This document shows positions 1 to 64,000 of a DNA stretch of 64,000 nt, one piece after another. The DNA comes from Streptomyces sp. CBMA29 (GTDB taxonomy: Bacteria; Actinomycetota; Actinomycetes; Streptomycetales; Streptomycetaceae), in NCBI RefSeq assembly GCF_014596445.1, contig NZ_MECL01000035.1, positions 1 to 64,000 on the forward strand. The letters are read 5' to 3'. Positions within the stretch are counted from its first letter, which is position 1. The number at the start of each line of letters is the position of its first letter. The notes under the pieces were generated by a model, which was not told the origin of the DNA, did no database searches, and saw only the letters and a list, made by a program, of their open reading frames with translations. A program made the translations under genes and the position numbers.

Positions 1-836
1 GCGGCGGCCCCGGCCGGGTCGGCCTCCGCCGCCGTACGCGCCGCGTCGTAGCGGGCCATCGCGGGAGCCAGCACACGGTTGTCGAAGACCGGGTCGGTCG
101 CGGGACCCGCGGGCGGGCTCAGCAGCAGCCCGTCGGCGGCGCGGTCGGTCTGCGCGCGCTCGGCGGCGACCGCCCCGTCCAGCCCGTCCGGCGGGTCGAT
201 CCAGCCGAGCAGGCCGCCCAGGTGCTGGTCCTCCATCGAGCTCTGCCCGGTCGCCCAGTGCCGGGTCAGCAGCTCCGTCGCGGCCACCAGCAGCGCGCTG
301 CCCGGCGTACGCGCCCGCTCCCCGTAATGCGTCAGCCAGCGGCCGAGCAGCGGCACCGGCACCGGGACGGGGTGCGGCGCGTCCGCGTCCTCGACGGTCC
401 GCAGGAAGCGCGTGGACCGGCCGAGCAGGCGTACGTACTCCAGCGCCGCGCTGTTCGGCACCACGATCTGCGGCGCGTCCGAGCAGACTTCGGACGCTCC
501 CCCAGCCCGGCGGCTGGGAGGTGCCCCCACGCGGTTGCGCGTGGCGGGCTCCACCTCCACGTCGTCCGCGTACGCGTCCATCAACGGCAGTACGGCGCCC
601 GCGAGCCCGGCGAAGAAGCCGAAGCGCAGCTCCCGGTCCAGCGGCTGCGGCACCACCAGCAGCTCGGGCGCCGCCCGGTCGGTGCCGACCATCGCGCCCA
701 GCGGCGCGCCCGCCTCACCGGCCGTCGTCAACGGCACCAGCACCAGCGGCCGTTCGGCCAGATGCCGGTGGCGTACGGTCGCCGCGGGTACGGCCCGGCC
801 CGTCGCGACGGCCTCGGCCCGCGCGAGCGTGTTCAT
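1..836 (-). CDS. Unknown protein, 3' end outside window
   Basis: An open frame begins at an ATG (834-836) and runs off the left edge, giving about 278 visible residues. The ATG overlaps the TGA of the nuclease gene upstream by one base (TGATG), so the two genes are probably translationally coupled and functionally linked. The visible protein is rich in Ala, Pro and Arg, has no signal peptide or clear membrane segment, and shows no motif I recognise. A short stretch at about residues 100-118 is encoded by a palindromic interspersed repeat (485-535) that stays in frame. The function is unknown. Codon bias strongly supports it as a real gene. Confidence 0.7.
   Translation of the reverse strand, partial: MNTLARAEAVATGRAVPAATVRHRHLAERPLVLVPLTTAGEAGAPLGAMVGTDRAAPELLVVPQPLDRELRFGFFAGLAGAVLPLMDAYADDVEVEPATRNRVGAPPSRRAGGASEVCSDAPQIVVPNSAALEYVRLLGRSTRFLRTVEDADAPHPVPVPVPLLGRWLTHYGERARTPGSALLVAATELLTRHWATGQSSMEDQHLGGLLGWIDPPDGLDGAVAAERAQTDRAADGLLLSPPAGPATDPVFDNRVLAPAMARYDAARTAAEADPAGAA
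485..535. repeat. Small palindromic Streptomyces-type repeat inside a coding region
   Basis: The stretch contains CTCCCCCAGCC (497-507) and GGCTGGGAG (512-520), which pair around a four-base loop with one bulged C, followed by a GTGCCCCC run. I recall near-identical palindromes scattered through many Streptomyces genomes, usually between genes. Here it lies inside the first gene without breaking the frame. Confidence 0.6.
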
Positions 837-2062
837 CAACGACATGCGGCACCGTCCCGTGCGGCGGCGTCGTCCGGTACGCCGCCCGGTACCCCGCCCG
901 GTACGCCGTCCCGTCCGGCGGCCTGGGCGGGCAGCGCGGGGGGCTCCTCCCGGGCGGACAGCGCCTCGGCCCGCAAGGCCGCCGCCCGGCGCAGCGCCGC
1001 CACCGCCGGGTCGGCCGGGTCACCGGCCTCACCGTGCGCGGCCGACAGCACCGCCTCCACCGTCGTCAGGGTGCCCAGCTCGCCGCGCAGACCGCGGCCG
1101 AGGGACTCCACGCAGCCGTCCGCCCGCGACCGGTCACGGCAGTGGTACGCCAGCTCGCAGGCCGACAGGCACTCGGGTGCGTACGCGGCGGGCACGGCGT
1201 CCACGGCGGCGGTCAGGTCGATCCGCGGCCGGGTCGGCGTACTGCCGTCCGCGCCGTACCTCAGGTCGAAGGTGGTGCCCTCGGGGAGGGCCGCCGCGAT
1301 CTCCTCGATCCGGGTCAGCCGGGTCAACTGCCGCCGGGTGACCGAGAGCTGCTTGCGCACGTCGACCCACTCGGCGGTCGGCAGATTCGAGAAGTCCTTC
1401 GGGCAGACCAGCAGGACGTCGGGCCGGGTCCGGCCGGCCGCCACCTCGTCGAGCGCGAGCACGTACACCGCGGACTGCCGGGCCGCCGCGCCGACCTTCA
1501 ACGCGTCCGCGCCGCCGTCCAGGATCGGGAAGGACTTGATCTCCACCACCGTCCAGGACCCGTCGGGCCGCACCGCCACCGCGTCCGGCTCCAGATACGC
1601 CAGGGAGCCCGCGACCTCGAGTGCCAGCAGCGGGTGGTCGAGCAGCGTCCAGGAACCGGCCGGTGCCTCGGCGAGCGCCAGCCGCGTCCGGGCCGCCCGG
1701 CCCTCGGGCCCCGCCGCCGACAGATCGGGGACCTGAGCGGACTGCGGAATCCCCGCCGCCGTCTCCGCCGCGCCCAGCAGCCGCAGCAACTCGGCGCAGC
1801 CGTCCCGTTTGACGCGGGCCTCGAAGGCGTGGCCGCGCGAGAAGGCGAAGCGGGACTGGCCGAACCGGGCGGGCGCGCCCAGCACTTCGGCGACCGCGCC
1901 CTTGTCGACCCCGGCGGCGTCCAGCAGCGCGCGGCGGCGGCAGCCGGGGTTGGCGGCCAGCGCGGCCAGCGCGCGTGCGTCGAGCGGCCGTGGCGCGGTG
2001 TCGGGGCCGCGCAGCGCGGCCAGCCGTTCCCGCAGCGAGTGGTGGTGGTGCGTAGTGCTCAC
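836..2062 (-). CDS. Cas4/RecB-like PD-(D/E)XK nuclease with iron-sulfur-type cysteines
   Basis: The 408-residue protein starts at a GTG and has a four-His run at residues 5-8. It has the layout of a Cas4/AddB-type nuclease: a lone Cys41 followed by RRR, an Asp160 in EPDA, the E174-I-K176 of the PD-(D/E)XK core, a QxxxY motif (Q196, Y200), and a distal cluster C298-x3-C302-x5-C308-x8-C317 that could bind a 4Fe-4S cluster with Cys41. From the family, the expected activity is metal-dependent DNA end processing, in the cytoplasm. No cas1/cas2, helicase or CRISPR array is in view, so a CRISPR role is not supported. The coupled downstream gene is the only visible partner. The call rests on motifs I can see; the substrate is unknown. 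Confidence 0.6.
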   Translation of the reverse strand: MSTTHHHHSLRERLAALRGPDTAPRPLDARALAALAANPGCRRRALLDAAGVDKGAVAEVLGAPARFGQSRFAFSRGHAFEARVKRDGCAELLRLLGAAETAAGIPQSAQVPDLSAAGPEGRAARTRLALAEAPAGSWTLLDHPLLALEVAGSLAYLEPDAVAVRPDGSWTVVEIKSFPILDGGADALKVGAAARQSAVYVLALDEVAAGRTRPDVLLVCPKDFSNLPTAEWVDVRKQLSVTRRQLTRLTRIEEIAAALPEGTTFDLRYGADGSTPTRPRIDLTAAVDAVPAAYAPECLSACELAYHCRDRSRADGCVESLGRGLRGELGTLTTVEAVLSAAHGEAGDPADPAVAALRRAAALRAEALSAREEPPALPAQAAGRDGVPGGVPGGVPDDAAARDGAACR

Positions 2063-2083
2063 CCGCGAAAGTGTGGCACCCGG

Positions 2084-3184
2084 CTACGACATCCGGCTCT
2101 GTCCGGCGTGTTCGCCCGCCGCCCGCGGGTCGTCGGCATCATCCGGCCCGTCCGCGCCGGGCGGTACGGAGACGGTCCGCGGCTTCGGTACGGAGGCGCC
2201 GCCGCCGGGCGTCGGGATGCTCGCGGCGACACCGCTGACGCCGGTGCCATGCGCGCCGGGGGAGACCTGCGTGCCGTTGGAGACCTGTTTGCCGTTGGAT
2301 ACCTGCGCGGTGTGGGCGACGTGCGCGGTGTGGGTCACGTGCGCGGCGACCACCGCGGACGACGAACCGGAAACCGGCTCCGACCCCTCGGCCGTCGGCC
2401 TGCCCACGGCTTCCTTCACGCGCGCCAGCAGCCGGTCGGCGACCCGCAGCGCGGGCTTCGCCAGCAGATAGCCCAGGCCCATCACGGCGACACCGGCCAC
2501 CGCGTCCAGCAGATAGTGGTTGGCGGTGCCCATCACGACACACGCCGTCGTCATCGGGTAGAGCACGCCCAGGGTGCGCACCACCCTGTTCCGCCCGTAG
2601 CGCCACAGGATGATCCCGCACCACAGCGACCAGCCCACGTGGAGGCTGGGCATCGCCGCGTACTGGTTGGTGAGATGTCCCATACCGCGCGGCGCGCTCG
2701 CGTCGGTGCCCCACCAGCCGTAGGAGCCGTACTGCGCCATCGTGTCGATGAAGCCGTGCCCGCCGCCGATCAGCCGCGGCGGCGCGGTGGGCGCCACGGT
2801 GAAGCCGACCAGACCGATCAGCGTCGAGATCATCAGCCACGTACGCGCCATCCGGTAGTGCGTGGGGCGGCGGCGCCACAGCCAGACCAGGATGCTCGGC
2901 GTGACCACATAGTGCAGCGACGCGTACGCGAAGTCCGCGGGCACGCCCAGGAAGGCGTGCTGGGTGAAGAGCTTGTTGAACCAGCGCTCCGGATCGATGT
3001 GCAGGAGCTGCTCGAGGTGCAGGATGTCCGCGCCGTGTTCGACGGCGTCGTCCACATCCCCCCTGACCAGCAGGCGGGCGCCGGAGTAGAGCCCGTAAAT
3101 CACCGCGATGAGCGGCAGCTCTGTCCACCAGCGCAGCTTGCCCCGGTAGGCGGCGGCGCGCGGCGCGGTGGCGGTGATCGTCAT
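2084..3184 (-). CDS. PAP2-superfamily integral membrane phosphatase
   Basis: The 366-residue protein has about six hydrophobic segments between residues 20 and 245. It carries the three-part acid phosphatase signature in the form seen in Aur1/inositol-phosphoceramide-synthase-like PAP2 proteins: APTAPPRL (131-138), PSLHVGWS (179-186) and NHYLLDAVAG (222-231), with the catalytic His residues in the last two. It probably acts on a lipid phosphate or transfers a phospho-head group at the membrane. The C-terminal 110 residues are a low-complexity tail with short repeats around THTAHV and QVSNG. The ATG at 3182-3184 is preceded by GGAGAG. It is divergent from the TetR gene, which may control it; the lipid substrate cannot be told. 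Confidence 0.75.
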   Translation of the reverse strand: MTITATAPRAAAYRGKLRWWTELPLIAVIYGLYSGARLLVRGDVDDAVEHGADILHLEQLLHIDPERWFNKLFTQHAFLGVPADFAYASLHYVVTPSILVWLWRRRPTHYRMARTWLMISTLIGLVGFTVAPTAPPRLIGGGHGFIDTMAQYGSYGWWGTDASAPRGMGHLTNQYAAMPSLHVGWSLWCGIILWRYGRNRVVRTLGVLYPMTTACVVMGTANHYLLDAVAGVAVMGLGYLLAKPALRVADRLLARVKEAVGRPTAEGSEPVSGSSSAVVAAHVTHTAHVAHTAQVSNGKQVSNGTQVSPGAHGTGVSGVAASIPTPGGGASVPKPRTVSVPPGADGPDDADDPRAAGEHAGQSRMS

Positions 3185-3475
3185 GCGGGCGTCTCTCCAG
3201 GTTCTCCGAAGGCCGCGGGCGGGCGGTCATGGTCGTGGCGCGTACCCTCTACCGTACGACGTACGCTAAACGCCACGTACACCGGCCCAGAACTACGGAA
3301 GAAACTCCGACATCGTACGGTGTTCAACGTTCCGTAGCAGGGGTATGTGCAGTCGAGGACGCCCGGTCCGCTCTCCGGGTTGCCTTCCTCGGCGTATTCC
3401 TCGACGTGTTGGCGACGTTTTGACCTCGGCGTACCTCATCGATCGAGGCACTCAAGCACAACTGATGTGCGACTG

Positions 3476-3505
3476 AAGTACGAGTAAGTACGACTAAGTA
3501 CGAGA
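3476..3505 (+). promoter_or_regulatory. Three 10-bp direct repeats ahead of the tetR gene
   Basis: Three tandem copies of AAGTACGAgt (AAGTACGAGT, AAGTACGACT, AAGTACGAGA) end 14 bases before the TetR ATG, and a weaker fourth copy precedes them. The 10-bp period puts each copy on the same helix face. The rest of the 335-bp divergent gap (3185-3519) also has several GTACG-rich near-palindromes at about 3240-3285, upstream of the PAP2 gene. Autoregulation by the TetR protein is a reasonable inference. Confidence 0.4.
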
Positions 3506-3519
3506 AACAAGAGAATCGG

Positions 3520-4209
3520 ATGTCCGTCACCCAGCCGGTCCGCTCCCCACGGCGCCGCGCTCCCCGCAACTCGCTCAACCCCGACCGTATCCTCGACGCC
3601 GCGATCACCCTCCTCGACCGCGACGGCGCCGAGGCGTTCACCATGCGCGCGCTCGCCCAGGAACTCGGCGTCGGCACCATGGCGGTCTACTCCCACTTCC
3701 GCGGCAAGGACGAGATCAGCGACGCCGTGGCACAGCGTCTGATGGACACGATAGAGCTTCCGCCCACCGGCACGGGCGATCCGCGAGGTGAGCTGCGGGA
3801 GGTCTGCCGCGGCGTCTACGGGCTCTTCACCGAGCACCCCTCCGCGCTCCAGCTCCTCACCATCAGGCCGCTGCGCGGCGACGACGCCATAGCCGTCATC
3901 GACCGCATGCTCGAACTGCTCAGGCGCGCCGGACTCGGCCGCGCCGACGCCGCGCACGCCCACGTGGCCCTCATGCAGTACACCGTCGGCTCCGCCCTGT
4001 GGAACACGCGGCGGGCCCGCGCCCTGTGCGAGGACGGGGTACGCGACCGGGTCCGCGCCAAGATCGACGCCCTGCCGCCCGACGTCTACCCCGCCCTCGT
4101 CAGCCTCGCGCCCGAACTCCTCTGCGCCCAGGACCAGGGGTCCGCGCAGTACGAATTCGGCCTCGAAGGACTGCTGGAAGGGCTGCTCGGCGGCGGCCAG
4201 GGGCTCTGA
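3520..4209 (+). CDS. TetR-family transcriptional regulator
   Basis: The 229-residue protein has a TetR N-terminal helix-turn-helix at about residues 22-68 (RILDAAITLLDRDG ... FTMRALAQELGVGTMAVYSHF). A C-terminal all-helical ligand domain follows, of the kind seen in TetR_C proteins. It is divergent from the PAP2 phosphatase gene across a gap full of GTACG repeats and is probably a repressor of itself and that gene. The ligand is unknown. The C-terminal end is Gly-Leu rich. The start was chosen for the MSVTQP ATG just after the repeats; there is no strong ribosome site. Confidence 0.85.
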   Translation: MSVTQPVRSPRRRAPRNSLNPDRILDAAITLLDRDGAEAFTMRALAQELGVGTMAVYSHFRGKDEISDAVAQRLMDTIELPPTGTGDPRGELREVCRGVYGLFTEHPSALQLLTIRPLRGDDAIAVIDRMLELLRRAGLGRADAAHAHVALMQYTVGSALWNTRRARALCEDGVRDRVRAKIDALPPDVYPALVSLAPELLCAQDQGSAQYEFGLEGLLEGLLGGGQGL

Positions 4210-4330
4210 GGGCGCGGACGGCCGGGCCCGCGCGCGGCCCTCGTGCGGCCTGTGCGCGGCCCGTGCGCGAGGAGACGGCGGGGCCGTGCGCGATGATGGG
4301 GGGCCCGCTTCCTAGGAAAGGCACCGCCGC

Positions 4331-4924
4331 ATGGCTCCGCGCATTCTTCTGGTCAGACACGGCCAGACGGAATGGTCCCTGTCCGGGCGGCACACCGGCC
4401 GCACCGACATCCCCCTCACCGAGGAGGGGCGGCGCACCGCGCGAATCCTCGGGGAGCGGCTCGCGCGCGGGCCCTGGAACGGACTTCCCGACGTCGAGGT
4501 CCGCACGAGTCCGCTGCTGCGGGCCGCCGAGACCTGTGACCTCACCGGGTTCGGCGGCGCCGCCAAGGAGTGGGACGCGCTGGTCGAATGGGACTACGGC
4601 GACTACGAGGGCCTGACGCCCGCCCAGCTCCAGGGCCTGCGGCCCGGCTTCACCATCTGGCGCGACGGCGTGCCGGGCGGTGAGGCGCTGGCCGAGGTCG
4701 CCGCGCGCGCCGACCAGGTCGTCTCCTGGGCGCGGTCCGCCGAGCGCGACGTCCTCGTCTTCGCCCACGGGCACTTCCTGCGCGTCCTCGGGGCCCGCTG
4801 GCTCGGCCTCGACCCGTCCTTCGCCGGCGCCCTCCGCCTCGACCCCGCCTCCCTGTCCATCCTCGGCTGGGCCTACGGCGCGCCGGCGATCGAACGCTGG
4901 AACGACACGGGTCACTTGGCGTGA
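4331..4924 (+). CDS. Histidine phosphatase (phosphoglycerate-mutase superfamily)
   Basis: The 197-residue protein has the phosphohistidine motif RHGQTEW at residues 9-15, the second-half motif [11 protein letters not shown], and the conserved [12 protein letters not shown] segment after SPLLRAAET. These are the two catalytic His residues and supporting Arg and Glu of histidine phosphatase branch 1. It is a soluble cytoplasmic enzyme of normal length. Proteins of this size in actinomycetes act on small phosphoesters, and sequence alone does not name the substrate. The ATG follows AGGAAAGGC. It is convergent with the hydrolase gene at 5117, with the solitary repeat arm in between. Confidence 0.85.
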
Positions 4925-4957
4925 GGCCCTGGCTCTTTCGGGTGCCGTTCGGGTGCC

Positions 4958-5110
4958 GTTCGGGCGGGGGTCGGTGCCGGGCCGGGGTACCTCCTCGAAA
5001 TCCGTATCACCTGGTCACGCGTATCCGGTGACCTTCCTGTCAACGTATTTCTGCGGGGGCACCCCAGCCCGTCCCCTCCCCTCCCCTCCCCTCCCCTCCC
5101 CTCCCCCTTC
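4958..5110. repeat. Solitary arm (copy A) of the inverted-arm repeat family
   Basis: This stretch matches the arms of the two large elements at 9346-10430 and 29611-30704. It shares GGGGTACCTCCTCGAAATCCGTA, split here as GGGGTACCTCC and TCGAAATCCGTA, and then CTGTCAACGTATTTCTGCGG and GGGCACCCC. The outer pairing is AAATCCG (4998-5004) with CGTATTT (5044-5050). The inner stem is a perfect GGTCAC (5013-5018) / GTGACC (5028-5033). There is no partner arm or unit array; instead it runs into a CTCCC microsatellite (about 5071-5105). It lies between two convergent genes. Confidence 0.75.
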
Positions 5111-5116
5111 CTCGGC

Positions 5117-6409
5117 TCAGGAGGCGGGTGTCGGCAGGGGGCGGTTCAGGAGGAAGGACCGGAGGAGGGCGGTGTAGAGGGCGGGCTGGTCGTGGGAGAT
5201 GGCGTGGCCCGCGTCCTTGACGCGCACGATGCGGGAGTCCGGGAGGGTCTGCCGGTACTCCTCGGTCACGGCGGGCTTGATGAAGTCGCAGCTTCCCCGC
5301 ATGACCAGGGAGGGAACGTGGATGGCGCGCAGCTTGGGGCGCGGGTCGGGGAGCTGTTCAAAGTCCTTGACGGTCATCTGGTTGCTGTAGAAGCCCTGGG
5401 GGTTGGCGTGCGCCTCCGAGGCCGCGGCGTCCGCGCAGGAGGCGGTGTCCTTGCCGAGCAGGGCCACCTCGTGCATCCAGTGGTCGAGTTCGCCGTCGCC
5501 CACCAGGGCGTGCGCGGCGCGCGCGTTGATCTGGAGCAGCAGGCTGGCGGCGATCAGCCGCGGCTTGCTGTCGAGCCGGTCACGGGCCGCCCGCTGGGCC
5601 GGTGTCAGGTGGTCCCAGGGGTCTCCCGCCGCGGAGCCGGGGAATTCGTGGCCCCACAGCGCGCCGGGCGAGGTGAACACGGCCTTGGCGACGTGCGTGC
5701 CGTGCGCCAGCAGGTACTGGGCGGCCAGCGAACCGCCCCACGACTGGCCGACGACGATGATCCGGTCCGCCCCGATCGTGCGGCGGATCGCGTCGAGGTC
5801 CGCGACCTGGCGCGCCACCGTGTACTGGGTGATGTCGGAGAGCCGGGTGGAGCGTCCGGCGCCCACCTGGTCGTACGCGTAGACGTCGAAGCCGTCCGCG
5901 GCCAGTTCCCGGCCGCCGGTGGGGATGCCCTCGGACGGGGTGCCGGGGCCGCCGTGCAGGAAGACGACCGGGGCCGGCCTCGGAGTGCCGACGGCGGGAG
6001 CGTGCACATAGGCGATGCGTGAGCCGGTCGGCAGATTCCAGAATCCGACGTCCGCCGGGACCGGGGCCGGGGCGGAGGTCGGCATCGGGCGGAAGACCGT
6101 ACCGGCGGCGAGCGCGCAGACGCCGAGGAGCAGGACGCCGGTGAGGACGCAGGTCGCCCGCAGGCCGCCCTTGCCGAGCAGGGCGAACGCTCCTCGGCCG
6201 AGCGCCGCGGCCGTCCCCGCGGCGACCAGCAGGCCGCACAGGGCGAGCAGGGACACGTTCGCGGTCGCGAACGCCGCCGCGAAGAAACCTGCCGTCGCGG
6301 TGACGGGCGTCAGCGCCACCGTGACGACGAGGAGGACGCCGCCGAATATGCGGCGCGCGAGCGGGGGAAGAGGGGGGAGCGGGGGAAGCGGGGGAGGTCT
6401 CAGTGCCAT
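5117..6409 (-). CDS. Membrane-anchored alpha/beta hydrolase, proline-iminopeptidase type
   Basis: The 430-residue protein opens with a Pro/Leu run and about four hydrophobic segments (residues 20-120). An alpha/beta-hydrolase domain follows that most resembles peptidase family S33. The oxyanion motif HGGPGTPSEG, the nucleophile elbow GQSWGGS, an acid in MRGSCDFI and a His in DAGHAIS form the catalytic triad. The hydrolase domain should face outside the membrane if the N-terminal segments anchor it. The membrane part on a proline-iminopeptidase-like domain is common in actinomycetes, but its substrate is not known. The start is the MALRPPP ATG. Confidence 0.75.
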   Translation of the reverse strand: MALRPPPLPPLPPLPPLARRIFGGVLLVVTVALTPVTATAGFFAAAFATANVSLLALCGLLVAAGTAAALGRGAFALLGKGGLRATCVLTGVLLLGVCALAAGTVFRPMPTSAPAPVPADVGFWNLPTGSRIAYVHAPAVGTPRPAPVVFLHGGPGTPSEGIPTGGRELAADGFDVYAYDQVGAGRSTRLSDITQYTVARQVADLDAIRRTIGADRIIVVGQSWGGSLAAQYLLAHGTHVAKAVFTSPGALWGHEFPGSAAGDPWDHLTPAQRAARDRLDSKPRLIAASLLLQINARAAHALVGDGELDHWMHEVALLGKDTASCADAAASEAHANPQGFYSNQMTVKDFEQLPDPRPKLRAIHVPSLVMRGSCDFIKPAVTEEYRQTLPDSRIVRVKDAGHAISHDQPALYTALLRSFLLNRPLPTPAS

Positions 6410-6524
6410 GCCGCCGAGGCTAGGTACGCGCGGGTCACCCGGTCGTCGTGCGCCCGGACGACCGGCACGCGGCGAAATCCGCAGGTCGGCGGGGTGCCGA
6501 CCCCCGCCGCACGGCGGGGGTCCC

Positions 6525-6643
6525 GGCCGCGGACTCAGGCGGCTCCGGGGCGGATCAGGCCCTCGTACGCGGCCGGGGGCTGCGGGCCGCGGACTGTGGG
6601 TTTAGCCGGTTCCGGGGCGGATCAGGCCCGTCTCGTACGCGGC
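6525..6643. repeat. Direct duplication of the 3' end of the response-regulator gene
   Basis: GGCCGCGGACT...CCGGGGCGGATCAGGCCC...CTCGTACGCGGC occurs twice, at 6525-6574 and 6585-6643. The second copy is the real 3' end of the response-regulator gene. The first is a non-coding copy just downstream, with a few differences. It looks like a local tandem duplication or slipped-strand event. Confidence 0.6.
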
Positions 6644-7279
6644 GATCGTCGCCTGGACCCGGTCGCGTACGCCCAGTTTGCCGAGGACCACGGCGACGTG
6701 GTCCTTGACGGTAGCCGGGCTGATGCCCAGTACGGCGGCGATCTCGGCGTTGGCCAGGCCGCGCGCGACGTGCCGCAGGACCTCGGTCTCGCGCGGGGTG
6801 AGCCGCGCCAGCCGCGCCGGGTCGGTTGGGACGGGCCCGGCGGCGTACCGCTCGATCAGCCGTCCGGTCACCGCGGGGTCGAGCAGGGCGGCTCCGCCGG
6901 CCACCACCCGTACGGCGTCCACGACCCGTTCCGGCTCGGCGTCCTTGAGCAGGAAGCCGACGGCCCCGGCGCGCAGCGCGGCGAACACGTACTCGTCGAG
7001 GTCGAAGCTGGTGAGCACGATGACGCGGGTGGCGGGGGCGCCCGCGACGATCCGGGCGGTGGCCGCGAGACCGCCGGTGCCGGGCATCCTGATGTCCATC
7101 AGCGCGATGTCCGGGCGCAGTTCGAGGGCGAGCGCCACCGCCGACTCCCCGTCGTCGGCCTGGCCGACGACCGACAGGCCGGGCTCCGCGTCGACGATCG
7201 CCGCGATGCCCGCGCGGACGACCGCCTGGTCGTCGGCGACCGTCACCCTGATCGTGATGGGAACACCTCCGGCAGCCAC
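6602..7279 (-). CDS. NarL/LuxR-family response regulator
   Basis: The 225-residue protein has a receiver domain with acidic residues in VADDQAVVRAG, the phospho-acceptor Asp in ALMDIRMPG, the Thr/Ser of VIVLTSFD and the Lys of LLKDAEPE. A LuxR helix-turn-helix follows near the end (LTPRETEVLRHVARGLANAEIAAVLGISPATVKDHV). It overlaps the 3' end of the kinase gene by 37 bases and is surely its partner. The GTG at 7277-7279 is used here. A GGAGG about 10 bases downstream suggests that a shorter start is possible. Its 3' end is duplicated just downstream. Confidence 0.88.
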   Translation of the reverse strand: MAAGGVPITIRVTVADDQAVVRAGIAAIVDAEPGLSVVGQADDGESAVALALELRPDIALMDIRMPGTGGLAATARIVAGAPATRVIVLTSFDLDEYVFAALRAGAVGFLLKDAEPERVVDAVRVVAGGAALLDPAVTGRLIERYAAGPVPTDPARLARLTPRETEVLRHVARGLANAEIAAVLGISPATVKDHVAVVLGKLGVRDRVQATIAAYETGLIRPGTG

Positions 7280-9294
7280 ACGCGCACCGCGTCGTCGTCG
7301 GTCCTGGTGAGCGTACCGCCGACCGCGTCGGCCACCGCACGTACCCGACGCAGGGCGCCGGAGCCGCCGGGCGGCGGCGCGGTGAGTTCGACCCCTGAGT
7401 CCAGGCGCAGCACGGTGAGCGTGACGCCCTCGGTGAGCAGCAGCGCCGCGACCCGGTACGCGGCCACCCCCACGACGACGGTCACTGCCCGGTGCGGCCC
7501 CCGGTAGCGGACGGTCGCGCCGTACCGGCCCGCCAGCGCGGCGATCCCCGCCACCGTGGGCGGCGGAGCGCTCACGCCGTCCCGGCCGCGCAGGTCACGC
7601 AGGAGTTCGCGGAGCGCGCCCAGGGCCGCGCGCGCCTCGTCGAGCACGGCGTCGAGCCGTCCCGCGTCGGCCGCGTCCGCCACATTCGCCGCGTATTGCC
7701 GGGCGGTACGCAGCAGGCCCGCCGCGATCAGGCGGCGCTGGTCGCGTACGGCGGCGTCGGCGTCCCGTTCGAGCCGCTCCCGCCCCCGCGCTGCCACCGC
7801 CCCGCGCCGCTCCCGCCGCCGGGCGGTGGCCAGACCCAGCCACCACAGCGCGAACGACGGCACCGCCAGCAGCCCGGTCAGCGCCGCCCAGGCCGCCGCC
7901 CTGCTTCCGGTGATGCCGTCGGCGCTGGCCAGCGCGAGCCCCCCGGTCACGGCCACCGCCACCGGCGCCATCAGCCCGCGCCGCACCGCCAGATACGCGC
8001 CCGCGCTGAAGACGAACGTCAGCTCGACCCACCAATAGACCAGGAAAATGTCACTGACCGGCGGCCGGGTCCACCCGGCCCTGTCGCACCCCCACCACAG
8101 CACCAGCGCCGACAGCGCCGCCACCAGCCCCGCCCCCGGCGCCCGCGACCGCCACCCCAACGGCACCGCGTGCAGCCCGGACAGCACCACCACCGGCACG
8201 CTCGGCAGCAGCCCGCGAAACGAGTCGGGCACATCGTCCGACAACAGGCTCGCGCCGAGCGACAGCGCGACGGCCAGGACGACCAGTGCCCAGTCGAGCG
8301 CGGTGGGTCCCCGCCACAGGGGGCGGCGGCGGAGGCCGGGTGTGCGGCCGGGCGTGCGGCCGGGCGTGCGGCCGGGCGTGCGGCCGGGCGTCCGGCCAGA
8401 CGCGGCGTGTACGACCGGGAGTTCGGCCCGGACCGTCCAGCCGGGGCCGTCCGGGCCGTAACTGAGCGCGCCCCCGGCGGCGGCCACGGTCGTACGCAGC
8501 CCGGCCAGGCCGTGGCCCGTGCCGAGGCGGGGTTCGAGCGCCGTGCCGCCGCTGTCGCCGACCGTCACCGTGACCAGGCCGGGGGCGGCCTCGACGGCGA
8601 TACGGATCGCCGAACCGCGGGCGTAGCGGGCCGCGTTGGTCAGGGACTCGCGCACGACGCGGTACGCGAGGGCGGCGGTCGGCGCGGGGACCGCCGGGGC
8701 GGTGCACTCGTAATGGGCGCGGGACTCGGCGGCGAGGGCGGCTATGGCGTCGAGGTCCGCCGCTCTTTCGTCCTGTCTTTCGTCCGCTCTTTCGTCCTCG
8801 TGGTCGGTGAGGACGTCGAGTTCGGCGATCGCCTGGCGGGCGGCGGCGCCCGCGTGACGCAGTGCGGCGGCCGTGCGCTCGGGGTCGGCGAGGCGGTGCG
8901 CCGCCGCGGCGGAGACGACGATCGCCGTCAGGCACTGGGCGGCCACGTCGTGCAGCTCGACCGCGAGGCGGTCGCGTTCCGCGAGGGCCGCGAAGCGGGG
9001 GATCTGGGGTGCGCCGGTACGGTACGCGGCCAGGGCCGAACGCTCGGCGCGCTTGCGTTTCCTCGACCGGCCCAGGACCCACGTGACGGCCGCGGCGCCC
9101 GCCGCCACGAGGGCGGTGCCCGCGACGTTCCACGGCCTCAGCCCGGCCGCGGCGGCGGTGGCGGCGGTTATCGCGACGGCGAGGGCCGCGCCGGTGGCGG
9201 CGAGGCCGGCGGTGCGGCGGAGGGTGAGCAGGTACAGGGTCAGCAGCAGCGCCGCGGTGGACGCGGCGACGCCTCCGACGGTTTCACCGCCCAC
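7243..9294 (-). CDS. Hybrid sensor kinase: NarL-type kinase fused to a degenerate second kinase
   Basis: The 683-residue protein is two sensor-kinase modules in series. Module 1 has hydrophobic segments (10-75), a HisKA_3 box with His115 in AVELHDVAAQ, an N box with Asn220 in ESLTNAARYA, GDSGG (246-250) and GTGHGLAG. Then comes a linker of five PGRT repeats (about 301-320, encoded by 12-bp repeats at 8339-8398). Module 2 has about five membrane segments (335-480). Its kinase half reads QRRLIAAGLLRTARQ where ELHD should be, and VAAYRVAALLLTEGV lacks the Asn of the N box. So only the first half can be catalytic. The second may sense or act as a scaffold. It is co-transcribed with the response regulator and lies directly beside the first large repeat element. 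Confidence 0.85.
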   Translation of the reverse strand: MGGETVGGVAASTAALLLTLYLLTLRRTAGLAATGAALAVAITAATAAAAGLRPWNVAGTALVAAGAAAVTWVLGRSRKRKRAERSALAAYRTGAPQIPRFAALAERDRLAVELHDVAAQCLTAIVVSAAAAHRLADPERTAAALRHAGAAARQAIAELDVLTDHEDERADERQDERAADLDAIAALAAESRAHYECTAPAVPAPTAALAYRVVRESLTNAARYARGSAIRIAVEAAPGLVTVTVGDSGGTALEPRLGTGHGLAGLRTTVAAAGGALSYGPDGPGWTVRAELPVVHAASGRTPGRTPGRTPGRTPGRTPGLRRRPLWRGPTALDWALVVLAVALSLGASLLSDDVPDSFRGLLPSVPVVVLSGLHAVPLGWRSRAPGAGLVAALSALVLWWGCDRAGWTRPPVSDIFLVYWWVELTFVFSAGAYLAVRRGLMAPVAVAVTGGLALASADGITGSRAAAWAALTGLLAVPSFALWWLGLATARRRERRGAVAARGRERLERDADAAVRDQRRLIAAGLLRTARQYAANVADAADAGRLDAVLDEARAALGALRELLRDLRGRDGVSAPPPTVAGIAALAGRYGATVRYRGPHRAVTVVVGVAAYRVAALLLTEGVTLTVLRLDSGVELTAPPPGGSGALRRVRAVADAVGGTLTRTDDDAVRVWLPEVFPSRSG

Positions 9295-9345
9295 CGCTCC
9301 TCACCCCCTTCCCGCACCCTAACGAACCCGCCTCCGGCTCTCGTT

Positions 9346-10430
9346 GTCTTGTCTTTCCCGCCCGCCCACCCGTGCGGGTGTGTTGTTCGTCTGCGGGTGC
9401 CGCTTGTGCCTGGTCGGTGCCGGTCCGGGGTACCTCCTCGAAATGCGGCTGCCTGCTCTTTGCTGATTCGGCACCCTTCCTGTCACCGCATTTCTGCGGG
9501 GGCACCCCGGCCCGTCCCCTTCCGGTACGTCGGCGTCCGCCTGTCCGCTGTGGCTGAGGGGGTGGGGGGTCTTCCGGCGAACCGTCCTGCGCCGGTGCCC
9601 CCTCCCGGTGTGGCGAAGACCTCGGGCCCTTCCCCAAGCACCCCACGAAGCCCCCGCCCCGCCACACTGCCAGCCCGCGCAGGTCCTCTCGGCCCTCACC
9701 CACTCCCTTTCGCCCACCCCGGCCGGACGTCGCGTGGCGCAGGTCCCGGTTCCTGGCACCCGTTTTCGCCCGCCCCAGCTGGACGATCGGGCGGCGCCGG
9801 GGCTCGGCCTCCCTCCCACCCCCTCCCGCCGCCCCCCACCGGACTGTCGGATGCCGATGTGCCTAAACCCGCCCACCCCCCCGCCCGAAGGCGCCCCGTC
9901 GGCCGCCCAAGACCCGGACCCCACCCACCCCCCTGCGCCACCTCGCCGAACGTCGGCCGCGCGGGACCCGCACCTCCCCCACCCCCCCTTTCGCCCACCC
10001 CGGCTGGACGGCCAGGTGGCGCAGCGGCCCAGCCCCCACCCCCCTCCGCCACCCACATGAACAGGCACCCGCCGCCGTACCCAAACCCACCCACCCCCCT
10101 CCCTGGCCACCCCGCCGGACAGGCACCCGCCGACGTACCCGAGCCCACCCACCCCCCTCCCGCCCACCCCCACCGGCAGGCGAACGCCGACGAGCTCACC
10201 CCCACGCACCCCCCTCCCCGGCCACCCCCACCGGGCAGGCGGACGCCGATGGACCCGGAGGGGACGGGGCGGGGTGCCCCCGCAGAAATACGTTGACAGG
10301 AAGGGTGCCGGATACGAGGGGCCAGGTGTTACGGATTTCGAGGAGGTATCCCGGGCCGGGACCGACCAGGCACGGGCGGCACCCGCAGACGGAAAAAGCA
10401 CCCGCACGGGTGGGCGGGCGGGCGGGGAGG
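9346..10430. repeat. Large inverted-arm element, copy 1
   Basis: The left arm B (about 9346-9547) and right arm C (about 10255-10430) are inverted copies of each other and of arms A, D and E. Arm B has a perfect AAATGCGG (9441-9448) / CCGCATTT (9486-9493) stem with inner TGCC/GGCA. Arm C has AAATACG (10286-10292) and CGGATTT (10332-10338). Between the arms lies one G-rich unit and then a C-rich array. The best units are in the right half, with the GCCGACGTACCC-type core at about 10071, 10129, 10186 and 10245, a period of 57-59. No transposase frame and no target duplication are seen. Open frames here only reflect the base skew. The element occupies the whole gap between the kinase and the ArsR gene. 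Confidence 0.8.
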
Positions 10431-10457
10431 AGAAACACCACAGGAGGCGAGCGAGAG

Positions 10458-10500
10458 ATATTCGTTGACACGAATATGCTTTGTGGGGAATACTCAAGAC
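10458..10500 (+). promoter_or_regulatory. Promoter and palindromic operator of the arsR gene, probably leaderless
   Basis: ATATTCG (10458-10464) and CGAATAT (10471-10477) form a perfect palindrome around TTGACA (10465-10470), which is a consensus -35. GAATAC (10488-10493) follows after 17 bases as a -10. Transcription would begin about seven bases later, at the A of the ATG (10501), giving a leaderless mRNA. A repressor bound to the palindrome would cover the -35, which fits ArsR autoregulation. Confidence 0.65.
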
Positions 10501-11421
10501 ATGGACGCACTCCTCACCGCCTTGGCGGACCCGGCGCGGTGGCGCCTCGTGAGCCTGCTCGCAGAGCACCCCCGCTCAGTGGGCGTGCTCGCACAGCTCG
10601 CAGAGGCCCGCCAGCCGCAGACGACAAAGCACCTCCAGACGCTGGAACGCGCAGGCGTCGTGATGTCGCAGCGCTCCGGCCAGCGCCGGATATACGCGCT
10701 GCGCTCAGCCCCGCTCAGGGACCTGGCGGCGGCACTGAACCTGCTGGCGGACACGGCGAACGCGGCGAACACGGCGAACACGGCGAACACGGCGGAATGG
10801 GAGGTACAGGGCGGGACACGGGCGACGTACGACCGGTACGGCCTGAGCCTGAGGGCGGAGCGCATGGCGGCGGAGGGGGCCGGCTGGGCGGACGGAAGGA
10901 CGTTCGGGTTCGAGCGTGCGCTGGCCGGCAGCCCCGAAGTGGTCTGGCGGCACCTGACGGACTCGGCACTGCTGGCGCAGTGGTGGGCACCGGAGGACCT
11001 CCGGGTCTCGGAGCTGGTGTTCGAGGCGCGGCAGGGCGGCCGGGTCGTCCTGGAGTACCGGGACGCCGAGGACGCCGACGGCTCCGACGGCGTGGTGGGC
11101 CGCGCGGAGGGCGCGGTCGACGACGTACGGCCGGGCGAGCGCCTCGCGTACCAGCTCTCACCGCTGCTGCCGGACGGCGCCACGGCGTTCACCTCGCACG
11201 TGACGCTCGACCTGCGCCCGACGCCCACCGGCACCCACCTCGACGTCGGCTACCGCATCAGCGACAGCACGATCGACTCGGCCGACTTCGTCGCGGGCAT
11301 CGAGATCGGCTTCGGCCAGAGCCTCGACAAGCTCGCGGCGACACTCGCGGCGACCGCGCGGGACGCGGCGCCGCAGGACACCAACACATCGCGGGACAAC
11401 GACACAAGGAGCACGAAATGA
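10501..11421 (+). CDS. ArsR-type regulator fused to an SRPBCC (AHSA1/START-like) domain
   Basis: The 306-residue protein begins with an ArsR winged helix (about 1-80: ALADPARWRLVSLLAEHPRS ... QTTKHLQTLERAGVV). A low-complexity linker with a repeated ANT tripeptide follows. The second domain is SRPBCC/AHSA1-like (about 135-300: FERALAGSPEVVWRHLTD ... LAQWWAPEDLRV), with the family's hydrophobic ligand cavity. Such fusions or pairs are common in actinomycetes, and I infer a repressor with a built-in ligand domain. The ATG at 10501 sits right at the predicted transcription start. The TGA overlaps the ATG of the next gene (ATGA), so the two are coupled. The linker is encoded by 9-bp repeats. Confidence 0.85.
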   Translation: MDALLTALADPARWRLVSLLAEHPRSVGVLAQLAEARQPQTTKHLQTLERAGVVMSQRSGQRRIYALRSAPLRDLAAALNLLADTANAANTANTANTAEWEVQGGTRATYDRYGLSLRAERMAAEGAGWADGRTFGFERALAGSPEVVWRHLTDSALLAQWWAPEDLRVSELVFEARQGGRVVLEYRDAEDADGSDGVVGRAEGAVDDVRPGERLAYQLSPLLPDGATAFTSHVTLDLRPTPTGTHLDVGYRISDSTIDSADFVAGIEIGFGQSLDKLAATLAATARDAAPQDTNTSRDNDTRSTK

Positions 11422-12020
11422 CCGAGCAGACCGCAAGCCGCAGGGTCGTCACCAACATGAGCCTGTCCCTCGACGGGCACTACGCGGGTCCGGGCGACGC
11501 CCGGGACATGGGATGGGTGATGCCGTACGCGATCACCGACGTCGCGCGCGACCACCTCGCGAGCCTCTGGGGCTCCGCGACGACGGCTCTGCTCGGGCGG
11601 GTCAACGCTGAGGGATTCCTGGGCTTCTGGCCCACCGTCATCGGAATGGAGGGTGCGGACCCGCGTGACGAGGGTTTCGCGAAGTGGCTGGTGGACAACG
11701 AGAAGGTGGTCCTCTCGTCCACCCTCACGGAGTCCCCGTGGGAGCGGACGACGATCGTGGACAAGCCGACCGCCGAGGTGGTCGCGGACCTCAAGGAGAC
11801 CGAGGGCGGCGACATCCTGGTGCTGTCCAGCGCGAGCGTGATCAAGGCGCTGCTCGCTGCCGACCAGGTCGACCGGCTGGCGCTCAACGTCTTCCCGGTC
11901 TTCCTCGGCGGCGGACCGCGCCTCTTCGAGGACGGGCTGCCGGCCGGGCAGTGGTCGCTGGTCAGCCAGGCGGCGGGCGAGCACGGGACGCTGTCCCTCG
12001 TCTACGACCGGGTCCGCTGA
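11418..12020 (+). CDS. Dihydrofolate-reductase-like (RibD C-terminal) oxidoreductase
   Basis: The 200-residue protein has the RibD-C/DHFR-like fold signature: an opening strand with MSLSLDGHYAGP, a LLGRVNAEGFLGFWP segment, ILVLSSASVIKALLAADQVD, and the LNVFPVFLGGGPRLFEDG motif near the end. Family members reduce small pterin- or pyrimidine-like compounds with NADPH, but most stand-alone copies have no known substrate. It is coupled by ATGA overlap to the ArsR-SRPBCC gene and should be controlled by it. It is convergent with the TPR regulator gene, with only 11 bases between the stops. Confidence 0.85.
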   Translation: MTEQTASRRVVTNMSLSLDGHYAGPGDARDMGWVMPYAITDVARDHLASLWGSATTALLGRVNAEGFLGFWPTVIGMEGADPRDEGFAKWLVDNEKVVLSSTLTESPWERTTIVDKPTAEVVADLKETEGGDILVLSSASVIKALLAADQVDRLALNVFPVFLGGGPRLFEDGLPAGQWSLVSQAAGEHGTLSLVYDRVR

Positions 12021-12031
12021 GGTGCCGCGTG

Positions 12032-13429
12032 CTACGCCACCAGCATCGCGCGGATGCGGGAGGAGCGGACCTGTCCGAGGAGGCGCAGCGCGCGCGAGCG
12101 CGCCGCCTGGGCCTCCTCGGGCCGGCCGGACGCGGCCAGATTGAGGGCGAGTTCGGCCTCGTACAGGGCGATGTTCCGGGTGAAGTGCGGGTCCTGGAGG
12201 CGGACGGCCTCGCGGGCGGCGGCAGCGGCGCGGGAGTGGGCGCCGAGGGCGGACCATGCCTGGGCGGCGAGGCCGGAGAGTTCGGCTTCGCCGAAGAAGG
12301 TCATCCAGGCGGGGTCGGCGTCGCGGGGGCCGGAGGCGAAGAGGGAGTGGGCGCGGGAGAGGGCGAGTTCGCAGCCGCGCCGGTCGCCGAGCCCGGCGCG
12401 TCCCCCGGCCTCGCGCAGGGCCAGCAGGGAGAGCAGCCGGGGGGAGCCGAAGAAGCGGGCGAGGAGCTGGGCGGCCTGGGCGGCGCGGACGGCCTCGCGG
12501 GGGCGCCCGGCGTCACGGGCGAGGAAGGCGGTGTTGCAGAAGGCGTGGGCCTCCAGTGCGGAGTCCCCGGCCATCCGGGCGGTGGCCAGCGCCTCGGCGT
12601 AGTACGAGCGGGCCTCGGTGAGCCGCCCGGAGTCGTGGGCCAACCAGCCGACGGAGATGGCCAGTTCACCGGCGCCGGAGGCGAGCCCGGCGGCGACGGC
12701 GGGCCCGTGGCTGCTCTCGTCGAGGAGCCGGTAGGCGGTGCGCAGGGCGTCTCCGGCGTCGGTGTAGAGGCCGTCGGCGCCGTGCCGGTCGTCGTGCAGC
12801 CGGATCTGCCGGACGGACTCGTGGACGGCGCGTACCTCGGAGGACCCGGCGCGGCCGGTCGTACGGCCTCGGTCCCGGCCGCCCTGCGCGGGCACCAGCG
12901 TGCTGGCGAGGGCGGCGGAGCCGCCGGTCATGAATGCGCGACGCAGCACGTCGCTCTCCTCGTACGTCGGATCGGGAGGGCCGGCGGAACCAGCGGGGAC
13001 AGAAGGGCCGGTGGGGACAGAAGGGCCGGTGGGGACAGAAGGGCCGGTGGGGGAGGGCAGGACGGAGAGGGCGGGCGGACCGGCGGTGCCGGACTCGGGG
13101 GAGCGGCGGGCGCGGCCCCGTACCGCCCGGCGGGGCGCGAAGCCCATGTCCGCCGAGGTCAGGTCGGGGAACATATGGCGGAAGACCCGCTGGTAGGCGT
13201 AGTTGGGGCAGCGGATCTCCCCGCTCTCCAGCCGCCCGATGTACCGCGCGTCGCAGCTCACGTGCTCGCCGATCCCGCGGGCGGCGCGCCGTACCGCCGC
13301 CGCGAATTCGCCCGGCGACCGGTCGCCGCGCAACTGGCGGAAGGCGGTGTTGGGCGTGTACGGGGAAGCGGACGCGGCGGCGGACGACCCGGTGGCGCGG
13401 GGGAGAGGGGACAGGGGGAACGACGTCAT
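12032..13429 (-). CDS. NsdA-like helix-turn-helix regulator with TPR repeats
   Basis: The 465-residue protein has an XRE-like DNA-binding region at about residues 28-85 (FRQLRGDRSPGEFAAAV ... CDARYIGRLESGEIRCPNYAYQRVFRHMFP). A Pro-rich repeat linker (TGPSVP, three copies) follows, then a helical TPR region of about 300 residues. The layout and the CDARYIGR-x-E-x-GEIRCPNYAY segment recall NsdA, a negative regulator of sporulation and antibiotic production in Streptomyces; I infer a similar role with moderate confidence. The ATG at 13427-13429 was chosen because the frame upstream has no ribosome site. A 6+6 palindrome (13520-13541) lies upstream. Confidence 0.75.
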   Translation of the reverse strand: MTSFPLSPLPRATGSSAAASASPYTPNTAFRQLRGDRSPGEFAAAVRRAARGIGEHVSCDARYIGRLESGEIRCPNYAYQRVFRHMFPDLTSADMGFAPRRAVRGRARRSPESGTAGPPALSVLPSPTGPSVPTGPSVPTGPSVPAGSAGPPDPTYEESDVLRRAFMTGGSAALASTLVPAQGGRDRGRTTGRAGSSEVRAVHESVRQIRLHDDRHGADGLYTDAGDALRTAYRLLDESSHGPAVAAGLASGAGELAISVGWLAHDSGRLTEARSYYAEALATARMAGDSALEAHAFCNTAFLARDAGRPREAVRAAQAAQLLARFFGSPRLLSLLALREAGGRAGLGDRRGCELALSRAHSLFASGPRDADPAWMTFFGEAELSGLAAQAWSALGAHSRAAAAAREAVRLQDPHFTRNIALYEAELALNLAASGRPEEAQAARSRALRLLGQVRSSRIRAMLVA

Positions 13430-13519
13430 GACGGACTCCCGGACGGACGGTGCCGCTCGGCGGCGGGGACGACCGTACCGGGGAATCGGGCCTGCGAAAT
13501 ACTCAATTTGCCTACAAAA

Positions 13520-13541
13520 CGGATATCTCACGCGCTATCCG
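13520..13541. promoter_or_regulatory. Palindrome in the divergent gap between the TPR regulator and the small protein
   Basis: CGGATA (13520-13525) and TATCCG (13536-13541) are separated by ten bases, in a locally AT-rich patch (about 13497-13550) within otherwise GC-rich DNA. The position suits a shared operator or promoter for the genes at 13429 (-) and 13649 (+). Confidence 0.35.
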
Positions 13542-13648
13542 CCATGAAACGCCACCCCTTACGGCGTCATTCACGCGTAGCCGTTGACGCCGGGGCGCGT
13601 TGATACGGGTGTGGTGCCGATCCCATCGTGAGCGTGAGGAGAGTTGCC

Positions 13649-14116
13649 TTGTTGGACACCAGCGGGTCACACACGTCGGGTCCGAGCACGGAGAGCAGCC
13701 AGCTGCCGCCGCCGTGCGACCTGGTCACCGTGCCGACCAGGCAGGGTCTCGAAGCGGTCGACATCCTGCGGCTGAGCAGCGGAGTCGGTCCCGTACTGCA
13801 CGACAACTCGGGGCACAGCCTCGGCTTCCTCGTCCCGCCCGGCACCGCGGACTGCTGGGACGTCCCCGGCAGCTCGTGTACCCGTACCGACGGCCGCGGT
13901 CTGGTCATCGGTGACGAGCCGCCCGTCGAGGACACCGGCTGGCTGGTGCCGCCGCACACCGACACGGTCGTCACCGACCCGGCCGTACTGCGCGCGGCCC
14001 TCGGCATGGCGGCCCGCACCATCGAGCTGGCCGACGGCTTCCGCCCGTCCACGGACCACCACCGCCCGGCCGAGTCGGCCCTGCGGACCGCGGACGCGAC
14101 CCCGGGGTACCGGTAG
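13649..14116 (+). CDS. Conserved small protein of unknown function
   Basis: The 155-residue soluble protein starts best at TTG 13649, because GAGGAG lies 6 bases ahead; an in-frame GTG at 13628 has no ribosome site. The sequence (CDLVTVPTRQGLEAVDILRLSSGVGPVLHDNSG ... FLVPPGTADCWDVPGSSC) resembles the N-terminal part of a family of Streptomyces proteins that I have seen near regulators, but I cannot name a function. It has no signal peptide or membrane span. It is divergent from the NsdA-like gene and may share its control. Confidence 0.7.
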   Translation: MLDTSGSHTSGPSTESSQLPPPCDLVTVPTRQGLEAVDILRLSSGVGPVLHDNSGHSLGFLVPPGTADCWDVPGSSCTRTDGRGLVIGDEPPVEDTGWLVPPHTDTVVTDPAVLRAALGMAARTIELADGFRPSTDHHRPAESALRTADATPGYR

Positions 14117-14198
14117 ACCTGCCCCTGCCAGGCCCCTCGGCCCTCCGGCCTCCCGCCCCTGCCCCGCCCGATCGTCGGCCGTCCCCGATAATCGGGGG

Positions 14199-15068
14199 AT
14201 GGCAGGCAAGCGGCAGAGCGGTGGCAGGGCGCGTACCCCGGACACGGTCGAGGCTGAGGTGGGCGGCGGACTCGCCGCGCTCGTGCCCGACCGGGCGCGC
14301 CCCGGCGGCTGGACACTGCTGATCGACGGCGCCCCGCAGTCGCATGTGGACCTCGCGGACCCCGCGCACCTGGACTTCTCCTACCAGCGCAGGCTCGGCC
14401 ACCTGATCGACCTGGCCGCGCCGCCCGGCCGCCCGTTGCAGGTCCTGCACCTGGGCGGCGGCGCCCTGACGCTGGCCCGCTACACCGCGCACACCCGGCC
14501 GCGCTCCACCCAGCAGGTCGTGGAACTGGACACCGCGCTGGTCGAGTTGGTCCGCGCCGAACTGCCCTGGGACCGCGGCTGGCGGATCAAGGTACGCGGC
14601 GGCGACGCCCGCGCGGGCCTGGCCAAACTGCCCGACGGCTGGGCCGACCTGGTCATCGCCGACGTCTTCGGCGGCGCCCGCACCCCCGCCCACCTCACCA
14701 GCGCCGAATTCCTCACCGAGGTCCGCCGGGTGCTGCGGCCCGACGGGCACTACGCCGCCAACCTCGCCGACGGCGGGCGGCTGGACTTCCTGCGCGCGCA
14801 GATCGCCACCGTACGGGCGGCCTTCGCCGAGGTGTGTCTGGCCGCCGACCCCGCCGTGCTGCGCGGCAAGAGATTCGGCAATCTCATCCTCTACGCCGCC
14901 GACCACCCCCTGCCGGTCGCCGAACTGACCCGCAGGGTCGCCACCGACCCGCACCCCGGCCGGGTCGAACACGGCCGCGAGCTGGCGGACTTCGCGGGCG
15001 GCGCGCCTGTCGTCACGGACGCCACGGCCGCCGACTCCCCGGCGCCACCGCCCGACGCCTTCACGTAA
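14199..15068 (+). CDS. Spermidine-synthase-like SAM-dependent methyltransferase-fold protein
   Basis: The 289-residue protein has a Rossmann methyltransferase fold like SpeE: motif I VLHLGGGALTLARY, an acidic loop VVELDTALVELV, GGDARAGLAKLPDGWADLVIADVFGG (second nucleotide-binding and catalytic-type Asp region) and RRVLRPDGHYAANLAD. It belongs to the fused/stand-alone spermidine-synthase-like family common in actinomycetes. True polyamine synthesis is not proven, since many members lack substrate residues. The start is the MAGKRQSG ATG, which follows GGGGG. It is soluble and stands alone, with the next gene convergent. Confidence 0.8.
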   Translation: MAGKRQSGGRARTPDTVEAEVGGGLAALVPDRARPGGWTLLIDGAPQSHVDLADPAHLDFSYQRRLGHLIDLAAPPGRPLQVLHLGGGALTLARYTAHTRPRSTQQVVELDTALVELVRAELPWDRGWRIKVRGGDARAGLAKLPDGWADLVIADVFGGARTPAHLTSAEFLTEVRRVLRPDGHYAANLADGGRLDFLRAQIATVRAAFAEVCLAADPAVLRGKRFGNLILYAADHPLPVAELTRRVATDPHPGRVEHGRELADFAGGAPVVTDATAADSPAPPPDAFT

Positions 15069-15135
15069 GCCCGCGGCCTGCTCCGTACCGGCGCGCCCCG
15101 TACCCGCGGCCTGCTCCGTAACGGCAGGCCGGGCG

Positions 15136-15690
15136 TCAGTCCTCGAAGGCCTGGACCGTCGGCGCGTGGCCGTTCCAGGTGCAGAAGACGGAGGACGAGC
15201 CGCTGCCGGAGGTCTCGGTGAAGGTCACCCGCAGCCAGCCGTCCTGCGTCCAGACCTGCATCTGCCAGCCCGGATTGGGCGTCGCGGAGACCAGCGACGC
15301 CGAGTCGGGGCCCAGGTCGAGGGCGACCCGGCCGCCGTCCACGGTGTAGCTGTGCACATGGCCGGTGTCGCCGCTCGCCGGAGCGGTCGCCTTCGGCGTG
15401 CCCGGGGGCGTCTTCGGCGGCACCTTGGCCTTGCCGGTGACCGGAGGCGGGGTCGTCGCCCTGGTGTGCGTGGCGGTCGGCGTGGCGGTGGGCGTCGCGG
15501 GCGGCGTCGGCTTCGGGCGGTGCGTGGAGGACACGACCGGCGGGTCCCCGTCCGAGATCGGCAGGGCGCGCGGCGGGTCGTACGCCGTACGCAGCACCGA
15601 GTGCACGCCGAACCACGACAAGGTCACGGCCGCCGCGGTCGCCAGCGCCCAGGCGCCGACATGGAACAGTCCTCTGTGCACGCGCGCCAT
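15136..15690 (-). CDS. Single-pass membrane protein with extracellular domain, unknown function
   Basis: The 184-residue protein has one membrane segment at about residues 10-32 (GAWALATAAAVTLSWFGVHSVL). A Pro/Thr-rich stalk (about 60-110) and a compact C-terminal domain (SYTVDGGRVALDLGPDSASL ... MQVWTQDGWLRVTF ... SVFCTWNGHAPTVQAFED) follow, so the domain should be outside the cell. It is divergent from a two-component system and may be its target or partner. The ATG at 15688-15690 was chosen because the hydrophobic segment then follows directly. I do not recognise the domain. Confidence 0.75.
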   Translation of the reverse strand: MARVHRGLFHVGAWALATAAAVTLSWFGVHSVLRTAYDPPRALPISDGDPPVVSSTHRPKPTPPATPTATPTATHTRATTPPPVTGKAKVPPKTPPGTPKATAPASGDTGHVHSYTVDGGRVALDLGPDSASLVSATPNPGWQMQVWTQDGWLRVTFTETSGSGSSSVFCTWNGHAPTVQAFED

Positions 15691-15854
15691 ACTGCCGCAC
15701 CCGCCCGCCGCCCGGAACACGTACCGCCCGCGCGACCGTCCGCCCCGCCGCGCGTCCGATGCGCCCTGTACGCACCCCGATACGCACCCCGTACGCGCCT
15801 CGGATCGTCGGGCGGGCCGGTGCCCGGTCCCCCGGATGGGCTAGGTTGCGGCGC

Positions 15855-16592
15855 ATGGCAAGTGTGCTCGTGGTCGAGGACGACCAGTTCGTACGGTCCG
15901 CCCTCATTCGGCACCTCACCGAGGCGTCCCACACGGTACGCAGCGTGGGGACGGCGCTTGAGGCGTTGCGGGAGGTCGCGCAGGTCGGCTTCGACGTGGT
16001 CATCCTCGACCTCGGCCTGCCCGACCTCGACGGCTCCGAGGCGCTGAAGATGCTGCGCGGCCTCAGCGACGTACCGGTGATCATCGCGACCGCGCGGGAC
16101 GACGAGGCCGAGGTCGTACGGCTGCTCAACGCCGGGGCCGACGACTACCTGATCAAGCCGTTCTCCGTCGAGCACCTGTCGGCCCGGCTCTCCGCCGTAC
16201 TGCGGCGCGCCCGCAGCCGGTCCGCCGCGCCCACCGCGGACGCCCTGATCCACGTCGGCGGCCTGCACATCGACGTACGCCGCCGCCAGGCGGTCCTGGA
16301 CGGCGCCGTCCTCGACCTGACCCGCCGCGAATTCGACCTGCTGGCCTTCCTCGCCGCCCGGCCCGGCGTCGTCGTCGCCCGCCGCGAACTGCTCGCCGAG
16401 GTCTGGCAGCAGTCGTACGGCGACGACCAGACCATCGACGTCCACCTGTCGTGGCTGCGCCGCAAGCTCGGCGAGACCGCGGCCAGCCCGCGCTATCTGC
16501 ACACCCTGCGCGGCGTCGGCGTCAAACTCGAACCGCCCGCCGCCCTGCCGCCCACCGCGATACCGCCCGCCCCCGCGGTGCCGCCGTCATGA
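15855..16592 (+). CDS. OmpR/PhoB-family response regulator
   Basis: The 245-residue protein has a receiver domain (acid pair in VVEDDQFVR, phospho-acceptor Asp in VVILDLGLPDLDG, Lys in YLIKPFSVEH). A winged-helix DNA-binding domain follows at about 130-225 (LDLTRREFDLLAFLAARPG ... QTIDVHLSWLRRKLG). A short Pro-rich tail ends it. It overlaps the sensor kinase gene by ATGA. The ATG at 15855 begins the canonical SVLVVEDD strand. Confidence 0.9.
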   Translation: MASVLVVEDDQFVRSALIRHLTEASHTVRSVGTALEALREVAQVGFDVVILDLGLPDLDGSEALKMLRGLSDVPVIIATARDDEAEVVRLLNAGADDYLIKPFSVEHLSARLSAVLRRARSRSAAPTADALIHVGGLHIDVRRRQAVLDGAVLDLTRREFDLLAFLAARPGVVVARRELLAEVWQQSYGDDQTIDVHLSWLRRKLGETAASPRYLHTLRGVGVKLEPPAALPPTAIPPAPAVPPS

Positions 16593-17962
16593 GATGGGCG
16601 CTGATCAAGGTGAGTCTGGCGGTGACGGCGATGGTCGTCATCGCCTTCGCCGTACCGCTCGGTCTGGTCGTCAAGGAACTGGCCCGCGACCGCGCGCTCA
16701 CCAACGCCGAACGCCAGGCCGCCGCGATCGGGCCCGCTCTGGCCATCACCACCGACCGGGGCGAGCTGGAACGCGCCATCGCCAGCACCCAGGCGGGCGC
16801 CGAGTCCCGGATCGCGCTGCGCATACCCGCCACCGCGCAGTCAGCGGCCGTCGGCATCGGCACCCCGCACGCCACCGACGCCGCGCTGCACACCGCCTCG
16901 GCGTACGGCGAGGCCGCGACCGTACGCGTCCCCGGCGGATACGCGCTGCTCCAGCCGACCGCCGTCAGCTCGGGGACGGTCGCGGTCGTCGAGGTGTTCG
17001 TGCCCGACGACGACATCAACCGCGGTGTCCCCACCGCCTGGCTGGTGCTGGCCGCCGTCGGGATCGGTCTGATCGTCGGCTCGGTCGCCATCGCCGACCG
17101 GCTCGGCACCCGCATGGTCCGCCCCGCCGCCCGGCTCGCGGGCGCCGCGCAGCGCCTCGGCGAAGGCGACCTGGCGGTACGGGTTCCCGAGGCCGGTCCC
17201 AGCGAACTGCGGTCCGCCGCGGTCGCGTTCAACGCCATGGCCGACCAGGTGGTCGAACTCCTCGCCAGCGAAAGGGAGTTGGCCGCCGACCTTTCGCACC
17301 GGCTGCGCACCCCGCTCACTGTGCTGCGGCTCAACACCGCGTCCCTCGGCGAAGGCCCGGCCGCCGACCAGACCCGCGCGGCCGTCGCCCAGCTCGAACG
17401 CGAGGTCGACCAGATCATCCGCGCCGCCCGCGAACAGCGCGGCGCCCACACCGCGACCGGCGCCGCCGGGTGCGACGCCGCCGAGGTCATCCGCGAACGG
17501 ATGGCCTTCTGGTCCGCTCTCGCCGAGGACGAGGGCCGCGAGGTCCGCTCCGCGGGGGCCGACCGACCGGTACGGGTCCCCGTCGCCCGCGCCGAACTGG
17601 CCGCCGCCCTCGACGCCATGCTCGGCAACGTCTTCCGCCACACCCCGGAGGGCACCGCCTTCGCCGTCGACGTCCACCGCGGCGACGACGCCGTCATCGT
17701 CCTCGTCTCCGACGCGGGACCCGGCCTCGCCGACCCCGCCGCCGCGCTGCGCCGCGGCCACGGCGACGGCGGCCAGGGCTCCACCGGCCTCGGCCTCGAC
17801 ATCGTCCGCCGCGTCGCCGAATCCACCGGCGGTGACCTCGCCGTCGGCCGCAGCGTCCTCGGCGGCGCCGAGATCCGCCTCTGGCTCGCCCTCTCCCCCC
17901 ACACCTCCACCCCCCACCCCACCGCCACCCACCGCCGCGCGACCCTCAAGCGCCACCGCTGA
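16589..17962 (+). CDS. Sensor histidine kinase, OmpR-system partner
   Basis: The 457-residue protein has two membrane segments (about 7-30 and 150-172) around an extracellular sensor loop. A HAMP domain, the H box DLSHRLRTPLT (about residue 235), an N-box NVFRHTPEGTA, a G1 box VSDAGPGL and a G2 box STGLGLDIV follow. This is a complete, probably active kinase. It begins inside the stop of the regulator gene (ATGA), so the pair is one operon. The stimulus is unknown. The basic, Thr/His-rich C-terminal tail is not part of the kinase fold. Confidence 0.9.
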   Translation: MRWALIKVSLAVTAMVVIAFAVPLGLVVKELARDRALTNAERQAAAIGPALAITTDRGELERAIASTQAGAESRIALRIPATAQSAAVGIGTPHATDAALHTASAYGEAATVRVPGGYALLQPTAVSSGTVAVVEVFVPDDDINRGVPTAWLVLAAVGIGLIVGSVAIADRLGTRMVRPAARLAGAAQRLGEGDLAVRVPEAGPSELRSAAVAFNAMADQVVELLASERELAADLSHRLRTPLTVLRLNTASLGEGPAADQTRAAVAQLEREVDQIIRAAREQRGAHTATGAAGCDAAEVIRERMAFWSALAEDEGREVRSAGADRPVRVPVARAELAAALDAMLGNVFRHTPEGTAFAVDVHRGDDAVIVLVSDAGPGLADPAAALRRGHGDGGQGSTGLGLDIVRRVAESTGGDLAVGRSVLGGAEIRLWLALSPHTSTPHPTATHRRATLKRHR

Positions 17963-17998
17963 CCGGGCCCGGCGCGCCGCACCTTTAACGGCTCCCTT

Positions 17999-18014
17999 GC
18001 GCTGGCTTAAGCGC
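17999..18014. promoter_or_regulatory. Palindrome upstream of the chitinase gene
   Basis: GCGCT (17999-18003) and AGCGC (18010-18014) pair around six bases. GTCC-N5-GGAC follows at about 18053-18066. Neither matches the DasR or the 14-bp LacI-type operator that I recognise elsewhere in the window. The 192-bp gap carries nothing else I can name. Confidence 0.3.
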
Positions 18015-18154
18015 GCCATAAGAACCCCGTCCGCGCCCCGGACCAGCCAATTTGTCCGTTCTGGACGCGCTAGCGTGCCAACGCGTCCCCCTCTCCCCAA
18101 CCCCGCCGTCCCCCCTCTCCCCAACCCCCCAACCCCCAAGAGGCAGGCCCGAAC

Positions 18155-19609
18155 ATGGCAACAACGCACCGCCGTCGCCCCAGCCGGAAGGTCCAACTGA
18201 TAGGCGGCCTCACCGCCGTCGCCGCCGTAGCCGGAGGCGCCTTCGCACTGGCGGGGTCGGCGAGTGCCGCGTCGGTCGGGGCGGTGTACTCCAAGACCAG
18301 CGGGTGGGACGGCGGTTACACCGGCCAGTACGAGATCACGAACTCCGCGAGCGGCGCCCTCACCGGCTGGACGCTGAAGTTCGACCTGCCCGCGGGAACG
18401 AAGATCAGCTCGCTGTGGAACGGCAGTTACCAGGTGTCGGGCCAGACGGTCACCGTCACCGCGGAGAGCTGGAACGGCACGATCGCCCCCGGCGGCAAAG
18501 TCGACGTCGGCTTCGTGACGAGCGCGTCCGGCGCGGCGGGCGACCCCGTCAACTGCCTGATCAACAACGCGAAGTGCTCGGTCTCCGACGGCCCCACTCA
18601 GACCCCGACGGGCCACCCGACGCAGACCGCGACCCCCACGCAGAAGCCCACGCAGACCCCGACGCCCACCGCCACCCCCACCTCGGGCGGCGGCGGAGGC
18701 GGCGGCACCACCGCGTCCAGCGGATTCGCCCCGTACGTCGACACCTCCCTCTACCCGGCGTACGACCTCGTCGCCGCGTCGAAGGCGAACGGCGTCAAGG
18801 AGTTCAACCTGGCCTTCCTTGTGTCCGGCGGCGGCTGCGTCCCGAAGTGGGGCGGCGTCACCGACCTGGGCAGTGACGCGGTGGCCGCGCAGATCGGCGC
18901 GCTGCGGGCGGCCGGCGGCGACGTACGCGTCTCCTTCGGCGGCGCCAACGGTACGGAGCTGGCCTCGGCGTGCTCCTCGGCGTCGGACCTGGCGGCGGCG
19001 TACGGCAAGGCCGTTGACCAGTTCAAGCTCACGAAGGTCGACTTCGACGTGGAGGGCGGCGCGCTGCCGGACACCGCGGCCAACACCCGGCGCGCGCAGG
19101 CCATCGCCCAACTCCAGAAGAGCCACAGCGGACTTGAGGTCTCGTACACGCTGCCCGCGATGCCGACAGGGCTCACGCAGGACGGCATCAACCTGCTGAG
19201 CAACGCCAAGACCAACGGGGTGGACATCCACGCCGTCAACATCATGGCGATGGACTACGGCTCCTCGTTCAGCGGTGACATGGGCCAGTACGCGATCGAC
19301 GGCGCGACCGCCACGCAGGCGCAGGTCAAGAGCGTGCTCGGGATCTCCGACGCCGCCGCGTGGAAGAAGATCGCGGTGACGCCGATGATCGGCGTCAACG
19401 ACGTCGCCACGGAGACCTTCACCGTTCAGGACGCCACGCAGTTGGTGACCTTCGCCAAGTCCAAGGGCCTGGCGTGGCTGTCGATGTGGTCCGCGACCCG
19501 CGACAAGCAGTGCGCGGGCGGCGCGCAGAGCTGGGCCGACGCCTCGTGCAGCTCGATCGTGCAGAGCGCGGGCGCCTTCTCCAAGGCGTTCGCCGCGTAC
19601 ACCGGCTGA
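18155..19609 (+). CDS. Secreted family 18 chitinase with N-terminal CBM2
   Basis: The 484-residue protein has a twin-basic signal peptide ending near ASAAS (about 39). A CBM2 cellulose/chitin-binding domain (about 40-148) follows, then a Thr/Pro linker, a poly-Gly run and a GH18 barrel (about 188-484). The barrel has the catalytic VDFDVEGG (DxxDxDxE type), with Glu near residue 301, plus the conserved INIMAMDYG strand. It hydrolyses beta-1,4 GlcNAc links in chitin by substrate-assisted catalysis. The upstream gap shows no 14-bp LacI-type operator, so its control differs from the cellulases. A strong hairpin terminates it. Confidence 0.93.
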   Translation: MATTHRRRPSRKVQLIGGLTAVAAVAGGAFALAGSASAASVGAVYSKTSGWDGGYTGQYEITNSASGALTGWTLKFDLPAGTKISSLWNGSYQVSGQTVTVTAESWNGTIAPGGKVDVGFVTSASGAAGDPVNCLINNAKCSVSDGPTQTPTGHPTQTATPTQKPTQTPTPTATPTSGGGGGGGTTASSGFAPYVDTSLYPAYDLVAASKANGVKEFNLAFLVSGGGCVPKWGGVTDLGSDAVAAQIGALRAAGGDVRVSFGGANGTELASACSSASDLAAAYGKAVDQFKLTKVDFDVEGGALPDTAANTRRAQAIAQLQKSHSGLEVSYTLPAMPTGLTQDGINLLSNAKTNGVDIHAVNIMAMDYGSSFSGDMGQYAIDGATATQAQVKSVLGISDAAAWKKIAVTPMIGVNDVATETFTVQDATQLVTFAKSKGLAWLSMWSATRDKQCAGGAQSWADASCSSIVQSAGAFSKAFAAYTG

Positions 19610-19636
19610 CGGTCCCCGTACGCGACACCCCGCAGC

Positions 19637-19684
19637 CGTACGGCCGCTCCTCTCCTACCCCCACGGGAGAGGAACGGCCGTACG
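19637..19684. terminator. Bidirectional terminator hairpin
   Basis: CGTACGGCCG (19637-19646) pairs perfectly with CGGCCGTACG (19675-19684), and TCCTCTCC pairs inside it with GGAGAGGA. It sits between the convergent chitinase and aspD genes and should stop both transcripts. Confidence 0.75.
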
Positions 19685-19706
19685 TGCGAAGCCGCCTGAT
19701 GTGACG

Positions 19707-21362
19707 TCAGGCCGTCTGTTCCTGCCACTCCGCGTGGTAGGCGTTGAAGATCTCGCGCAGGTGGTGCCCGATCTTCAGATAGTCGAGGTCGTCCAGATTG
19801 GCGAGCGAGACGCGTACCGACCACTGCGGGCCGTCGAAGCCGCCGCCGTTGAGCAGCACCACCGAGGTCTGCTCGGCGAGCCGGAACAGCGGGTCGACCG
19901 GCTCGTAGGTGGCCTCCAGATAGTCCGCGAAGGCCCTGCCGTGGGTGCGCTCCGCCTCGGCGAGCAGGTCGAGTTCGATGTAGTAGCCCGCCCGCTCCGG
20001 GTCCTCGGCGATCTTCATCCGGGCGCCTTCGAGCAGCAGATCGAGCCGCTGTCGCACGATCGCCCGGATGCGGCGCTTGTACGCCTGGCCCTCCTCCAGC
20101 ATGTCGAAGAGCGAGAAGAGCGTCATCATCGCCTGCTGCGGCAGCGACAGACCCGCGGTGTGGTTCAGCGCCACCTGGCGGGAGTCGGCGACCAGCCGGT
20201 CGATGAAGCGGATACCGCCGGGGTCGAGGCTGAGCGTCCCGTACCGCGCGGCCAGCCGGTCCTTCTCCGCCCCGGGGAGCGCGGCGATCATCTCGTCGAT
20301 CACATTGTCGTCGTGCAGGGCGATGACGCCGAGCCGCCAGCCGGTGCAGCCGTAGTGCTTGGAGTAGGAGTAGACCAGCAGGGTGTTGCGCGGCACTTCG
20401 GCGGCGATCGAGCGGAAGCCTTCCACGAAGGTGCCGTAGACGTCGTCGGTGACGATCAGCAGACCGGGGTTGCTGGTCGCGACGATCTCGCGGATCTGTG
20501 TCACCACCCGCTCGCTGAGCGCCAGCGACGGCGGATTGCTCGGGTTGACAAGGCAGACCAGTTTGACGTCGGGGTCGGCCAGCTTGGCGACCTCCTCGGG
20601 GGGATAGCGCCATTCGCGTACGCCGGTGCCGGCGAAGAGGTCGGCCTCCACCAGCACGACCTCGAAGCCGTACGTGTCCAGTTCGGGGATCTCGATGTAC
20701 GGGGTGAACACCGGCACCATCAGGGCGATCTTGTCGCCCTTGTGCAGCAGGCCGTTCTTCATCAGCGAGTCGAAGATGTAGCACATCGCGGCGGTGCCGC
20801 CCTCGGTGGCGAACAGGCGCAGATCGCCCGCGCCCTGCGGCGGCCTGCCCGCGAACATCTCGTCACCGAGGTAGCCGCGCACGATCCGCTCGGCGTGGGT
20901 CAGCATCCGGTCGGGGACGGGATAGTTGTCGCCGATGGAGGCGTCGGCCAGTTCGTGCAGGAACGCGTCCCGGTCGAACCCGAAGCGCTGGAGGGCGTGC
21001 TGGACGCAGGCGCCGAGCATGTCGATGCCGGGCAGGTCCGGGTGCTGCCGGACGAAGGCGTCGAAGCGGCCGCCGATGCCCTGCTTCTCCGGCATGCCGC
21101 CGAGGTTGTCGGCCGTCCACACCCGACGGGATTCGGAGAGCGCGAAGTGGCCGAGGGCGAGATACGCCTCGCGGGGGCCGGTGGCGATCCAGTTGGGGTT
21201 GCCACGGCCCGCGTTGAGCATCGCGCGGGCGGTGGTCTCCTTCTGCCCCGGCTTGTCCTCCTGCTCGCTCTGCGCGATCTCGATGAATTTGTCCTTCAGC
21301 TCGAACGGGCTGAGCTGCGCGAAGGACTGGATCTCGGCGCGGGTGAACCGGGTTTTGGGCAC
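19707..21362 (-). CDS. aspD: Aspartate 4-decarboxylase / aspartate aminotransferase (PLP enzyme)
   Basis: The 551-residue protein has a fold-type I aminotransferase fold. The PLP lysine lies in YSYSKHYGCTGWRLG, VNPSNPPSLALS is the NPxNP-type strand, and the C-terminal RVSLANLDD carries the carboxylate-binding Arg. Its length and N-terminal extension match aspartate 4-decarboxylase (EC 4.1.1.12), which makes L-alanine and CO2. It follows aspT by 74 bases on the same strand, the order expected for the aspartate:alanine exchange pair. The GTG at 21362 was chosen because GGGAG lies about 7 bases upstream; a GTG 15 bases earlier is also possible. Confidence 0.9.
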   Translation of the reverse strand: MPKTRFTRAEIQSFAQLSPFELKDKFIEIAQSEQEDKPGQKETTARAMLNAGRGNPNWIATGPREAYLALGHFALSESRRVWTADNLGGMPEKQGIGGRFDAFVRQHPDLPGIDMLGACVQHALQRFGFDRDAFLHELADASIGDNYPVPDRMLTHAERIVRGYLGDEMFAGRPPQGAGDLRLFATEGGTAAMCYIFDSLMKNGLLHKGDKIALMVPVFTPYIEIPELDTYGFEVVLVEADLFAGTGVREWRYPPEEVAKLADPDVKLVCLVNPSNPPSLALSERVVTQIREIVATSNPGLLIVTDDVYGTFVEGFRSIAAEVPRNTLLVYSYSKHYGCTGWRLGVIALHDDNVIDEMIAALPGAEKDRLAARYGTLSLDPGGIRFIDRLVADSRQVALNHTAGLSLPQQAMMTLFSLFDMLEEGQAYKRRIRAIVRQRLDLLLEGARMKIAEDPERAGYYIELDLLAEAERTHGRAFADYLEATYEPVDPLFRLAEQTSVVLLNGGGFDGPQWSVRVSLANLDDLDYLKIGHHLREIFNAYHAEWQEQTA

Positions 21363-21436
21363 GGCATGCTCCCTCACGGATGTCAGTGGGTCTCGGTGGG
21401 CGTCATGGGTCTCAGCGGGCGTTCAGGCGCGGCCGG

Positions 21437-23113
21437 TCAGGAGCCGAGGACGCCGACGAGGACGGGGCCGGTGAGCGGCAGCAGGAAGTTCGACAGCGCG
21501 TAGGTGACCGTGTAGCCGAGCAGCGGTACGGAACTCTGCGCCACCTGGGTGATCGAGGTGATCGCGGGCGTCGAGCACTGCTGTCCCGCGATGGCGCCGA
21601 TCAGCACCGGTTTCTCGATCTTCAGCAGCTTCAGGCCGACGAAGAGCGAGATCGCCGCCGGGATCAGCACCATGCCGATACCGGCCAGCGGCAGCAGCGC
21701 GCCGTACTGCTTCAGCAGCGGACCGGCCTGTGGTCCCGAGGCCAGGCCCGTACAGGCGATGAAGACCGCGAGGCCCAGGTCCTTGATGGTGGCCGCGGCC
21801 TGCGGCGGGAAGGCGCCGAAGGTCTGCCGCTGGGAGCGGAACCAGCCGAAGACCAGCCCCGACACCAGGCAGCCGCCGCCGGTGCCCAGCGACAGCGGGA
21901 TGTCGCCGATGTGGATGACGATCTGGCCGAGCAGCGCGCCGACGGCGATGCCCAGGCCGAGGTAGACGAAGTCGGTGCTGTCGTTCTTGACCACCGCGCC
22001 GATCCGTGCGGCGACTTTGCCCAGCCCCGCGCGGGCGCCGACCAGGGTCAGGACGTCGCCCCGGCGCAGTTCGGTGTCGGGGGAGGCGGGCATGTGCTGC
22101 TCGCCCCTGAGTACGTCGGTGACGTAGACGCCTGCCCCGGTGAACTCCGGGTGCCGCTTTTGGAGGTCGTCGATGGTGTGGCCGTCTGAGGCCCGTTCGG
22201 TCAGCGCGACCTGGCTGCTGGCCAGCGGCGCGTCGAGCCCCGGGATGGCGGAGGTCTCGGGCCCGATCTCGCGGCCCGCCTCGATGGTGTTGGCCCGGCG
22301 GCCGACCACCATCACCAGGTCGGACAGGATCAGCTCCACCTCGGGCGCGGGGGTGATGGTGGCACTGCCGCGCCTGATGCCCTCGACGGTGACCCGGCCG
22401 CCGAGTCCGGCCTCCAGGTCGCCGACGGTGCGGCCGTCGGCGAGCGTCACCAGGAAGGTGCGGCCGACCATGCCGGGCAGCGGCTCGCGCTCGTCGGCTT
22501 CCAGCGACGGCGCGTCGCCGCGCATCCGCAGCCACATCTCGCGCGAGGCGTCCCGCAGGTTGATCCGGAGCATCATCGGCAGGATCTGGCTGGTGAACAG
22601 CACGATGGTGACCAGGCCGAAGAGATAGCAGACGGTGTACGCGGTGGCCACATGGCCCTGGTAGTCCTTGACCTGGTCCGGGGTCAGTCCTGACAGCTTG
22701 CCGATGGCCTCGGTCGCGGTACCGACCACCGCGGACTCGGTCGCCGCGCCCGCCAGGATGCCGGAGGCGGTGCCGACGTCCAGGTCGAACGCCTTGGCGA
22801 GGCCGTAGGCGATACACAGGACCGTGACCATCTCGATCAGAGACAGGACGCCGAAGGTGAGGCCGCGCCGGTTGAAGTTGGCGAAGAACTGAGGGCCCGC
22901 CATATAGCCCAGGGCGAAGATGAACAGCGCGAAGAAGACGGTCTTGACGTCGTCCGCGACGGTGACCTTCTGCGTGCCGAGCAGCAGCGATACGATCAGC
23001 GTGCCGCAGATGCCGCCCAGTGTGATCGGGCCGACCCGCAGCTTGCCGACCAGATAGCCGGCGGCGAGGCAGAGGAAGAGGGCAAGTTCCGGATGGTCGC
23101 GCAGAACGCCCAT
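21437..23113 (-). CDS. aspT: Aspartate:alanine antiporter
   Basis: The 558-residue membrane protein has about eight to ten hydrophobic segments in two blocks (residues 5-185 and 375-555). A cytoplasmic region between them contains two TrkA_C-like segments (VGDLEAGLGGRVTVEGI and TIDDLQKRHPEFTGAGV). This is the layout of the AspT/YidE (AAEx) family. It swaps external aspartate for internal alanine. With the decarboxylase next door it forms an electrogenic, proton-consuming cycle that yields proton-motive force. It begins at the ATG 23113, upstream of aspD in the same operon. Confidence 0.9.
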   Translation of the reverse strand: MGVLRDHPELALFLCLAAGYLVGKLRVGPITLGGICGTLIVSLLLGTQKVTVADDVKTVFFALFIFALGYMAGPQFFANFNRRGLTFGVLSLIEMVTVLCIAYGLAKAFDLDVGTASGILAGAATESAVVGTATEAIGKLSGLTPDQVKDYQGHVATAYTVCYLFGLVTIVLFTSQILPMMLRINLRDASREMWLRMRGDAPSLEADEREPLPGMVGRTFLVTLADGRTVGDLEAGLGGRVTVEGIRRGSATITPAPEVELILSDLVMVVGRRANTIEAGREIGPETSAIPGLDAPLASSQVALTERASDGHTIDDLQKRHPEFTGAGVYVTDVLRGEQHMPASPDTELRRGDVLTLVGARAGLGKVAARIGAVVKNDSTDFVYLGLGIAVGALLGQIVIHIGDIPLSLGTGGGCLVSGLVFGWFRSQRQTFGAFPPQAAATIKDLGLAVFIACTGLASGPQAGPLLKQYGALLPLAGIGMVLIPAAISLFVGLKLLKIEKPVLIGAIAGQQCSTPAITSITQVAQSSVPLLGYTVTYALSNFLLPLTGPVLVGVLGS

Positions 23114-23185
23114 GTCAGGACGGCCGGACCGGCGACAGCGGTGTAAATCGGTACATAGCTCACAAAATAGCAGCGCGAACAGCGC

Positions 23186-23227
23186 GGAGCGGTACGGACA
23201 GCACCCTCGAGCTGTCCGTACCGCTCC
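23186..23227. terminator. Strong hairpin between bglC and aspT
   Basis: GGAGCGGTACGGACAGC (23186-23202) pairs perfectly with GCTGTCCGTACCGCTCC (23211-23227) around an eight-base loop. It lies between the 3' end of bglC and the start of aspT, both on the minus strand, so it separates the two operons. T residues follow only on the plus strand. Confidence 0.7.
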
Positions 23228-23239
23228 TTTTCCGTTCCC

Positions 23240-24721
23240 TCAGGAAGCCCCGTCCTCCTCCGCGGCTCCCTGAAGGACGTTCTCGCGGGCGACGGCCGCG
23301 TACCAGTGGGCGCTCTGCTTGGGGATGCGGCGCTGTGTGCCGAAGTCGACGTAGACCGCGCCGAACCGCTTGCTGTAGCCGTACGCCCACTCGAAGTTGT
23401 CCATCAGCGACCACAGGAAGTAGCCGCGTACGTCCACGCCGTCGGCGATCGTGCGGTGGATCGCCGCGAGGTGGCTGCGCAGATACGCGATCCGCTCCGG
23501 GTCGTTGACCGTGCCCTCGGGCGAGATGTAGTCGTCGTAGGCGGCGCCGTTCTCGGTGACCATCAGCGGCAGCCCCGGGTGCTCGCGCGCCACCCGGTGA
23601 ATGAGGTCGTACAGGCCGGTGGCGTCCACCGCCCAGCGCATCGCGGTGGTCTCGCCGGGCGGCAGGTGGAAGGCGACGTGCTCCGAGCCGGGCCACGGCG
23701 AGTGGTCGCTGGCGCCGTGCCCGTCGTTGCGGGGCACGTCGGGTCCGTCGGCGCGCTGCTTGCCGTCCGAAACCAGCGTCGGCGTGTAGTAGTTGATGCC
23801 CAGCAGGTCGATCGGCCGGGAGATCTCCGCGAGGTCGCCCTGCCGTACCAGGGACTCCCAGTCCACCAAGTGGGCGGTGTCCGCGAGGAGATCGGCCGGG
23901 TAGTCGCCGCCGAGGATCGGGCCGAGGAAGACCCGGTTGCCGACCGCGTCGATCCGGCGGGCCGCGTCGAGGTCGCCCGACGAGGTGGTCAGCGGGCGGA
24001 TCTGGTGCAGATTGAGGGTGATCGAGGTCTGCGCGGCGGCGGGCAGCACGGAGCGCAGGACCCCGATCGCCTTGCCGTGTGCGAGGTTGAGGTGGTGGAC
24101 GGCCCGCAGCGCCGACTCCGGCTCGGTGCGGCCCGGCGCGTGCACACCGGAGCCGTAGCCGAGGAAGGCCGAGCACCAGGGCTCGTTGAGAGTCGTCCAG
24201 TACGGCACCCGGTCGCCGATCGCGCCGGCCACCAGCGCCGCGTAGTCGGCGAACCGCTCGGCGGTGTCGCGTACCGTCCAGCCGCCGACGTCCTCCAGGT
24301 CCTGCGGCAGGTCCCAGTGGTAGAGGGTGGCCACCGGCGTGATGCCGCGGTCGAGGAGTTCGTCGGTGAGCGAGCGGTAGAAGTCGAGGCCGCGCTGGAC
24401 GGCCGGGCCGCGCCCGGTCGGCTGCACGCGCGACCAGGAGACGGAGAACCGGTACGCGGCCAGGCCCAGGTCGGACATGAGCGCGACGTCGTCGCGGAAG
24501 CGGTGGTAGTGGTCGGCCGCGATGTCACCCGTGTCCCCGTTGTGGACGCGGCCGGGCGTGTGGCTGAAGGTGTCCCAGATCGAAGGGGTGCGGCCGTCCT
24601 CGGCCGCGGCGCCCTCGATCTGGTAGGCGGCGGTGGCCGCCCCCCAGACGAAGCCGGGGGGAAAGCGGAGCGAGGCCGAGACATTGGCGCTCTCGGCGCT
24701 CTCGGAGCGGACAGCGGTCAT
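23240..24721 (-). CDS. bglC: Family 1 beta-glucosidase (intracellular cellobiase)
   Basis: The 493-residue protein is a complete GH1 enzyme: [18 protein letters not shown] at the start, the acid/base Glu in [11 protein letters not shown] and the nucleophile Glu in [10 protein letters not shown]. It has no signal peptide, so it should act in the cytoplasm on cellobiose and cellodextrins brought in by the transporter just upstream. It is the last gene of the cebEFG-bglC cluster, 126 bases after cebG. In that gap CGGGGAGTTCGC is repeated, without an operator-like palindrome. A GGAG ribosome site supports the ATG 24721. The gene name follows the Streptomyces bglC convention. Confidence 0.92.
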
Positions 24722-24847
24722 AACGGGGGACTCCAGGGGAATCAGGGGTAAGCGGGGGAGGGGGCCAACAGGACGCTTCTCAGGGGGAGTTCTTGGTGAG
24801 CTCAGGGGAGGCGCGGGGAGTTCGCGCGCGGGGAGTTCGCCGAGGGT

Positions 24848-25783
24848 TCAGCTCTTGACGGCACCTGCCGTGATGCCGCCGACGATGTGCTTGCCGAGGA
24901 CCGCGAAGACCAGCAGCAGCGGCAGCGTGGCGACCAGCGCGCCCGTCACCACGATCGAGTGGTCGATGGTGTGGTCACCGGAACCCAGACCGGCCAGCGC
25001 GACCTGAACCGTCGGGTTCTGCTGGTTGAGCGCGATGAACGGCCAGAAGAAGTCGTTCCACGACTGCACGAACACCAGCATTCCCAGTACGGCCATCGCG
25101 GGCCGCGCCACCGGGAACACCACGTGCCAGATGATCCGCAGGCTGTGCGCGCCGTCCACCCGCGCCGCCTCGACCAGTTCGATCGGCAGCGCCTCGGACA
25201 GGAACTGCCGCATGAAGAACACGCCGAAGGCGGCCACCAGCGACGGCAGGATGACGGACTGGATGTGCCCGACCCAGCCCAGGTTGGTGATGATCTGGTA
25301 GAGCGGGATCACGCTGAGCTGCGGCGGGATCGTCATCGTCGCGACCACCAGCATCAGCAGCGCGTTACGGCCGCGGAACTGGAGCTTGGCGAAGGCGAAT
25401 CCGGCGAGCGTCGCGAACATCACCGTGCTGAACGACACGAAGCCCGCCACGATCGTGGAGTTGATCAGCGCCTTGCCCATGTCGACCTGGTCCCACACGA
25501 TGTGCAGGTTGTCGATCAGATGGCTGCCGGGCAGCAGCGGCATCGGCGGCGTGACGATCTCGGCGTCCGTGCGCGACGCCGCCACCACCGTCCAGTACAG
25601 CGGGAACAGCGAGATCAGCGCCGCGACGACGAGGATCACGTACGCGACCGGGCCCGCGTGTTCCTGCTTGCCCGCCCCGCTCCTGCGCAGGAACCGGCGA
25701 CGCGGCGGCTTGGGCGGCGGTACGGCGGTGGACCGCCGCGACGGCGCGGCCCCGAACGCTTGCGTTTCGGTTGTCTGTGCCAT
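24848..25783 (-). CDS. cebG: Cellobiose/cellotriose ABC transporter permease 2
   Basis: The 311-residue protein has six membrane segments (from about residue 45), after a basic Pro-rich N-terminus. It carries the EAA loop VEAARVDGAHSLRIIWHVVFPVARPA that contacts the ATPase. It is a MalG-type permease and the partner of the gene upstream, whose stop lies four bases before this ATG. No ATPase is encoded here, as expected for Ceb systems, which share the distant MsiK ATPase. The substrate is inferred from the operon. Confidence 0.9.
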   Translation of the reverse strand: MAQTTETQAFGAAPSRRSTAVPPPKPPRRRFLRRSGAGKQEHAGPVAYVILVVAALISLFPLYWTVVAASRTDAEIVTPPMPLLPGSHLIDNLHIVWDQVDMGKALINSTIVAGFVSFSTVMFATLAGFAFAKLQFRGRNALLMLVVATMTIPPQLSVIPLYQIITNLGWVGHIQSVILPSLVAAFGVFFMRQFLSEALPIELVEAARVDGAHSLRIIWHVVFPVARPAMAVLGMLVFVQSWNDFFWPFIALNQQNPTVQVALAGLGSGDHTIDHSIVVTGALVATLPLLLVFAVLGKHIVGGITAGAVKS

Positions 25784-25787
25784 GAGG

Positions 25788-26792
25788 TCAGCCCCCGAGC
25801 TTCCGGCGGTTGGCCCGCAGGATCAACAGTTGGACGGCGCCGATGAGCAGCAGGATCAGCAGCATCACCCAGGCCACGGCGGACGCCTGGCCCAGCGCGC
25901 CGGTCGCCCAGCCCTTCTCGTACATGTAGAGGCTCAGCGTCTGGTACTGATGCGCCGAGCCGCCGCTGACGCCGACACCGCCGCCGTAGATCAGCGGCTC
26001 ACCGAAGAGCTGCGTGGCGCCGATCGTCGAGACCACGATGGTGAACAGGATCGTCGGCCGGATCGAGGGGATCGTGACGCTGATGAACTGCCGCCAGCGC
26101 GAGGCCCCGTCGAGCGCCGCCGCCTCGTACAGATCGGACGGCACCGCCTGCATCGCGGCCAGGTAGATCAGCGCGTTGTAGCCGGTCCAGCGCCAGGTCA
26201 CGATCGACGAAATGGCGATCTGCGAAGGCCACTTGGACGACTGCCAGTTGAGGTTGTGCACCCCGAAGTGGGCGAGGATCTGGTTGACCATGCCGTAGTC
26301 GGGGTTGAAGAGCTGGACGAAGACCAGCGACGCCGCCGCGATCGAGGTGGCGTACGGCGCGAGCACCGCGACCCGGAAGAAGCCGCGCGCCCTGAGCTTG
26401 AAGTTCAGCAGGTGCGCGAGACCGAGCGCCATCAGGAGCTGCGGCACGGTCGAGATCACCGCGAGCGAGAAGGTGTTGCGCAGCGCGTTCCAGAAGAACG
26501 TGCTGTCCCACAGGCGGGTGTAGTTCCGGAAACCGACCCAACTGGCGTCGCCGCCGAGCTGCACCTGGTTGAAGGAGAGATACCCGGTGTAGATCAGCGG
26601 GAAGAGGCCGAAGGCCGCGAAGCAGATGAAGAACGGGGCGATGTACGCGTACGGCGACGCCTTGGTGTCCAGCCGGTACAGCCTGGAACGCCAGCCCGGG
26701 GGGCGGTGGGCGCCCTTGCCGGGCGAGCGGGGGGCGGCGGGCCGGGACGACGGAGGACTGCCGTCGGACGTCGCCCTGACGGAGGTGGCCAC
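25788..26792 (-). CDS. cebF: Cellobiose/cellotriose ABC transporter permease 1
   Basis: The 334-residue protein has a Ser/Pro/Arg-rich start and six membrane segments (about 45-320). Its EAA loop reads YEAAALDGASRWRQFISVTIPSIRPTI. It is a MalF-type permease, the partner of cebG four bases downstream. It is separated from cebE by 145 bases that hold a perfect 14-bp hairpin, so its expression is probably lower than that of the binding protein. Confidence 0.9.
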   Translation of the reverse strand: MATSVRATSDGSPPSSRPAAPRSPGKGAHRPPGWRSRLYRLDTKASPYAYIAPFFICFAAFGLFPLIYTGYLSFNQVQLGGDASWVGFRNYTRLWDSTFFWNALRNTFSLAVISTVPQLLMALGLAHLLNFKLRARGFFRVAVLAPYATSIAAASLVFVQLFNPDYGMVNQILAHFGVHNLNWQSSKWPSQIAISSIVTWRWTGYNALIYLAAMQAVPSDLYEAAALDGASRWRQFISVTIPSIRPTILFTIVVSTIGATQLFGEPLIYGGGVGVSGGSAHQYQTLSLYMYEKGWATGALGQASAVAWVMLLILLLIGAVQLLILRANRRKLGG

Positions 26793-26891
26793 GAGTGGCG
26801 TCCTTCCCGTAGGGGTTCGGGCGAGGGTTGTGCGGTGACTGGGAGGAGTACGGCTGGGGGTACGGGGTGGGTTGGACCGGGAGCGAGGTGC

Positions 26892-26929
26892 GGGCCGCCC
26901 GGCAGGTGGGAGACACTGCCGGGCGGCCC
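26892..26929 (-). promoter_or_regulatory. Intercistronic hairpin between cebE and cebF
   Basis: GGGCCGCCCGGCAG (26892-26905) pairs perfectly with CTGCCGGGCGGCCC (26916-26929) around ten bases. There is no run of U after it on the transcribed strand, so it may stabilise the cebE mRNA end or partly attenuate read-through instead of stopping it fully. Confidence 0.6.
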
Positions 26930-26937
26930 CGTCCGCG

Positions 26938-28284
26938 CTACTGGTCGATCTTGTCCTTGACCAGTGCCTTCACGTTCGACCACGCCTTGTCGGCCGAGGT
27001 GCCGTGCTGCTCCATGTCGAGGATTCCGTTGTCGGTGATGAAGGTCTTCACCTGACCGTCGTACTGGCCGATGGGCGCGGGCTGGATGCTCTCCGCGGTG
27101 GCCGAGTAGATCTTGCCGACGGGGGTGTCACCGAAGTACGGGTTCGTCGCGTTCTGCACGGTCGGGTCGGCGAGACCCGCCTTGGTCGACGGGATGTTGC
27201 CGTTCTTCGCGAAGACCTTCGCCTGCTGGGCGGGCGCGGTCAGCCAGGCGGCCAGCGCGGTCGCCTCCGCTATGTGCTTGCCGGCCTTGGGCACCGACAG
27301 GAACGAACCGCCCCAGTTGCCGGCCTGCGGCGGCGCGGCGATGTCCCACTTGCCCTGGTTGGCGGGTCCTGCCGAGTCCTTGATGATGCCGATCATCCAG
27401 CTCGGGCAGGCCACGGTCGCGAACTTGGAGTTCTTGAACGCCGCGTTCCAGGTGTTGGCGTCGAACTGCCGCAGCTTGTCGGTCAGTCCGTCCTTGACGG
27501 CCTGGGTCGCCAGCGTCCACGCCGTCTTCACACCGGGGCTGGTGTCGTAGATCAGCTTGCCGGACGCGTCCGAGTACTGCGTGGTCTGGCTGGAGACCAC
27601 CGCGTTGAACAGACCGCTGCCGGAGTCGGTGAAGGCCACGCCCGAGGGCGCCTTCGCCTTGAACTCCTTGCCGACGTCCAGGAACTTCGACCAGTCACCG
27701 GCCCACTTGGCCGCGACCGCGTCCCGGTCGTCGGGCAGACCCGCGGCCTTGAAGAGGTCCTTGCGGTAGCAGACCGCCATCGGGCCGATGTCGGTGCCCA
27801 GGCCGATCACCGAACCGTCGCTGGTGGTGGCCTGCTTCTCCTTGTAGTCCAGCCAGTCGCCGACGTTGACGCCCTTGGCCTTGCCCAGGTCCACGAACTT
27901 CGACGCGAGCGTCGGGCCGGTGGCCTCGGCGATGTAGCCGATCTCGATGGCCTGGATGTCGGAGAGGCCGCTGCCCTGGGACAGGTGGAGCTTCAGGGCG
28001 TCCCAGTACTGCTGCCCGTCGGCGACGTTGTCCTCGACGATCGTGATGTTGGGGTGCAGCTTGTGGTACTCGGAGAAGAGGGCCGCGCCCGTCTTGTCGT
28101 CGTAGCCGAACGATCCGAAGTCACCGACGTGCAGCGTGATCTTCTCGGTCGAGGAGGCGGTGCTCCCGCTGCCCGAGTCCTTGCTCTTGCTGTCACTGCT
28201 GCAGCCGGTGATCAGGGTCGCGCAGGTCGCGAGACCCGCGACCGCGATGACTGCGGCCTTGCGGGTTCTGCCGGAAGTGCGCAT
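26938..28284 (-). CDS. cebE: Cellobiose/cellotriose-binding lipoprotein
   Basis: The 448-residue protein has a lipoprotein signal peptide with lipobox LITGC (Cys about residue 28). A Ser/Lys linker and an SBP_bac_1 extracellular binding domain follow, with aromatic residues suited to sugar stacking (DQ-like YWDALK, NTWNAAF, CPSWMIG, NWGGSF). It captures oligosaccharides outside the membrane for CebFG. It is the first gene of the operon. The perfect operator at 28337-28350 lies 53 bases ahead of its ATG. Cellobiose specificity is inferred from bglC, the operator and the surrounding cellulase genes. Confidence 0.9.
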   Translation of the reverse strand: MRTSGRTRKAAVIAVAGLATCATLITGCSSDSKSKDSGSGSTASSTEKITLHVGDFGSFGYDDKTGAALFSEYHKLHPNITIVEDNVADGQQYWDALKLHLSQGSGLSDIQAIEIGYIAEATGPTLASKFVDLGKAKGVNVGDWLDYKEKQATTSDGSVIGLGTDIGPMAVCYRKDLFKAAGLPDDRDAVAAKWAGDWSKFLDVGKEFKAKAPSGVAFTDSGSGLFNAVVSSQTTQYSDASGKLIYDTSPGVKTAWTLATQAVKDGLTDKLRQFDANTWNAAFKNSKFATVACPSWMIGIIKDSAGPANQGKWDIAAPPQAGNWGGSFLSVPKAGKHIAEATALAAWLTAPAQQAKVFAKNGNIPSTKAGLADPTVQNATNPYFGDTPVGKIYSATAESIQPAPIGQYDGQVKTFITDNGILDMEQHGTSADKAWSNVKALVKDKIDQ

Positions 28285-28336
28285 TCCACTCTCCTTGTCA
28301 GGGTGGGTCTGGCGTGCGGTGGTGCGAGTGAGGGTG

Positions 28337-28350
28337 TGGGAGCGCTCCCA
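28337..28350. promoter_or_regulatory. CebR-type operator of cebE
   Basis: TGGGAGCGCTCCCA is a perfect 14-bp palindrome identical to the CebR/CelR operator known from Streptomyces and Thermobifida cellulase genes. It lies 53 bases upstream of cebE, in the gap shared with the divergent LacI gene. Confidence 0.9.
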
Positions 28351-28358
28351 CTAAGCTT

Positions 28359-28430
28359 GCCGGAACAATCCGGCCTCGGAGGGGTCAGTGTCAAGATGTG
28401 AAGTCGATTTCGTTGCCGGAACGTGTCCGG
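28359..28430. promoter_or_regulatory. Two further CCGGAA palindromes in the cebE-cebR gap
   Basis: GCCGGAACAATCCGGC (28359-28374) and CCGGAACGTGTCCGG (28416-28430) share CCGGAAC and TCCGG halves at a centre distance of about 56 bases. They differ from the LacI-type operator and may bind a second regulator. I do not recognise the motif. Confidence 0.4.
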
Positions 28431-28494
28431 ACCGGACCGATGGTCACTTCTTGAACGGATCGGACGCCGCGGGGCGGGTACGGTGAACACAGCG

Positions 28495-28508
28495 TGGGAG
28501 CGCTCTCA
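28495..28508. promoter_or_regulatory. Hybrid CebR-type operator ahead of the LacI gene
   Basis: TGGGAGCGCTCTCA has one half of the cellulase-type operator (TGGGAGC) and one half of the glucanase-type operator (GCTCTCA). It is 74-87 bases upstream of the LacI start, which suits autoregulation. Confidence 0.8.
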
Positions 28509-28581
28509 AGAGATCCTGCTGTCCAGAGCGGGCCGGGCGCTAAGGTGGCGCGACAGTGGAGCACAGGAGGCGGAAGTGGCC

Positions 28582-29607
28582 ATGAACGGGCGGCACAGCG
28601 GACGGCCCACCCTGGAAGAGGTGGCTGTACGCGCCGGGGTGGGACGCGGCACGGTCTCGCGCGTCATCAACGGGTCGCCGCGGGTCAGCGACCGCGCGAA
28701 GGCCGCGGTCGAGGCCGCCATCGCCGAACTGGGGTACGTGCCCAACCGCGCGGCCCGCGCGCTGGCCGGAAATCGCACCGACGCCATCGCCCTGGTCATC
28801 CCCGAGCCGGAGACGCGGCTCTTCGCCGAGCCGTACTTCTCCGACATCATCCGGGGGATCGGGGCGGAGCTGGCCGACACCGACATGCAGCTCCTGCTCA
28901 CGCTGATCCGTACGCCCAAGGAGCGGGCCCGCTTCGGCCAGTACCTCGCCGCGCACCGCGTGGACGGCGTCCTGCTGGTCTCCGTCCACGAGGACGATCC
29001 GCTTCCGGACCTTCTCGAACAGCTCGACATGCCCGCCGTTCTGAACGGGCGGCGCAGTGACCTCGAATCCGTCTCGTACGTGGACGCCGACAACGTCGGC
29101 GGCGCGCGCGCCGCCGTCGCCCACCTCTTCGCCCGCGGGCGGCGGGCCGTCGCGACGATCACCGGGCCGCCGGACATGTACGTGGCCCGGTGCCGCCTCG
29201 ACGGGTATCGGCAGGCCGTGGAGAGCTCTTCGGGAGGCTCCTCGAACTCCGAGCTTGTCGCCCGGGGCGACTTCACCGAGGAGGGCGGGCGGCGGGCCAT
29301 GCGCGAACTGCTCGCGCGGCGGCCGGACATCGACGCCGTTTTCGCCGCCTCCGACCTCATGGCGGCCGGCGCGCGGCAGGTTTTGCGCGAGTCCGGGCGG
29401 CTGGTGCCGACTGACGTCGCGCTCGTCGGCTTCGAGGACTCGGCCATCGCGCGCCATATGGATCCGGCGCTTACCAGTGTTCGGCAGCCGACGGAGGAGA
29501 TGGGTCGCACGATGGCGCGGGTGCTTCTTGAGGAGATCGCCGAGAGGGATTCGGTACGACGCCATGTCGTTCTGGCCACTGAGCTCATTCAACGCGATTC
29601 CGTCTAG
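28582..29607 (+). CDS. cebR: LacI-family repressor, CebR-like
   Basis: The 341-residue protein has a LacI helix-turn-helix and hinge (residues about 7-60: PTLEEVAVRAGVGRGTVSRVINGSPRVS ... AELGYVPNRAARALAG). A periplasmic-binding-protein-like sugar domain to the end follows. It is divergent from cebE with three palindromes between them, and homologues repress cellulase and ceb genes until cellobiose binds. The ATG 28582 is used here; a GTG six bases earlier lies 5 bases after AGGAGG and is equally likely. Element copy 2 begins four bases after its stop. Confidence 0.87.
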   Translation: MNGRHSGRPTLEEVAVRAGVGRGTVSRVINGSPRVSDRAKAAVEAAIAELGYVPNRAARALAGNRTDAIALVIPEPETRLFAEPYFSDIIRGIGAELADTDMQLLLTLIRTPKERARFGQYLAAHRVDGVLLVSVHEDDPLPDLLEQLDMPAVLNGRRSDLESVSYVDADNVGGARAAVAHLFARGRRAVATITGPPDMYVARCRLDGYRQAVESSSGGSSNSELVARGDFTEEGGRRAMRELLARRPDIDAVFAASDLMAAGARQVLRESGRLVPTDVALVGFEDSAIARHMDPALTSVRQPTEEMGRTMARVLLEEIAERDSVRRHVVLATELIQRDSV

Positions 29608-29610
29608 CCC

Positions 29611-30704
29611 TCTTGTCTTTTGTTTTTCCCGCCCGCCCACCCGTGCGGGTGATTTCTCCGTCTGCGGGTGCCGCCCGTGCCTGGTCGGTCCCGGCCCGGG
29701 GTACCTCCTCGAAATCCGTAACACCTGGCCCCGGGTATCCAGTGACGTTCCTGTCAACGTATTTCTGCGGGGGCACCCCGCCCCGTCCCCTCCTCGCCCG
29801 TCGGCGTCCGCCTGTCCGCTGTGGTGGCGGAGGGGGGTTGGGGGAACTGGGCCCGCACCCGGCGCACGGCCAGTCGCCCAGCCCCCGGCGGACCGTCGGG
29901 CGCCGACGTACCCGAACCCACCCACCCCCTCGGCCCACCCCGGTGAGGGTCAGGTGACCCCGGACCCCGGACCCCGGACCCGATTCACCCCCTCCCGTCA
30001 CCCAGACGGACAGGCGAACCCCGATGTACCCCAGCCCACCCACCCCGGCTGGGCGGCCGGGTGGCGCAGGGGCTCGGCCTCGCCCTCACCCACCCCCGCC
30101 GACAGGCGGACGCCGACGTACCGGAGCCCACCCACCCCTCTCCCGCCCGCCCCCACCGGACAGGTGGGCGCCGACGTACCCGAACCCACCCCCCCTCAGC
30201 CACAGCGGACAGGCGACCGCCGACGTACCGGAGCCCACCCACCCCCCTCCCGCTCACCCCCGCCGGACCGCCGGGCGCCGCCGTACCCGAGCCCACCCAC
30301 CCCCCTCCCGGCAACCCCCCACCGGACAGGCGGACGCCGACGTACCCGGCCCCCACCCACCCCTCTCCCGCCCGCCCCCACCGGACAGGCGGACGCCGAC
30401 GTACCCGGCCCCCACCCACCCCCCTCCCCGGTCACCCCCACCGGACAGGCGGACGCCGACGTACCCGAGCCCCACCCACCCCCGCCCCCCCTCAGCCCCC
30501 ACCGGACAGGCGGACGCCGACGGGCGAGGAGGGGACGGGGCGGGGTGCCCCCGCAGAAATACGTTGACAGGAACGTCACTGGATACCCGGGGCCAGGTGT
30601 TACGGATTTCGAGGAGGTACCCCGGCCCGGGACCGACCAGGCACAAGCGGCACCCGCAGACGGAGAAAGCACCCGCACGGGTGGGCGGGCGGGAAAGACA
30701 AGAC
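29611..30704. repeat. Large inverted-arm element, copy 2
   Basis: Arm D (29611-29818) and arm E (30503-30704) are inverted copies that differ at only a few positions over about 200 bases. Each has an outer pairing (AAATCCG 29712-29718 with CGTATTT 29758-29764; AAATACG 30557-30563 with CGGATTT 30603-30609) and an inner stem (CTGG/CCAG in E). One G-rich unit follows arm D, then C-rich units whose GCCGACGTACC core recurs at about 30171, 30220, 30278, 30337, 30395, 30455 and 30517, mostly 58-62 bases apart. The G-rich complement has many GGG runs. No transposase is encoded. The element fills the gap between the LacI gene and the broken phosphotransferase gene. Confidence 0.85.
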
Positions 30705-30720
30705 GGAGGAAGAACAGGAC

Positions 30721-31689
30721 GTGAAGAAGCGGACGGCGGTCTATGGGGAAGTGGCGACAGAGCTGGCGCTGAGAGGCGACGCGGAGCTGCAAGAGCTGGT
30801 GGAAAGAGGGGAACCCTTGGGGACAGGAATCGGCGGACAGACCTCGAAAGTGCTCGTCGCGGGAACTCCCGTCTTCGTGAAGGAGATCCGCCTCACGGAC
30901 CTCGAAAGACGCCCGGAGAACACCCGCTCGACGGCGAACGTATTCGACCTCCCGGCGTTCTGCCACTACGGCATCGCCACCCCCGGCTTCGGCGCCTGGC
31001 GCGAACTGGCCGTCCATGCCATGACGACGAATTGGGTCCTGGCGGGAGAGCACGACGGCTTCCCGCTGACGTATCACTGGCGGGTGCTGCCGAGCACGAA
31101 AAGGCCCCTGCCGACGGAACTGGCAGACGTGGAGGCGGCGGTGGCGTACTGGGGCGGGAGCCCCAGTGTGCGGCGCCGCATCGAGGGTGTGCGGGACGCG
31201 ACGGCGAGCGCGGTGGTCTTCATGGAGTACATCCCGCAGAATGTGCAGAATTGGCTGCGGACCCGCCTCGCGGAGGCGGACGAGAAGACGACGGAACGCG
31301 TCTGCGAGTGGCTCGAGCGCGAGCTGCTGGACGGCGTGGATTTCATGAACGCCCGCGAACTGCTGCATTTCGACGCGCACTTCGAGAATGTCCTGGCCGA
31401 CGGCCACCGCCTGTACTTCGCGGACTACGGCCTGGCGGTGTCGACCCGGTTCGAACTGTCGTCGGCGGAGGCCGAGTTCTAGGAGCGGCACCGGACGTAC
31501 GACCGCGACTACATCCGTACGCACTTGGTGCGCTGGCTGAAGCGCGATACGGGGAGGGTCCCGGCTCAGGTGCTGGCCCGGCACGGGCAGTTGGCCGAGG
31601 AGATGGGGGAGTGGCACAGGACGTTGCGGACGGAGAGCCGGGAGGCTCCGTATCCGGTTCAGTCGGCGGGCCGCCATCTGACGCGGTAG
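30721..31689 (+). pseudogene. Protein-kinase-like phosphotransferase gene broken by an amber codon
   Basis: The frame from GTG 30721 encodes 253 residues and then meets TAG at 31480-31482. The same frame stays open for 68 more codons (ERHRTYDRDYIRTHLVRWLKRD ...) to a TAG at 31687-31689, and those residues look like the continuation of the domain. The protein has kinase-like features: a catalytic-loop motif HFDAHFENVLADG and the metal-binding YFADYGLAVS. Related Streptomyces proteins continue past this point, so the first TAG is best read as a nonsense mutation. A short active form, or read-through, cannot be excluded. It starts 16 bases after the right arm of element copy 2. Confidence 0.7.
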
Positions 31690-32093
31690 TCGACGCCGTC
31701 GGGGCGGTAGCGGGGGCCGGGGGTGGAGCGCCACTGGGCGGTCAGGACGCGCGGCTCGGCGGGGGTGTCGCGGTGGGGGAGGAGCAGCGCGGTGAGTTCG
31801 TCGTAGCGGGCGTCGACGCCGCCCGCGCCGGGGTGGGTGTCGGGCTCGGCCGTACCGGCCTCGTAGCGGGTGTGCCAGGCCGCGAAGAGGGCCCACCGCT
31901 CGCGCTCCAGGGCGAGTTGGGCGGCGTCGACGGGCCAGACCGCGTAGGTGTCCTCGTACACGAGCCGGAAGTAGTGCGGCTCCCCGTCGACCTCGGCGAG
32001 GCCGAAAACCGGGGCGTCGTATCGGTCCAGTTCGGCAAAGACCCGCTCGAATCCCTCGCCGATCAGCTCCTGTTCATCCCAGATCTCGGCCAT
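31659..32093 (-). CDS. Small soluble protein of unknown function
   Basis: The 144-residue protein (IWDEQELIGEGFERVFAELDRYDAP ... HYFRLVYEDTYAVWPVD) has no signal peptide or membrane span and no motif that I recognise. It is rich in acidic and aromatic residues. Its 3' end overlaps the tail of the broken phosphotransferase gene by 31 bases on the other strand. It starts at the ATG 32093. Codon bias supports a real gene. Confidence 0.65.
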   Translation of the reverse strand: MAEIWDEQELIGEGFERVFAELDRYDAPVFGLAEVDGEPHYFRLVYEDTYAVWPVDAAQLALERERWALFAAWHTRYEAGTAEPDTHPGAGGVDARYDELTALLLPHRDTPAEPRVLTAQWRSTPGPRYRPDGVDYRVRWRPAD

Positions 32094-32185
32094 GAACGGA
32101 GGCTACGACCTCGGGCCGCCGAGGCGCGTACGTTTCTTGAACGCGGGCCCTCGTACGCGCTCTCAGAACGCGTCGCCGACGCCCG

Positions 32186-33004
32186 TCAGCGCCGCCACAG
32201 ACGGCGCCACACCGGCACTCCCGGCGCGGTACGGGAGGGCGGCGACAGCACCACCCGGCCCGGTGTCGGCGGGGCGGGGACCGCTGCGTCCGGGACGTCG
32301 GGCAGCTCCAACTCCGGTACGGCGAGGTGGTGGTGAGGGTGCTCGTGACGGTGGCCGCAGGACGCGGCCGGGCGGTCGCACCAGGCGATGAGGAGTTCGC
32401 CGTGGACGTCGGCGGCCTCGCGCACCTGGTCGCGTACGTACGCGTACAACTCGCCGAGGGTGATCAGCCCGTCGCGGTCGCCGTCCGCCTCGCCCGTCCG
32501 CAGGCCGTGGGCCAGTGCGTGGGTGAGGCCGGACGGAGCGGCGGTGTCCGAGGCGGAGATGACGGTCCGCCCCCGCCCGCCGAGGCGATCGGCGGTGTCC
32601 GTGGGAGAGCAGTCGAGCAGCAGGACGATCCGCCGTGAACCACAGCCGTCCAGCAGCCCGTTGAGGCGGCTCGCGGCGACACCGGCGACGTGCGGCTCAC
32701 CGTCCGCGCCGTCCGCGCCGCCCGCGCCGCCCGCGCCGCCCGCGCCGGGCGCCGAGACGTGCAGCAGCAGAAGGTCGTCGTCGGCGCGGTCGGCGAAGAA
32801 GTCCGTCAGGGCCTGCTCGGCGGGCTCGGCGCGCGCGTCCAGGAGTGTCGTGACGTCGAAGCCGCCGATGCCGGGGTCGCGCAGCGCGTCGGCCAACGCA
32901 GCGGCGTCGGCGAGCCGTTCGGGCTCAGGGGCGCGCGGGCGGTCCGCCTCCGGGTCCCGACGCCCGGCACCGGCGATGATCAGCGCGCTCCGCCTGCTCG
33001 GCAT
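32186..33004 (-). CDS. Caspase-like domain with EF-hand, catalytic residues degenerate
   Basis: The 272-residue protein has the caspase fold order of bacterial C14-like proteins: a first strand SALIIAGAG, LADALRDPGIGGFDVTTLLD, EQALTDFFADRADDDLLLLHVS and RRIVLLLDCS. At the position of the usual SGHG or SCHG the sequence is SAPG, and the usual DCC motif is DCS, so the catalytic His and probably the catalytic Cys are lost. A canonical EF-hand loop (DGDRDGLITLGE, D1-D3-D5-G6-E12) follows, then a His/Pro-rich tail. A Gly/Ala repeat is inserted after SAPG. I infer a non-proteolytic, possibly calcium-responsive protein. It is a single gene between convergent and codirectional neighbours. Confidence 0.65.
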   Translation of the reverse strand: MPSRRSALIIAGAGRRDPEADRPRAPEPERLADAAALADALRDPGIGGFDVTTLLDARAEPAEQALTDFFADRADDDLLLLHVSAPGAGGAGGAGGADGADGEPHVAGVAASRLNGLLDGCGSRRIVLLLDCSPTDTADRLGGRGRTVISASDTAAPSGLTHALAHGLRTGEADGDRDGLITLGELYAYVRDQVREAADVHGELLIAWCDRPAASCGHRHEHPHHHLAVPELELPDVPDAAVPAPPTPGRVVLSPPSRTAPGVPVWRRLWRR

Positions 33005-33154
33005 TCGTTCCGCTCCCCTGGCCGACAAGGCTCTCAGGCTAGGGGCGCAGCCACGACTCGGCGCCCGCCGTGCGGCGAATACGTTCGGGAATACGCTCGC
33101 GGACACGTTTGGGGCGCCACCCGTCCGGACGGGCGGCGCCCCACGGTCCGACCC

Positions 33155-34420
33155 TCAGGCGCCGTCGTCCGCCGCGTCCGGGGACGCTGGACGGCGGGAG
33201 AGGATCTGGTCGACGCCCATGCGGTTCTCCGCGAAGGACAGGGAACTGCCGACCATGTAGAGCCGCCAGACGCGGGCCGTCTCCTCGCCCGCGAGCGCGA
33301 CGAAGTCGGCCCAGCGGTCCTCCAGCGTGCGGTGCCAGGCGTCGATGGTGCGGACGTAGTGCTCGCGCATCGCGGTGACCGACCGCACTTCGAGCCCGGC
33401 CTGTTCGAGCAGGCCGACCGTCTCGCCGAGCGGGCGCATGTGCATGTCGGAGACGATGTAGGTCTCGATGAAGGCACCGCCGCCGGGGGCGTTGCGGCCG
33501 CGCGCCATCTGCTGCACCATCACGTGCCCGCCTGGCTTGACCCGGTCGTGCAGGGCCGCGGCGAAGGCCGGGTACTCGGCGTCGCCGACGTGCTCGCCCA
33601 TCTCGATGGTGGCCACGGCGTCGTAGCCGCCGCTGTCGATGTCGCGGTAGTCGCGGCGCTGCACGTCCACCAGGTCGCTGAGCCCGCGCGACTTGACCTC
33701 CTGCCGCACGTACGCCGCTTGCTCGGCCGCGAGGGTGACGGCGGTGACGCGCGCGCCGTACCGCTCGGCGGCGTGCAGGGTCAACGAGCCCCAGCCGCAG
33801 CCGATGTCGAGCAGCCGCGCCTGCGGAGTGAGACCCACTTGCGTGCAGATCATGTCGAGTTTGTCGCGCTGCGCGTCGGCGGAGGTGTAGTCGGGGGCGT
33901 CGCTGGTCCAGTAGCCGGAGGAGTACGCCATCGTCTCGTCGAGCAGCAGCTTGTAGAAGTCGTTCGACAGGTCGTAGTGGTGGTGGATCGCCGCACGGTC
34001 GCGGTCCTTGCTGTGCAGCCGCCCGCTCAGCCGGGACGGTGCCCCCGGCGGCGCGGGGCGCGGCCCGATCGCGCCGACCCGTACCGCCGCGGCCATCGCG
34101 CGTACCCGGTCGGCCGCCGACAGCCGCGCCGGGCGCAGCTTCTGCTGCCGTACGGCCGCCCACACCGTACGCAGTGCCTGTCCGACGTCCCCCTCGACGT
34201 CGATGTCCCCCGCGATGTACGCCTCCGCCAGGCCCAGCTCGCCCGGCTGCCAGACCAGCCGCCGCAGCGCCCGCCGCCGCCGTACGACCACCAGGGGGCC
34301 GTCGCCCGAGCCCAGTTCGCTCCCGTCCCACAGCCGCACCCGCAGCGGCAGTTCCCCGCCGAGCGCCTGGTCCAGATGGGGGCGCAGCCGGTCGGCCGCG
34401 GTGGGTGTCACGGAGGGCAT
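33155..34420 (-). CDS. Cyclopropane-fatty-acyl-phospholipid synthase family methyltransferase
   Basis: The 421-residue protein matches CFA synthase in full: an N-terminal lipid-binding part (LAEAYIAGDIDVEGD), then HYDLSNDFYKLLLDETMAYSSGYW, the SAM-binding LLDIGCGWGSLTLHAA, and ATIEMGEHVGDAEYPAF with the conserved Glu. It adds a methylene (or methyl) from SAM to an unsaturated acyl chain of a phospholipid, at the membrane surface. The ATG 34420 was chosen by comparison with the family start; no strong ribosome site is seen. The 240-bp divergent gap to the hydrolase gene has short GTGCCG repeats. Confidence 0.9.
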   Translation of the reverse strand: MPSVTPTAADRLRPHLDQALGGELPLRVRLWDGSELGSGDGPLVVVRRRRALRRLVWQPGELGLAEAYIAGDIDVEGDVGQALRTVWAAVRQQKLRPARLSAADRVRAMAAAVRVGAIGPRPAPPGAPSRLSGRLHSKDRDRAAIHHHYDLSNDFYKLLLDETMAYSSGYWTSDAPDYTSADAQRDKLDMICTQVGLTPQARLLDIGCGWGSLTLHAAERYGARVTAVTLAAEQAAYVRQEVKSRGLSDLVDVQRRDYRDIDSGGYDAVATIEMGEHVGDAEYPAFAAALHDRVKPGGHVMVQQMARGRNAPGGGAFIETYIVSDMHMRPLGETVGLLEQAGLEVRSVTAMREHYVRTIDAWHRTLEDRWADFVALAGEETARVWRLYMVGSSLSFAENRMGVDQILSRRPASPDAADDGA

Positions 34421-34660
34421 GGACGCGCTCGCTTTCCGCGGTGCCTGCCGGTCGGGCGGCGGCTCCGCTGTGCTGTTCCGGGGTCGTGCCGGAGTCGTGC
34501 CGGGGCTGTGCCGGTCGGGGCTCTCACCCTGTATTCGGCGCGGTACGGCGTACGGATTGGCCTGGGTGCCGTCCGGGTGCTGTCCGGGTGCCGCCCGGGT
34601 GCCGCGCTGCCGCGTGCGGGCCTCGGCGGGATTGTCGTACCCCTCGGATACGTTGCCGTC

Positions 34661-35365
34661 ATGGCTGAATTTGTACTGGTTTCGGGGGCGTGGCTCGGCG
34701 CGTGGGCGTGGGACGAGGTGGTGCCCGCGCTGCGGGCGGCCGGGCACGGCGTCCATCCCCTGACGCTGTCGGGGCTCGCCGAGAAGCGGGGCGTCGCGCC
34801 GGACGCCGGGCAGCGGACGCATGTCGAGGACATCGTGGCCGAGGTGGAACGGCTCGATTTGCGGGACGTGGTCCTGGTCGGACACAGCTACTCGGGGATT
34901 CCGGTCGGCCAGGCCGCCGGGCGGATCGGCGACCGGCTGGCCCGTATGGTCCTGGTCGACTCCGAAGTGCCGGTCGAGGGAGGGTCGTTCGCGTCCGGCT
35001 GGTGGGAGGGGCAGGCCAGATTCGAGGCGATCCTGGCCGAGGGGGACGGCTTCTGGCCGCCGCCCGCCGCCGAGGAGTTCGAGGGCCAGGGCCTGACCGA
35101 CGAGCAGATCGCCCGGCTCGTCGCGGGCGCGACCCCGCATCCCGCTCCCTCGCTCACCGAGCCCGCCGCGCTGTCCCGCCCGCTCGCCGACCTCCCGACG
35201 ACGTACATCAAGTGCCTCCTGGACGGCCCGGAGCCGAACAGCGACGTGGCCGCGCTCCTGGACGGCGAGCAGTGGCGGCTGGTGGAGATGAACACCGGGC
35301 ACTGGCCGATGTTCTCCGAGCCGCGCCAGCTCGCCGCGATCCTGGGGGCCGAGACCGCCGCCTGA
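34661..35365 (+). CDS. Alpha/beta hydrolase (EstC/salicylate-esterase-like)
   Basis: The 234-residue protein opens MAEFVLVSGAWLGAWAW, the oxyanion-loop signature of the small esterase/lyase branch of alpha/beta hydrolases. The nucleophile Ser is in VGHSYSG and the catalytic His in NTGHWPMFSEP; the acid is likely in the KCLLDGPEPN stretch. It is soluble. The enzyme at 43317 is a distant paralogue with the same opening. The substrate is unknown. It is divergent from the CFA synthase. Confidence 0.85.
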   Translation: MAEFVLVSGAWLGAWAWDEVVPALRAAGHGVHPLTLSGLAEKRGVAPDAGQRTHVEDIVAEVERLDLRDVVLVGHSYSGIPVGQAAGRIGDRLARMVLVDSEVPVEGGSFASGWWEGQARFEAILAEGDGFWPPPAAEEFEGQGLTDEQIARLVAGATPHPAPSLTEPAALSRPLADLPTTYIKCLLDGPEPNSDVAALLDGEQWRLVEMNTGHWPMFSEPRQLAAILGAETAA

Positions 35366-35445
35366 TCCGTGTCGGGCGCGCGCGTGCCTCGGGCCCGCGC
35401 GCTTCGGGCCCGTGCGCGGGTCGAGCCCACTCGCTCCGGGCCCGC

Positions 35446-36243
35446 CTACACCTGCGGCACCGGCACGTCCGCCGGGATACGGCGGCGGACGTCCGCGACC
35501 AGATTCCGCATCGCCATGCGGAAGATCTCGGCCTGGTGCTCGCCGATGAACGAGGTGTGCCCGAAGACCTCCAGGACCACCTGCCCGTGCAGGCGGCCCC
35601 ACGCCTCCATGAGGAGAGCGGCCGCCGCCGCGGGCAGCTCTCCCGGGCCCTCCGCCGGCAGCCGGTCGAAGTGCGCCAGGAGCTGGGGCGAGAGCGCGGG
35701 AATGTCGGCCGCAGCGAGCTGCGCCGTGCTGAAGCCGTCGAACAGTTCGCGCTGGAAGAGCGCGCTCATCCGGCGGTTGGCCTGGGTGGTGATGCCGTCG
35801 TGCGGGGCCGCGTACCCCCGCAGCGGTGTCCCGTAGAGGAGCTGGTACCGCTCGGGGTGGGCGATGGCCCAGTGGCGGTAACCCTCGGCCGCGACCACCA
35901 GGCGCGGCAGGTCCGGCCAGTCCGCCGCCGCTCGGTCGAGTGCGGCACGTACGGCGGCGGTCAGGTCGTCGTACGCCTTGGTGACGAGCACCGTGACGAG
36001 GGCGTCCCGGCTCGGGAAGTAGTGGTAGAGCGCCTGGACGGTCATGCCCAGGCCGCGGGCTGTCGCGCGCATCGACAGGCCCTCGGGGCCGTTCTCCGCG
36101 ATCAGGCGTTCGGCGGCGTCCAGGATCTCCTGCGTCGCCGCCGCGCGGCGCCGTTCACGCAGAGAGGGCGGGGGCGGCGGTGTCAGCGGCGTCGGCGGCG
36201 CGGACACGTCCGGTGGCGCTGGCGGGTGTTCCTCGGCGGGCAT
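35446..36243 (-). CDS. TetR-family transcriptional regulator
   Basis: The 265-residue protein has a Pro-rich N-terminal extension of about 28 residues. A TetR helix-turn-helix (ATQEILDAAERLIAENG ... LSMRATARGLGMTVQALYHYF) and a TetR_C_13-like ligand domain follow. It is divergent from the MMPL exporter gene and is likely its repressor. The 261-bp gap between them has an AT-rich patch near 36265-36325 that could hold the promoters, plus tandem ACGTCCG repeats. Confidence 0.88.
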   Translation of the reverse strand: MPAEEHPPAPPDVSAPPTPLTPPPPPSLRERRRAAATQEILDAAERLIAENGPEGLSMRATARGLGMTVQALYHYFPSRDALVTVLVTKAYDDLTAAVRAALDRAAADWPDLPRLVVAAEGYRHWAIAHPERYQLLYGTPLRGYAAPHDGITTQANRRMSALFQRELFDGFSTAQLAAADIPALSPQLLAHFDRLPAEGPGELPAAAAALLMEAWGRLHGQVVLEVFGHTSFIGEHQAEIFRMAMRNLVADVRRRIPADVPVPQV

Positions 36244-36417
36244 GCGCCCACCCTACGACGGCTTCCTTGGCGTGTATCCGGATTTTGAACACTGTCAGGT
36301 AAATCTCGCACTGCCAAAGAACGTTGTGTGCTGTCTACGTTCGTCGCGGCGACGTCACTCCCGTCGCATCCGCCGCACGGCGCGAGTCCGCGGGCCCCGT
36401 ACGCCCACGACTCCGTC

Positions 36418-36490
36418 GGTACGCACGTCCAGGACGCACGTCCGTACGTCCGGCACTCACGTCCGCAAGTCCGCACGTCCGCAAGTCCGC
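36418..36490 (+). repeat. ACGTCCG-type short direct repeats in the exporter leader
   Basis: Five to seven copies of a short unit (ACGTCC followed by GCA, GT, AGG and AGTCCGC) run without a break up to the GAGGAG ribosome site of the MMPL gene. The exact repeats are CACGTCCGCAAGTCCG (twice). They would lie in the 5' leader or in the operator. Confidence 0.45.
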
Positions 36491-36504
36491 AGAGGAGATC
36501 TCGC

Positions 36505-38838
36505 GTGTTCGAACGCATAGCCGAACTGGCGATCCGCCGGTCCCGGCTGGTACTCATCGTCGCCATCGTGGCGACGGCCGTCATGGGTGCCGTGGGTGCT
36601 GGCGCATTCACCAAGCTATTGGGCGGCGGCTTCGACGATCCAGCTTCCCAGTCCACCCGGGCACGCGACCTCATCGACAAGAGATTCGGCGGCGAGACGA
36701 ATCTGGTGCTGCTCGTCCGCACGGCGGACGGCCGTATCGCCGACGGCCGTATCGACGCCCCGGCGGCCGAGCGGAACGGGCGGGCCCTGGTCGCCGAGCT
36801 GAAGAGCGACACGACGCTGGCGAACGTCGTCTCGTACTGGGACACGCCAAGCCCCGAACTGCGTTCCAAGGACGGCCGCGAGGCCATGGTGCTCGCCCAC
36901 GTCAAGGGCGACCCGACGCAGCAGCAGAAGAACGCCGAGAAGCTTCTCGACCACTTCGGCGGTACGTACAAGGACGCGCTCACGGTCCGGGCCGGCGGTG
37001 TGGCCGCGGTCGGCAACGACATGTCGACGCAGGTCGTCAAGGACCTCGAACTGGCCGAGCTGATCGCGATCCCGCTGACCCTCGTACTGCTGCTGTTCGT
37101 CTTCGGCAGCGCGGTGGCCGCCCTGCTGCCGCTGGCCATCGCGATCATCGCCATCCTCGGCTCGTTCGCCGAGCTGTCCCTGCTCGCGGACGTCACCAGC
37201 GTCTCGAACACGGCGACCAACCTCACCACGGCCCTCGGCCTCGGACTGGGCATCGACTACGGCCTGTTGATGATCAGCCGGTTCAGGGAGCAGCTCGCGA
37301 CGGGCGCGAGTGTGGACGACGCCGTCCGCCGGACCGTCCACACCGCGGGCCGCACCGTCGCGTTCTCCGCGGCGACCGTGGCCGCCGCGCTCGCCGCGCT
37401 CCTGGTCTTCCCGCAGTATTTCCTGCGCTCGTTCGGCTTCGCGGGCGTCGGGGTGGTCGCCATCGCGGCCGTCAGCGCGCTGTTCGTCATGCCGCCGCTG
37501 CTCGTCGTCCTGGGACACCGGGTCAACAGCGGGCGGCTGCCCTGGATGAAGCCCGCGAGCGCGGCGAACGCCGCGGATTCCCCAGGCGTTACGGGTTCCC
37601 CAGGCGTTACGGATTCCGCGGGCGTTACGGGTTCCGCGAGCTCCACGGACTCCGCCGACTCCGCCGCCCGCGTCTCCGTGTGGGCGCGGCTGGCGCGTAC
37701 CTCGATGCGGCGGCCCGCGTTCACCGCGCTGCCCGTGCTCGTGGTCCTGCTGGCGGTGGCGAGCCCGCTGCTGGGCATCGTCTTCGGCACCCCGGACGAG
37801 CGCGTGCTGCCCAAGGACGCCGAGAGCCGCCAGGTCTCCGCGACGCTCAGGAGCGACTTCAGCGGCAGCGACGACTCCGCCCTCCAGATCGTCTTCGGCC
37901 AGGCCGTGGACAAGGGCCCCCTGGGGTCGTACGCACAGCGGCTGTCGCAGCTCAAGGGCGTGGTACGGGTCGAGACCAGCACCGGGACCTACGCAGACGG
38001 GCAGGCTTCCGCCGCCGGGCCCGGCAGCGCCAACCTCGGCCGCCCCGACGGGCAGCGGATCAGCGTGACCAGCTCCCTGACGCCGAGGTCGGACGCGGCC
38101 CAGGACCTGGTCGGCGCGGTACGGGACCTCGCGCCGCCCGCCGGAACGCACCCGCTGGTGGGCGGGACCGACGCCGAACTGGTCGACACCAGGCACTCCA
38201 TCGGCGGCCAACTCCCGCTCGCCATCGGCCTGGTCGTCCTCACCACCTTCATCCTGCTCTTCCTGTTCACCGGCAGCGTCGTGCAGCCGCTGCGCGCCCT
38301 GCTGCTCAACGCGATCACCCTGGTGGCGACCCTCGGCGTCATGACGTGGATCTTCCAGGACGGCCATCTCTCCTCCCTGCTCGGCTTCACCGCGCAGCCG
38401 ATGGAGATGTCGATGACCGTGCTGATGTTCTGCATCGTCTTCGGGCTCTCCATGGACTACGAGGTCTTCGTCACCAGCCGGATCAAGGAACTCCACGACC
38501 AGGGCGAGGACACCGAGTCGGCCGTCGTCAACGGCCTCGGGCACACCGGGCGCATCGTCACCGCGGCGGCCTGTCTGCTGGCCGTGAGCTTCTTCGCCTT
38601 CGGTACGGCCAAGCTCAGCTTCATGCAGATGTTCGGCCTCGGCAGCGGACTGGCCATCCTCATCGACGCCGTCGCCATCCGCGGTGTCCTCGTCCCCGCC
38701 GCGATGCGGCTGCTCGGCGGATCGGCCTGGTACGCGCCGGGCTTCCTGCGCAGGTTCCACGACCGGTTCGGGCTCAGCGAGGGCGAGCCGGCCTCCGGCC
38801 CGGACCTCGACCGCGAACCGGTGCCCTCGCAGGGGTAG
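36505..38838 (+). CDS. MMPL-family membrane exporter
   Basis: The 777-residue protein has two repeated halves, each with a membrane segment, a large outside domain and a cluster of five membrane segments. The halves carry the RND/MMPL signatures GLGLGIDYGLLMISRFREQL and FGLSMDYEVFVTSRIKEL. Family members export lipids or drugs using proton-motive force. It starts at GTG 36505, 7 bases after GAGGAG. A TetR gene is divergent upstream, so the exporter is probably drug- or lipid-inducible. A Ser/Thr/Gly-rich repeat (VTGSPGVTD) lies at about residues 357-380 between the halves. Confidence 0.9.
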   Translation: MFERIAELAIRRSRLVLIVAIVATAVMGAVGAGAFTKLLGGGFDDPASQSTRARDLIDKRFGGETNLVLLVRTADGRIADGRIDAPAAERNGRALVAELKSDTTLANVVSYWDTPSPELRSKDGREAMVLAHVKGDPTQQQKNAEKLLDHFGGTYKDALTVRAGGVAAVGNDMSTQVVKDLELAELIAIPLTLVLLLFVFGSAVAALLPLAIAIIAILGSFAELSLLADVTSVSNTATNLTTALGLGLGIDYGLLMISRFREQLATGASVDDAVRRTVHTAGRTVAFSAATVAAALAALLVFPQYFLRSFGFAGVGVVAIAAVSALFVMPPLLVVLGHRVNSGRLPWMKPASAANAADSPGVTGSPGVTDSAGVTGSASSTDSADSAARVSVWARLARTSMRRPAFTALPVLVVLLAVASPLLGIVFGTPDERVLPKDAESRQVSATLRSDFSGSDDSALQIVFGQAVDKGPLGSYAQRLSQLKGVVRVETSTGTYADGQASAAGPGSANLGRPDGQRISVTSSLTPRSDAAQDLVGAVRDLAPPAGTHPLVGGTDAELVDTRHSIGGQLPLAIGLVVLTTFILLFLFTGSVVQPLRALLLNAITLVATLGVMTWIFQDGHLSSLLGFTAQPMEMSMTVLMFCIVFGLSMDYEVFVTSRIKELHDQGEDTESAVVNGLGHTGRIVTAAACLLAVSFFAFGTAKLSFMQMFGLGSGLAILIDAVAIRGVLVPAAMRLLGGSAWYAPGFLRRFHDRFGLSEGEPASGPDLDREPVPSQG

Positions 38839-38894
38839 TCGGACCCGACAGCCCCCGACAGCTCCGGGCGACCCCCCGGCAGCCCCCGACAGCT

Positions 38895-38949
38895 CCGGCA
38901 CGCGCGACGGCCCCCGCTCTTCCCCGGCGGGGGCCGTCGCGTGTGCCGG
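38895..38949 (+). terminator. Terminator of the MMPL gene
   Basis: CCGGCACGCGCGACGGCCCC pairs with GGGGCCGTCGCGTGTGCCGG across the loop CGCTCTTCCCCGGCG, with one mismatch. Two copies of AGCCCCCGACAGCTCCGG precede it (about 38850 and 38881). Confidence 0.75.
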
Positions 38950-38964
38950 ATCGTGCGCGATGCC

Positions 38965-39024
38965 TTGACGGCTTGGCCTTTCCGGCCGACACTCCACTCG
39001 CACCCTGTCCTGAGAGCGCTCTCA
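38965..39024 (+). promoter_or_regulatory. Promoter and glucanase-type operator of the GH16 gene
   Basis: TTGACG (38965-38970) and GACACT (38988-38993) with a 17-base spacer form a plausible promoter. The perfect palindrome TGAGAGCGCTCTCA (39011-39024) lies just after the expected start. A bound LacI protein would block initiation or elongation. Confidence 0.65.
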
Positions 39025-39096
39025 GGATGATGTGAGTGTCATGCCCACATCCAACGTCTCCCCGCTGTCCCCCACCAGCGAAAGGCAGCACCTCCC

Positions 39097-40515
39097 GTGA
39101 CGACATCTCCTCCTCCGCCTCCCCTCGGCCATCGGCGTGCGCGGCGCTACCTGGGCAAGGGCCCGCTGGCCGTGCTCAGCACCCTTCTCCTCCTCGTGAC
39201 CGGCCTCACCGGCCTTGTGCTGTCCGGCGGTTCGGCGTCGGCAGCCGTCCCCGGACCCGCGGCGGGCTGGACGACCGTGTTCAGCGACGACTTCAACGGG
39301 GCGGCGGGCACCGGCCTCAACCGGGCCAACTGGCTCTACGACATCGGCACGAGCTACCCCGGCGGCGCGGGCAACTGGGGCACCGGCGAGATCGAGACCT
39401 CCACCGACTCGACGCAGAACGTCTACCAGGACGGCTCCGGCCACATGGTCATCAAGCCGGTCAAGGACGCCTCGGGGCACTGGACTTCGGGCCGCGTCGA
39501 GACCCAGCGCACCGACTTCGCGGCCCCCGCGGGCGGCCAGCTCGAAATCAGCGCCTCGATCCAGCAGCCCAACCCCCAGAGCGGGCTCGGCTACTGGCCC
39601 GCCTTCTGGGCGATGGGCGCCGCCGCCCGCCCGGTCAGCGCCACCAACTGGCCCAGCATCGGCGAGATCGACATCATGGAGGACGTCAACGCCCTCAGCA
39701 AGCACTCCACCACCTTCCACTGCGGGCAGTGGGCGGGCGAGTGCCACGACCCCGACGGCATCACCAGCGACCTCCAGCCGTGCGCCGGTTGCCAGACCGG
39801 CTTCCACAAGTACTCGGCCGTGATCGACCGCACCAACACCTCCGCCGAGCAGCTCCGCTTCTACCTCGACGGCAATCTGACCTTCACCGTCAACGAGAAC
39901 CAGGTCTCCGTCGCCACCTGGCAGGCCGCCGTCGACCACGGCTTCTTCGCCATCTTCGACGTGGCCATCGGCGGCTCCTACCCCAACAAGGTCTGCGGCT
40001 GCACCTCCCCGTCCGCCGACATCAGCTCCGGCGCGGGCATGAGCGTCGACTGGTTCGCCGTGTACCAGACGACCGGCGGCAGCAGCGGCACGGTCGGCGG
40101 CACGACCAACGGCGGCACGTCGTCCGGTACGAGCACGGGTACGAGTTCCGGTACGAGCACGGGCACGAGTTCTGGCACAAGCTCCGGTACGAGCACCGGC
40201 ACAAGTTCCGGTACGAGCGCGGGCAGCACGGGCGGCAGCACCACCACGCCCGACTACACCGCCGGTGTCACCTCCACCAGTTCCACGCAGGCCCGCATCT
40301 CCTTCACCCCGACCACCCCGGCCGCCTATGTCGACGTCCATTACCTCGTCAACGGCGCGGGTCAGCAGAATTTCCGCATGACCAACTCCTCCGGCACCTG
40401 GACCCAGACCGTCAACGGCCTGTCCACCGGCAGCGTTCTCACGTACTGGTTCACGTACGAGAAGAACGGCCCGCAGTACGACTCCCCGCACTACACGTTC
40501 ACCCAGGGGTCCTGA
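39097..40515 (+). CDS. Secreted GH16 beta-1,3-glucanase with C-terminal CBM56
   Basis: The 472-residue protein has a signal peptide ending near SASAAV (about 50). The GH16 domain (about 55-325) has catalytic GEIDIMED, with the nucleophile Glu190 and acid/base Glu195. A repetitive Ser/Gly/Thr linker (TSSGTSTG repeats, about 330-380) and a C-terminal domain (384-472) follow. The latter has the pattern of CBM56 (ARISFTPTTPAAYVDVHYLVNGAGQQNFRM), which binds beta-1,3-glucan. It should release oligosaccharides from laminarin or fungal wall glucan. The operator upstream is the TGAGAGCGCTCTCA type. Confidence 0.92.
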   Translation: MTTSPPPPPLGHRRARRYLGKGPLAVLSTLLLLVTGLTGLVLSGGSASAAVPGPAAGWTTVFSDDFNGAAGTGLNRANWLYDIGTSYPGGAGNWGTGEIETSTDSTQNVYQDGSGHMVIKPVKDASGHWTSGRVETQRTDFAAPAGGQLEISASIQQPNPQSGLGYWPAFWAMGAAARPVSATNWPSIGEIDIMEDVNALSKHSTTFHCGQWAGECHDPDGITSDLQPCAGCQTGFHKYSAVIDRTNTSAEQLRFYLDGNLTFTVNENQVSVATWQAAVDHGFFAIFDVAIGGSYPNKVCGCTSPSADISSGAGMSVDWFAVYQTTGGSSGTVGGTTNGGTSSGTSTGTSSGTSTGTSSGTSSGTSTGTSSGTSAGSTGGSTTTPDYTAGVTSTSSTQARISFTPTTPAAYVDVHYLVNGAGQQNFRMTNSSGTWTQTVNGLSTGSVLTYWFTYEKNGPQYDSPHYTFTQGS

Positions 40516-40540
40516 CCCTCACCTCGCGTGTGCCTGCCTC

Positions 40541-40579
40541 GGCGGGGCCGCCCGGACACCATGTCCGCGCGGCCCCGCC
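40541..40579 (+). terminator. Terminator of the GH16 gene
   Basis: GGCGGGGCCGC (40541-40551) pairs perfectly with GCGGCCCCGCC (40569-40579), 25 bases after the GH16 stop. Confidence 0.7.
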
Positions 40580-40692
40580 GTCGTTCGGGGGGCGATGTGC
40601 GCCAGGCGAATATGCCAGGTCAAGGGGTGGTTGACGCGCATAGACAAGGTCGGGCAGTCTCGTGAGTCTGTGAACCCCCCATGGGAGGCGTG

Positions 40693-41427
40693 ATGTTGAG
40701 ACGGTACGTCCGCGCATTACTCGCAATTGTCATGTTTGCGTCAGCAATCCTTGTCGGAACCGCCGTGACCGCGGGCAGCGCCCATGCGGCCGGCTGCTAC
40801 TCCTGGGGCCGCACCCTCAGCCAGGGCGCGAGCGGTGAGGACGTCCGCCAGCTCCAGATCCGGATCGCCGGATACCCCGGCTACGGCGCGGTGCTGGCGA
40901 CCGACGGCCAGTTCGGGCCGGCGACCAGGTCCGCCGTCGTGCGTTTCCAGCAGGCGTACGGCCTCACGGCGGACGGCATCGCCGGGCCGCAGACCTTCGC
41001 GAAGATCGGCGCGCTCCAGGACGCCGACTGCACCCCGATCCACTTCACCTTCGGCGAGCTGAACCGCTGCAACACCACCTGGGCGGGCGGCGCTGTCGGC
41101 GCGGCCACCGCCCGTGACAACGCCCTGCGGCTCATGTGGAAGCTGGAGGCGCTGCGCCACGCGCTGGGCGACCAGCCGCTCACCACGAGCAGCGGCTTTC
41201 GCTCCTACTCCTGCAACAGCGCCGTCGGCGGGGCGGCGAGCAGCAACCACCTGTACGGCCGCGCCGTCGACCTGACCGGCTCGCCGAGCTTCTGCCGCAT
41301 CGTGCAGGAGGCCCGCTACCACGGCTTCAACGAGATCCTCGGCCCCGGCTACCCGGGCCACAGCACCCACGCCCACCTCGGCGACCAGAGCTCCCGCTAC
41401 TGGAGCGCCTCCTCCTGCGGAATCTGA
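40693..41427 (+). CDS. Secreted M15-type peptidase with peptidoglycan-binding domain, TTA-containing
   Basis: The 244-residue protein has a signal peptide ending at SAHA|A (about 34). A PG_binding_1 domain (about 45-105, GEDVRQLQIRIAGYPGYG ... TDGQFGPATRSAVVRFQQ) and a D-Ala-D-Ala carboxypeptidase-like M15 domain follow. The latter has zinc-ligand motifs SSNHLYGRAVDLTG and HSTHAHLGDQ. It should trim peptide stems in peptidoglycan outside the cell. The ATG 40693 has GGGAGG 5 bases ahead. Codon 9 is TTA (40717-40719), so translation should need the bldA tRNA. The first 30 codons are unusually AT-rich for this genome. Confidence 0.88.
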   Translation: MLRRYVRALLAIVMFASAILVGTAVTAGSAHAAGCYSWGRTLSQGASGEDVRQLQIRIAGYPGYGAVLATDGQFGPATRSAVVRFQQAYGLTADGIAGPQTFAKIGALQDADCTPIHFTFGELNRCNTTWAGGAVGAATARDNALRLMWKLEALRHALGDQPLTTSSGFRSYSCNSAVGGAASSNHLYGRAVDLTGSPSFCRIVQEARYHGFNEILGPGYPGHSTHAHLGDQSSRYWSASSCGI

Positions 41428-41435
41428 CCCCCGCG

Positions 41436-41473
41436 CCCCGCGGCCGATGCCCCCCTCCGCCCCGGCCGCGGGG
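41436..41473 (+). terminator. Terminator of the M15 peptidase gene
   Basis: CCCCGCGGCCG (41436-41446) pairs perfectly with CGGCCGCGGGG (41463-41473), just after the stop codon. Confidence 0.65.
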
Positions 41474-41562
41474 TTCCGCGCCGCCCGGCGGGTGTCAGTG
41501 GTCGCGTTTACGCTGAAGCCGAAAGAGCAGGGCAGGACGGGACAAGAGGGTGGGGATCGCAG

Positions 41563-41988
41563 ATGGGCGGCGACGGTTGGAGCCGGGCCGGGGCGTATCA
41601 GCCGGATCTGGCGGCGGCGTTCCGGGCCGAGCAGGAGCGCGAACTCTCCGAGGACGACCACGGGTTCGGGACCATGACGATGGCCGAGCGCTGGGCGGAC
41701 CCGGACTGGCAGGAGTACATCATGACCGGCGGTACGGCCTCCGTGCTCGACCAGATAGAGGTCGTCGCATCCGACAACGGCGAAGAGGGGCCGTTCATGC
41801 GCCCCTTGACCGACGCGGAGATCCGCGCCTGGTGCCCCGGCGGCCGTCCCACCGAGGCCGAGTGGAACGCCGCGCTGTCGGACAGCGGTGACCTCTACCC
41901 CGACCGCGCGGCGGGCAACTGCACCGTCCTCTACGACGCAGACGGCACGCCGGCCTCGATCGGCTACTGGGGCGTCACGGCGGACTGA
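41563..41988 (+). CDS. Small soluble protein of unknown function
   Basis: The 141-residue acidic protein (DGWSRAGAYQPDLAAAFRAEQEREL ... CTVLYDADGTPASIGYWGVTAD) has no signal or membrane segment. I recognise the pattern as a conserved Streptomyces hypothetical, with no known role. It starts at the ATG 41563, about 15 bases after GAGGGTGGGG. It is convergent with the glyoxalase-like gene and stands alone. Confidence 0.7.
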   Translation: MGGDGWSRAGAYQPDLAAAFRAEQERELSEDDHGFGTMTMAERWADPDWQEYIMTGGTASVLDQIEVVASDNGEEGPFMRPLTDAEIRAWCPGGRPTEAEWNAALSDSGDLYPDRAAGNCTVLYDADGTPASIGYWGVTAD

Positions 41989-42028
41989 CCGCAGCGAGCC
42001 GCAGCGGGGCGGGGGCCTGGCCGGACGC

Positions 42029-42784
42029 CTATCCGGGCCTGCGGACGGAGAATTCGTTGCCGTCGGGGTCGAGGAGCAGGACGTGGCCTCCGCCGTCGGT
42101 CTCTCCGCCGTCGGTCTCTCCGCCGTCGGTCGCTCCGGCGGCGGCGCGCGTGGCGCCCAGGGCGAGGAGGCGGTCGACCTCGGCGGAGCGGTCGGCGTCT
42201 GCGGGGAGGGCCAGTTCGAAGAAGAGCCGGTTGGTTCCGGTCTTGGGGGCGACGGGCGGGCCGCCCCAGGTGATCTTCGTACCGCCCTCGGGGGACTGGA
42301 TCGCGGTCTCCTCGTCCTGGTCCCAGACCAGGGGCCACCGCAGGGCCTCGCTCCAGAAGCAGCCGACCTCGCGGGTGCCGTCGCAGGCCAGGGCGCCGAC
42401 GACACCGGTGTCGGCGAGGAAATTGTTGCCGGGCTCGATGACACAGAATTCGTTGCCGTCAGGATCGGCGAGCACGACGTGCCCCTCTTCGGGGAGCTGG
42501 CCGATGTCGATGTGCTGTCCGCCCAGTTCCAGCGCCCTGGCCACCGTCTGCCGCTGGTCCTCGGGGGAGGCACTCGTCAGGTCGAAGTGCGCCTGATTCT
42601 GCCGGGTCTTGGGCTCCTGGCTCGGCAGGAAGCGAATACGGAACCCGCCGGTCGCCCCGTCGACCGTGGGGGGCAGGATCTGCGGCCCTGAGGCCAACTC
42701 CCAGCCCAGGACGCCGGACCAGAACCGCGCCAGCTCCGTCGGCCGCGTCGCGTGGAAACAGATCGCGAACAGTTGACTGCTCAT
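42029..42784 (-). CDS. Two-domain VOC (glyoxalase/bleomycin-resistance) protein
   Basis: The 251-residue protein has two VOC repeats, each ending in a DPDGNEF motif (VVLADPDGNEFCVIEPG and LLLDPDGNEFSVRRPG). The first halves have HATRPTELARFWSGVLGWE and CDGTREVGCFWSEALRWP. This layout often binds a metal and may act on small molecules or give resistance. The ATG 42784 starts the first VOC strand. A 12-bp repeat encodes DGGETDGGETDGG near residue 215. Confidence 0.85.
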   Translation of the reverse strand: MSSQLFAICFHATRPTELARFWSGVLGWELASGPQILPPTVDGATGGFRIRFLPSQEPKTRQNQAHFDLTSASPEDQRQTVARALELGGQHIDIGQLPEEGHVVLADPDGNEFCVIEPGNNFLADTGVVGALACDGTREVGCFWSEALRWPLVWDQDEETAIQSPEGGTKITWGGPPVAPKTGTNRLFFELALPADADRSAEVDRLLALGATRAAAGATDGGETDGGETDGGGHVLLLDPDGNEFSVRRPG

Positions 42785-42932
42785 ACCCCGTACCTCTCCG
42801 ATCCCTCGATGTCCGAGCCGCACCCTAGACACGCCCGTCCGCCCCCGCACCCGAGTTTCCGCCCCGGGCGGCGACGCCGGGCCCGCACCCCAAGGCCGTC
42901 CGGCCCCACCGGTCCACCGGCGCGTCAGGAGC

Positions 42933-43307
42933 TCAGGTGCTCAGGTGCTCGTGCAGCATCTTCCACACTCCGTCCCGCTTCACGATCACATTCGTGCCCC
43001 GTCCCTCCCCTGACCGGGGCTGACCGTCCACCACCCCCGTCCAGGCGAAGCGGTACCGGCACACGGCGTGGTCGGCGCCCCGCACGACCCATTCGAGATC
43101 CCTGATCTCGTACACCTCGTCGCGGATCGCCTCGAAGGTCCGCTCGACCGCCCCCGCGATCTCCTCCAGGCCCCGATACGAACCGTCGGAGAACCAGTAG
43201 ACGGCGTCCGGAACGATCAACGGCGCCACCCGTTCGATGTCGTGGCTGTTGTTGGCCTGCTCATACCGCGCCATGAACGCCGTGAGCTCGGCGGCGAGAT
43301 GCGACAT
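42933..43307 (-). CDS. SnoaL-like (NTF2 superfamily) protein
   Basis: The 124-residue protein has the NTF2-like cone fold pattern: AAELTAFMARYEQANNSHD ... VAPLIVPDAVYWFSDGSYRGLEEIAGAVERTFEAI, then a strand-rich end with RDLEWVVRGADHAVCRYRFAWTG. Some members are isomerases or hydratases on polyketides, while many have no known ligand. It lies nine bases after the stop of the hydrolase gene and is probably in one operon with it. Confidence 0.85.
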   Translation of the reverse strand: MSHLAAELTAFMARYEQANNSHDIERVAPLIVPDAVYWFSDGSYRGLEEIAGAVERTFEAIRDEVYEIRDLEWVVRGADHAVCRYRFAWTGVVDGQPRSGEGRGTNVIVKRDGVWKMLHEHLST

Positions 43308-43316
43308 GCGCCGGGC

Positions 43317-44018
43317 TCAGGCGGCCGGGAGGGCATTGGCGTCGGCGTCGGCTTCGGCGAGGAGGATCGCGGCGACGGCGTCCGGGGCCTCGTGCATGGC
43401 GTCGTGGCCGGTCGGGAGGTCGTGGACCTGCCAGTTGGGGTCGGCCTGGAGGCGGGCGCGGAGGGCGGCGAAGGGTGTCCGGTTCTCCCAGCCCGAGCAG
43501 TAGACGAACTCGCGGCGGGGGACGCGGGCGACCGCGCCGGTGAGCCGGATCGTCTGGAGGAAGGCGGCGAGGGGATGGGGGCGGCGCCGGGGGTCGCCGC
43601 CGTCCGGCGGCCGGACGCAGTAGCCGGTGGCCGCGGCGCCGGCGGCGAACACCTCCCGGAAGTGGTCGTTCGTCGACGACCAGCACGAGTCACCGTCGCG
43701 CGGTACGTAGGCGTCGAGGTGCACCAGCCGGGAGATCCGGCCCTCCGCGCGGTCGGCCGCGGCGGCGACCACCATCCCGGCGTAGCTGTGGCCGACCAGC
43801 GTCGCGTCGGTGATGCGGTGCCGGTCGAGGCACCGCAGCACGTCGTCGGCGTGCGTGTCGAGACCGGCGGTCGCGACCGTCGCGTTGTCGTCGCCCGGCC
43901 GCAGACCGGTCAGGGTCAGGGCGTGCACGGTGTGCCCGGCGCGCTCCAGCAGCGGGACCACCGCCTCGAACGACCAGGAGCCCTTCCACGCGCCGGGTAC
44001 GAGGACGAACGTCGCCAT
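43317..44018 (-). CDS. Alpha/beta hydrolase (EstC-like)
   Basis: The 233-residue protein opens MATFVLVPGAWKGSWSFE. The nucleophile Ser is in LVGHSYAGM, the catalytic His in LPTGHDAMHEAP, and the acid probably in the GWENRTPF region. It is a small soluble esterase-type enzyme, a relative of the gene at 34661. AAGGAGAAG precedes the ATG 44018. It is followed by the SnoaL-like gene; together they may act on one small substrate. The substrate is unknown. Confidence 0.87.
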   Translation of the reverse strand: MATFVLVPGAWKGSWSFEAVVPLLERAGHTVHALTLTGLRPGDDNATVATAGLDTHADDVLRCLDRHRITDATLVGHSYAGMVVAAAADRAEGRISRLVHLDAYVPRDGDSCWSSTNDHFREVFAAGAAATGYCVRPPDGGDPRRRPHPLAAFLQTIRLTGAVARVPRREFVYCSGWENRTPFAALRARLQADPNWQVHDLPTGHDAMHEAPDAVAAILLAEADADANALPAA

Positions 44019-44349
44019 GTGCTTCTCCTTCTCCGGGTGACACGCGGCCCCCTCCGGCGCTCGGCGCGCCGCGGGACCACTCCGCACAGAGCCAGTCTCA
44101 CGGGGTCAACCGGTGGCGTGCTACCGCTACGATGCCAAGTTATGCCTGTTCGCCGCCAAATCCGCCCCGCCCCCGGTGTGACGTCCCACGTGTGGCCGTC
44201 CGGCGAGGCGAGCGAGGTGCGGCCGCACGCACGCGGACACTCGCGAGACGTGGCGCCCCCACAGCCCCCTGCCCCCAGACGGGGCCCAGCGCCCGGAACA
44301 TGCTTCGTACGACGACCGTCGCCGCGAGCGGACTGGTACTTACTGGTAC

Positions 44350-44463
44350 ATGCGTGAAGAGGCCGCGCAGTCCGCGATCGACACGTTCATCTCGGCGTTC
44401 AACGCCTCGGACGACAACTACGTGACCGGGCTGCTCTCCCGGGGGGACGTGGGGCGGAGGTAG
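44350..44463 (+). pseudogene. Remnant of a second NTF2-like protein gene
   Basis: An ATG frame (44350) encodes REEAAQSAIDTFISAFNASD and then DNYVTGLLSRGDVGRR before a TAG. The first part looks like the start of a SnoaL/NTF2-like protein of normal size, but the frame ends after 37 codons. The 3' end runs into the 3' end of the AraC gene on the other strand. I read it as a 5' fragment left after a deletion. The rest of the 44019-44417 gap holds only short direct repeats (ACTGGTACTTACTGGTACA) just before this ATG. Confidence 0.5.
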
Positions 44464-45263
44464 GTGCCCGGGGTTTGGCCGGTGGCGCGGCGGAAGGAGT
44501 TGATGAAGGCGCTCGTCTTGCGGTAGCCGACGGCGCGGGCGGTGGCGTCGACCGGGGTGCCGTTGGACAGGAGTTGGATGGCGGCGCGGATGCGGACCTG
44601 GGTGCGCCAGCGCGTGAAGGAGAGTCCGGTCTCGCTGAGGAAGAGCCGGGAGAGGGTGCGGACTCCGGCGTGTACGTGGTCCGCCCAGGCGCTGAGTTCG
44701 CGCGGGTCGGCGGGGTCCGCGAGGAGCCGTTCCGCGATGACGCGTACTCGGGGGTCGGTCGGCATCGAGACGTGGATGGCATGGTCGGGCAGCGGGGTGA
44801 GCAGGTCGAACGTGAGGCCCTCGGCGTGCGGGCGACTGGGGTCCTGCGCCTCCGTCCGGCACAGGTGCGCGATGAGTTCGCGCATCAGCGGCCCGATCGA
44901 GACGCCGGTGGGCCGGGCCCAGGTGATCGGGCAGCGCTCGGGGTCGAAGGCGATGACGGACCCCTCGCCCATGCGCAGCGCGGAGACGGAGTGCTCGGTC
45001 CAGCCGGGGACCCACAGGCCGTAGCCGGGCGGGACCAGCCAGTCGCGCGACGGGGTGCCGACCGCAAACGTCGCGGTCGCGGTCGCGGAGCACAGCAGTA
45101 TGTGCTCGGGGTGGGAGTGCGACGCCATCCACAGGGGCGATACGCCCTTGCCGCGGTCGATGCTCAGGACCGGCGACCGCGTCGTCGGTGACATCACCGC
45201 TGTCACCGCGGCGGGTGACGCGGGCCCTGCCGGCCTCATCGGCGCGTGCTCCGGACTGCTCAT
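44418..45263 (-). CDS. AraC-family transcriptional regulator
   Basis: The 281-residue protein has an N-terminal cupin-like sensing part (SHSHPEHILLCSATATATFAVG ... PPGYGLWVPGWTEHSV). A C-terminal AraC helix-turn-helix pair follows (AWADHVHAGVRTLSRLFLSETGLSFTRWRTQVRIRAAIQLLSNG and AVGYRKTSAFINSFRRATGQTPGTYL). The last residues (RESSPVT) are encoded by sequence shared with the NTF2 remnant on the other strand. The start is the ATG at 45263; a nearby ATG 21 bases upstream is also possible. The neighbouring gene that it controls is not clear. Confidence 0.85.
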   Translation of the reverse strand: MSSPEHAPMRPAGPASPAAVTAVMSPTTRSPVLSIDRGKGVSPLWMASHSHPEHILLCSATATATFAVGTPSRDWLVPPGYGLWVPGWTEHSVSALRMGEGSVIAFDPERCPITWARPTGVSIGPLMRELIAHLCRTEAQDPSRPHAEGLTFDLLTPLPDHAIHVSMPTDPRVRVIAERLLADPADPRELSAWADHVHAGVRTLSRLFLSETGLSFTRWRTQVRIRAAIQLLSNGTPVDATARAVGYRKTSAFINSFRRATGQTPGTYLRPTSPRESSPVT

Positions 45264-45542
45264 GGTGCTGATCCTGTTCCGCAATCACGCCTGGGGATCC
45301 TGCCGCGAATCAGCAGAACCGTTCGGGGATTTCGAGGATACGGAACGCGGACTCGTCGGTTTCCGCAGTCAGTTCGCTGAAGAGTTCCCGCCACCGGTTG
45401 GGTTCACGCCCCGGTCCGGCTCACGCCCCGCCTGCGGACGGTTGCCGCAAGGCTGGCCGTTTCGGGGTATTCATTGGCCGCCATGCGCGGGCGAGCCGCC
45501 CTAGCGTGGAACCCCCCTGCCTGCACGGCCCGTTGACCCGCC

Positions 45543-46298
45543 ATGAGGAGCGCCACCGTGAAACGCCGCCTGTTGGACCGTCTGCTGCTGCCCGCCCGCG
45601 TCAACGCCGTCCGCCAGTTGGCGCCGAGGATGCGCCATATCACCCTGACCGGGGCCGAGTTGGCGGGTCTCACCTGGCAGCCGGGCCAGCACGTACGGCT
45701 CCAGGTCGGCGCGGCGCCCGGTGCCGTCGACTGGCTGGTGGGCACCCTGCGCACGTACACCGTCTGGGACTACGACGGCGAGAACCTCGAACTGATCGTG
45801 TACCAGCACGGCGACGACGAGGGGCCGGGCGCCGACTGGGCGCGTACCGCCCGGCCCGGTGACGAGCTGCGGCTGATGAAACCCGAGGGCTCCTTCGTCA
45901 CCGCGCCGGGCGCCTACCACCTCTTCGCGGGGGAGGAGACGGCCCAGGTCGCGTACGGCCCCATGCTCCGGGCACTGCCCGCCACCGCCCGCGCCTTCGG
46001 CTGCCTGGAGGTCGACACCCCCGACGAACGCCTCGACCTGGACTCCGACGGCGGCCCCCAGAAGAACTGGGACCTGCGCTGGACCTTCCGTCAGGGCCGT
46101 CCGGCAGCCTCCGCCACCACTCTCGTGGACGCCGTCCGCGCGCTCGACCTCCCCGCGGAACCCGGCGTCGCCTACCTCGCGGGTGAGGCGAGGACCATTC
46201 AACTGATCCGCCGTCACCTCACGGAGGACCGCGGCTGGCCGCGCCGCGCCATCCGTACCAAGCCGTTCTGGACCCCGGGCAGGAAGGGCCTCGACTGA
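45543..46298 (+). CDS. Siderophore-interacting protein (flavin ferric-siderophore reductase)
   Basis: The 251-residue protein belongs to the FAD-binding 9 / SIP family. HITLTGAELAGLTWQPGQHVRLQV and RTYTVWDYDGENLELIVYQHG form the flavin-binding barrel, and AYLAGEARTIQLIRRHLTEDRGWPRRAIRTKPFWTPG is the typical C-terminus. It reduces ferric siderophore to release ferrous iron in the cytoplasm, using NAD(P)H. It is separate from the siderophore genes at the right edge. I see no iron-box palindrome in the 280-bp gap upstream. The ATG 45543 is used; a closer GTG is possible. Confidence 0.88.
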   Translation: MRSATVKRRLLDRLLLPARVNAVRQLAPRMRHITLTGAELAGLTWQPGQHVRLQVGAAPGAVDWLVGTLRTYTVWDYDGENLELIVYQHGDDEGPGADWARTARPGDELRLMKPEGSFVTAPGAYHLFAGEETAQVAYGPMLRALPATARAFGCLEVDTPDERLDLDSDGGPQKNWDLRWTFRQGRPAASATTLVDAVRALDLPAEPGVAYLAGEARTIQLIRRHLTEDRGWPRRAIRTKPFWTPGRKGLD

Positions 46299-46395
46299 CC
46301 GCCCCGCAGCCGCGCCCGGAACCCCGCCACCCGCCGATGTGCCCGCTGCCCGACGACACCCTCGCGTCGGACAACGGGCACTTTCGGGATACGGA

Positions 46396-46704
46396 TCAGC
46401 GGCCCCGCGAGCCGCCGACCGGTACCCATTCCCCCGGATGTTCCCCCTGGTGTTCCCCCGGGTGTTCCCGTGGTGCGCCGACGACGTCCTCCCCGGTCGT
46501 CGGTGCGTCCGCCGTGGCCCGCGCCACGATCCGGACCGCTTCCGCGGTCGCCATGAGTCCCCCGTACAGCTCATGCCAACCGGTCGTGCTCCCAAGGCCC
46601 TTGCACCCCTCGGGCTCGGGCGGGTCGTTCACCGTGCGGTCACTCTCGTTCAGGTATGCCAGCATCCTTTCGTGCGGTGAATCCCCTCGATTCGGTTTCG
46701 ACAC
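46396..46704 (-). CDS. Small protein with repeated GEHP motif, unknown function
   Basis: The 102-residue protein (start GTG 46704, with GGGAGG 6 bases upstream) has SPHERMLAYLNESDRTVNDPPEPEG, a short hydrophobic-free middle, and a C-terminal repeat GEHPGEHQGEHPGE encoded by 12-bp units. It follows the sigma factor gene on the same strand after two hairpins. It may be a product specific to this operon. No function is suggested. Confidence 0.55.
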   Translation of the reverse strand: MSKPNRGDSPHERMLAYLNESDRTVNDPPEPEGCKGLGSTTGWHELYGGLMATAEAVRIVARATADAPTTGEDVVGAPREHPGEHQGEHPGEWVPVGGSRGR

Positions 46705-46736
46705 GTGCATCCTCCCTGTCTCCCCCTGTTCTTCAT

Positions 46737-46790
46737 GTCGGGATTAGATCCCGACTCGGGACCACGGTGAAAGTGATCCGTGGTCCCGAG
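46737..46790 (-). terminator. Two tandem hairpins after the sigma factor gene
   Basis: GTCGGGAT (46737-46744) pairs with ATCCCGAC (46748-46755), and CTCGGGACCACGG (46755-46767) pairs perfectly with CCGTGGTCCCGAG (46778-46790). The two stems abut. They lie just after the sigma stop and before the small repeat-protein gene, and should stop or attenuate the transcript. Confidence 0.7.
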
Positions 46791-46798
46791 AAGCAGAC

Positions 46799-47374
46799 CT
46801 ATTCCGCGCGCCATTCCTCCTCCGGGCCGATGCCTGAGGCCAACCGGGTGGCCTTCTTCAGGTCCTTGCTGACGGTCGCGGGTGAGACGCCCAGGTGGGC
46901 GGCGATCTCGACCCCGCTCAGGCCCCATACGTGGGTCAATTCCCGTATGGTGTATGGGCGTTCACGGCCGATCGCGGCTCGTACGGCGGCGAGGAGTTCG
47001 ATGAACTCCAGGGAGGCCGTGAGATGGTCCGCGGCGGGGCGGCCGGGAACGCCGGGCCACGGGACGCCTTCGGGGAGTTCCCCGGTCGGGTCCTCGTAGC
47101 GCGTACCGAACCGGTTGTAGTGCGACGTGAGTCTGTTGCGGGCGACCACCGTCGCGAAGACGATCACCGGCTTCTCGAAGACGGTGCCCTTGCGGTATTC
47201 CAGGATGACGGCGATGCACGCCTCCTGCGTGATGTCCTCGGCGAGGACCGCGTCCCGGGTCAGTCGCCTGACCGCCCTGAGCAGGCGGGGATGTACCTCC
47301 TTCAGCTCTGCCTCGATGAGCCCTTCCAGCTCCTCCGACAGCCGTTTCGGCGGCGGTACGGCGCTCGTCGTCAT
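46799..47374 (-). CDS. Sigma-70 family (ECF-like) RNA polymerase sigma factor
   Basis: The 191-residue protein has region 2 (LRAVRRLTRDAVLAEDITQEACIAVI ... VIVFATVVARNRLTSHYNRF) and a region 4 helix-turn-helix (RPYTIRELTHVWGLSGVEIAAHLGVSPATVSKDL). There is no anti-sigma gene beside it. The helix-turn-helix is somewhat like that of a response regulator (VSPATVSKDLKKA). The ATG 47374 is used here; an in-frame ATG at 47395 just after GGAGG is an alternative, with short spacing. A perfect 15-bp hairpin is upstream (47458-47515). Confidence 0.8.
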   Translation of the reverse strand: MTTSAVPPPKRLSEELEGLIEAELKEVHPRLLRAVRRLTRDAVLAEDITQEACIAVILEYRKGTVFEKPVIVFATVVARNRLTSHYNRFGTRYEDPTGELPEGVPWPGVPGRPAADHLTASLEFIELLAAVRAAIGRERPYTIRELTHVWGLSGVEIAAHLGVSPATVSKDLKKATRLASGIGPEEEWRAE

Positions 47375-47457
47375 GGCCCCCGAGCCTCGTCCCATGTCCT
47401 CCGCTCCATTCGATCTGCGGGTCGCCCCGCGTTGCCGGACATGGAGTAGGACGCGCG

Positions 47458-47515
47458 AGGCGCCGGATTCTTTCCACCGCCCCCGAAAGGGCTGGGCTTC
47501 AAGAATCCGGCGCCT
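47458..47515. terminator. Perfect 15-bp inverted repeat between the protease and sigma genes
   Basis: AGGCGCCGGATTCTT (47458-47472) and AAGAATCCGGCGCCT (47501-47515) are exact complements around 28 bases. In the direction of both genes it could end the protease transcript or fold in the leader of the sigma mRNA. Confidence 0.6.
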
Positions 47516-47622
47516 CATATGCCCCTAGAGGCATGGACACACGACATGCGACCGGCTCCGCCGACTTCGCACAAGCCGCAGCTGTCACGCGTCACCGGGA
47601 CCGCGACAGGTCCCGTATCCGG

Positions 47623-48777
47623 TCAGGCGGTGACCAGGGTCAGCCCGTAGCGGCTCAGGATCGGGTTGACCGGCTGGAACCAGGTCTGGCCGCCGGAGGT
47701 GCAGTCGCCGTAGCCGCCGGATGTGACGCCCTGGGCCTGGTCGCCGGTGATGAACGAGCCGCCGGAGTCGCCCGGTTCGGCGCAGACGTTGGTGCCGGTC
47801 AGGCTGTAGACCGCGCCCTGCGAGTAGTTGACGGTGTCGCCCTGGGACAGGACGGTGCCGCAGTGCCAGTGGGTGGTGGAGCCGGAGCGGCAGATGGAGG
47901 AGCCGACCGGGGCGACGTTGGAGCCGCGGATCAGCACGTCGCTGACGGTGCCCCAGCCGAGGACGACCGGGACGGTGTACCAGCCGTTGCCGATGGAGAT
48001 GTAGGAGTAGTCGTTGCCGGGGAAGGTCGAGCCGACGAAGGTGCCCATCGCCGAGCCGTCCCAGCCGACCACGGAGCTGCCCGGTGTGCCGCAGTGACCG
48101 GCGCTGACGAAGCCGCCGACCACCGAGAAGCCTATGGAGCAGCGGGTGTTGCCGTTGATGTAGTACGGGTCACCGCCGACGGTCCCGGCCGAGAAGGTGC
48201 TCGGCGCGGGGGAGTTGTCGGCCTTGACGGTCAGCAGCCCGGCGGCGCGCGCGGGCGCGAGGAACGCCTTGACGTCCGCGCGGCTCTCCGCCCCGGCCTG
48301 TACGTCGGCGACGACCTGGTTGCTCTTGACGTCCACGCGCCAGCCGTGCACCGCCGCGGGCGCGCCGGCGGTCGTACGCGCCGCCGAGTCCAGCGTGGTC
48401 TTCGCCGAGTCCAGCGCGGCGGCGCTGTGCGCGACCCGCACCGTGGAGGCGCCGGTCGCCCGTACCGCCTTGGTCGCCGCGGCGTCGGTCACCCCCACCA
48501 CCAGCTTGCCGGAGGCGGCGTCGAACCACTCGCCGCCGTACGCCTTTCCGGCCGCGCGCCGGGCGGTGGGCGCCAGCGTGGTCGCCGTCGCCTCGGCCTT
48601 CAGCCGCGCGGTCGCCTGCGTCTGGGTCAGCCCCAGGTCCCGCTGCATGGCGCTCACCAGTCCTGGCGACACCGGTTCCGAGGCCGACGCCGAGGTCACC
48701 GGCGCCAGCCCCAACGCCCCTACTCCCAAAGCCACTACGGCGGACAGACACCAGCCCGTACGAGTCATACGTCGCAT
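47623..48777 (-). CDS. Secreted chymotrypsin-fold serine protease with pro-region (S1E, alpha-lytic type)
   Basis: The 384-residue preproprotein has a signal peptide (to about residue 33) and a pro-region of about 155 residues with the alpha-lytic pro-domain pattern (MQRDLGLTQTQATARLKAEA ... GGEWFDAASGKLVVGVTDAA). The mature protease has His in VSAGHCG, Asp in GNDYSYIS and Ser in EPGDSGGSFI. The mature enzyme is like Streptomyces griseus proteases. The ATG 48777 was chosen for the MRRMTR signal start. The palindrome 48870-48883 is 93 bases upstream and is of the glucanase type, so a protease may be co-controlled with fungal-wall enzymes. Confidence 0.9.
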   Translation of the reverse strand: MRRMTRTGWCLSAVVALGVGALGLAPVTSASASEPVSPGLVSAMQRDLGLTQTQATARLKAEATATTLAPTARRAAGKAYGGEWFDAASGKLVVGVTDAAATKAVRATGASTVRVAHSAAALDSAKTTLDSAARTTAGAPAAVHGWRVDVKSNQVVADVQAGAESRADVKAFLAPARAAGLLTVKADNSPAPSTFSAGTVGGDPYYINGNTRCSIGFSVVGGFVSAGHCGTPGSSVVGWDGSAMGTFVGSTFPGNDYSYISIGNGWYTVPVVLGWGTVSDVLIRGSNVAPVGSSICRSGSTTHWHCGTVLSQGDTVNYSQGAVYSLTGTNVCAEPGDSGGSFITGDQAQGVTSGGYGDCTSGGQTWFQPVNPILSRYGLTLVTA

Positions 48778-48869
48778 CGACGCGCTCCTTTGCACCTTCT
48801 CGCGAGCGAGAAATCGTGGGGGGACAACACACTCGAACAGCGCCCGGCAGCCGAGCGCGCCCAACCGCA

Positions 48870-48883
48870 CGAGAGCGCTCTCA
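48870..48883. promoter_or_regulatory. Glucanase-type operator upstream of the protease gene
   Basis: CGAGAGCGCTCTCA matches the TGAGAGCGCTCTCA palindrome at all but the first base. It sits 93-106 bases before the protease ATG. Confidence 0.65.
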
Positions 48884-49032
48884 CCACCGGCCGCTCCCCA
48901 CCATCAAACGATGTCGAGCACATGTCAACACCGCCTCACGCGTAACACCCGTTTCGTACAGGGATATCCGGAGGTAAAACGTCCGCCATGGCGAGATCCG
49001 CTGATCGCAAAATCTTGCCCCCCGCACATGCC

Positions 49033-49078
49033 GCCGGGGGCGGCCGACGGCCATGAACGGCCGCCGCCCGCCCCCGGC
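49033..49078 (-). terminator. Terminator-like hairpin after the GH64 gene
   Basis: GCCGGGGG (49033-49040) pairs with CCCCCGGC (49071-49078), with an inner GGCC/GGCC pair. It lies 52-97 bases after the GH64 stop on the transcribed strand. The rest of the 352-bp gap to the protease start holds the operator and no gene. Confidence 0.55.
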
Positions 49079-49129
49079 TTGTGGGGGGAGCAGAAAGGAA
49101 CAGCGGGAAGGAAGGAGCGGCAGCGGGTG

Positions 49130-50929
49130 CTACCAGCCCACCGCGATCTCCATCCACTGCGGGTTCTGGAGCGAGGCGTACGCGGCCTGCCCGGCCACGT
49201 CGTCGTACGGGAACCCGTAGGCGAGGTGGTTGATCGCGTGGTCGTGCCAGAACTTGGCGTACCAGTTGGCCGGGTCGCCGCCCGTGTAGAACTTGGTCGG
49301 GTCCTCCCACTGGCTGGACGGGAGGTTGGCGGTGTGCCGGTTGAGCGCGGCGCACATGCCGGGGTTGCCCGCCAGCGAGCCCGCGCAGCCGAAGATGTTG
49401 GACGTGGGCTCGTTGACACCGACCGAATTGGCGTACGCCGTGAAGTAGTTGGCGTTCGCGCCGCCCGCGCGGAAGCTCGGGTCGCTGCCCGGCGCGATGA
49501 TCCGGTACGGAGCCTGGGTCTGGGCCAGCACCTTGAACTGCTGCGGTACGGCGGCCTGGAACTGCGCGAAGGTCGCCTCCCGGCTCTGGTTGAACAGATC
49601 CTGGCTGTCACCGAGCTGGACGTCCTGGCCGTCGTGCGTGTGCAGCCGGATGGCCAGCGGCAGGCCCCAGGCGTCGACCCGGGTGGTGTTCCCGTTGAAG
49701 ACGTTGGCGCCGATGGTGAACTCGATGAAGTCGTAGTACTGGCTGTTCGGCGAGCCGAGGTAGAAGTACATCCGGCCCGAGGAGTTCGCCGGCATGTCGA
49801 AGTACGGCTGCTCGGCGATCGAGTGGACCGTGCCGTTGAAGCTCCAGTACACCTGGCTGTCCGGGTACTGGCCGTTGGTCCTGTTGAGGATCTTCAGTTC
49901 CATCACATTGTGCGCGGCCGGAATGTCGTCCGTCGTGCCCCAGAAGCTGTCACTGGGCGGTGTGGTGGGGGGAGTCGTGGTGCCGCCGCCGGTGGTGTTG
50001 ACGGTCAGCTCCCACAGCGAGTAGCCGTACGCGGTGGCGCGGGCGGTGCCGTTGACCCGCAGGTAGCGGCCGGTGCCAGTGACGTTGAGCGCCTGGACGC
50101 CGCCGGTCCCGGTGGTGGTGGAGTAGATGGTCGTCCAGCCGCCGGTACCGCTGTCGGACACCTGGATCTGGAACCCGGTGGCGTACGCGGCCTCCCAGTT
50201 GAGGCCGACCTTGCAGATCGTCTGCGAGGAGCCGAGGTCGACCTGGAGCCACTGCGGGTCGCCGAAGGCGCTGGACCAGCGGGTGCCGGTGTTGCCGTCG
50301 ACCGCCGCCGAGGCGGGGGTGGTCGCGTTCTCGGTGGAGGACGCGGTGGCCGGGTGGTTCAGCGCGGCGTTGGCCGTGCCGCAGGCGGCGGGCGGCGTCG
50401 TACCGCCGTTGCCGTACACCTGGAACTCCCACAGGGAGTAGCCGTACGGGGTGGCGCGGACCGTGCCGTACATCCGGACATAGCGCCCGGAACCGTTTAC
50501 GGTCAGCGTCTGATTGCCGCCCGTTCCGGTCGTGGTGGAGTAGATGTCGGTCCAGGTCGTGCCGTTGGCCGACGTCTGGATCTTGAAGGATTTCGCGTAC
50601 GCCGCCTCCCAGTTGAGGGCGACGGAGGTGATCGTCTGCGAGGAGCCGAGGTCGACCTGGAGCCACTGCGGATCGGCGGCGGCGCTCGACCAGCGGGTGC
50701 CGGTGTTCCCGTCCACGGCGGCCGACGCGGGGGTGCCCGCGTTCTCCGTCGAGGACGCGGTGGCCGGCTTGCCCTGGGAGAGCAGGGTGTCCGCCGCGCG
50801 GGCCGAGGACTGGGTCCAGACGAGCGCCAGGCTCGCCAGCAGTGCCGCGAGGACGGTGAAGATCAGAACCGGCCGGCGCCCGCCGCGCCATGGCCGTTGG
50901 CGCACCGACAGGGTAGTGCTGCCTGACAT
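49130..50929 (-). CDS. Secreted GH64 beta-1,3-glucanase with two discoidin (F5/8C) domains
   Basis: The 599-residue protein has a signal peptide (to about residue 46) and two F5/8-type C domains of about 125 residues each (48-175 and 185-315; SSTEN ... VDGNTGTRWSS ... QWLQVDLGSSQTI). A short Thr/Pro linker and a GH64/thaumatin-like catalytic domain (about 330-599) follow. The latter has the Glu in DFIEFTIGANVF and the Asp in TRVDAWGLP that are catalytic in laminaripentaose-producing glucanase. It should cut beta-1,3-glucan. GAGGAG precedes the ATG 50929. The operator 50988-51001 is of the glucanase type. Confidence 0.92.
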   Translation of the reverse strand: MSGSTTLSVRQRPWRGGRRPVLIFTVLAALLASLALVWTQSSARAADTLLSQGKPATASSTENAGTPASAAVDGNTGTRWSSAAADPQWLQVDLGSSQTITSVALNWEAAYAKSFKIQTSANGTTWTDIYSTTTGTGGNQTLTVNGSGRYVRMYGTVRATPYGYSLWEFQVYGNGGTTPPAACGTANAALNHPATASSTENATTPASAAVDGNTGTRWSSAFGDPQWLQVDLGSSQTICKVGLNWEAAYATGFQIQVSDSGTGGWTTIYSTTTGTGGVQALNVTGTGRYLRVNGTARATAYGYSLWELTVNTTGGGTTTPPTTPPSDSFWGTTDDIPAAHNVMELKILNRTNGQYPDSQVYWSFNGTVHSIAEQPYFDMPANSSGRMYFYLGSPNSQYYDFIEFTIGANVFNGNTTRVDAWGLPLAIRLHTHDGQDVQLGDSQDLFNQSREATFAQFQAAVPQQFKVLAQTQAPYRIIAPGSDPSFRAGGANANYFTAYANSVGVNEPTSNIFGCAGSLAGNPGMCAALNRHTANLPSSQWEDPTKFYTGGDPANWYAKFWHDHAINHLAYGFPYDDVAGQAAYASLQNPQWMEIAVGW

Positions 50930-50987
50930 GTGTTCTCCTCAACCGGGTGGGGGTCCGTGATGGAGGCCGGAGGGAGCCGGAGTGCAA

Positions 50988-51001
50988 TGAGAGCGCTCTC
51001 C
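50988..51001. promoter_or_regulatory. Glucanase-type operator upstream of the GH64 gene
   Basis: TGAGAGCGCTCTCC differs from the perfect palindrome only at the last base. It lies 59-72 bases before the GH64 ATG. Confidence 0.75.
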
Positions 51002-51206
51002 CGGCGAGGTGATGTTTACAAGCGCTGAACAGCCGCGTCAATGAGTTGTTCAATAATGGTCAGTTGGCCCCTTGTCCGATGTCGAGAACCGAACGCGAGC
51101 GGACGCCGAACCCGCAGCTCACCCCTCGCGCGCCGCCGCTCACGCCTCGCGCGCCGCAACTCACCCCCCACCGCCGCTCACGCCTCGCACTCGCGCGCGG
51201 CGCGAA

Positions 51207-51247
51207 GGAGCGGCCCCGCGCACGCCATCCATGCGCGGGACCGCTCC
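51207..51247 (-). terminator. Terminator hairpin after the GH5 gene
   Basis: GGAGCGG (51207-51213) pairs with CCGCTCC (51241-51247), and CCCGCGCA (51215-51222) with TGCGCGGG (51232-51239). It starts about 20 bases after the GH5 stop on the minus strand. The rest of the gap back to the GH64 start (50930-51206) holds the GH64 operator and short direct repeats (GCGCGCCGCCGCTCACGCC type); there is no gene. Confidence 0.65.
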
Positions 51248-51266
51248 GGCTCGTCACGTCACCGGG

Positions 51267-52802
51267 TTACCCCAGCGACGTCAGGTGATCGCGCAGCCCG
51301 ATCCCGTACGCCGTCGGCGTCCCGTCGTACGCCGAGATCAGCGACGGTCCCGAGGAGCAGTCCCAGGTGTTCCAGGTCCACCCCAGGTACGACAGCTTGT
51401 GCGCGTCCAGCCAGCTCATGAACTGGTCGATGAAGCCGTGCGAGCAGGTGTTCTCGCCGATCTCACCGGCCACCAGCGGGACCTGCGCCGCGACCGGCGC
51501 GACCTGGGAGTCCCAGCAGGCCGCCGAGGAGCAGGTGTTGAAGTTGTAGACGTGGAGCGAGGCGCCCAGATTGCCCGTCGGGTCCGTGGGCTTGTGCGCC
51601 AGCCAGCCGGTCAGGTCGTTGGAGTACGCCAGACCGCCCGCCAGGATCACGTTCTGCGCGCCGGTGCCGCGTACCGCGTTGATCATCGACTGCATGCCGG
51701 CCACCTGGTAGCCGATCCCCGGGCAGGTGCCGCCGTCCCGCCAGCAGGTCCACGCCTGCTCGGTGGTGGAGGTGGCGCGGTCCGGGTAGGGCTCGTTGAA
51801 CAGGTCGAAGACCACCGAGGTGTTGTTCTTGAACGCGTTGGCCACGCCGGTCCAGAACGGGATCGCGTACTGCGCGTCCGGCATCGGCTTCTGGCAGGTC
51901 GCGTTGACGTCCGAGCAGCCCGCCGAGTTGCCGGTGTACGTGCCGTGGGTCCAGTGCAGCTCCACGATCGGCGTGATGCCGTGCGCGACCAGGCGGTTGA
52001 CCCAGCCGGTGATCGCCGAGATGTAGTTGGCGCCGCCGTACGCGGCGGGCACGTACGAAAGTCCCTGCCAGCAGTCCTCGTTGAGCGGGACGCGGACCGC
52101 CGTGACGTGCCAGCTCTTGATCGCGTCGATCGCCGCGTCGTCCACCGGGCCGTCGAAGACGCCGTAGCCCTGGGCGCACATGAACTCGGTGCCGGAGCGG
52201 TTGACGCCGTGCAGCACGACGTTCTTTCCGGTGGAGTCGACGAGCTGATTGCCGGAGACGTGCAGCTTGGGCGGCGCGGTGTCACCACCGGGCGGAGTCG
52301 TGGGAGGTGTCGTCGGGGGCGTGGTGGGGGGAGTGGTCGGCGGTGTCGTGGGCGGTGTCGTGGGCGGCGTCGTGCCGTTCACATTGCATGTGGTCCCGTT
52401 GAGCTTGAAGACGGTCGGCGCCGGGTTGGAGCCCGACCAGTCGGCCAGGAATCCGGCGCTCACCGAACCGCCCGTGGCGATCGTCCCGTTGTACGACATC
52501 GAGGCGACGCTGACGGTCTTGCCGGACTGGGTCCAGGTGCCGTTCCAGCCCTGGGTGACCTTCTGGCTGCCGGGGAAGTCGAAGCTCAGATTCCAACTGG
52601 TCGTGGCGGCGGCGTTGTTGGTGATCACCACATCGCCCTGGAATCCGGCGTCCCACTGGCTGGTCACCGAGTAGGCCACCGAGCAGGCGGGGACGGCACC
52701 CGACGCGGTCGCGCCGAGCGCGGCGGGTAGCAGCGCGGCGGCGGTCGCGGCCGTCGTGACGGCCGCGATCCCGAACGCCGCGGTGCGCGTGGGTCGTCGC
52801 AT
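51267..52802 (-). CDS. Secreted GH5 cellulase with N-terminal CBM2
   Basis: The 511-residue protein has a signal peptide (to about 36), a CBM2 cellulose-binding domain (about 38-140, with conserved WNGTWTQSGK and SYNGTIA), a linker of repeated PPTT units and a GH5 catalytic domain (about 175-511). The acid/base Glu is in VVFDLFNEPYPD and the nucleophile Glu in LVAGEIGENTC. It hydrolyses internal beta-1,4 links of cellulose. The stop is TAA. The ATG 52802 is used. The operator 52836-52849 has one mismatch. Confidence 0.93.
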   Translation of the reverse strand: MRRPTRTAAFGIAAVTTAATAAALLPAALGATASGAVPACSVAYSVTSQWDAGFQGDVVITNNAAATTSWNLSFDFPGSQKVTQGWNGTWTQSGKTVSVASMSYNGTIATGGSVSAGFLADWSGSNPAPTVFKLNGTTCNVNGTTPPTTPPTTPPTTPPTTPPTTPPTTPPGGDTAPPKLHVSGNQLVDSTGKNVVLHGVNRSGTEFMCAQGYGVFDGPVDDAAIDAIKSWHVTAVRVPLNEDCWQGLSYVPAAYGGANYISAITGWVNRLVAHGITPIVELHWTHGTYTGNSAGCSDVNATCQKPMPDAQYAIPFWTGVANAFKNNTSVVFDLFNEPYPDRATSTTEQAWTCWRDGGTCPGIGYQVAGMQSMINAVRGTGAQNVILAGGLAYSNDLTGWLAHKPTDPTGNLGASLHVYNFNTCSSAACWDSQVAPVAAQVPLVAGEIGENTCSHGFIDQFMSWLDAHKLSYLGWTWNTWDCSSGPSLISAYDGTPTAYGIGLRDHLTSLG

Positions 52803-52835
52803 GTGCGACTCCTCGTAAGTGGGGGGATCGAGAAG

Positions 52836-52849
52836 TGGACGCGCTCCCA
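52836..52849. promoter_or_regulatory. CebR-type operator of the GH5 cellulase gene
   Basis: TGGACGCGCTCCCA matches TGGGAGCGCTCCCA except at two central-left bases. It lies 34-47 bases ahead of the GH5 ATG. Confidence 0.7.
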
Positions 52850-52972
52850 CTGGTCCGCCGCAGACCATAGCGGCAAGTCGGCGAGGGCGGTAGGGGTTCG
52901 GTGACGACCGTGTCGACTTCTGTAGCGACTCCCCGGTGATAGCGGCATGAACATGCCGTTCTGCTTCACCTC

Positions 52973-53015
52973 TTGACAGTCCGCTCACAGCGCCTTGATT
53001 GTGGGAGCGCTCCCA
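52973..53015 (+). promoter_or_regulatory. Promoter and CebR-type operator of the GH48 gene
   Basis: TTGACA (52973-52978), 17 bases, then TGATTG (52996-53001) as a weak -10. The perfect operator TGGGAGCGCTCCCA (53002-53015) follows at once and would overlap the transcription start. This is a standard layout for LacI repression. Confidence 0.75.
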
Positions 53016-53066
53016 CTGGTTCAGATATTTCCATCCCCCCACAGAACCGCGAGGAGGGCTTCTCGC

Positions 53067-55994
53067 ATGCCCAGAGGAAGACCGTTCAGCAAGCGGATCC
53101 GCAGGCTGGTGACGGCTTTCGCCGTCGCGCTGTCCCTGCCGCTCGCCCTGACCGTGGCCGGCGGCGGAACCGTCGCGCACGCGGACACACTCCAGTGCAG
53201 CGTCGACTACTCGGCCAACGACTGGGGTTCGGGCTTCACCGCCAACGCCACCGTCACCAACCGCGGTACGGCCGCGATCGACGGCTGGACACTGACGTAC
53301 GCCTACACCGGCAACCAGGCGCTCCAGAGCGGCTGGAACGGCACCTGGTCGCAGACCGGGAAGAACGTCACCGTCAAATCGCTCGACTGGAACAAGACGA
53401 TCGCGCCGAACGCCGGTGTGACCACGAGCGCCAACTTCAACTACAGCGGTACGAACGCGGCGCCGACCGCTTTCGCCGTCAACGGCACCGTATGCGGGGG
53501 CGCTCACCAGCCACCGCTCACCGTGCTCACCAGCCCGTCGGCCGGGGCCACGTACACCGCCGGCGCCAGCATCCCGCTGGCGGCCACCGCGGTCGCGGCG
53601 GACTCGGCGACCGTCAGCAAGGTGGAGTTCTGGAGCGACACCACGCTGCTGGGCACCGACACCACCTCGCCCTACACCTTCACCTGGCCCGCGGTCGCGG
53701 CCGGTGACTACTCGGTCTACGCCAAGGCGTACGACAGCCTGGGCGCGTCCGGCGAATCGACCCCGGTGGGCGTGCACGTGGCCGCCGGGCCCTCGATCGT
53801 CGCCTCGCCCACGCAGGTCTCGGTCACGCAGGGCGGCACCGGCACCTTCGGTGTCAAGCTGTCCGGCGCGCCGTCGGCCAATGTCACGGTCGCCGTCGCG
53901 CGCACCTCGGGGAACACCTCGCTGACCGTGAAGTCCGGCGCCAGCCTGACCTTCACCCCCGCCAACTGGAGCACGGCGCAGACGGTCACCGTCGCCGCCG
54001 CGGCCACCGGCAGCGGAGCGGCGACCTTCTCCGCGACGGCCACCGGCTTCGCCAAGGCCGACGTCACGGTGACGGAGGTGACGGGCACCAGCGGCACGTA
54101 CGACTCCCGCTTCCTGAACCTCTACGGCAAGATCACCGACCCGGCCAACGGCTACTTCTCCCCCCAGGGCATCCCCTACCACTCGGTGGAGACCCTGATC
54201 GTGGAGGCGCCGGACTACGGGCACGAGACGACGTCGGAGGCGTACTCGTACCTGATCTGGCTCCAGGCGATGTACGGCCGGATCACCCAGGACTGGAGCA
54301 AGTTCAACGGGGCCTGGGCGCTGATGGAGAAGTACATGATCCCCACCAGTGCCGACCAGCCCAGCACCAGCTCCTACGACCCGAGCAAGCCCGCCACCTA
54401 CGCGCCCGAGCACCCGCTGCCCTCGGACTACCCGTCCAAGCTCGACACCGGCATCTCGGTCGGGCAGGACCCGATCGCGAACGAGCTGAAGTCGGCGTAC
54501 GGCACGTCCGACATCTACGGCATGCACTGGCTCCAGGACGTGGACAACACCTACGGCTTCGGTGACACGCCCGGTGGCGGCTGCGAGGCGGGGCCGACCG
54601 CGGCCGGTCCCTCGTACATCAACACCTTCCAGCGCGGCTCGCAGGAGTCGGTCTGGGAGACGGTGCCGCAGCCGACCTGCGACGCCTTCAAGTACGGCGG
54701 CACCAACGGCTATCTGGACCTGTTCACCGGCGACTCGTCGTACGCCAAGCAGTGGAAGTACACCGACGCACCCGACGCCGACGCGCGCGCGATCCAGGCC
54801 GCCTACTGGGCGGACACCTGGGCCAAGGCGCAGGGCAAGGGCGCCGACGTGTCGACCACCGTCGCCAAGGCCGGAAAGATGGGCGACTACCTGCGGTACT
54901 CGTTCTTCGACAAGTACTTCAAGAAGATCGGCAACTGCACGAGTCCGTCCTGCCCGGCGGGCACCGGCAAGGACAGCGAGCACTACCTGCTGTCCTGGTA
55001 CTACGCCTGGGGCGGTTCCAGCGGTACGGGCGGCGGCTGGTCCTGGCGGATCGGTGACGGCGCCTCGCACTTCGGCTACCAGAACCCGCTGGCGGCCTAC
55101 GCGTTGACCACCGACCCGGCGATGGCCCCCAAGTCGGCCACCGGCAAGCAGGACTGGTCGACCAGCCTCACCCGGCAGTTGGAGTTCTACACCTGGCTCC
55201 AGTCCAAGGAGGGCGGCATCGCGGGCGGTGCCACCAATAGTTGGGACGGCGCCTACGCCCAGCCCCCGGCCGGCACGCCGACCTTCTACGGGATGGCGTA
55301 CGACTGGGAGCCCGTCTACCACGACCCGCCGTCGAACCAGTGGTTCGGCATGCAGGCGTGGTCGATGGAGCGCGTCGCCGAGTACTACCAGCAGACCGGT
55401 GACGCCAAGGCCAAGGCGGTGCTCGACAAGTGGGTGATCTGGGCGATCTCCCAGACCACCATCAACCCCGACGGCACCTTCAAGATCCCGTCCGACCTGG
55501 CCTGGACCGGCGCTCCCGACACCTGGAACGCCGCCTCGCCGGGCGCCAACGCCAACCTGCACGTCACGGTCACGGCCTACGGCAACGACCTCGGTGTCGC
55601 CGCCGCCCTGGCCAAGACCCTGGCGTACTACGGCGCCAAGTCCGGGAACGCCGCCGCCAAGACCACGGCCAAGGCGCTGCTGGACGGCATGTGGAGCAAG
55701 AACCAGGACGCCCTGGGCATCGCGGTGCCGGAGACCCGTACGGACTTCTCCCGCTTCAACGACCCGGTCTACGTCCCGTCCACCTTCTCCGGCGTCATGC
55801 CGAACGGCGACAAGATCAACTCCAGCTCGACCTTCCTTGAGCTGCGTTCCTTCTACAAGAACGACCCCAACTGGTCCAAGATCGCCACCTACCTCGGCGG
55901 AGGAGCCGCCCCGACCTTCACCTACCACCGCTTCTGGGCCCAGGCGGACATCGCGCTGGCGATGGGCTCGTACGCGCTGCTCTTCAACGAGTGA
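53067..55994 (+). CDS. Secreted GH48 cellobiohydrolase with CBM2 and two Ig-like domains
   Basis: The 975-residue protein has a signal peptide (to about 39, AHA|D). A CBM2 (about 40-140), an Ig-like domain (about 150-235, HQPPLTVLTSPSAGATYTAG ...) and a second beta-sandwich domain (about 245-340) follow. The GH48 catalytic module fills residues 345-975 and has the HETTSEAYSY motif with the acid Glu and the repeated (alpha/alpha)6 barrel segments (WKYTDAPDADARAIQAAYWAD ...). It is the processive exo-enzyme that releases cellobiose from cellulose and would feed the Ceb transporter. The ATG 53067 has GAGGAGGG 9 bases ahead. Confidence 0.94.
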   Translation: MPRGRPFSKRIRRLVTAFAVALSLPLALTVAGGGTVAHADTLQCSVDYSANDWGSGFTANATVTNRGTAAIDGWTLTYAYTGNQALQSGWNGTWSQTGKNVTVKSLDWNKTIAPNAGVTTSANFNYSGTNAAPTAFAVNGTVCGGAHQPPLTVLTSPSAGATYTAGASIPLAATAVAADSATVSKVEFWSDTTLLGTDTTSPYTFTWPAVAAGDYSVYAKAYDSLGASGESTPVGVHVAAGPSIVASPTQVSVTQGGTGTFGVKLSGAPSANVTVAVARTSGNTSLTVKSGASLTFTPANWSTAQTVTVAAAATGSGAATFSATATGFAKADVTVTEVTGTSGTYDSRFLNLYGKITDPANGYFSPQGIPYHSVETLIVEAPDYGHETTSEAYSYLIWLQAMYGRITQDWSKFNGAWALMEKYMIPTSADQPSTSSYDPSKPATYAPEHPLPSDYPSKLDTGISVGQDPIANELKSAYGTSDIYGMHWLQDVDNTYGFGDTPGGGCEAGPTAAGPSYINTFQRGSQESVWETVPQPTCDAFKYGGTNGYLDLFTGDSSYAKQWKYTDAPDADARAIQAAYWADTWAKAQGKGADVSTTVAKAGKMGDYLRYSFFDKYFKKIGNCTSPSCPAGTGKDSEHYLLSWYYAWGGSSGTGGGWSWRIGDGASHFGYQNPLAAYALTTDPAMAPKSATGKQDWSTSLTRQLEFYTWLQSKEGGIAGGATNSWDGAYAQPPAGTPTFYGMAYDWEPVYHDPPSNQWFGMQAWSMERVAEYYQQTGDAKAKAVLDKWVIWAISQTTINPDGTFKIPSDLAWTGAPDTWNAASPGANANLHVTVTAYGNDLGVAAALAKTLAYYGAKSGNAAAKTTAKALLDGMWSKNQDALGIAVPETRTDFSRFNDPVYVPSTFSGVMPNGDKINSSSTFLELRSFYKNDPNWSKIATYLGGGAAPTFTYHRFWAQADIALAMGSYALLFNE

Positions 55995-56019
55995 CGCACA
56001 TCACCTAGCTCGCCCTGCA

Positions 56020-56067
56020 CGGGAAGGGCCCGGTCCGCGTGACCTGCGCGGGCCGGGCCTTTTCCCG
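56020..56067. terminator. Bidirectional terminator between GH48 and the holin-like gene
   Basis: CGGGAAGGGCCCGGTCCGCG pairs with CGCGGGCCGGGCCTTTTCCCG over about 18 bases with few mismatches. T residues follow the plus-strand arm. It lies between convergent genes. Confidence 0.75.
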
Positions 56068-56080
56068 CGCCTTTGGCGGG

Positions 56081-56476
56081 TCAGCCCCTGGCGGTGGCCT
56101 GCTTGGTGGCCTGCTTGGTGGCGGCGGACCTGGTGGCGGCCCGGACGACCGGCGGCACCAGCGCGGTCACCTGCGTACGGGTCCACATCGCGGCGAGCGC
56201 GGCCGCGAAACTCATGACGGTCGACTGCTGGTCCGGGGACCAGTGCAGGCCGAAGCCGACCGCGAGGGCGATGCCCGCCTGGAGCAGTCCGAGCACGGCG
56301 GCGCTTATCCCGTCCTGCGTGGACACCGCCACCAGCACCCCGGCCACAGCGGCGGCGCCCGCGTTGACCGACGCCTGCTGGCCGTCCGACAGATCGAGGC
56401 CGAAGGCAGTGGACAGCTTGACGGCTACGGCGACCAGGGCGAGCCAGAGTGCCGGTTCGCGGCCGAAGATCTTCAT
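56081..56476 (-). CDS. Small membrane protein, phage-holin-like
   Basis: The 131-residue protein has two to three hydrophobic segments (about 10-25, 36-55 and 62-80). The pattern is LWLALVAVAVKLSTAFGLDLSDGQQASVNAGAAAVAGVLVAVSTQDG ... VLGLLQAGIALAVGFGLHWS, then a tail repeating TKQATKQATAR. It resembles holin-like membrane proteins common in Streptomyces, which are not linked to a prophage here. There is no lysin gene next to it. It is bracketed by two nearly identical terminators. Confidence 0.65.
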   Translation of the reverse strand: MKIFGREPALWLALVAVAVKLSTAFGLDLSDGQQASVNAGAAAVAGVLVAVSTQDGISAAVLGLLQAGIALAVGFGLHWSPDQQSTVMSFAAALAAMWTRTQVTALVPPVVRAATRSAATKQATKQATARG

Positions 56477-56565
56477 GATGGGGTCCGTTTCTGCGCGTCT
56501 GCGCGTCTGCGCGGGATCGTGGTGACGAACGCCGCGTTCCCCACGACCGGGCCCGCAATCACGGA

Positions 56566-56600
56566 AAAGGCCCGGTCCGCATCAGCGGGCCGGGCCTTTC
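56566..56600 (-). terminator. Terminator of tRNA-His
   Basis: AAAGGCCCGG and CCGGGCCTTT pair around TCCGCATCAGCGGG, which adds inner base pairs. On the transcribed strand it ends in UUUU, two bases after the encoded CCA. Confidence 0.85.
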
Positions 56601-56601
56601 A

Positions 56602-56678
56602 TGGGGTGAGTGACGGGACTTGAACCCGCGGCCACCTGGACCACAACCAGGTGCTCTACCAACTGAGCTACACCCACC
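56602..56678 (-). tRNA. tRNA-His (anticodon GTG) with encoded CCA
   Basis: A complete cloverleaf reads on the minus strand: a seven-pair acceptor stem GTGGGTG/CACTCAC, a D-arm AGCTCAGTTGGTAGAGC, an anticodon arm with GTG and a T-arm with GGTTCGAACCC. The extra 5' G (56678) pairs with C73, the mark of tRNA-His, and CCA is encoded (56602-56604). It is followed by a rho-independent terminator. Confidence 0.96.
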
Positions 56679-56769
56679 ATGTGCGGCGCCCTCGGACGCC
56701 GACGTGGAAAATTGTACAGGCAAAGAGGCCGTGCTCACGCACCCCTTTTCCGGCAGGCGACCGGAACGC

Positions 56770-57372
56770 CTACTCGGCGGGGAGTACGTGCTTGGCCGCG
56801 ATGGCCCGCACGGTGTCGGTGTCCGGCCCCGGCTGGGGGACGAAGACCGCCTCGCGGTAGTAGCGCAGCTCCGCGATGGACTCGCGGATGTCGGCCAGCG
56901 CCCGGTGGTTGCCGTTCTTCTCCGGGCTGTTGAAGTACGCGCGCGGGTACCAGCGGCGGGCCAGCTCCTTGACCGAGGAGACGTCCACGATCCGGTAGTG
57001 CAGGTGCTGCTCCAGGGTCCCCATGTCGCGCGCGAGGAAGCCGCGGTCGGTGGAGACCGAATTCCCGCACAGCGGCGCCTTGCGCGGTTCGGAGACATGC
57101 TCGCGCACGTACCCCAGCACGATCTTCTCGGCCTCTTCGAGCGTGATCCCGCCGGGCAGCTCCTCCAGCAGACCGGAGGAGGTGTGCATCTCCCGCACGA
57201 TGTCCGGCATGGTCACGAGCGCCTCGTCGGGCGGCCGGATGACCACGTCCACCCCGTCCCCGAGCACATTCAGCTCGGAGTCCGTGACGAGCGCGGCCAC
57301 CTCGATCAGCGCGTCGTGGGCCAGCGACAGCCCGGTCATCTCACAGTCGATCCACACCATCCGGTCGTTCAT
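56770..57372 (-). CDS. orn: Oligoribonuclease
   Basis: The 200-residue protein is a complete DEDDh 3'-5' exonuclease: the first motif [25 protein letters not shown], and [19 protein letters not shown]. It degrades two- to five-nucleotide RNA ends and recycles pGpG from c-di-GMP. The ATG 57372 is five bases after the adpA stop; a GTG at 57381 that overlaps the adpA stop (GTGA) is an alternative. adpA-orn is the known Streptomyces order. Confidence 0.95.
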
Positions 57373-57377
57373 ACGCC

Positions 57378-58685
57378 TCACCCTACGGGGCGATCCCGCG
57401 AGCCGGGCAGTGCGGCGCCCAGGCTGCGTGAGGCGCGCAGCCGCCCCCGGGACGCGCTCTCGGCCGCCTCGGCCCTGCTGCCGGGCTGCTCGGGCACACG
57501 GGCGGCGACGTAGGCGTCACTGTCCGTCTTGCCGGGCGCGGCCAGGATCTGGGAGACCGGGCCGCGCCGGGGCGGCGGCAGGTCGGGTGCGGGCGGTGTG
57601 CGGTCCGGCTCGTCCTGCGGCCTGCGGGCGCGGTAGGCCGCCCGGTAGGACGCGGGGGAGGAGCCGAGCTGCCGCCGGAAGTGCCCGCGCAGCGCGACGG
57701 GCGAGCGGAAGCCGCAGCGGCCCGCCACCTCGTCGACCGAGTAGTCCGACGTCTCCAGCAGCCGCTGCGCCTGGAGCACCCGTTGGGTGATCAGCCACTG
57801 CAACGGCGCGCTGCCGGTGAGCGAGCGGAACCGCCGGTCGAACGTCCGACGGCTCATGTACGCGCGCGCGGCCAGCGCCTCGACGTCGAACTGCTCGTGA
57901 AGATGCTCCAGCGCCCAGGCGACGACCTCGGCCAGCGGGTCGGCGCCGATCTCCTCGGGTAAAGACCGGTCGAGGTGTCGCTGACCGGTCTGCCAGTCCG
58001 CCCGGCGGGGCGGTACGACCAGGCGTCTGGCCAGCGCGGCCGCGGCCTCGCCGCCGTGGTCGGTGCGCACCACGTGCAGGCACAGGTCGATCCCGGCGGC
58101 GGTCCCCGCGGAGGTGAGGACGTCACCGTCGTCCACGAACAGTTCCCTGGGGTCCACGTGCACCGAGGGATACCGTTTGGCGAGCGTGGGCGCGTACATC
58201 CAGTGCGTGGTGGCCGGGCGGCCGTCCAGCAGCCCGGCGGCGGCCAGCACGAAGGCGCCGGTGCACAGTCCGATGATCCGGGCGCCCTCTTCGTGGGCGC
58301 GGCGGATCGCGTCCAGCGCCTCGGGCGGCGGCGCCTGGGAGATCGAGCGCCAGGTGGGCACGACGACCGTGCCGGCCCTGGAGAGTGCCTCCAGGCCGTA
58401 GGGCGCGGTCAGTTCGAGTCCGCCGGTGGTGCGCAGCGGGCCGTCCTCCCCGGCGCAGACCAGCAGCCGGTAGCGGGGCACGCCCGCGTCCTGCCGGTCT
58501 ATGCCGAAGACCGAGAGCGGTATGGAGCTCTCGAAGATCGGTCCGCCGCTGAAGAGCAGCACGGCGACGACTTCCGGTCGGCGTCGCGCGGAAAGTTTAC
58601 GAATGGCGCGAGGCGATGCGGATGGTGCCTGCGACGGACTGTCCGTCCTGTCCACCGCCGTAACGGAACTGGACTCCTGGCTCAT
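57378..58685 (-). CDS. adpA: AdpA, global regulator of development and secondary metabolism
   Basis: The 435-residue protein has a ThiJ/PfpI-like (DJ-1/PfpI) dimerisation domain (about 35-215; [23 protein letters not shown] ... [24 protein letters not shown]). An AraC-type DNA-binding domain follows (about 250-345; [39 protein letters not shown] ... [22 protein letters not shown]). It activates genes for aerial growth, secreted enzymes and antibiotics. Leu242 in the linker between the domains is encoded by TTA (57960-57962), as in known adpA genes, so translation needs the bldA tRNA. The ATG 58685 has GAGGGGGG upstream. Confidence 0.96.
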
Positions 58686-59516
58686 GGAGCTCAAGCCCCC
58701 CTCGAATCGACGCGTCGTCCCCTCGGTCCTGCATGTTTTCCCCCATGAGGCCACCCATGATCAAATCTACTGTGTCAGGTGGGGCGTTAGTGACTAGTTC
58801 ACCATCTGACGCTAAGTCGACAAGACAACGTGGCGTAAAGCATTCGATCACGAAGCGTTTCACTCGCTGAGCCCGCTGGGAAGTACGCCTCCCGCCACAC
58901 GGGCCACCAAACGCCCCCTCCGCGTCTTCGGGCATCGTAGAACCGCAGGTGGTGGGGGTGTTAATGATCCGGAAGCCCAATCGGCGCGCAGGGAAGAGAA
59001 GTTGGCCGAAAAACGTCGTTCGGCGGGCCGGTGTGCGTAAAGGGCGCCGGGTGGTGCGCCCACCGCGTGCGGGGAGCGGTGCACAGCGCGCGGCCGACCC
59101 GCGCGCCTGCCGGAGCCCGAACACGTCGTTCACGTGCGCCGGAGGCGTTCTGTCCATCGGTCCGACGTCCCTCCGGCGGGGTTCCGACGCGTTCCGGAAG
59201 AGCCACGGACGGGTGATCCCGATGCGCCCCCACGGTGCGCCGGTGCGCTGAACCGTGCCGCCGGTTGGCGTGATGGCGTTGCACTCTGGGCCCGGCTCCG
59301 GCATTCTTCCGGAAACTCCGGGTACCTGCCGGGTACGACAGGGCTGTGGAGCCCCGGCAAGCCTGTGCAGGCGGTCTCCACGGCCGTACTCTGGAGTCAG
59401 TGGGACGGGAAGTGGCGAACTGGCCGAAACCGGCTGGTTCCGGCGGCCCGCCCCGCGCGCACCGTCCTTGTCCGCCGCTCGGCGCGTCAGCGCCGCCCTC
59501 GCCGAGAATCCGCATC
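58686..59516. other. Long gap upstream of adpA and the universal stress gene
   Basis: These 831 bases hold no gene that I can support; the frames here have poor codon bias. The first 300 bases ahead of adpA are relatively AT-rich (58790-58870) and are likely to hold its leader and promoters. TGGCCGAAAC at 59418-59427 is one mismatch from the AdpA consensus TGGCSNGWWY, and TGGCCGAAAA at 59003-59012 is two mismatches away. CCGGGTAC repeats occur at about 59318-59340. Confidence 0.4.
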
Positions 59517-60038
59517 ATGGCCGGTCATGAGTTTCCCGAGCCCGCCGACGGCAGGCCGCTCGCCGAGTCGGCGGCGCTGCCCGAGCAGGCCCCAGCGCTG
59601 CGGCACGCCTGCGATCCTGCCTTCCGGCACGGGGTCGTGGTGGGCTTCGACGGTTCCCTCTCCAGCGAGCGCGCCCTGTCCTACGCGGTCGGCATGGCGC
59701 GCAGGACGCACTCCGCGCTGATCATCGTGCATGTCGCCAACCGGCTTCCGGCCACCGTGTGGGCGGGCTGCGAACCACCGGTCTTCGTGGACGTGCCCGA
59801 CCACCGCACCGAAGTCCTCGGCCTCGAACTGGCCTGCGCGGACCATCTCGCCGAGATCTCCTGGGTGTTGGTGGAGCGCGGCGGCGACATCTGCCACGAG
59901 TTGGAGGAGGTCGGCCGGGAGTACGAGGCCGACGCCATCGTGGTGGGCGGTACGCACGGCCTGGTCGGCCGGATCTTCGGCTCGGTCGCCGGGCGGCTCG
60001 CGCGGCGGGCGCAGCGGCCCGTGGTGGTCATTCCGTAG
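59517..60038 (+). CDS. Universal stress protein family
   Basis: The 173-residue protein has a UspA fold: VVVGFDGSLSSERALSYAVGMARRTHS at the first strand and helix, and the ATP-binding motif VVGGTHGLVGRIFGSVAGRLARRAQRPVVVIP at the end. A short N-terminal extension of about 35 residues precedes the domain. It is divergent from adpA and starts at ATG 59517; the longer frame upstream has no ribosome site. The ligand is unknown. Confidence 0.85.
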   Translation: MAGHEFPEPADGRPLAESAALPEQAPALRHACDPAFRHGVVVGFDGSLSSERALSYAVGMARRTHSALIIVHVANRLPATVWAGCEPPVFVDVPDHRTEVLGLELACADHLAEISWVLVERGGDICHELEEVGREYEADAIVVGGTHGLVGRIFGSVAGRLARRAQRPVVVIP

Positions 60039-60049
60039 CAGATCGTTCT

Positions 60050-60135
60050 GTGCGGGATTGTCTCGTGCGGGATTGTCTCGTGCGGGATCGCCCTGTATCG
60101 GACGGAGCCCCTCGCCGGGCTGGCGCGGGGCTCCG
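60050..60135. repeat. 15-bp direct repeats and hairpin between the stress and glmS genes
   Basis: GTGCGGGATTGTCTC occurs twice (60050-60064 and 60065-60079), with a third partial copy after it. Then CGGAGCCCC (60103-60111) pairs with GGGGCTCCG (60127-60135), a terminator between convergent genes. Confidence 0.6.
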
Positions 60136-60187
60136 CTGTATGCGTGACCGGACGAGTGCTCGGCTGCCCGAGTGCTCGGCCGCTCGG

Positions 60188-62002
60188 CTACTCGACGGTC
60201 ACGGACTTCGCCAGGTTACGCGGCTTGTCGATGTCCCGGCCCAGCGCGAGGGCCGTGTGGTACGCGAAGAGCTGGAGCGGGATGCCCATCAGGATCGGGT
60301 CCAGCTCGTTCTCGTTCTTCGGTACGACGATGGTGTCGTCGGCCTTCTCCTGCGGCTGGTGCGCGACCGCGAGGATGCGCCCGCTGCGGGCCTTGATCTC
60401 CTCCAGCGCCGCCCGGTTCTTCTCCAGCAGGTCGTCGTCCGGCACGATCGCGACCGTCGGCATGGACGGGTCGATCAGGGCCAGCGGCCCGTGCTTCAGC
60501 TCCGAGGCCGGGTACGCCTCCGCGTGGATGTACGAGACCTCCTTGAGCTTCAGCGACGCCTCGCGGGCCACCGGGCAGCCGCGTACCCGCCCGATGAACA
60601 GCATCGACTTGGCGTCCGCGTACCGCCTGGCCAGCGCCTTGATCTCCGGCTCGGTCTTCAGGATCTCGTCGATCTGGCCGGGCAGCCGGCGCAGGCCCTC
60701 GATGATCCGCTTGCCGTCGGCCACCGACAGGTCGCGGATCCGGCCCAGGTGCAGGGCGAGCAGCGCGAAGGCGACCACGGTGTTGGTGAAGCACTTGGTG
60801 GACACGACGCAGACCTCGGGGCCCGCGTGCACATAGGTGCCGCCGTCCGCCTCGCGGGCGATGGCCGAGCCGACCACGTTGACCACGCCCAGCACCCGCG
60901 CGCCCTTGCGCTTGAGCTCCTGGACGGCGGCCAGCACGTCGTACGTCTCGCCGGACTGGGAGACCGCGACATAGAGGGTGTCGGGGTCGACCACCGGGTT
61001 GCGGTAGCGGAATTCGGAGGCGGGCTCGGCGTCCGCGGGGATACGGGCCAGCTCCTCGATCAGCCCGGCGCCGATCTGCCCCGCGTGGTAACTGGTGCCG
61101 CAGCCGAGGATCTTGATCCGGCGCACCCGGCGGGCCTCGCCCGGCTCCAGGTTCAGACCGCCCAGGTGCACGGTGGAGAACCTGTCGTCGATCCGGCCGC
61201 GCAGCACGCGGTCGACCGCCTCCGCCTGCTCGGAGATCTCCTTGTGCATGTACGTGTCGTGGCCGCCCATGTCGTACGACTCGGCCTCCCACTCCACGGT
61301 GGTCGGCGTCGCCGTGGTCAGCGAGCCCTCGGTGGTGTACGTGCGGAAGTCGTCGGCCTTGAGGGTGGCCATCTCGCCGTCCTGCAACGTGACGACCTGG
61401 CGGGTGTGGGCGACGAGCGCGGCGACGTCGGAGGCGACGAACATCTCCTTCTCGCCGATGCCGAGAACGACGGGGGAGCCGTTGCGGGCCACGACGATAC
61501 GGTCGGCGAAGTCGCGGTGCAGGACGGCGAGGCCGTAGGTGCCCTCGACCGAGCGCAGCGCCTCGCGGACCTTCTCCTCCAGGGTCTCCGCCTGGGCGCG
61601 GCCGATCAGGTGGGCCAGGACCTCGGTGTCGGTCTCCGAGGCGAAGGTGACGCCGTCGGCGGAGAGCTTGGCGCGTAGCTCGGACGCGTTGTCGATGATC
61701 CCGTTGTGGACGATCGCGACCTTGCTGTCCCCGTCGAGGTGCGGGTGCGCGTTGTGGTCGCTCGGGGCGCCGTGGGTGGCCCAGCGGGTGTGCGCGATGC
61801 CGGTGGTGCCCGCGAAGCGCTTGGGGATGCGGGCTTCCAGCTCGCGCACCCGGCCCTTGGCCTTCACGGTCCTCAGCTCGCCGGACTTTCCGGTGATCAC
61901 GACGCCCGCGGAGTCGTAACCCCGGTACTCCAGCCGCTGTAGCCCTTCGAGGAGCAGCGGTGCCACGTCACGCCTGCCGATGTATCCGACGATTCCGCAC
62001 AT
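60188..62002 (-). CDS. glmS: Glutamine:fructose-6-phosphate aminotransferase
   Basis: The 604-residue protein starts MCGIVGYIGRRD, with the catalytic Cys2 exposed after Met removal, and has the glutaminase domain to about residue 240. Two SIS sugar-isomerase domains follow, with the conserved GCGTSYHAG, SQSGETYDV and C-terminal KPRNLAKSVTVE. It makes glucosamine-6-phosphate for the cell wall. The frame is open far upstream, but this ATG (62000-62002) gives the invariant start. No ribozyme or GlmS-type riboswitch is seen ahead of it. The order adpA - stress - glmS - small protein - desD matches Streptomyces. Confidence 0.96.
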   Translation of the reverse strand: MCGIVGYIGRRDVAPLLLEGLQRLEYRGYDSAGVVITGKSGELRTVKAKGRVRELEARIPKRFAGTTGIAHTRWATHGAPSDHNAHPHLDGDSKVAIVHNGIIDNASELRAKLSADGVTFASETDTEVLAHLIGRAQAETLEEKVREALRSVEGTYGLAVLHRDFADRIVVARNGSPVVLGIGEKEMFVASDVAALVAHTRQVVTLQDGEMATLKADDFRTYTTEGSLTTATPTTVEWEAESYDMGGHDTYMHKEISEQAEAVDRVLRGRIDDRFSTVHLGGLNLEPGEARRVRRIKILGCGTSYHAGQIGAGLIEELARIPADAEPASEFRYRNPVVDPDTLYVAVSQSGETYDVLAAVQELKRKGARVLGVVNVVGSAIAREADGGTYVHAGPEVCVVSTKCFTNTVVAFALLALHLGRIRDLSVADGKRIIEGLRRLPGQIDEILKTEPEIKALARRYADAKSMLFIGRVRGCPVAREASLKLKEVSYIHAEAYPASELKHGPLALIDPSMPTVAIVPDDDLLEKNRAALEEIKARSGRILAVAHQPQEKADDTIVVPKNENELDPILMGIPLQLFAYHTALALGRDIDKPRNLAKSVTVE

Positions 62003-62130
62003 ATGGTCGTCCCTCGTCCCTGTGTCTGTCCGTGTTCTGTTCTTTTCGGCCCCCGGGTGCCCTGTCCCGGTGGCCGACGGTGCTCTGCGGCCGGGCCGCT
62101 CGGCGCTCGACCGCTCAGCCGCTCGGCCGC

Positions 62131-62406
62131 TCAGCCGTAGACGATGCGGCGGAGCTGACGCTGCGAGAGGGCCGAGGGGGCCACCGCGCGGTGCGGCAGC
62201 TCCTCGGCGATCCGCTCGAAGATGTCCGCGTTGACCAGGCCCTTCGCCTGGAGCTCGCGGTGTCTCCTGCGGACGAACTCCTCGGTCGTCTCGTCGAAGT
62301 ACGCCAGCACGTCCAGCACCACCCGGCTCGCCTCGCCGCGGTGCAGCGGCGTGGAGCGCACCAGGTGGTCGATCAGGTCCTCGTAGGACGTCCGGCGTTC
62401 GAGCAC
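62131..62406 (-). CDS. Small conserved protein of unknown function
   Basis: The 91-residue acidic protein (LERRTSYEDLIDHLVRSTPL ... VLDVLAYFDETTEEFVRRRHRELQAKGLVNADIFERIAEELPHRAV) starts at a GTG. It is mostly helical and soluble. I recall it as a conserved Streptomyces gene between glmS and the desferrioxamine genes, with no known role. TCAGCCG-type short repeats lie between it and glmS (62085-62128). Confidence 0.75.
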   Translation of the reverse strand: MLERRTSYEDLIDHLVRSTPLHRGEASRVVLDVLAYFDETTEEFVRRRHRELQAKGLVNADIFERIAEELPHRAVAPSALSQRQLRRIVYG

Positions 62407-62445
62407 CCGTCGATACTGATGTGATCATCTGCGCTTTGCAAGATT

Positions 62446-62465
62446 CCTGCCCGATTTCGGGCAGG
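62446..62465 (-). terminator. Hairpin after desD
   Basis: CCTGCCCG (62446-62453) pairs perfectly with CGGGCAGG (62458-62465) around four bases. It lies 32 bases after the desD stop on the minus strand. Confidence 0.6.
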
Positions 62466-62496
62466 GAAAGCGGCCAAGGGGGTGAAAATTCGGCCG

Positions 62497-64000
62497 TTAC
62501 GGACGTGGGCGGTGGGCTGCGAGGGGGTTGGGGAGGGTGCCCGCGAACTGGAGGGCGGCCGACGGGTCGGCGAGGTCGATCATCTGCTGGTTGTCACGGA
62601 GCTGGAGCCGGTTGAGGCAGGACAGGGTGAATTCCGGCGCGAAGAGGTCGTACCGCTTGAACCGTTCGGCGAGGTCGGGATGGGCGGCCTGGTAGTCGGC
62701 GACGCATTCGGCGACCGTCCGCCAGAACACCGTTTCGTCCAGGATCTTCCCGGTGTGGAGGATCGCGCTCAGGAAGCGGAAGAAGCAGTCGAAGACATCG
62801 GTGAAGACGGCGAGCACCCGCTCGTCCTCCGGGACCTCGGCCCTGATCCGCTCCACCTCGGGCGGCAGCGGCGTCTCCGGGTCCATGATCACGATCTCCT
62901 CCGCGATGTCCTTGAACACCGCCCGCCGCACCGCCCCGGTCTCGTCCAGCACCAGGATCACGTTCTCGCCGTGCGGCATGAAGGCCAGCCCGTAGGCGTA
63001 GAGGCTGTGCAGCACCGGGACGAGATACGCGTCCAGGTAGCGCCGCAGCCAGGTCTCGGCGGGCAGGCCGGAGCGGGCGATGAGGGCGCCCGCGAAGGAG
63101 GTGCCCGCGCCGTCGGTGTGCAGCAGCGACGCCATCGTGGCCAGGCGGTGGCCCGGCTCCAGGTCCGCGACCGGGCTCTCCCGCCACAGCGCGGCCAGCA
63201 TCTTCCGGTACGGGGAGCCGTACGCGGTGGCCGCCTCGTACTGCCGGTGGTGGTAACCGATCGCCGCGCGCTCGCGGATGATCGAGAAGCGGGCCGCGGC
63301 GAAGGTGGGGTCGGCGGTGATCAGCTCGGCGAGCCAGTCGTTGATCGCCGGGGTGGCCGCCATGTACGCGGCGGACAGGCCGCGCATAAAACCCATGTTG
63401 AGGACGGACAGCGCCGTCTTCACATAGTGCCTGGTCGGGACGGTGGTGTTGAAGAACGTACGGACCGACTGCTGCGCCAGATACGCGTCGTCGCCGGGGC
63501 CGAGGCAGACCAGGTGCTGCCGGGCGACCTCGCCCGCGAAGGTGACCGAGAGCTTGTTCCACCACTGCCAGGGGTGGACCGGGATCAGCAGATACGCGGC
63601 CGGGTCGAGGCCCCGGCCGGTCAGCGCGGCGGCGAAGCGCTGGAGCTGTTCCCTGCCCAGCTCGGCGGTGAGGAAGTCCTCGTAGTCGATGCCCGCGCCC
63701 GCGCTGAAGGTGGTGCGGTCGCGGCGCGCGGCCAGCCAGATCAGCCGGACGGGGGAAGCGGCCTCGGGCGCGTACCGCAGATGGTCGTCCGTGCCGAAGC
63801 CGAGCCGCCCGCTGTTGGCGACGAAGCAGGGGTGGCCCTCGGTCATCCCGGTCTCGATGGCCTGGAATCCGGCGCGGGTCAGCTCCGCCGCACTCACCGG
63901 CGTGCGGTCGTGGGCGGCGCGTCTGAAGGCGGCGGCGGAGAGGGTCGCGCTGATCTCCTCCAGGTAGACCGGCAGGACGCTGTCGCTGATGGCGAGGGTG
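62497..64000 (-). CDS. desD: Desferrioxamine synthetase (NIS family), start outside window
   Basis: About 500 C-terminal residues are visible, of an expected near 600. The protein has the IucA/IucC pattern: EGHPCFVANSGRLGFGTDDHLRYAPE (ATP and substrate-binding His/Arg), VKTALSVLNMGFMRGLSAAYMA and FMPHGENVILVLDETGAVRRAVFKDI, with the catalytic HGEN. It joins and macrocyclises N-succinyl-N-hydroxycadaverine units to desferrioxamine E. The frame is open to the right edge and continues outside. It is the last gene of the desABCD operon in Streptomyces, which agrees with the terminator-like hairpin after it. Confidence 0.93.
   Translation of the reverse strand, partial: TLAISDSVLPVYLEEISATLSAAAFRRAAHDRTPVSAAELTRAGFQAIETGMTEGHPCFVANSGRLGFGTDDHLRYAPEAASPVRLIWLAARRDRTTFSAGAGIDYEDFLTAELGREQLQRFAAALTGRGLDPAAYLLIPVHPWQWWNKLSVTFAGEVARQHLVCLGPGDDAYLAQQSVRTFFNTTVPTRHYVKTALSVLNMGFMRGLSAAYMAATPAINDWLAELITADPTFAAARFSIIRERAAIGYHHRQYEAATAYGSPYRKMLAALWRESPVADLEPGHRLATMASLLHTDGAGTSFAGALIARSGLPAETWLRRYLDAYLVPVLHSLYAYGLAFMPHGENVILVLDETGAVRRAVFKDIAEEIVIMDPETPLPPEVERIRAEVPEDERVLAVFTDVFDCFFRFLSAILHTGKILDETVFWRTVAECVADYQAAHPDLAERFKRYDLFAPEFTLSCLNRLQLRDNQQMIDLADPSAALQFAGTLPNPLAAHRPRP

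Follow-up and report, generated by a model that had tools for sequence, protein, structure and literature searches.

The window analysed here, a stretch of 64,000 nucleotides from Streptomyces sp. CBMA29 (contig NZ_MECL01000035.1, positions 1 to 64,000), carries two copies of a non-coding element in which two inverted arms enclose a C-rich array, together with a solitary core of the same kind. The features are as follows, with R1 denoting the covariance model of the core and A3 the alignment on which it was trained.

4949–5082, plus strand: solitary core lacking the usual array and outer end (arm profile search; R1, 93.8 bits)
9346–10430, no strand: copy 1, whole element of arm, array and inverted arm (contig comparison and arm profile search)
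9357–9371, minus strand: copy 1 left terminal G-quadruplex motif (CCCGCCCGCCCACCC on the plus strand, GGGTGGGCGGGCGGG on the minus strand)
9367–9380, no strand: copy 1 short palindrome CACCCGTGCGGGTG, with a T-rich stretch inward of it (terminator-like score, reading into the element)
9410–9526, plus strand: copy 1 left core hairpin (R1, 93.2 bits; also a row of the R1 training alignment, A3)
9571–10207, no strand: copy 1 interior array, C-rich on the plus strand, partly in units of 52–58 bp
10253–10369, minus strand: copy 1 right core hairpin (R1, 83.2 bits)
10408–10422, plus strand: copy 1 right terminal G-quadruplex motif GGGTGGGCGGGCGGG
29611–30704, no strand: copy 2, whole element of arm, array and inverted arm
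29628–29642, minus strand: copy 2 left terminal G-quadruplex motif
29681–29797, plus strand: copy 2 left core hairpin (R1, 83.9 bits; also a row of the R1 training alignment)
29856–30465, no strand: copy 2 interior array, units mostly of 58–60 bp
30524–30640, minus strand: copy 2 right core hairpin (R1, 83.4 bits)
30679–30693, plus strand: copy 2 right terminal G-quadruplex motif

The arms of copy 1 are ~215 bp long and are complementary over two stretches, 9357–9447 with 10332–10422 (89%) and 9466–9569 with 10210–10313 (84%); those of copy 2 span 29620–29855 and 30466–30701 (236 bp, 91% complementary). Each arm on its own is an imperfect hairpin. The coordinates and complementarity of both copies confirm the original prediction, made from the bare sequence, of inverted arms around a C-rich array occurring twice in the window. 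The right arms had been placed 16–70 bases ahead of the next gene, and the next start codon indeed lies 70 bases past the right end of copy 1 and 16 past that of copy 2. The array units, given as about 57–59 bp, agree with the main repeat spacings (57–58 bp in copy 1 and mostly 58–60 bp in copy 2) but not with the additional spacings of 52–56 bp in the former and 49 bp in the latter. The interior of each copy contains nine four-tract G-quadruplex motifs on the minus strand and none on the plus strand, in keeping with the description of the array as C-rich and G-quadruplex-prone. Not every interior in the family is C-rich on a single strand; that of L035 has four motifs on the plus strand and four on the minus strand.

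Read from the outside inwards, an arm consists of a T-rich stretch, CCCGCCCGCCCACCC, the palindrome CACCCGTGCGGGTG, a T/C-rich stretch and CGTCTGCGGGTGCCGC, the core and finally the C/G-rich array. On the opposite strand CCCGCCCGCCCACCC reads as the four-tract G-quadruplex motif GGGTGGGCGGGCGGG, which is present at both ends in 16 of the 21 non-redundant inverted pairs of the window's genome (G000). The element as a whole is a pair of inverted ~200-bp units, each comprising a C/G-run end, a short palindrome and a ~118-nt hairpin core, flanking a C/G-rich array. Of 154 cores, 70 have the terminal C/G-run motif nearby, and 10 of 20 genomes contain it (block shuffling predicts 0.38); the candidate of a terminal G-quadruplex as a universal feature was therefore rejected. 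Where the motif is present its loop bases vary and its C3 tracts are constant, the tracts being demanded by the search pattern. In a terminator scan both arms of copy 1 scored at the short palindrome, in the inward direction (two of the three sites found; 0.5 expected from shuffles). Other species have the T-rich stretch in degenerate form.

The core is an imperfect hairpin of ~118 nt whose stem changes by compensatory substitution. Alignment A3 contains 32 core rows from 11 relatives and the window (the last row is cut on the 5' side), selected with a search pattern in which CTCCTCG and CTGCGGGG are constant, so that the constancy of these two strings is partly by construction. With the core folded as one long hairpin of 20 pairs, 94.5% of the cells pair; ten of the 20 pairs have changed on both sides (5.5 in shuffles; 0 of 500 as high), as have 60 cells (17.1 in shuffles; 0 of 500), and a control in which the partner was slid by 1–3 columns gave at most five pairs and at most 17 cells. 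Alignment A4 contains 80 R1 matches from 51 sources, four rows being the reverse strand of other rows, and leans towards the structure because it was fitted to it; 94.4% of its cells pair, with changes on both sides in 13 of 20 pairs (10.0 shuffled; 1 of 500) and in 203 cells (54.9 shuffled; 0 of 500). Further pair types are not in excess in either alignment (17 versus 17.0 in A3 and 31 versus 30.4 in A4).

The fold preferred by RNAalifold, consisting of three local hairpins (eight pairs and 42 cells when one pair is added), was set aside for the long hairpin (ten pairs and 60 cells), chiefly because columns 27–102 and 22–107 covary. Both folds contain the inner helix, and the outer part could alternate between them. 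A T–G opposition is present in 72 of 78 rows, and the A–C opposition has A in 47 and G in 33 of the 80 A4 rows; an earlier view that both oppositions are invariant was thus wrong. Since T–G and A–C correspond to G–U on opposite strands, the structure fits either strand, and RNA as well as folded single-stranded DNA. The suggestion of a structured RNA gene pair is therefore upheld strongly as regards structure, but not as regards RNA, which the data do not distinguish from a folded DNA strand. Single-strand DNA folding of four cores gave mixed results (z of −2.7, −1.2, −0.2 and −4.75). The two arms of an element resemble each other no more than arms taken at random (mean identity 0.910 within and 0.911 between elements; permutation p 0.53, from 17 of the 21 pairs), which gives no support to a selected structure formed by pairing of one arm with the other.

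The elements are far from confined to the window; such confinement would have spoken against the original prediction. G000 (277 contigs, 94% complete) contains 53 R1 core matches, mostly in inverted pairs. Copy 1 has 151 matches in its own genome, the best other among the matches listed lying on contig C165, with 92% identity across 1.07 kb. An arm profile search of 27 stretches of G000 (the window and 26 others) found 53 arms, forming 22 inverted pairs and nine solo arms, two of the latter bounding a single locus that contains genes. One element locus, flanks included, is present both on C261 (L033) and on C178 (L034) with the same match scores, which is probably assembly redundancy, and without this duplicate there are 21 pairs. 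These are 532–1551 bp long, with genes inside the longest; the shared architecture of the two window copies is therefore common to the family, while their equal length, also part of the original prediction, is no rule.

Counted across the genus, as had been proposed, cores were found with R1 in 23 of 35 genomes including G000, with 0–95 copies per genome (95 in G011, 71 in G016, 53 in G000, 30 in G003, 29 in G042, 24 in G044, 12 in G008, 11 in G041 and fewer in others); the other 12 genomes had no R1 match at E ≤ 1e-4. Within the family, cores were found in 32 of 249 genomes and five of 17 genera, with nine of 214 genomes positive outside the own genus (stricter filter), and a phylum-wide draw gave one of 296 genomes, G000 itself (stricter filter). 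A loose contig pattern was discarded as too permissive, R1 matches at E ≤ 0.001 being present in four of at least 120 named loci obtained with it; these are from Actinacidiphila oryziradicis NEAU-C40 and Streptomyces sp. PH10-H1 (two inverted cores each), SID14478 and NBC_01016. In G011 the elements are compact, with two unlike cores inverted ~60 nt apart and bracketed by another palindromic repeat (GCGCAGTTCCCCGCGCCCC). The elements constitute a dispersed palindromic-repeat family of streptomycete-like actinobacteria. They do not correspond to a known element among the RNA families or the plasmid and phage records: a cmscan of five element loci against Rfam 15 at E ≤ 1 gave two matches, both far below the gathering score and outside the elements, and copy 2 had no match in the plasmid and phage records at E ≤ 1e-5.

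The genes flanking the 21 G000 pairs are divergent in seven cases, convergent in four and tandem in ten (from home-made gene calls, with no background set), and no preference for gene ends is seen among them. This bears on whether the element could be a cis-acting RNA or DNA device that ends or insulates transcription from either side and is kept for its benefit to neighbouring genes. Such a device would be consistent with the inward-reading terminator-like hairpins in both arms of copy 1, with the compensatory conservation of the stem, with the retention of loci between G000 and G041 (see below) and with the position of a core upstream of what is, by eye, the same exported hydrolase gene in two species, where the core-bearing element ends ~30 bases before the start codon (L011 in G020 and L012 in G012). 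The lack of an excess of gene ends (four convergent pairs), the degeneration of the T-rich stretch elsewhere and the 12 genomes of the genus without a match make this unlikely. A chromosome-architecture site of the BIME type, binding gyrase or a nucleoid protein, would by analogy suit elements that are dispersed, palindromic, mostly intergenic and orientation-neutral, but with a distribution as patchy as 0–95 copies and the same 12 negative genomes it is scarcely probable.

G041 is the nearest among the relatives compared, and its element positions are those of G000. Its 11 cores fall into seven loci if the contig ends L289 and L292, each of which runs into a transposase, are counted as one locus, as they are inferred to be, and all seven are at G000 element loci; with the two ends taken apart the count is seven of eight, the flank of L289 matching the window at 12.0–13.3 kb, where G000 has no core. 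The G000 counterparts are copy 2 (beside a LacI gene), the solo core at 4949–5082 (L292), whose adjoining gene is also followed by an element in G041, L027, L028, L041, C261/C178 and L032. The identity of the main flanks is 77–92%, with one side at 69% (L028). The G041 cores nevertheless carry a stem sequence of their own. In a core tree that includes nine of the 11 G041 cores, with one L028 core entered twice and a bootstrap that had not settled, these nine form one group (99/95) that stands apart from the majority of the G000 copies at those loci. At L028, a shared locus, the left G000 core is placed beside the G041 group (98/94, with a long-branch warning), and two further G000 cores, at L045 and L038, branch in the direction of that group. 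This grouping and its exceptions indicate that most elements at shared loci have been rewritten within each species and that some have not, so that homogenisation between copies is incomplete. Because the G041 positions are common to G000, the pattern reflects mostly old loci rewritten in concert and not recent jumping.

Exchange between copies was examined through linkage within each genome. For G000, 43 of the 53 arms were used, excluding two on the duplicate contig, one short arm and seven that are truncated or divergent. All 43 are distinct, with 29 two-state sites, and the mean r2 falls from 0.226 at distances of 1–3 bp to 0.096 (4–10 bp), 0.063 (11–30 bp), 0.041 (31–80 bp) and 0.023 (>80 bp; 0.027 when shuffled), with four gametes in 93% of distant site pairs. 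For G011, 31 of 40 loci were used, nine that are cut or single-core being left out; all 31 elements are distinct (mean identity 0.90), r2 in the same bins is 0.432, 0.297, 0.283, 0.193 and 0.035 (0.037 shuffled in the last) and four gametes occur in 93% of pairs beyond 80 bp. Such a decay is what short-tract recombination would give, although linkage in G011 is still 0.193 at 31–80 bp and some of the decay could be mimicked by recurrent mutation between a small number of tolerated variants.

Several observations bear on movement. The match between copy 1 and the C165 element runs from terminal C/G-run to terminal C/G-run with unrelated flanks; ~330 bp of the array are identical and the arms differ as arms generally do, a likeness that may represent the copying of a whole element whose arms were overwritten later. 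In L045 (2584–5772) a core lies in frame inside the G000 mrpA-type antiporter gene (Pfam), where it is read as a low-complexity linker. In six relatives with both halves of the gene matched, the core is missing from this stretch and the two halves are at most 45 bp apart; the linker length varies among species, as seen in the rows of three relatives. At L039 G041 is without one G000 element, and at a second L039 site it has the GCGCAGTTCCCCGCGCCCC palindromic repeat where G000 has an element (L303; G041:C10:109.6–109.9 kb). In the comparison of filled and empty sites that had been suggested as a check, the empty sites are imperfect: at L039 the neighbouring segment is inverted in G041, and the mrpA linker varies in length.

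An enzyme for this movement was sought. Y1_Tnp (PF01797, RAYT) gave no match in G000, at 94% completeness, in a search that was positive in five of 14 control genomes, and no copy among the loci read has a transposase between its own two arms. Transposase sequence follows two element arms in G041, of the IS4/5 type (DUF4096) in one case and with a DDE domain in the other, and these pieces would represent insertions into an element. In agreement with the original prediction, no target duplication was seen by eye in the flanks of 16 pairs or in the copy 1/C165 pair. These observations bear on an ordinary MITE, in which the ends would be terminal inverted repeats belonging to a DDE transposon and the transposase would be, or would have been, encoded elsewhere. 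The long inverted ends, the non-coding interior, the many copies and a similarity boundary at fixed ends are in keeping with a MITE. The absence of a visible duplication and of a transposase between the arms, with the G041 pieces probably being later arrivals, and a compensating structured core in each arm that would seem needless for the recognition of double-stranded ends make this very unlikely. A non-autonomous mobile element in the broader sense is the best supported of the three readings in the original prediction; the dispersed copies, the C/G-run boundary, the mrpA insertion and the range of 0–95 copies favour it, whereas the failure to find a transposase or to see a duplication does not.

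Three of the six loci that can be compared between G000 and G041 (a seventh is broken by contig ends) have extra G000 genes between or beside the arms. These are TetR, short-chain dehydrogenase (SDR), glyoxalase-like and M48 peptidase genes at L027, an acetyltransferase piece at L028, and TetR and MFS genes with mobile debris, by eye, at L041, where the 6.9–10.5 kb beside the arms in G000 are taken to be insertion-sequence and Rhs-like debris. Element loci are not the sole places of change, since the window region at 19.6–23.2 kb is 3.5 kb long in G000 and 99 bp in G041 and no element arm was found there.

Integron attC sites are imperfect palindromes that are recognised as folded single strands and have a variable tip. 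The core could by analogy be a folded-strand recombination site, like attC or a neisserial repeat array, that exchanges gene cassettes. The extra genes at three of six loci are compatible with this, as is the hairpin tip, which is swappable as a whole between otherwise near-identical G011 elements on a constant frame (among 16 of 31 rows). The cassette-exchange reading is nonetheless highly improbable, as insertions also occur without an element (the 3.5 kb versus 99 bp above) and some of the insertions are transposases. AttC sites stand in direct cassette arrays, the present units in inverted pairs. A more specific proposal, that the core is a folded-strand site at which a putative dedicated actinobacterial enzyme exchanges tips and short tracts among dozens of sites within a genome and admits cassettes between paired sites, is speculative and distinctly unlikely. 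If it were true, a bacterium would possess a pool of intergenic elements that recombine freely across the whole genome.

The reading favoured here, with moderate confidence, is a REPIN- or BIME-like palindromic repeat that spread by the copying of whole elements and was then homogenised by short-tract recombination. A new locus would be founded by the copying of a complete element, from one C/G-run end to the other, into a site between genes. Copies within a genome would subsequently rewrite each other by recombination over tens of base pairs, perhaps aided by the folded hairpins, and the family would evolve in concert because of this rewriting. The stem would be retained through the recognition of the folded strand by a putative host or element factor, and accessory genes and insertion sequences would enter the loci as a by-product.

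REPINs are described as inverted REP doublets moved by RAYT transposases, with the doublet as the common unit (PMC3116915). The inverted doublet of hairpin repeats is found here in the 21 G000 pairs and in the compact G011 pairs, and the two also share an intergenic location, multiple copies and a non-coding nature (PMC3116915). Instead of a short REP the present unit is ~118 nt long and has a stem that changes by compensation, and it differs further in the lack of a Y1/RAYT match in G000; the G000 elements are 0.5–1.5 kb long with an array, and the exchange between their copies is deduced from linkage decay. CGTC-type REPs are dimer-forming palindromes without a dedicated transposase, reported from five phyla among which Actinobacteria are not named, and REPs in general are given as 20–40 bp (PMC3733652). 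The present elements are similarly palindromic, dimeric and without a dedicated transposase, with a core several times longer. Neisserial dRS3/NIME arrays, considered together with minimal mobile elements, are intergenic, 200–2700 bp long and suggested to promote recombination and gene exchange, the dRS3 unit ATTCCC(N8)GGGAAT being 20 bp with 6-bp inverted ends (PMC3898611). These arrays are the nearest functional analogue for gene exchange, unlike which the present elements have a ~118-nt covarying hairpin, belong to another phylum and have no known link to a phage integrase. Correia repeat enclosed elements have inverted repeats and a conserved core (PMC2649163), an architecture that the present elements resemble. 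The present elements are larger and GC-rich.

Searches of the open-licence literature turned up no named family of such repeats for streptomycetes, in line with the original prediction, which named no matching family. They yielded no paper for four 15-base core strings or for two strings of the neighbouring repeat; PMC8269248 does not contain the word stem 'palindrom', and neither Streptomyces nor Actinobacteria appears in PMC2267715. The elements add a large structured repeat family to streptomycete-type actinobacteria. They also offer a natural case of dispersed repeats that are fixed in position across species with variant linkage lost within tens of base pairs, from which exchange between bacterial repeats becomes measurable, and their loci are candidate entry places for accessory genes in streptomycete chromosomes. 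Several copies lie at contig ends in G011 and G041, a warning to assemblers, and false open reading frames cross copies 1 and 2, a warning to annotators.

Two further repeats occur near the elements. The second dispersed palindromic repeat, with GCGCAGTTCCCCGCGCCCC arms, is present at the G011 loci L215–L254. A stretch of 151 bp that is 87% identical between two species at unlike loci (L314:1546–1696 and G000:C158:106853–107003, equivalent to L030:4454–4604) has the complementary ends GGGGGTCGAAAT and ATTTCGACCCCC and adjoins core-bearing sites; it is perhaps another dispersed element.
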